Position numbers and translations under genes: made by a program. Shown here piece after piece: positions 1 to 10,521 of a stretch of 10,521 bases of DNA; within the stretch, counting starts at the first letter, position 1, and each line of letters starts with the position of its first letter. The DNA is taken from the NCBI GenBank assembly GCA_020056545.1, contig JAGVHM010000149.1, positions 1 through 10,521 on the forward strand, read 5' to 3'. The stretch comes from a bacterium. Lineage in GTDB: Bacteria; Desulfobacterota; Deferrimicrobia; Deferrimicrobiales; Deferrimicrobiaceae. The notes below the pieces were generated by a model, which had not been told where the DNA came from, did not search any database, and saw only the letters and a program-made list of their open reading frames with translations.

Positions 1-2
1 CC

Positions 3-1361
3 GCCCCTGCGGCTCCGGCGCCCGTCTTCACCAAGGAGATGGCCGACGCCATCGCCAACCAGAAGATCGCCATGGACACCATCTGGACTATGATCGCCGC
101 CTTCCTGGTCTTCTTCATGAACCTGGGCTTCGCCCTGGTGGAGTCTGGTTTCTGCCGGGCCAAGAACACCGTCAACATCCTCTTCAAGAACTTCGTGGTG
201 TTCGCGGTCTCCTCTCTCGCGTTCCTGGTCCTGGGCTTCGGGCTCATGTTCGGGGACGGGAACGCGCTCTTCGGCCTCAAGGGCCTCTTCTTCGCCACGG
301 GGGCCGACAACAGCCCGGCATTGGGCGACGCCTACAAGGGTGTGTACCAAGCCCTCAACTGGACGGGCGTGCCGCTCTGGGCGAAGTTCTTCTTCCAGCT
401 CGTCTTTGCCGGAACGGCTGCCACGATCGTATCGGGAGCCGTGGCCGAGCGGATCAAGTTCAAGGCGTTCGTCATCTTCACGCTCTTCATGGTGGGGGTC
501 ATCTACCCCATCGGCGGGCATCTGATCTGGGGAGGCGGCTGGCTCGCGAGCAAGGGCTTCCTCGACTTCGCCGGATCAACGGTCGTCCACTCCATCGGCG
601 GCTGGGCGGCCCTGGCAGGCATCATCATGCTCGGGCCCCGGATCGGCAAATACGGGCCGGGCGGCAAGGTGAACGCAATCCCCGGCCACAGCATGACCTC
701 GGCCGCCATCGGCGTGTTCGTCCTGTGGTTCGGATGGTTCGGGTTCAACCCCGGCTCCACAATGGCCGCGGACGGGCCCTCCATCGCCCATATCGCCACC
801 ACTACCAACATCGCCGCTGCGGCCGCGACCGTCGCCTCTATGATCACGGCCTGGATGTTCCTGGGTAAGCCCGACCTCGGGATGGCCCTGAACGGGTGTC
901 TCGCGGGCCTCGTGGCGATCACCGCCCCCTGCGCCTTCGTGAGCGTCCCCAGTTCCCTTATCATCGGCATCATCGCCGGTGTCCTGGTGGTCCTGGCGGT
1001 CTTTTTCTTCGACCGGATCCGGATCGACGACCCGGTGGGCGCCACCGCGGTTCACCTGGCCAACGGGGTGTTCGGAACCATCGCACTGGGCCTTTTCGCC
1101 GACCCCACCGTCTGCCCGGCCGCAGCGGCGGCCAAGCCCGGGCTTTTTCTGGGCGGCGGCATGGCCCAGCTCGGTCCACAGCTCCTGGGAGTCGCGCTGA
1201 TCGCCGTGGTGGTCTTCGCCCTCTCGATGGCCTTCTGGTTCGTGACAAAGCTCCTCTCCAACGGCATCCGCGTGAGCGGGGAGGAGGAGGTGGAAGGCCT
1301 GGACTACCACGAGCACGGCAACGCGGCTTATCCCAACTTCCAGCTGGTTGAGAGGAGGTAG
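3..1361 (+). CDS. amt: Ammonium transporter, AMT1-like (5' end outside window)
   Basis: Inner-membrane channel that moves ammonium inward as NH3. The frame is open to the window's left edge, and the residues before the first ATG (position 39) are Ala/Pro-rich (APAAPAPVFTKE). This resembles the linker after the signal peptide of the second transporter at 3213, so the true start is probably upstream; the AAGGAG at 33-38 also touches that ATG too closely to be a ribosome site. Counted from ATG 39, the segment MNLGFALVESGFCRAKNTVN (about 27-46) is typical of the cyanobacterial/plant AMT1 type. The conducting-pore histidines appear at 184 (STVVHSIGG) and 339 (TAVHLANG), with QLVFAG, IWGGGW and GWFGFNPGS as the gate and binding-site segments. 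The C-terminal tail (GIRVSGEEEVEGLDYHEHG) is the PII-docking type. The PII gene starts 6 nt downstream, implying direct control. Family assignment is very secure; the subtype is my reading of the motifs. Confidence 0.95.
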   Translation, partial: APAAPAPVFTKEMADAIANQKIAMDTIWTMIAAFLVFFMNLGFALVESGFCRAKNTVNILFKNFVVFAVSSLAFLVLGFGLMFGDGNALFGLKGLFFATGADNSPALGDAYKGVYQALNWTGVPLWAKFFFQLVFAGTAATIVSGAVAERIKFKAFVIFTLFMVGVIYPIGGHLIWGGGWLASKGFLDFAGSTVVHSIGGWAALAGIIMLGPRIGKYGPGGKVNAIPGHSMTSAAIGVFVLWFGWFGFNPGSTMAADGPSIAHIATTTNIAAAAATVASMITAWMFLGKPDLGMALNGCLAGLVAITAPCAFVSVPSSLIIGIIAGVLVVLAVFFFDRIRIDDPVGATAVHLANGVFGTIALGLFADPTVCPAAAAAKPGLFLGGGMAQLGPQLLGVALIAVVVFALSMAFWFVTKLLSNGIRVSGEEEVEGLDYHEHGNAAYPNFQLVERR

Positions 1362-1706
<345 letters not shown>

Positions 1707-1722
1707 CATGTAAGGGAGACCC

Positions 1723-2982
1723 GTGAATCCTGCGGACCCGATCGCTTTAGGCCTTGCCCTCCCGTTCTGGGCGGTCCTCCCCTTCCTGGGCTTTCTCCTG
1801 GCCATCGCTCTCTTCCCTTTGACCGCTCCCCGGTTCTGGGAGCGGCACTTCGGGAAGGTGAGCGCGGCCTTCGGTGTCCCGGTGGCTGGGTGGTTCCTCG
1901 TTATTGCCCCGCGCGAGCTGTCTCACACGGTCCTCGAGTACGCCTCCTTCCTCGTCCTGTTGGGCAGCCTCTTCACGATCTCCGGGGGGATCCTGGTCCG
2001 AGGGACAATCCGGGGTACGCCGGCGGTCAACTGCGCTTTCCTGGCCGCGGGGGCGGTGCTCTCCAACCTGCTGGGAACGACCGGCGCGTCGATGCTGCTC
2101 ATCCGGCCGCTCCTTCGCGCCAATTCGGCGCGGAAGAGATCGGCCCACGTCTACGTTTTCTTCATCTTCGTCGTGGCCAACATCGGGGGGGCGCTCACCC
2201 CTATCGGCGACCCGCCGCTCTTCCTCGGCTACCTGAAGGGGGTCCCGTTCTTCTGGACAGTCCGGAACCTGTGGAGCTTCTGGTTTACCGCTACGGTGAT
2301 CGTCATCGGGATATTCTACCTTCTCGACCGCATGGCTGTGCGATCGGAGGGGGAGGACAGGCGCGCGGAGACGTCGGATTCATCGGGAAGAAAGCCGCTC
2401 ATGCTGGCAGGGAAGCGAAACTTCCTCCTCCTGGGGACGGTCATCACCGCCGTCTTCCTTCCCGCACCCGTCAGGGAGACGGTGATGCTGGCGGCGACGG
2501 CGCTCTCGGTGTGGAAGACCCCGGCATGGATTCGCCGGGAGAACGAGTTCACATACCACCCGATCAAGGAGGTAGCGATCCTGTTCGCCGGGATCTTCGC
2601 GACGATGATCCCGGCCCTCCTCATCCTGAAAGCCCGAGGCGGGGAGCTGGGCGTCACGGAACACTGGCACTTTTTTTGGGCGTCGGGGATGCTCTCCAGT
2701 TTCCTGGATAACACCCCAACGTATCTTACATTCTTCTCCCTTGCGCAGGGGCTGGGGGGAACTGCAGACATTGTCGGAATCCCCGCCCCGATCCTGCGGG
2801 CGATCAGCGCGGGAGCGGTCTTCATGGGAGCGAACACCTATATAGGGAATGCGCCCAACTTCATGGTGAAGGCGATTGTGGAGGCCTCCGGGGTGCGGAT
2901 GCCCTCCTTCTTCGGCTTCATGGCCTATTCGGGCGCGGTCCTGCTCCCCGTCTTCGCTGTTATTACGTGTCTTTTCCTGTAA
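1723..2982 (+). CDS. Citrate/sodium:proton antiporter-like permease (CitMHS_2-type)
   Basis: A 419-residue, strongly hydrophobic membrane protein with about 11-12 predicted helices, of the ion-transporter superfamily often annotated as sodium:proton antiporter or putative citrate transporter. Visible motifs are SNLLGTTGASMLLIRPLL (from about 114), ANIGGALTPIGDPPLFLGYL (about 152-171), SSFLDNTPTYLTF (about 325-337) and GANTYIGNAPNF (from about 369). The paired GDPP and GNAPN-type motifs belong to the two re-entrant regions of this fold. The start is GTG with AAGGGAG about 5 nt before it. It follows glnB by 16 nt and is probably co-transcribed with amt-glnB. Substrate is unknown: a cation/proton antiporter balancing ammonium uptake or a dicarboxylate carrier are both possible, and the sequence does not decide. 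Confidence 0.82.
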   Translation: MNPADPIALGLALPFWAVLPFLGFLLAIALFPLTAPRFWERHFGKVSAAFGVPVAGWFLVIAPRELSHTVLEYASFLVLLGSLFTISGGILVRGTIRGTPAVNCAFLAAGAVLSNLLGTTGASMLLIRPLLRANSARKRSAHVYVFFIFVVANIGGALTPIGDPPLFLGYLKGVPFFWTVRNLWSFWFTATVIVIGIFYLLDRMAVRSEGEDRRAETSDSSGRKPLMLAGKRNFLLLGTVITAVFLPAPVRETVMLAATALSVWKTPAWIRRENEFTYHPIKEVAILFAGIFATMIPALLILKARGGELGVTEHWHFFWASGMLSSFLDNTPTYLTFFSLAQGLGGTADIVGIPAPILRAISAGAVFMGANTYIGNAPNFMVKAIVEASGVRMPSFFGFMAYSGAVLLPVFAVITCLFL

Positions 2983-3006
2983 GGGGGGCAGGGAATCCTG
3001 GCCCCC
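2983..3006 (+). terminator. GC-rich hairpin after the amt-glnB-permease operon
   Basis: Immediately after the TAA stop, ggggggcagg (2983-2992) can pair with cctggccccc (2997-3006) around a GAAT loop: nine pairs with one G-G mismatch. Position fits a transcription end, but no T-run follows, so this is at best a weak or assisted terminator. The palindrome at 3021-3044, which ends in TTTT, could contribute. Confidence 0.35.
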
Positions 3007-3020
3007 TCCCAAATTCACTA

Positions 3021-3044
3021 AAAATGTCGTTTTTACGACATTTT
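3021..3044. promoter_or_regulatory. Perfect palindrome, possible activator-binding site
   Basis: AAAATGTCGT (3021-3030) is mirrored exactly by ACGACATTTT (3035-3044) around TTTT. The half-site TGTCG/CGACA with a 6-nt gap is typical of a dimeric DNA-binding protein. Its centre lies about 146 bp upstream of the start point expected from the sigma-54 element at 3153, a usual distance for an enhancer-binding protein. It does not match the enteric NtrC consensus, so the binding protein is unnamed. A bidirectional terminator for the upstream operon is the main alternative. Confidence 0.5.
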
Positions 3045-3152
3045 CGACGTATTGCTGCGCTCGCGCCACTCTCATTTCCGGGATCTTCCATCGGTTAGTT
3101 AATCCTTATCCCGAAAGAGGTTACCGGCAGCAGGCCGGGCGGGATGGTCGCC

Positions 3153-3168
3153 TGGCACACCTCCTGCT
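3153..3168 (+). promoter_or_regulatory. Sigma-54 (-24/-12) promoter of the second amt gene
   Basis: TGGCACACCTCCTGCT matches the RpoN consensus TGGCACG-N4-TTGC(A/T). The GG (3154-3155) and GC (3166-3167) dinucleotides have exactly the required spacing, and TGGCAC is perfect. The predicted start of transcription is near 3179, leaving about 34 nt of leader that contains the GGGAGGA ribosome site. Nitrogen-limited sigma-54 control is well known for amt genes; its use here is inferred from the match and position. Confidence 0.75.
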
Positions 3169-3212
3169 TACCATTTTCCCGGTACTTTTACCCTTTTCAC
3201 CGGGAGGAACCC

Positions 3213-4610
3213 ATGACACATAGAGCAAGGCTCCGCTGCCTGGCACGCGTCGTACTTCCGATCGTCTTACTCCTGGCCGCCGGCGCGTTCATGCCTGCGA
3301 TGGCGGCGGAAGAGAAGGCGCCGGAAGCTGTACCGGCGGCGCTGCCCGCGACCGCGGCCGCCTCCGCGGCTCCCGACGCTACGCCGGCCGTCAACACCGG
3401 CGACACGGCGTGGCTGCTCTTCTCGGCGGCGCTCGTCATGCTCATGACCCCGGGACTGGCGCTTTTCTACGGGGGGATGGTCCGGAGGAAGAACATCCTC
3501 GGGACGATCATGCAGTCCTTCATCATCATCGGCCTGATCAGCGTGGAGTGGATCCTCGTGGGCTACAGCTTCGCTTTCGGGCCGGACCGCTGGGGGATCA
3601 TCGGGGACCTTTCCTGGTTCGCCCTGAGCGGCGTCGGGCTGACCCCCTTCAAGGAGTACGCGGCGACAGTGCCGCACCAGGCGTTCATGATCTACCAGAT
3701 GATGTTCGCGGTCATCACGCCAGCGCTGATCACCGGGGCATTCGCGGAGCGGTTCAAGTTCTCCACCTTCCTCGTGTTCACCCTCCTCTGGGCGCTGCTG
3801 GTCTACAACCCCGTGGCGCACTGGGTCTGGGGGATCGGGGGATGGATCCGAAACCTGGGGGCGCTGGACTTCGCCGGGGGCACGGTCGTACACATCACCT
3901 CCGGGGTCAGCGCCCTCGCCGCGGCGCTGGTCGTCGGAAAGCGAAAAGGGTTCGGCACCGAGATCATGGCGCCTCACAACCTCCCGATGACGGTGCTCGG
4001 GGCGGCGATCCTCTGGTTCGGCTGGTTCGGATTCAACGCGGGAAGCGCCCTCGCGGCGGGAGACCTGTCCACGAGCGCGTTTGTCGCCACTCACTCGGCG
4101 GCGGCGATGGCGACCCTTTCCTGGGTGTTCGCCGAGTGGATCCATCGCGGCAAGCCGACCGTTCTCGGCGCCGCATCCGGATGCGTCGCCGGTCTGGTGG
4201 CGATCACTCCGGCATCCGGGTTCGTTCAGCCGATCGGCGCTCTCTTCATCGGCCTGGCGGCCGGCGTCATCTGCTATGCCGCGGTGATGCTGAAAGGGAG
4301 ATTCGGATACGACGACTCGCTGGACGTCGTCGGCGTGCACTGTGTCGGCGGGTCCCTTGGGGCACTGGCAACCGGGTTGCTCGCCACGACGGCGGTCAAC
4401 GCCGCTGGCGCCAACGGCCTGCTGCATGGTAACCCCAAACTGCTCGCCATCCAGGCGCTGGCGGTCGTCGTCGTTCTCGCGTACTCCTTTATTGTGAGCT
4501 TCCTGCTGCTGAAGGTCCTCGACAAGACAATGGGGCTGCGGGTGGATAAGGAGGACGAAATTCAGGGGCTCGACCTCTCGATGCACGGAGAGGCCGGGTA
4601 CAACTGGTAG
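3213..4610 (+). CDS. amtB: Ammonium transporter, AmtB-type, with signal peptide
   Basis: A 465-residue ammonium channel. The ATG at 3213 follows GGGAGGA (3202-3208). An upstream ATG at 3144 in the same frame was not used because it would precede the sigma-54 promoter. Residues 1-31 form a signal peptide (Arg-rich start, VVLPIVLLLAAGAF core, AMA cleavage-like end), followed by an Ala/Pro-rich linker of about 30 residues before the first helix; this extension is longer than in E. coli AmtB. Channel features include FYGGMVRRKNI, the gate segment YQMMFAV, WVWGIGGW, GWFGFNAGSA, and the twin pore histidines at 227 (TVVHITSG) and 376 (GVHCVGG). The tail GLRVDKEDEIQGLDLSMHGE is the PII-binding type. 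It is a distinct subtype from the transporter at the window start and is not a recent duplicate. No PII gene follows it, so the upstream glnB product may serve both. Confidence 0.96.
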   Translation: MTHRARLRCLARVVLPIVLLLAAGAFMPAMAAEEKAPEAVPAALPATAAASAAPDATPAVNTGDTAWLLFSAALVMLMTPGLALFYGGMVRRKNILGTIMQSFIIIGLISVEWILVGYSFAFGPDRWGIIGDLSWFALSGVGLTPFKEYAATVPHQAFMIYQMMFAVITPALITGAFAERFKFSTFLVFTLLWALLVYNPVAHWVWGIGGWIRNLGALDFAGGTVVHITSGVSALAAALVVGKRKGFGTEIMAPHNLPMTVLGAAILWFGWFGFNAGSALAAGDLSTSAFVATHSAAAMATLSWVFAEWIHRGKPTVLGAASGCVAGLVAITPASGFVQPIGALFIGLAAGVICYAAVMLKGRFGYDDSLDVVGVHCVGGSLGALATGLLATTAVNAAGANGLLHGNPKLLAIQALAVVVVLAYSFIVSFLLLKVLDKTMGLRVDKEDEIQGLDLSMHGEAGYNW

Positions 4611-4630
4611 TAAGAACGTCCCAGGTTTTT
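4611..4630 (-). repeat. Dispersed REP-like repeat, copy 1
   Basis: On the minus strand this reads AAAAACCTGGGACGTTCTTA, containing the family core GGGACGTTC (plus-strand 4614-4622). It begins at the base after the TAG stop of the second amt gene and matches the copies near 8997, 9133, 10048 and 10069, but in the opposite orientation. It occupies most of the 43-nt gap before lutA. Confidence 0.8.
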
Positions 4631-4641
4631 TCGATCTTCGG

Positions 4642-4647
4642 TATACT
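4642..4647 (+). promoter_or_regulatory. -10 box of a probable leaderless lut promoter
   Basis: TATACT ends 6 nt before the lutA ATG, so transcription would begin at or beside the start codon. No clear -35 element is seen 16-18 nt upstream. The only purine stretch (GGGGG) touches the ATG and is too close for a normal ribosome site. Both facts favour a leaderless transcript. Confidence 0.45.
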
Positions 4648-4653
4648 TGGGGG

Positions 4654-5406
4654 ATGGCGCTGAACCGGCCCATCCCCGTTTCCCTTTTCTTCACCTGCCT
4701 GGCCGACGCTTTTTACCCGGACGTCTGCTTCGCCACCGTCGCCGTCCTCGAACGGTTCGGCGCGGAGGTGCGCGTCCCGCTCTCCCAGACGTGCTGCGGC
4801 CAGCCCGCGTTCAATTCCGGCAACCGGAAGGAAGCCGGGAAAATGGCCAGGAAGTTCCTGCAGGCCTTCGCCGGGGAAGGGTACATCGTCACCCCCTCCG
4901 GCTCCTGCGCGTCCATGGTCAAGAACGAATACCCCGCGCTTTTCCGGGACGAGCCGACGATGGTTGCGCTTGCTTCTTTTGCAGGCGAGCGTACCTATGA
5001 GCTATCCCAGTTTCTCGTGGACGTACTGGGCGTGACGGACCCGCAATCGTCGTTCCGCGGCAAGGTCACCTACCATGACTCCTGCCACCTGAGGCGGGGC
5101 CTCGGCGTGTTCGAGGCGCCGCGAAAGCTGCTGCGTTCCATCCCCGGGGTCAATCTCGTGGAGATGGAAGACAGCGACCGGTGCTGCGGCTTCGGCGGAG
5201 TATTCTCCATCAAGTACCCCCACATCTCCTGCCGCATGGCCGAAGACAAGATCGAGCGGATTCTCGCGACGGGGGCCCAGTTCGTCACCTCCGGGGACAT
5301 CGGGTGCCTGATGAACATCGGCGGGATGATCTCCAGGTCCGGATACCCCGTGAAACCGATTCACCTGGCCCAGATCCTCGCCGGTAACTTCGAGGTCCCA
5401 TCCTGA
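4654..5406 (+). CDS. lutA: L-lactate oxidation iron-sulfur protein LutA (CCG domain)
   Basis: First subunit of the LutABC complex that oxidises L-lactate to pyruvate in many bacteria. The 250 residues match the family length. There are two cysteine-rich CCG repeats: TCCGQPAFNSGN with C47-C48, plus C85, and RCCGFGG with C178-C179, plus C145 (YHDSCHLRRGLG) and C219. Such repeats bind an Fe-S cluster, as in heterodisulfide reductase HdrB and glycolate oxidase GlcF. The N-terminal VSLFFTCLADAFYP is the normal LutA beginning, supporting the ATG at 4654. The stop shares one base with the lutB start (TGATG), so the genes are translationally coupled. No lactate permease or LutR-type regulator is in the window. 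An equivalent role in another 2-hydroxy acid oxidation cannot be excluded. Confidence 0.93.
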   Translation: MALNRPIPVSLFFTCLADAFYPDVCFATVAVLERFGAEVRVPLSQTCCGQPAFNSGNRKEAGKMARKFLQAFAGEGYIVTPSGSCASMVKNEYPALFRDEPTMVALASFAGERTYELSQFLVDVLGVTDPQSSFRGKVTYHDSCHLRRGLGVFEAPRKLLRSIPGVNLVEMEDSDRCCGFGGVFSIKYPHISCRMAEDKIERILATGAQFVTSGDIGCLMNIGGMISRSGYPVKPIHLAQILAGNFEVPS

Positions 5407-6827
5407 TGGAGCCGCTTTCGCGATTTTTCTACCGCCGCTCCGAAAAGGCGCTCTCCGACGCGACGCTCCAGGCCTCCATTTCCAGGACGACCGGAAAGTT
5501 CGTTGGAGCCCGCGCGGACGCCGTGGCCGCCTTCCCCGGCTTCGAGACCGCACGGGACGAGGGCTCCCGGATCAAGAGAGAGACGCTGGACCGCCTCGAC
5601 CACCACCTCGGCCGTTTTATCGACGAGGCGGAAAGGCGCGGCGCCGTCATCCATGCGGCGCGGGACGGGGCGGAAGCTCGCGAGATCGCGACCCGTATCG
5701 CGAAGGAGGAAGGGGTAACGCTTGCCGTCAAGTCGAAATCGATGGTCGGCGAAGAGGTGGACCTTACCGGTGCGCTGGAGGCCGCGGGCGTGGAGGTTGT
5801 GGAATCCGACCTCGGGGAATTCATCGTCCAGCTGGCGGGGGAAACGCCCTCCCATATCATCGCACCGGCGGTCCACAAGACGCGGGAGCAGGTCTCCAAG
5901 CTCTTCGTGGAAAAGCTGGGCGAGCCGTACACCGATAAAATCCCGGAGCTCGTGGCCATCGCGCGGAGGCGCCTGCGGGAGAAGTTCCTTTCAGCCGGGA
6001 TGGGAGTGAGCGGCGCCAACTTCCTGTGCGCGGACACCGGTTCCATAGCGCTTGTGACGAATGAGGGAAACGGACGGATGGGGACGACCCTGCCCCGCGT
6101 CCACCTCGTCGTGGCCGGGATCGAGAAGGTCATCCCGCGGCTTTCGGACCTTCCCGTCTTCCTGCGCCTGCTGCCCCGCAGCGCGACGGGCCAGCCGATC
6201 TCCACCTACGTCTCCGTGCTGACCGGCGTAAAGCGGCCGGAGGATCCCGAGGGGCCGGAAAAACTCCATATCATACTTCTGGACAACGGCAGGAGCGGAA
6301 TCCTGAAGGGGAAGTACCGCGACATACTCAAGTGCATCCGGTGCGGCGCGTGCCTGAACATCTGCCCGGTCTACCAGAGCGTCGGAGGGCACGCCTACGG
6401 CTGGACCTACCCCGGCCCGATCGGCTCCGTGCTGACGCCGCTCATGACCGGCCTCGCCGAAGGAGTGCCCCTCGCCAACGCCAGCACCCTTTGCGGCGCT
6501 TGCGCGGACGTCTGCCCGGTCAAGATTCCCATCCCCGGGCTTCTGTTGGAGCTGCGGGCGGACGAGCGGGACCGGGGGCTGAAAGACCCGGCCGAGGTTT
6601 TCGGGATGAAGGGCTACGCCGCCGTGATGAGCCGCGCGGGGATACTGGAGGCGCTTGAGCGGATAGCCGGCGTGATCTCCAGTGTTTTTTTGAAGGAAGG
6701 GAAGGCCCCCTGGCTTCCGTTCAGGTTCTCCGGCTGGACCGACCGCAGGGACTTCCCCGCGCCCGCACCCCAGCCGTTCCGCAAGCTCTGGAAGAAGCAA
6801 CGGGGGATCCGTCCATGGAACCGGTAG
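5406..6827 (+). CDS. lutB: L-lactate oxidation iron-sulfur protein LutB
   Basis: Largest subunit of the LutABC complex, 473 residues. The N-terminal two thirds is a LUD domain, with SKSMVGEEVDL, TPSHIIAPAVH and ADTGSIALVTNEGNGRM as recognisable blocks. Two [4Fe-4S] motifs follow: CIRCGACLNICPVY (cysteines 310, 313, 316, 320) and CGACADVCPVKIPIP (cysteines 363, 366, 370, with the isolated Pro-linked cysteine pattern of ferredoxin-like domains). The C-terminal tail ending near FRKLWKKQRG is usual for LutB/YkgF. The ATG overlaps the lutA stop and GAGGT lies about 9 nt upstream inside lutA. The 3' end overlaps lutC by 13 nt. The product presumably passes electrons from lactate towards LutA or the membrane chain; this is inferred from the family. 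Confidence 0.95.
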   Translation: MEPLSRFFYRRSEKALSDATLQASISRTTGKFVGARADAVAAFPGFETARDEGSRIKRETLDRLDHHLGRFIDEAERRGAVIHAARDGAEAREIATRIAKEEGVTLAVKSKSMVGEEVDLTGALEAAGVEVVESDLGEFIVQLAGETPSHIIAPAVHKTREQVSKLFVEKLGEPYTDKIPELVAIARRRLREKFLSAGMGVSGANFLCADTGSIALVTNEGNGRMGTTLPRVHLVVAGIEKVIPRLSDLPVFLRLLPRSATGQPISTYVSVLTGVKRPEDPEGPEKLHIILLDNGRSGILKGKYRDILKCIRCGACLNICPVYQSVGGHAYGWTYPGPIGSVLTPLMTGLAEGVPLANASTLCGACADVCPVKIPIPGLLLELRADERDRGLKDPAEVFGMKGYAAVMSRAGILEALERIAGVISSVFLKEGKAPWLPFRFSGWTDRRDFPAPAPQPFRKLWKKQRGIRPWNR

Positions 6828-7465
6828 GCCGCAAGGAAGAACTGCTCCGCCGAATCGCGGTCGCGTTGCGGGGACACGAAGCAATAAAATCCGCATCCGG
6901 CGCCACGGCGGGCAGGGAAGCGGCACTGAGCGTTGCGGACCGGATCGCGAGATTCCGGAACATGTTCGAGTCGCAGGGCGGCAATTTTCTGGCGGGTCCT
7001 TCCCTGGATCCGCTGCTTCCCGAGCTTGGGGAGGCGCTGCGTATTTCGGGGGTGACGGCGCTCTTTTCCCCCCGGGGAGACGAACGCGCACGGCTGGTCG
7101 CGGAAACCCTGGTGCCTTTCGGTCCGTTCAGGCTGGCGTCCCCCGGCGAGATCCGCCAACTGTCCGCGCCGTCGTCGGCGGGATTCCAGACCGCGGAATT
7201 CGCCATCGCCGAAACGGGCACGATAGTTCAATCCGGGCAAAAGGGGAAAACGCTGCTCCCGGGCCTGATATCCGACGTCCACGTCGCCATTCTCTCGCCT
7301 GCCGCCTTCGTGGACAGGATGGAGGAGTGCCTCGCGGCGCTTTCGGAAGATCTTCCCCGTACCATTTCCTTCATAACGGGGCCAAGCCGCACCGGCGACA
7401 TCGAGCAGACGCTTACGATCGGCGCGCACGGTCCGAAGAAAGTGATCGCAGTCCTCCTTCCTTGA
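6815..7465 (+). CDS. lutC: Lactate utilization protein LutC (LUD domain)
   Basis: Third member of the Lut complex, 216 residues. It consists of a short helical N-terminus and a LUD domain with GVTALFSPRGDE, TAEFAIAETGTIVQSGQKGK (from about 126), SDVHVAIL and the C-terminal GPSRTGDIEQTLTIGAHGPK (about 189-208), all standard for LutC/YkgG. No metal-binding cysteines are present, as expected. It starts inside lutB (13-nt overlap) after a GGGGGA stretch, the usual arrangement for a co-translated complex. The lut operon ends here; the next genes are on the opposite strand. No hairpin with a T-run was found after the stop. Confidence 0.93.
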   Translation: MEPVGRKEELLRRIAVALRGHEAIKSASGATAGREAALSVADRIARFRNMFESQGGNFLAGPSLDPLLPELGEALRISGVTALFSPRGDERARLVAETLVPFGPFRLASPGEIRQLSAPSSAGFQTAEFAIAETGTIVQSGQKGKTLLPGLISDVHVAILSPAAFVDRMEECLAALSEDLPRTISFITGPSRTGDIEQTLTIGAHGPKKVIAVLLP

Positions 7466-7599
7466 GAAAGCCCGCGGATCTTCACGAGATGGTCGATGAT
7501 CTCCTGGGCCTGCGCGTCCGTGATCGGGCACCGGTTGACCTGCTGCATCCTCTTCACCGTCGCCGTCCAGCCGTCGCGGTCCCTGGTCTGGTCGAAACG
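7463..7599 (-). pseudogene. Heme-less C-terminal half of a second cytochrome c (remnant)
   Basis: Just downstream of the intact cytochrome gene, a different minus-strand frame encodes RFDQTRDRDGW, then TATVKRMQQVN, CPITDAQAQEIIDHLV and KIRGLSQ. This parallels the intact cytochrome's KEKWAEIVKSMQGKKADFIS and DAEATKIVEFLAAEHG, sharing the W-x5-VKxMQ pattern with the putative axial methionine. No CxxCH and no convincing start precede it. The frame is closed by a stop codon inside the upstream gene and runs without its own stop into antisense of lutC. This looks like the tail of a tandem duplicate whose heme half was deleted. A GTG at 7557 could start a short protein, but that would have no heme site. 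Confidence 0.55.
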
Positions 7600-7600
7600 G

Positions 7601-7921
7601 TTACTTCTTGCCGTGCTCCGCGGCGAGGAACTCCACTATCTTTGTGGCCTCAGCGTCGGAGATAAAGTCCGCTTTCTTCCCTTGCATGGATTTGACGATC
7701 TCCGCCCACTTTTCCTTCGATTCATGGCGGACGGTAGCTCTGTCCAACCCATGGCATACGCCGCACTTCTGCTCGAACAGTGCTTTCCCCTCAACCGCAG
7801 CCGAAACCGCGGGGGCGGGCGGCGGGGCAGCCGGCTTGGGCGGCTCGGACTTTGAGCATCCCAACGCGAGGACCACGAAAAGCATTACGACAACAACGGA
7901 GATACCGTCGCGAACACGCAT
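7601..7921 (-). CDS. Small lipoprotein cytochrome c (one heme)
   Basis: A 106-residue secreted electron carrier. Residues 1-22 are a lipoprotein signal ending in the lipobox LALGC, so the mature protein is probably anchored in a membrane facing the periplasm. A Pro/Ala-rich tether (PPKPAAPPPAPA) follows. The heme site is CGVCHG, and the methionine of KSMQGKK is the probable sixth ligand. The ribosome site AAGGAGG (plus 7930-7936) lies 8 nt before the ATG. It faces the ttuB-ttuA genes divergently and converges on lutC. It could accept electrons from a respiratory enzyme; no partner is shown by the sequence. Confidence 0.9.
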   Translation of the reverse strand: MRVRDGISVVVVMLFVVLALGCSKSEPPKPAAPPPAPAVSAAVEGKALFEQKCGVCHGLDRATVRHESKEKWAEIVKSMQGKKADFISDAEATKIVEFLAAEHGKK

Positions 7922-7957
7922 GGGAATTCCCTCCTTGGAAGATGCAATGATTTCCCT

Positions 7958-7986
7958 ATCTTACCCTCCCCCAGCGGGGGACACAA
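7958..7986 (-). promoter_or_regulatory. Possible promoter of the cytochrome c gene
   Basis: On the minus strand, TTGTGT (plus 7981-7986) and TAAGAT (plus 7958-7963) are separated by 17 nt, matching 3 of 6 and 4 of 6 consensus positions. The gap contains a small hairpin, TCCCCC-AGC-GGGGGA (7967-7981). The leader would be about 30 nt and contains the ribosome site. Confidence 0.4.
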
Positions 7987-7997
7987 CCGTTTCCGTG

Positions 7998-8003
7998 TAT
8001 AAT
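7998..8003 (+). promoter_or_regulatory. -10 box of the ttuB promoter, probably leaderless
   Basis: A perfect TATAAT ends 8 nt before the ATG at 8012, so the transcript would begin within a few bases of the start codon. No ribosome site precedes that ATG and no clear -35 is seen at the usual spacing. The box lies beside the -35 of the divergent cytochrome promoter. Confidence 0.5.
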
Positions 8004-8011
8004 CGTTGCTC

Positions 8012-8209
8012 ATGATCCGCGTTCGCATGCCGCAGAAGAAACAGGAACTGGAAGTCCCCGGCCCCAGGCGCGTGTCGGACATCCTGGCCGATGCAGGGGT
8101 CCGACCGACCACTGTGATAGTGACGCACGGGAAGAAGCTGCTCACCAGGGATCAGAGGGTCGAGGACGGGGAAACCATCGAGATCATCTCCGTCGTGTCC
8201 GGGGGGTAG
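8012..8209 (+). CDS. ttuB: Ubiquitin-like sulfur carrier protein, TtuB/ThiS/MoaD family
   Basis: A 65-residue protein with the beta-grasp sulfur-carrier pattern: MIRVRMPQKKQELEV, a helix (RRVSDILADAG), VTHGKKLLTRDQRVEDGETI, and a C-terminal VVSGG. The terminal Gly-Gly is the residue pair that an E1-like enzyme adenylates and converts to a thiocarboxylate. ThiS and MoaD share this form, but the adjacent ttuA, 6 nt downstream, identifies it as the likely sulfur donor for tRNA thiolation. ATG 8012 was chosen because the only earlier in-frame start is a TTG at 8006, close to or before the predicted transcript start. The activating enzyme (TtuC/MoeB-like) is not in the window. Confidence 0.85.
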   Translation: MIRVRMPQKKQELEVPGPRRVSDILADAGVRPTTVIVTHGKKLLTRDQRVEDGETIEIISVVSGG

Positions 8210-8215
8210 CCTCCG

Positions 8216-9145
8216 ATGAAATGCAAGCGATGCCGCAGGTCCGAGGCGGCGGTCGACCTCCCTAGTCACAATTCCGCCTTTTGCCCCGAATGCTTCTTCG
8301 TGTTTTTCCGCAGGCAGGTTGAGGAAGGGATCCGGAAGTTCCGGATGCTTTCTCCGTCCGACCGCGTGCTGGTCTGCGTCTCGGGCGGAAAGGACAGCCT
8401 TGTGCTGTGGGACATTCTGTCGGAGCTGGGGTTCCGCACGGAGGGGTTGCATATCGACCTTGGGATCGATGGATACTCCGCCCGCTCCCGCGAAAAGTCG
8501 CTTGCATACGCCGTTTCCCGCGGGAAGGAGCTCATCGTCGTGGACCTGCGCGCCGAGGGGGTTCCTATCCCTGCGGCGGCTAAACGGTCGAGCAAGGAAG
8601 AGTGCGCGGTCTGCGGCACGGTCAAGCGGTACTTTTTCAACCGGATCGCGGCGGAGCGGGGCTTCACGGCCGTCGCCACGGGGCACAATCTCGACGACGA
8701 GGCGGCGCGCCTGCTGGGTAACCTGCTCCATTGGGACAGCGACCATCTTTCCCGCCAGCATCCCCTGCTCCCCGAATCGGCGGATGGGCTCGTGCGAAAA
8801 GTGAAGCCGCTATGGCGGGTGAGCGAGATGGAGACGGCGGCGTACGGGTTCCTGAAGGGGATCGACTACGTGACGGAGGAGTGCCCGATGAGCGAGGACG
8901 CCACCTCTCTTGTATACAAGAAAGCGCTCTCCCACATTGAAGACGAGATGCCCGGCACCCGCCGCCGCTTCTACCAGGGCTTCCTCCATCAGAACCGGGA
9001 CGTTCCTAAGAACTCGGTAGCCCTTGACCAGGGGGAAGAAACGCCGCCCGTTAAATGCATCTCATGCGGCGCACCCACGTACACCGAAATCTGCAGCTTC
9101 TGCCGCCTGAAGGAAAAAGTTACTAAAACCCGGGGACGTTCTTAA
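8216..9145 (+). CDS. ttuA: tRNA 2-thiolase TtuA (TIGR00269-type, PP-loop and [4Fe-4S])
   Basis: Transfers sulfur to C2 of ribothymidine 54 in the tRNA T-loop, giving s2T54. Domains in order are an N-terminal zinc finger (C3, C6, C23, C26), the ATP PP-loop SGGKDS (56-61), the cluster cysteines C130 and C133 (CAVC) with C223 (EECPMSE), the motif TGHNLDDEA (155-163), and a C-terminal zinc finger (C281, C284, C293, C296). C130 and C133 match the Thermus thermophilus numbering and C223 differs by one. Two oddities come from the repeat family: residues 260-267 (NRDVPKNS) are encoded by a repeat copy, and the last residues (KTRGRS) and the stop lie in another copy. All functional residues remain, so the enzyme is probably active. 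The gene is coupled to ttuB (6-nt gap). A wobble-uridine (Ncs6-type) target is less likely given trmI next door. Confidence 0.9.
   Translation: MKCKRCRRSEAAVDLPSHNSAFCPECFFVFFRRQVEEGIRKFRMLSPSDRVLVCVSGGKDSLVLWDILSELGFRTEGLHIDLGIDGYSARSREKSLAYAVSRGKELIVVDLRAEGVPIPAAAKRSSKEECAVCGTVKRYFFNRIAAERGFTAVATGHNLDDEAARLLGNLLHWDSDHLSRQHPLLPESADGLVRKVKPLWRVSEMETAAYGFLKGIDYVTEECPMSEDATSLVYKKALSHIEDEMPGTRRRFYQGFLHQNRDVPKNSVALDQGEETPPVKCISCGAPTYTEICSFCRLKEKVTKTRGRS
8993..9016 (+). repeat. Dispersed REP-like repeat, copy 2, inside ttuA in frame
   Basis: AACCGGGACGTTCCTAAGAACTC occurs here and again at 10066-10088. It contains the core GGGACGTTC (8997-9005). It is read in frame as NRDVPKNS in the linker between the TtuA catalytic domain and its C-terminal zinc finger, and introduces no stop in this frame. 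Confidence 0.85.
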
Positions 9146-9222
9146 ACTTTTAAAAAGCAGGGGCATTTAATAAACTTTTTATCACCCCCTGTGATGTTAA
9201 GTTAAGGAACGTTCCCAAGTTA
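9126..9222. repeat. Inverted pair of the dispersed repeat (REPIN-like hairpin)
   Basis: Copy 3 (plus, core GGGACGTTC at 9133-9141) and copy 4 (minus, core variant GGGAACGTTCC at 9206-9216) face each other. The arms 9126-9151 and 9197-9222 align without gaps at 18 of 26 positions, plus two positions that would form G-U pairs in RNA. Inside lie two smaller stems that compete with each other: CAGGGG (9158-9163) with CCCCTG (9186-9191), and TAAAAAG (9151-9157) with CTTTTTA (9175-9181). The ttuA stop codon (9143-9145) is inside the left arm. The remaining bases up to trmI carry only its ribosome site. Two inverted copies in one unit is the REPIN arrangement. Confidence 0.75.
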
Positions 9223-9250
9223 TTAAGTTACTGATCGTCAGGAGCAACAG

Positions 9251-10042
9251 ATGGACAGCCGGAATCCGAGGGGGCCGTTGCGGGCGGGCGAGGATATCAT
9301 CCTTGTTGACCCGAAAGGCGAGGAGCACCTGCTGACGCTCACGCCGGGGAAGCCCATCGGGACGCACCGCGGGAACATCCTCCACGACGACATCATCGGG
9401 AAGCCGGACGGAAGCCGCGTGTGGACCGCGCGGGGCGCGGAGTACCGGGTTTTCCGGCCGACGTTCAATCAATACATAATGAACCTCAAGCGCCACGCCC
9501 AGATCATCTATCCCAAGGACATCGGCCCGATCCTGCTGTGGGCAGACGTCTTCCCGGGGGCTACCGTGATCGAGGCGGGTATCGGCTGGGGAGCGCTGAC
9601 GATCAAGCTGCTGGAGGCAGTTGGACCCACGGGGCACATCACCTCCTACGAAATCCGGGAAGACTTCGCGGAAAGTGGGAAAAAGACCGTGTCGCGCTTC
9701 CTTGGGGAGTGTTCGAACCTTGAAGTCAAGCTGCGGGACATTTACCAGGGGATCGAGGAAAAGGACGTGGACCGGATCGTCCTCGACCTCCCGGAGCCGT
9801 GGCGTGTCGTTGCGCACGCCGGCGGGGCGCTGGTCCCGGGGGGAATTATTCTCTCCTACCTACCCTCAACCGTGCAGGTCAAGCAGATGGTCGACAGCGT
9901 CAACGAACATGGATCTTTCAGCGAGCCAGAGGTGTTCGAGGTGATCCATCGCCCCTGGCACGTCAAGGGCCTCTCCGTCCGCCCCGTCCAGTGGATGTTT
10001 TCCCACTCGGCGTTCATCATCACCTGCCGAAAAATCACTTAA
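9251..10042 (+). CDS. trmI: tRNA (adenine-58-N1) methyltransferase TrmI
   Basis: SAM-dependent methylation of A58 in the tRNA T-loop, normally by a tetramer. The 263 residues fit the family. An N-terminal beta domain is followed by RPTFNQYIMNLKRHAQIIYPKD (69-90 area), the SAM motif EAGIGWGALT (108-117), the acidic SAM-ribose contact YEIRED (133-138), and the catalytic segment LDLPEPW with D179. YLPSTVQV (from 203) and the C-terminal RPVQWMFSHSAFIITCRK complete the fold. AGGAG (9240-9244) lies 6 nt before the ATG. It follows ttuA, separated only by the inverted repeat pair, and modifies a neighbouring T-loop base. Its stop codon falls on the first bases of a downstream repeat copy. Confidence 0.94.
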   Translation: MDSRNPRGPLRAGEDIILVDPKGEEHLLTLTPGKPIGTHRGNILHDDIIGKPDGSRVWTARGAEYRVFRPTFNQYIMNLKRHAQIIYPKDIGPILLWADVFPGATVIEAGIGWGALTIKLLEAVGPTGHITSYEIREDFAESGKKTVSRFLGECSNLEVKLRDIYQGIEEKDVDRIVLDLPEPWRVVAHAGGALVPGGIILSYLPSTVQVKQMVDSVNEHGSFSEPEVFEVIHRPWHVKGLSVRPVQWMFSHSAFIITCRKIT

Positions 10043-10088
10043 AACCTGGGACGTTCTGCCTAAGAACCGGGACGTTCCTAAGAACTCC
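10040..10088 (+). repeat. Dispersed REP-like repeat, copies 5 and 6 in tandem
   Basis: Two direct copies with cores GGGACGTTC at 10048-10056 and 10069-10077, 21 nt apart. The first begins with TTAAAACCTGGGACGTTC, whose TAA is the trmI stop. The second repeats copy 2 for 23 nt and contains, on the minus strand, the stop codon (10078-10080) of the transposase-like gene. No other gene or signal is seen in this spacer. Confidence 0.85.
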
Positions 10089-10521
10089 CGCTCGACGGAC
10101 CCGATGATCTCAGTAAATATCCGCCGCAACCCTCTGTGATACCCAGCCATCGACATATATGTGAAATGGGGGCCTTCATTTCTGATCGGCAGGCCCGTAA
10201 AACATCCCGTCTCGCATGGACTTCGGCATACCCTCTGCTTCGGCCCAATATTTTCTCTGCCGGAATTCCGGTTTCGGCGGAAACACCGGCAAGGATAGCG
10301 AAAAATTTGTCGGGCGGCCGCACTTCTAGAGGCGGTCTGTTTTCCTGCGATTCAGAGGAATCGATGAAAGACAACTCTATCCCTGTTTCGCAACGTATCC
10401 CGAGCCCACTCAACCGGCATCCCTCCTCCATAAGAGTGTGATAGTGGATTTTCCAGTTCAATCCTCCATGCCCGGAAAAAAATTCCTGAAGCAATCCAAG
10501 ATCCATCCATCCTGAATCGTC
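10078..10521 (-). CDS. C-terminal part of a probable REP-associated (RAYT, Y1/IS200-like) transposase with DnaA-like domain
   Basis: The frame is open to the right edge, so the start and any HUH/Y1 catalytic domain lie outside the window. An internal ATG at 10506 is unlikely to be the true start. The first visible residues (DDSGWMDLGLLQEFFSG) resemble the stretch that follows the Y1 domain in deltaproteobacterial RAYT proteins. The last third (VSAETGIPAEKILGRSRGYA, then EVHARRDVLRACRSEM, then APISHICRWLGI) resembles DnaA domain IV, a DNA-binding helix-turn-helix seen at the end of such transposases. Its stop lies inside repeat copy 6, and the gene-beside-repeat layout is typical of RAYT loci. 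Base use is slightly less GC-rich than the neighbours. A remnant of an inactive element is possible. Family assignment rests on memory of motifs, not a search. Confidence 0.6.
   Translation of the reverse strand, partial: DDSGWMDLGLLQEFFSGHGGLNWKIHYHTLMEEGCRLSGLGIRCETGIELSFIDSSESQENRPPLEVRPPDKFFAILAGVSAETGIPAEKILGRSRGYAEVHARRDVLRACRSEMKAPISHICRWLGITEGCGGYLLRSSGPSSGSS

Follow-up and report, generated by a model that had tools for sequence, protein, structure and literature searches.

We propose that the DNA stretch analysed here (10,521 nucleotides, referred to as the window at its full length) very probably carries an operon for coordinated modification of the tRNA T-loop, in which the sulfur carrier TtuB, the thiolase TtuA and the methyltransferase TrmI would provide s2T54 and m1A58. 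This reading is built on the observed genes and motifs, on phylogeny, on partner genes elsewhere in the genome, and on a gene order and a co-occurrence of TtuA and TrmI that extend to other genomes.

The ttuB-ttuA-trmI locus and its products

Three intact genes, all on the plus strand, make up the locus. The first, ttuB (8012..8209, from the ATG at 8012 to the stop ending at 8209), encodes a 65-residue ubiquitin-like sulfur carrier with the C-terminus ...SVVSGG. It is followed after a gap of 6 nt (8210-8215) by ttuA (8216..9145, ATG at 8216, stop ending at 9145), encoding a predicted tRNA U54 2-sulfurtransferase of 309 residues, which is composed of an N-terminal LIM/zinc finger, a PP-loop, a CxxC with a third cysteine and a C-terminal zinc finger. 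The third gene, trmI (9251..10042, ATG at 9251, stop ending at 10042), encodes a predicted tRNA m1A58 methyltransferase of 263 residues. Hence, the arrangement described in the earlier note, a Gly-Gly carrier 6 nt upstream of an intact TtuA and then TrmI, is borne out by coordinates and domains. The ttuA-trmI spacer of 105 nt is not tight and contains a repeat dimer (see below), and the stretch 9118-9250 has a predicted fold of -42 kcal/mol (z -4.8). From the gene spacing we infer co-transcription of all three genes, and the spacer hairpin could uncouple ttuA from trmI. A TATAAT at 7998-8003, ending 8 nt upstream of the ttuB ATG, would yield a nearly leaderless transcript if used; a consensus promoter scan called none.

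In the remainder of the window, a P-II gene and an ORF that has no NCBIfam match lie between two ammonium transporter genes (39-4610). LutABC-like lactate utilisation genes (4654-7465) come next and, on the strand opposite to these, a small cytochrome c family gene (7601-7921), which by eye is also found upstream of ttuB in another locus (L011).

TtuA was assigned through domains, structure matches, residues and a tree. The closest solved structure is Thermus TtuA (5gha, 3.8e-86, residues 1-303), as compared to 3.9e-20 for NcsA (6scy), and the Pfam model TtuA_LIM_N is matched at 34.2 bits (cut-off 27). Ser55, Asp59, Lys137 and Asp161 are described as essential in Thermus TtuA (PMC7138817), and the aligned S56, D60, K137 and D161 of the window protein are identical. 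The PP-loop motif SGGxDS is present, and the C-terminal zinc finger (C281, C284, C293 and C296) is invariant among 13 close rows. C130, C133 and C223 align to the Fe-S cluster cysteines of Thermus TtuA, in the ligand numbering that we assume for that protein, with Cys at all three positions in 69 of the 69 rows compared. A structure predicted from the shallow 13-row alignment reached a mean pLDDT of 54 and was set aside.

In a tree of 76 rows with midpoint rooting, the window TtuA is placed inside a 62-row clade together with Thermus and P. horikoshii TtuA (support 100/95); NcsA and an Undinarchaeales protein occupy a separate branch, the placement of several archaeal rows including NcsA being unsure due to their long branches. 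Clustering with the wobble-uridine Ncs6 enzymes, which the earlier note had named as an outcome that would refute its reading, is not observed; the protein groups with characterised TtuA, NcsA lying outside. The NCBIfam model for Pyrococcus TtuA (NF049949, cut-off 450) gives 248.8 for the window protein, 292.8 for Thermus TtuA and 542.4 for PH0300, a cut-off that does not define TtuA, as the characterised Thermus protein is also below it, and TIGR00269 (cut-off 62.75) places the window TtuA below (54.3) and Thermus TtuA above (65.9).

It is very unlikely that this TtuA is a U34 thiolase like archaeal NcsA or eukaryotic Ncs6, with trmI as a chance neighbour. The proteins belong to the same superfamily and have the PP-loop, CxxC, zinc fingers and a ubiquitin-like donor in common, and the NcsA model matches the window TtuA (2.7e-29, 102.3 bits) and likewise Thermus TtuA (105 bits). 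The reported target of NcsA/Ncs6 is U34 (PMC4048286, PMC6225789), whereas the window TtuA is located on another branch. The conserved trmI neighbourhood outlined below also argues against a wobble-uridine role. MnmA is the usual U34 thiolase, and in the genome of the window only weak matches to it were detected, none above cut-off, as a U34 role for TtuA would have it; however, this genome is 62% complete, and all 7 near-complete ttuA-bearing genomes of the family have MnmA above cut-off.

The ttuB product matches Pfam ThiS (28.6 bits, cut-off 22.5), falls below the cut-off of the thiamin ThiS model TIGR01683 (21.9 bits, cut-off 37.45) and has Thermus TtuB as its closest solved structure (5ztb, 5.5e-11). 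A separate ThiS-family match is present on contig C126 of the same genome, and since a second, stronger ThiS-family match besides TtuB is found in 8 of 8 family genomes, TtuB need not serve thiamin. With the Pfam ThiS model (E <= 0.001), TtuB itself was detected in 5 of the 8; the G154 copy is off the contig, and the G027 and G226 copies score lower. In L124, L125, L126, L127, L130 and L133 (families f38 and f40), the TtuB upstream of ttuA ends in RG, KG or TG, not GG. Alternatively, TtuB may be chiefly a protein modifier or a donor to another pathway, with a regulatory reason for the adjacency to ttuA, which we consider very improbable. TtuB is reported to be conjugated to TtuA lysines in Thermus (PMC4048286), and 7 of 8 family genomes have a Prok-JAB match (E <= 0.001), which is above cut-off in just 2 of 8. 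The stronger ThiS-family match elsewhere in all eight genomes, and the location of ttuB within -4 to +45 nt of ttuA, seen in 30 of 58 loci, speak against this alternative. For trmI, the assignment through Pfam (GCD14, 93.2 bits, cut-off 26; TrmI-like_N, 63.4 bits, cut-off 24) is in agreement with the closest solved structure, Rv2118c (9.2e-61).

An activating enzyme and a T54 methylase are not in the window, as the earlier note had remarked, and both were found elsewhere in the genome: one ThiF-family (ThiF/MoeB-like) E1 on contig C25 (257.5 bits) and TrmFO on contig C15 (529.7 bits, cut-off 428.65). An E1 is present in 11 of 11 genomes searched, this one counted, and of 13 genomes searched for TrmFO, 10 have it above cut-off, including 6 of 8 family genomes; in G064 (99% complete), TrmFO above cut-off was not found. 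The trmFO of G226 starts and then runs into a 100-N gap, and a loss in that genome was dropped, since the partial gene ends at the gap. The neighbours of the E1 gene on C25 (L001), a class-V aminotransferase family gene and a ThiI-domain gene that also has an NFACT-R_2 domain, may form a sulfur-relay cluster with it. A further tie between T54 methylation and thiolation may exist in L132, the short contig C92 of G217, which carries ttuA and, ~3 kb away, the end of a trmFO gene.

For the organism of the window, s2T54 and m1A58 are predictions, with chemistry, position and order of events drawn from the Thermus work. The E1-like enzyme of C25 would adenylate and thiocarboxylate the Gly-Gly tail of TtuB, and TrmFO of C15 would methylate U54. 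Using ATP and a [4Fe-4S] cluster bound by C130/C133/C223, TtuA would adenylate C2 of U54 and insert the TtuB-borne sulfur at this position, while TrmI would methylate A58, which pairs with base 54, as in Thermus, where this methylation speeds thiolation. Compared to the s2T54 pathway of Thermus thermophilus (TtuA, TtuB, TtuC, TtuD and TrmFO) and its TrmI, the enzymes, essential residues and carrier tail are alike, and an E1 and TrmFO are likewise present in the genome. In contrast to Thermus, where we take these genes to be dispersed, carrier, thiolase and A58 methylase adjoin in the window.

Gene order and co-occurrence across genomes

In a phylum sample of 247 genomes, TtuA was called at E <= 1e-40 in 58, and the order survey comprised the window and 57 other TtuA loci. 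ttuB is located upstream of ttuA in 31 of these 58, at -4 to +45 nt in 30 and at 804 nt in one; in G154 the contig begins inside ttuA, leaving ttuB out of view. Directly 3' of ttuA, trmI is found in ten of the 58 TtuA genomes, namely 8 of 8 of the window's family (f1) as well as G056 and G092, and it does not adjoin ttuA in the other 48. TtuA and TrmI were both not found in G203 (96% complete), the ninth genome of this family in the sample. Beyond the phylum sample, the ttuB-ttuA-trmI order recurs, among the matches listed, in L002, L004 and the actinomycetote L007, L003 being the same contig as G127 and as such in the sample already. Of the best 80 loci in the TtuA scan of a contig collection, only L002-L012 match most or the start of TtuA well, the remainder being largely PP-loop proteins of other kinds. 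The order is therefore not unique to this genome, where the earlier note had named uniqueness as an outcome that would refute its reading.

Measured to the first profile position, the ttuB-ttuA gap is 1-10 nt in the window's clade. The ttuA-trmI gap of the 12 other distinct cassette loci amounts to 2-25 nt in eight, with an overlap in two, 119 nt in L004 and 235 nt in L115, and by the same measure to 111 nt in the window (105 nt to the ATG). The genes further downstream vary: a 5-formyltetrahydrofolate cyclo-ligase family gene is located 3' of trmI in G056 and G092, and a proteasomal ATPase followed by a Pup-ligase family gene in L007 (an Actinomycetota MAG; 5765-11388). In actinobacteria, trmI usually has proteasomal ATPase and Pup-ligase genes as neighbours; L007 has these too, with ttuB-ttuA-trmI ahead of them, whereas in the window's family a RAYT-like gene lies 3' of trmI.

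In a 55-row tree of TrmI, including the genomes of 40 non-cassette loci, the cassette copies are not one group. Four changes of the cassette label are needed, at least three of them forced by well-supported branches, although three label changes may equal one gain and two losses. In family f21, which the TtuA tree places as sister to the window's clade, ttuB and ttuA are together and trmI is elsewhere. The evidence leans towards a ttuA-trmI linkage that arose repeatedly, with one old linkage followed by losses as the alternative.

TrmI, called at E <= 1e-15 under the same genome handles as in the TtuA search and among those listed, is present in 76 of the 247 sampled genomes and in 55 of the 58 with TtuA (~18 expected), with 21 genomes having TrmI alone. 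The association yields a Fisher p of ~1e-33 when genomes are treated as independent, ignoring kinship and temperature; by family, 17 have TtuA, 21 TrmI and 15 both (p ~2e-10, with the total set to 87 families, the highest number seen). At this threshold TrmI was not found in three TtuA genomes, G206 (97% complete), G217 (82%) and G239 (68%). Three genomes of family f28 (G028, G100 and G180) pass the TtuA E-value, yet fall outside the Thermus/Pyrococcus TtuA clade; without them, TtuA is present in 55 genomes and TrmI in 52 of those. Hence, the TtuA distribution is almost nested in that of TrmI. According to work on Thermus, m1A58 promotes thiolation (PMC6418473, PMC7912444), and a one-sided nesting of TtuA in TrmI is expected if m1A58 gates thiolation as it does there. 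The genetic link between the two modifications that was proposed from the window is thereby backed by co-occurrence and conserved order alike. Counting against the operon reading are the 48 TtuA genomes in which trmI does not adjoin ttuA, the three TtuA genomes without a TrmI match, G203, the TrmFO result in G064, the NCBIfam scores below cut-off, the spacer hairpin, the 62% completeness of the window's genome and the chance that the label changes on the TrmI tree reflect a single gain followed by losses.

A repeat element and a RAYT-like gene at the locus

The repeat AACCGGGACGTTCYTAARAACT occurs 32 times in the genome of the window (<=3 mismatches), with 0 matches for the reversed control. 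One copy is located inside ttuA (8993..9014, plus strand) and is translated as NRDVPKN, within the linker that precedes the C-terminal zinc finger. An inverted dimer of the repeat (9132..9216, ends approximate, plus strand), a predicted hairpin, provides the last ttuA codons and the stop and extends into the ttuA-trmI spacer, and two more copies (10048..10086, plus strand) lie directly 3' of trmI. The C-terminal part of a RAYT-like (Y1_Tnp) transposase gene follows (10081..10521, minus strand), convergent with trmI and cut by the window end. This partial ORF has no Pfam or NCBIfam match and was recognised via relatives, of which one was scanned, the full-length L172 gene (Y1_Tnp 39.1, cut-off 23). 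A RAYT-like gene is convergent 3' of trmI in 7 of the 8 family genomes with ttuA, the window's counted. The tie between repeat and gene is not strict, as L115 has the gene and one core at the locus, and L002 a partial gene and no core.

A 9-base core of the repeat is found within the ttuA coding sequence at 6 of the 10 cassette loci examined in the window's clade, the other four being without a core there; three of the six encode NRDVPKN-like and three GTFLN-like peptides. Among close TtuA homologues, 107 of 120 have a linker parsable by pattern, and 26 of the 107 carry such a peptide, NRDVPKN-like in 17 and GTFLN-like in 9, never both, corresponding to two reading frames. No such peptide occurs in the first 250 residues of any of the 120. 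In 20 of the 218 contigs of the genome plus the window, 5 of 17 repeat cores lie in called genes. A HypF-family gene (L235:5544-7967, contig C31 of the same genome) contains the repeat in frame, as HQNRDVPKN, between its YrdC and Kae1-like parts, and is an apparent second case of linker insertion by the repeat. That REPs can lie inside coding regions and can flank RAYT genes is known (PMC3733652), and the present case is similar in having short repeats within coding sequence and near a RAYT-like gene. It differs in that the window repeat is found in one linker, in many relatives and in two frames.

Growth temperature and biological meaning

Temperature was estimated from IVYWREL content with a formula that we take to be 937F - 335, on gene calls obtained by seeded training (G+C-rich loci). 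The estimates are 49 C for the genome of the window (~40,000 residues) and 51 C for G226 (~109,000 residues), above those for E. coli (36-37) and Deinococcus (28), with an index that is coarse, giving 94 for a Thermus plasmid and spreading from -2 to 53 over seven single family loci. Other cassette loci reach 97 (G056) and 55 (G092). The (E+K)/(Q+H) ratio of 2.7 is near that of the Thermus plasmid (2.5), compared to 1.3 in E. coli and 1.1 in Deinococcus. The 16S G+C content is 57.1% in the relative G027, the sole 16S gene found in nine genomes searched, and 54.4% in E. coli; a value of 57.1% is low for a thermophile. A homologue at 81% identity is named Ca. Deferrimicrobiota, and Ca. Deferrimicrobium has been described from boreal peatland (PMC9386147), the tie of the window to this group being one protein name at that identity.

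The proxies lie between mesophile and thermophile, and the host may be mesophilic or moderately warm-growing. The thermophilic ancestor suggested in the earlier note is neither supported nor excluded. The cassette may represent ordinary thermal adaptation of a moderate thermophile or of an heir of one, which is compatible with the operon reading and which we regard as a real, if rather doubtful, possibility; the two genome estimates, the Thermus-like ratio and the value for the cassette carrier G056 agree with it, and the 16S G+C of the one relative, the peatland origin of Ca. Deferrimicrobium and the coarseness of the temperature index count against it.

A review lists m5s2U54 from named thermophiles "but not from mesophiles" (PMC6313347), and neither the ttuB-ttuA-trmI order nor s2T54 in mesophiles was found described in the titles and abstract openings of the papers listed. 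The enzymes of the proposed T-loop operon are ordinary and known; what is of value is their arrangement and conserved linkage, together with the nested distribution. The conserved ttuA-trmI linkage in other lineages lends evolutionary support to the promotion of thiolation by m1A58 that was found in Thermus. Tentatively, and at somewhat less than even likelihood, we suggest that a non-thermophilic uncultured family makes s2T54 and m1A58 from one operon, that thiolation would have a role outside heat, and that ttuA and trmI may have been joined repeatedly owing to a gating of thiolation by A58 methylation. A conserved operon in a possibly non-thermophilic family, combined with the nested TtuA distribution, puts the claim that s2T54 is confined to thermophiles to a direct test.
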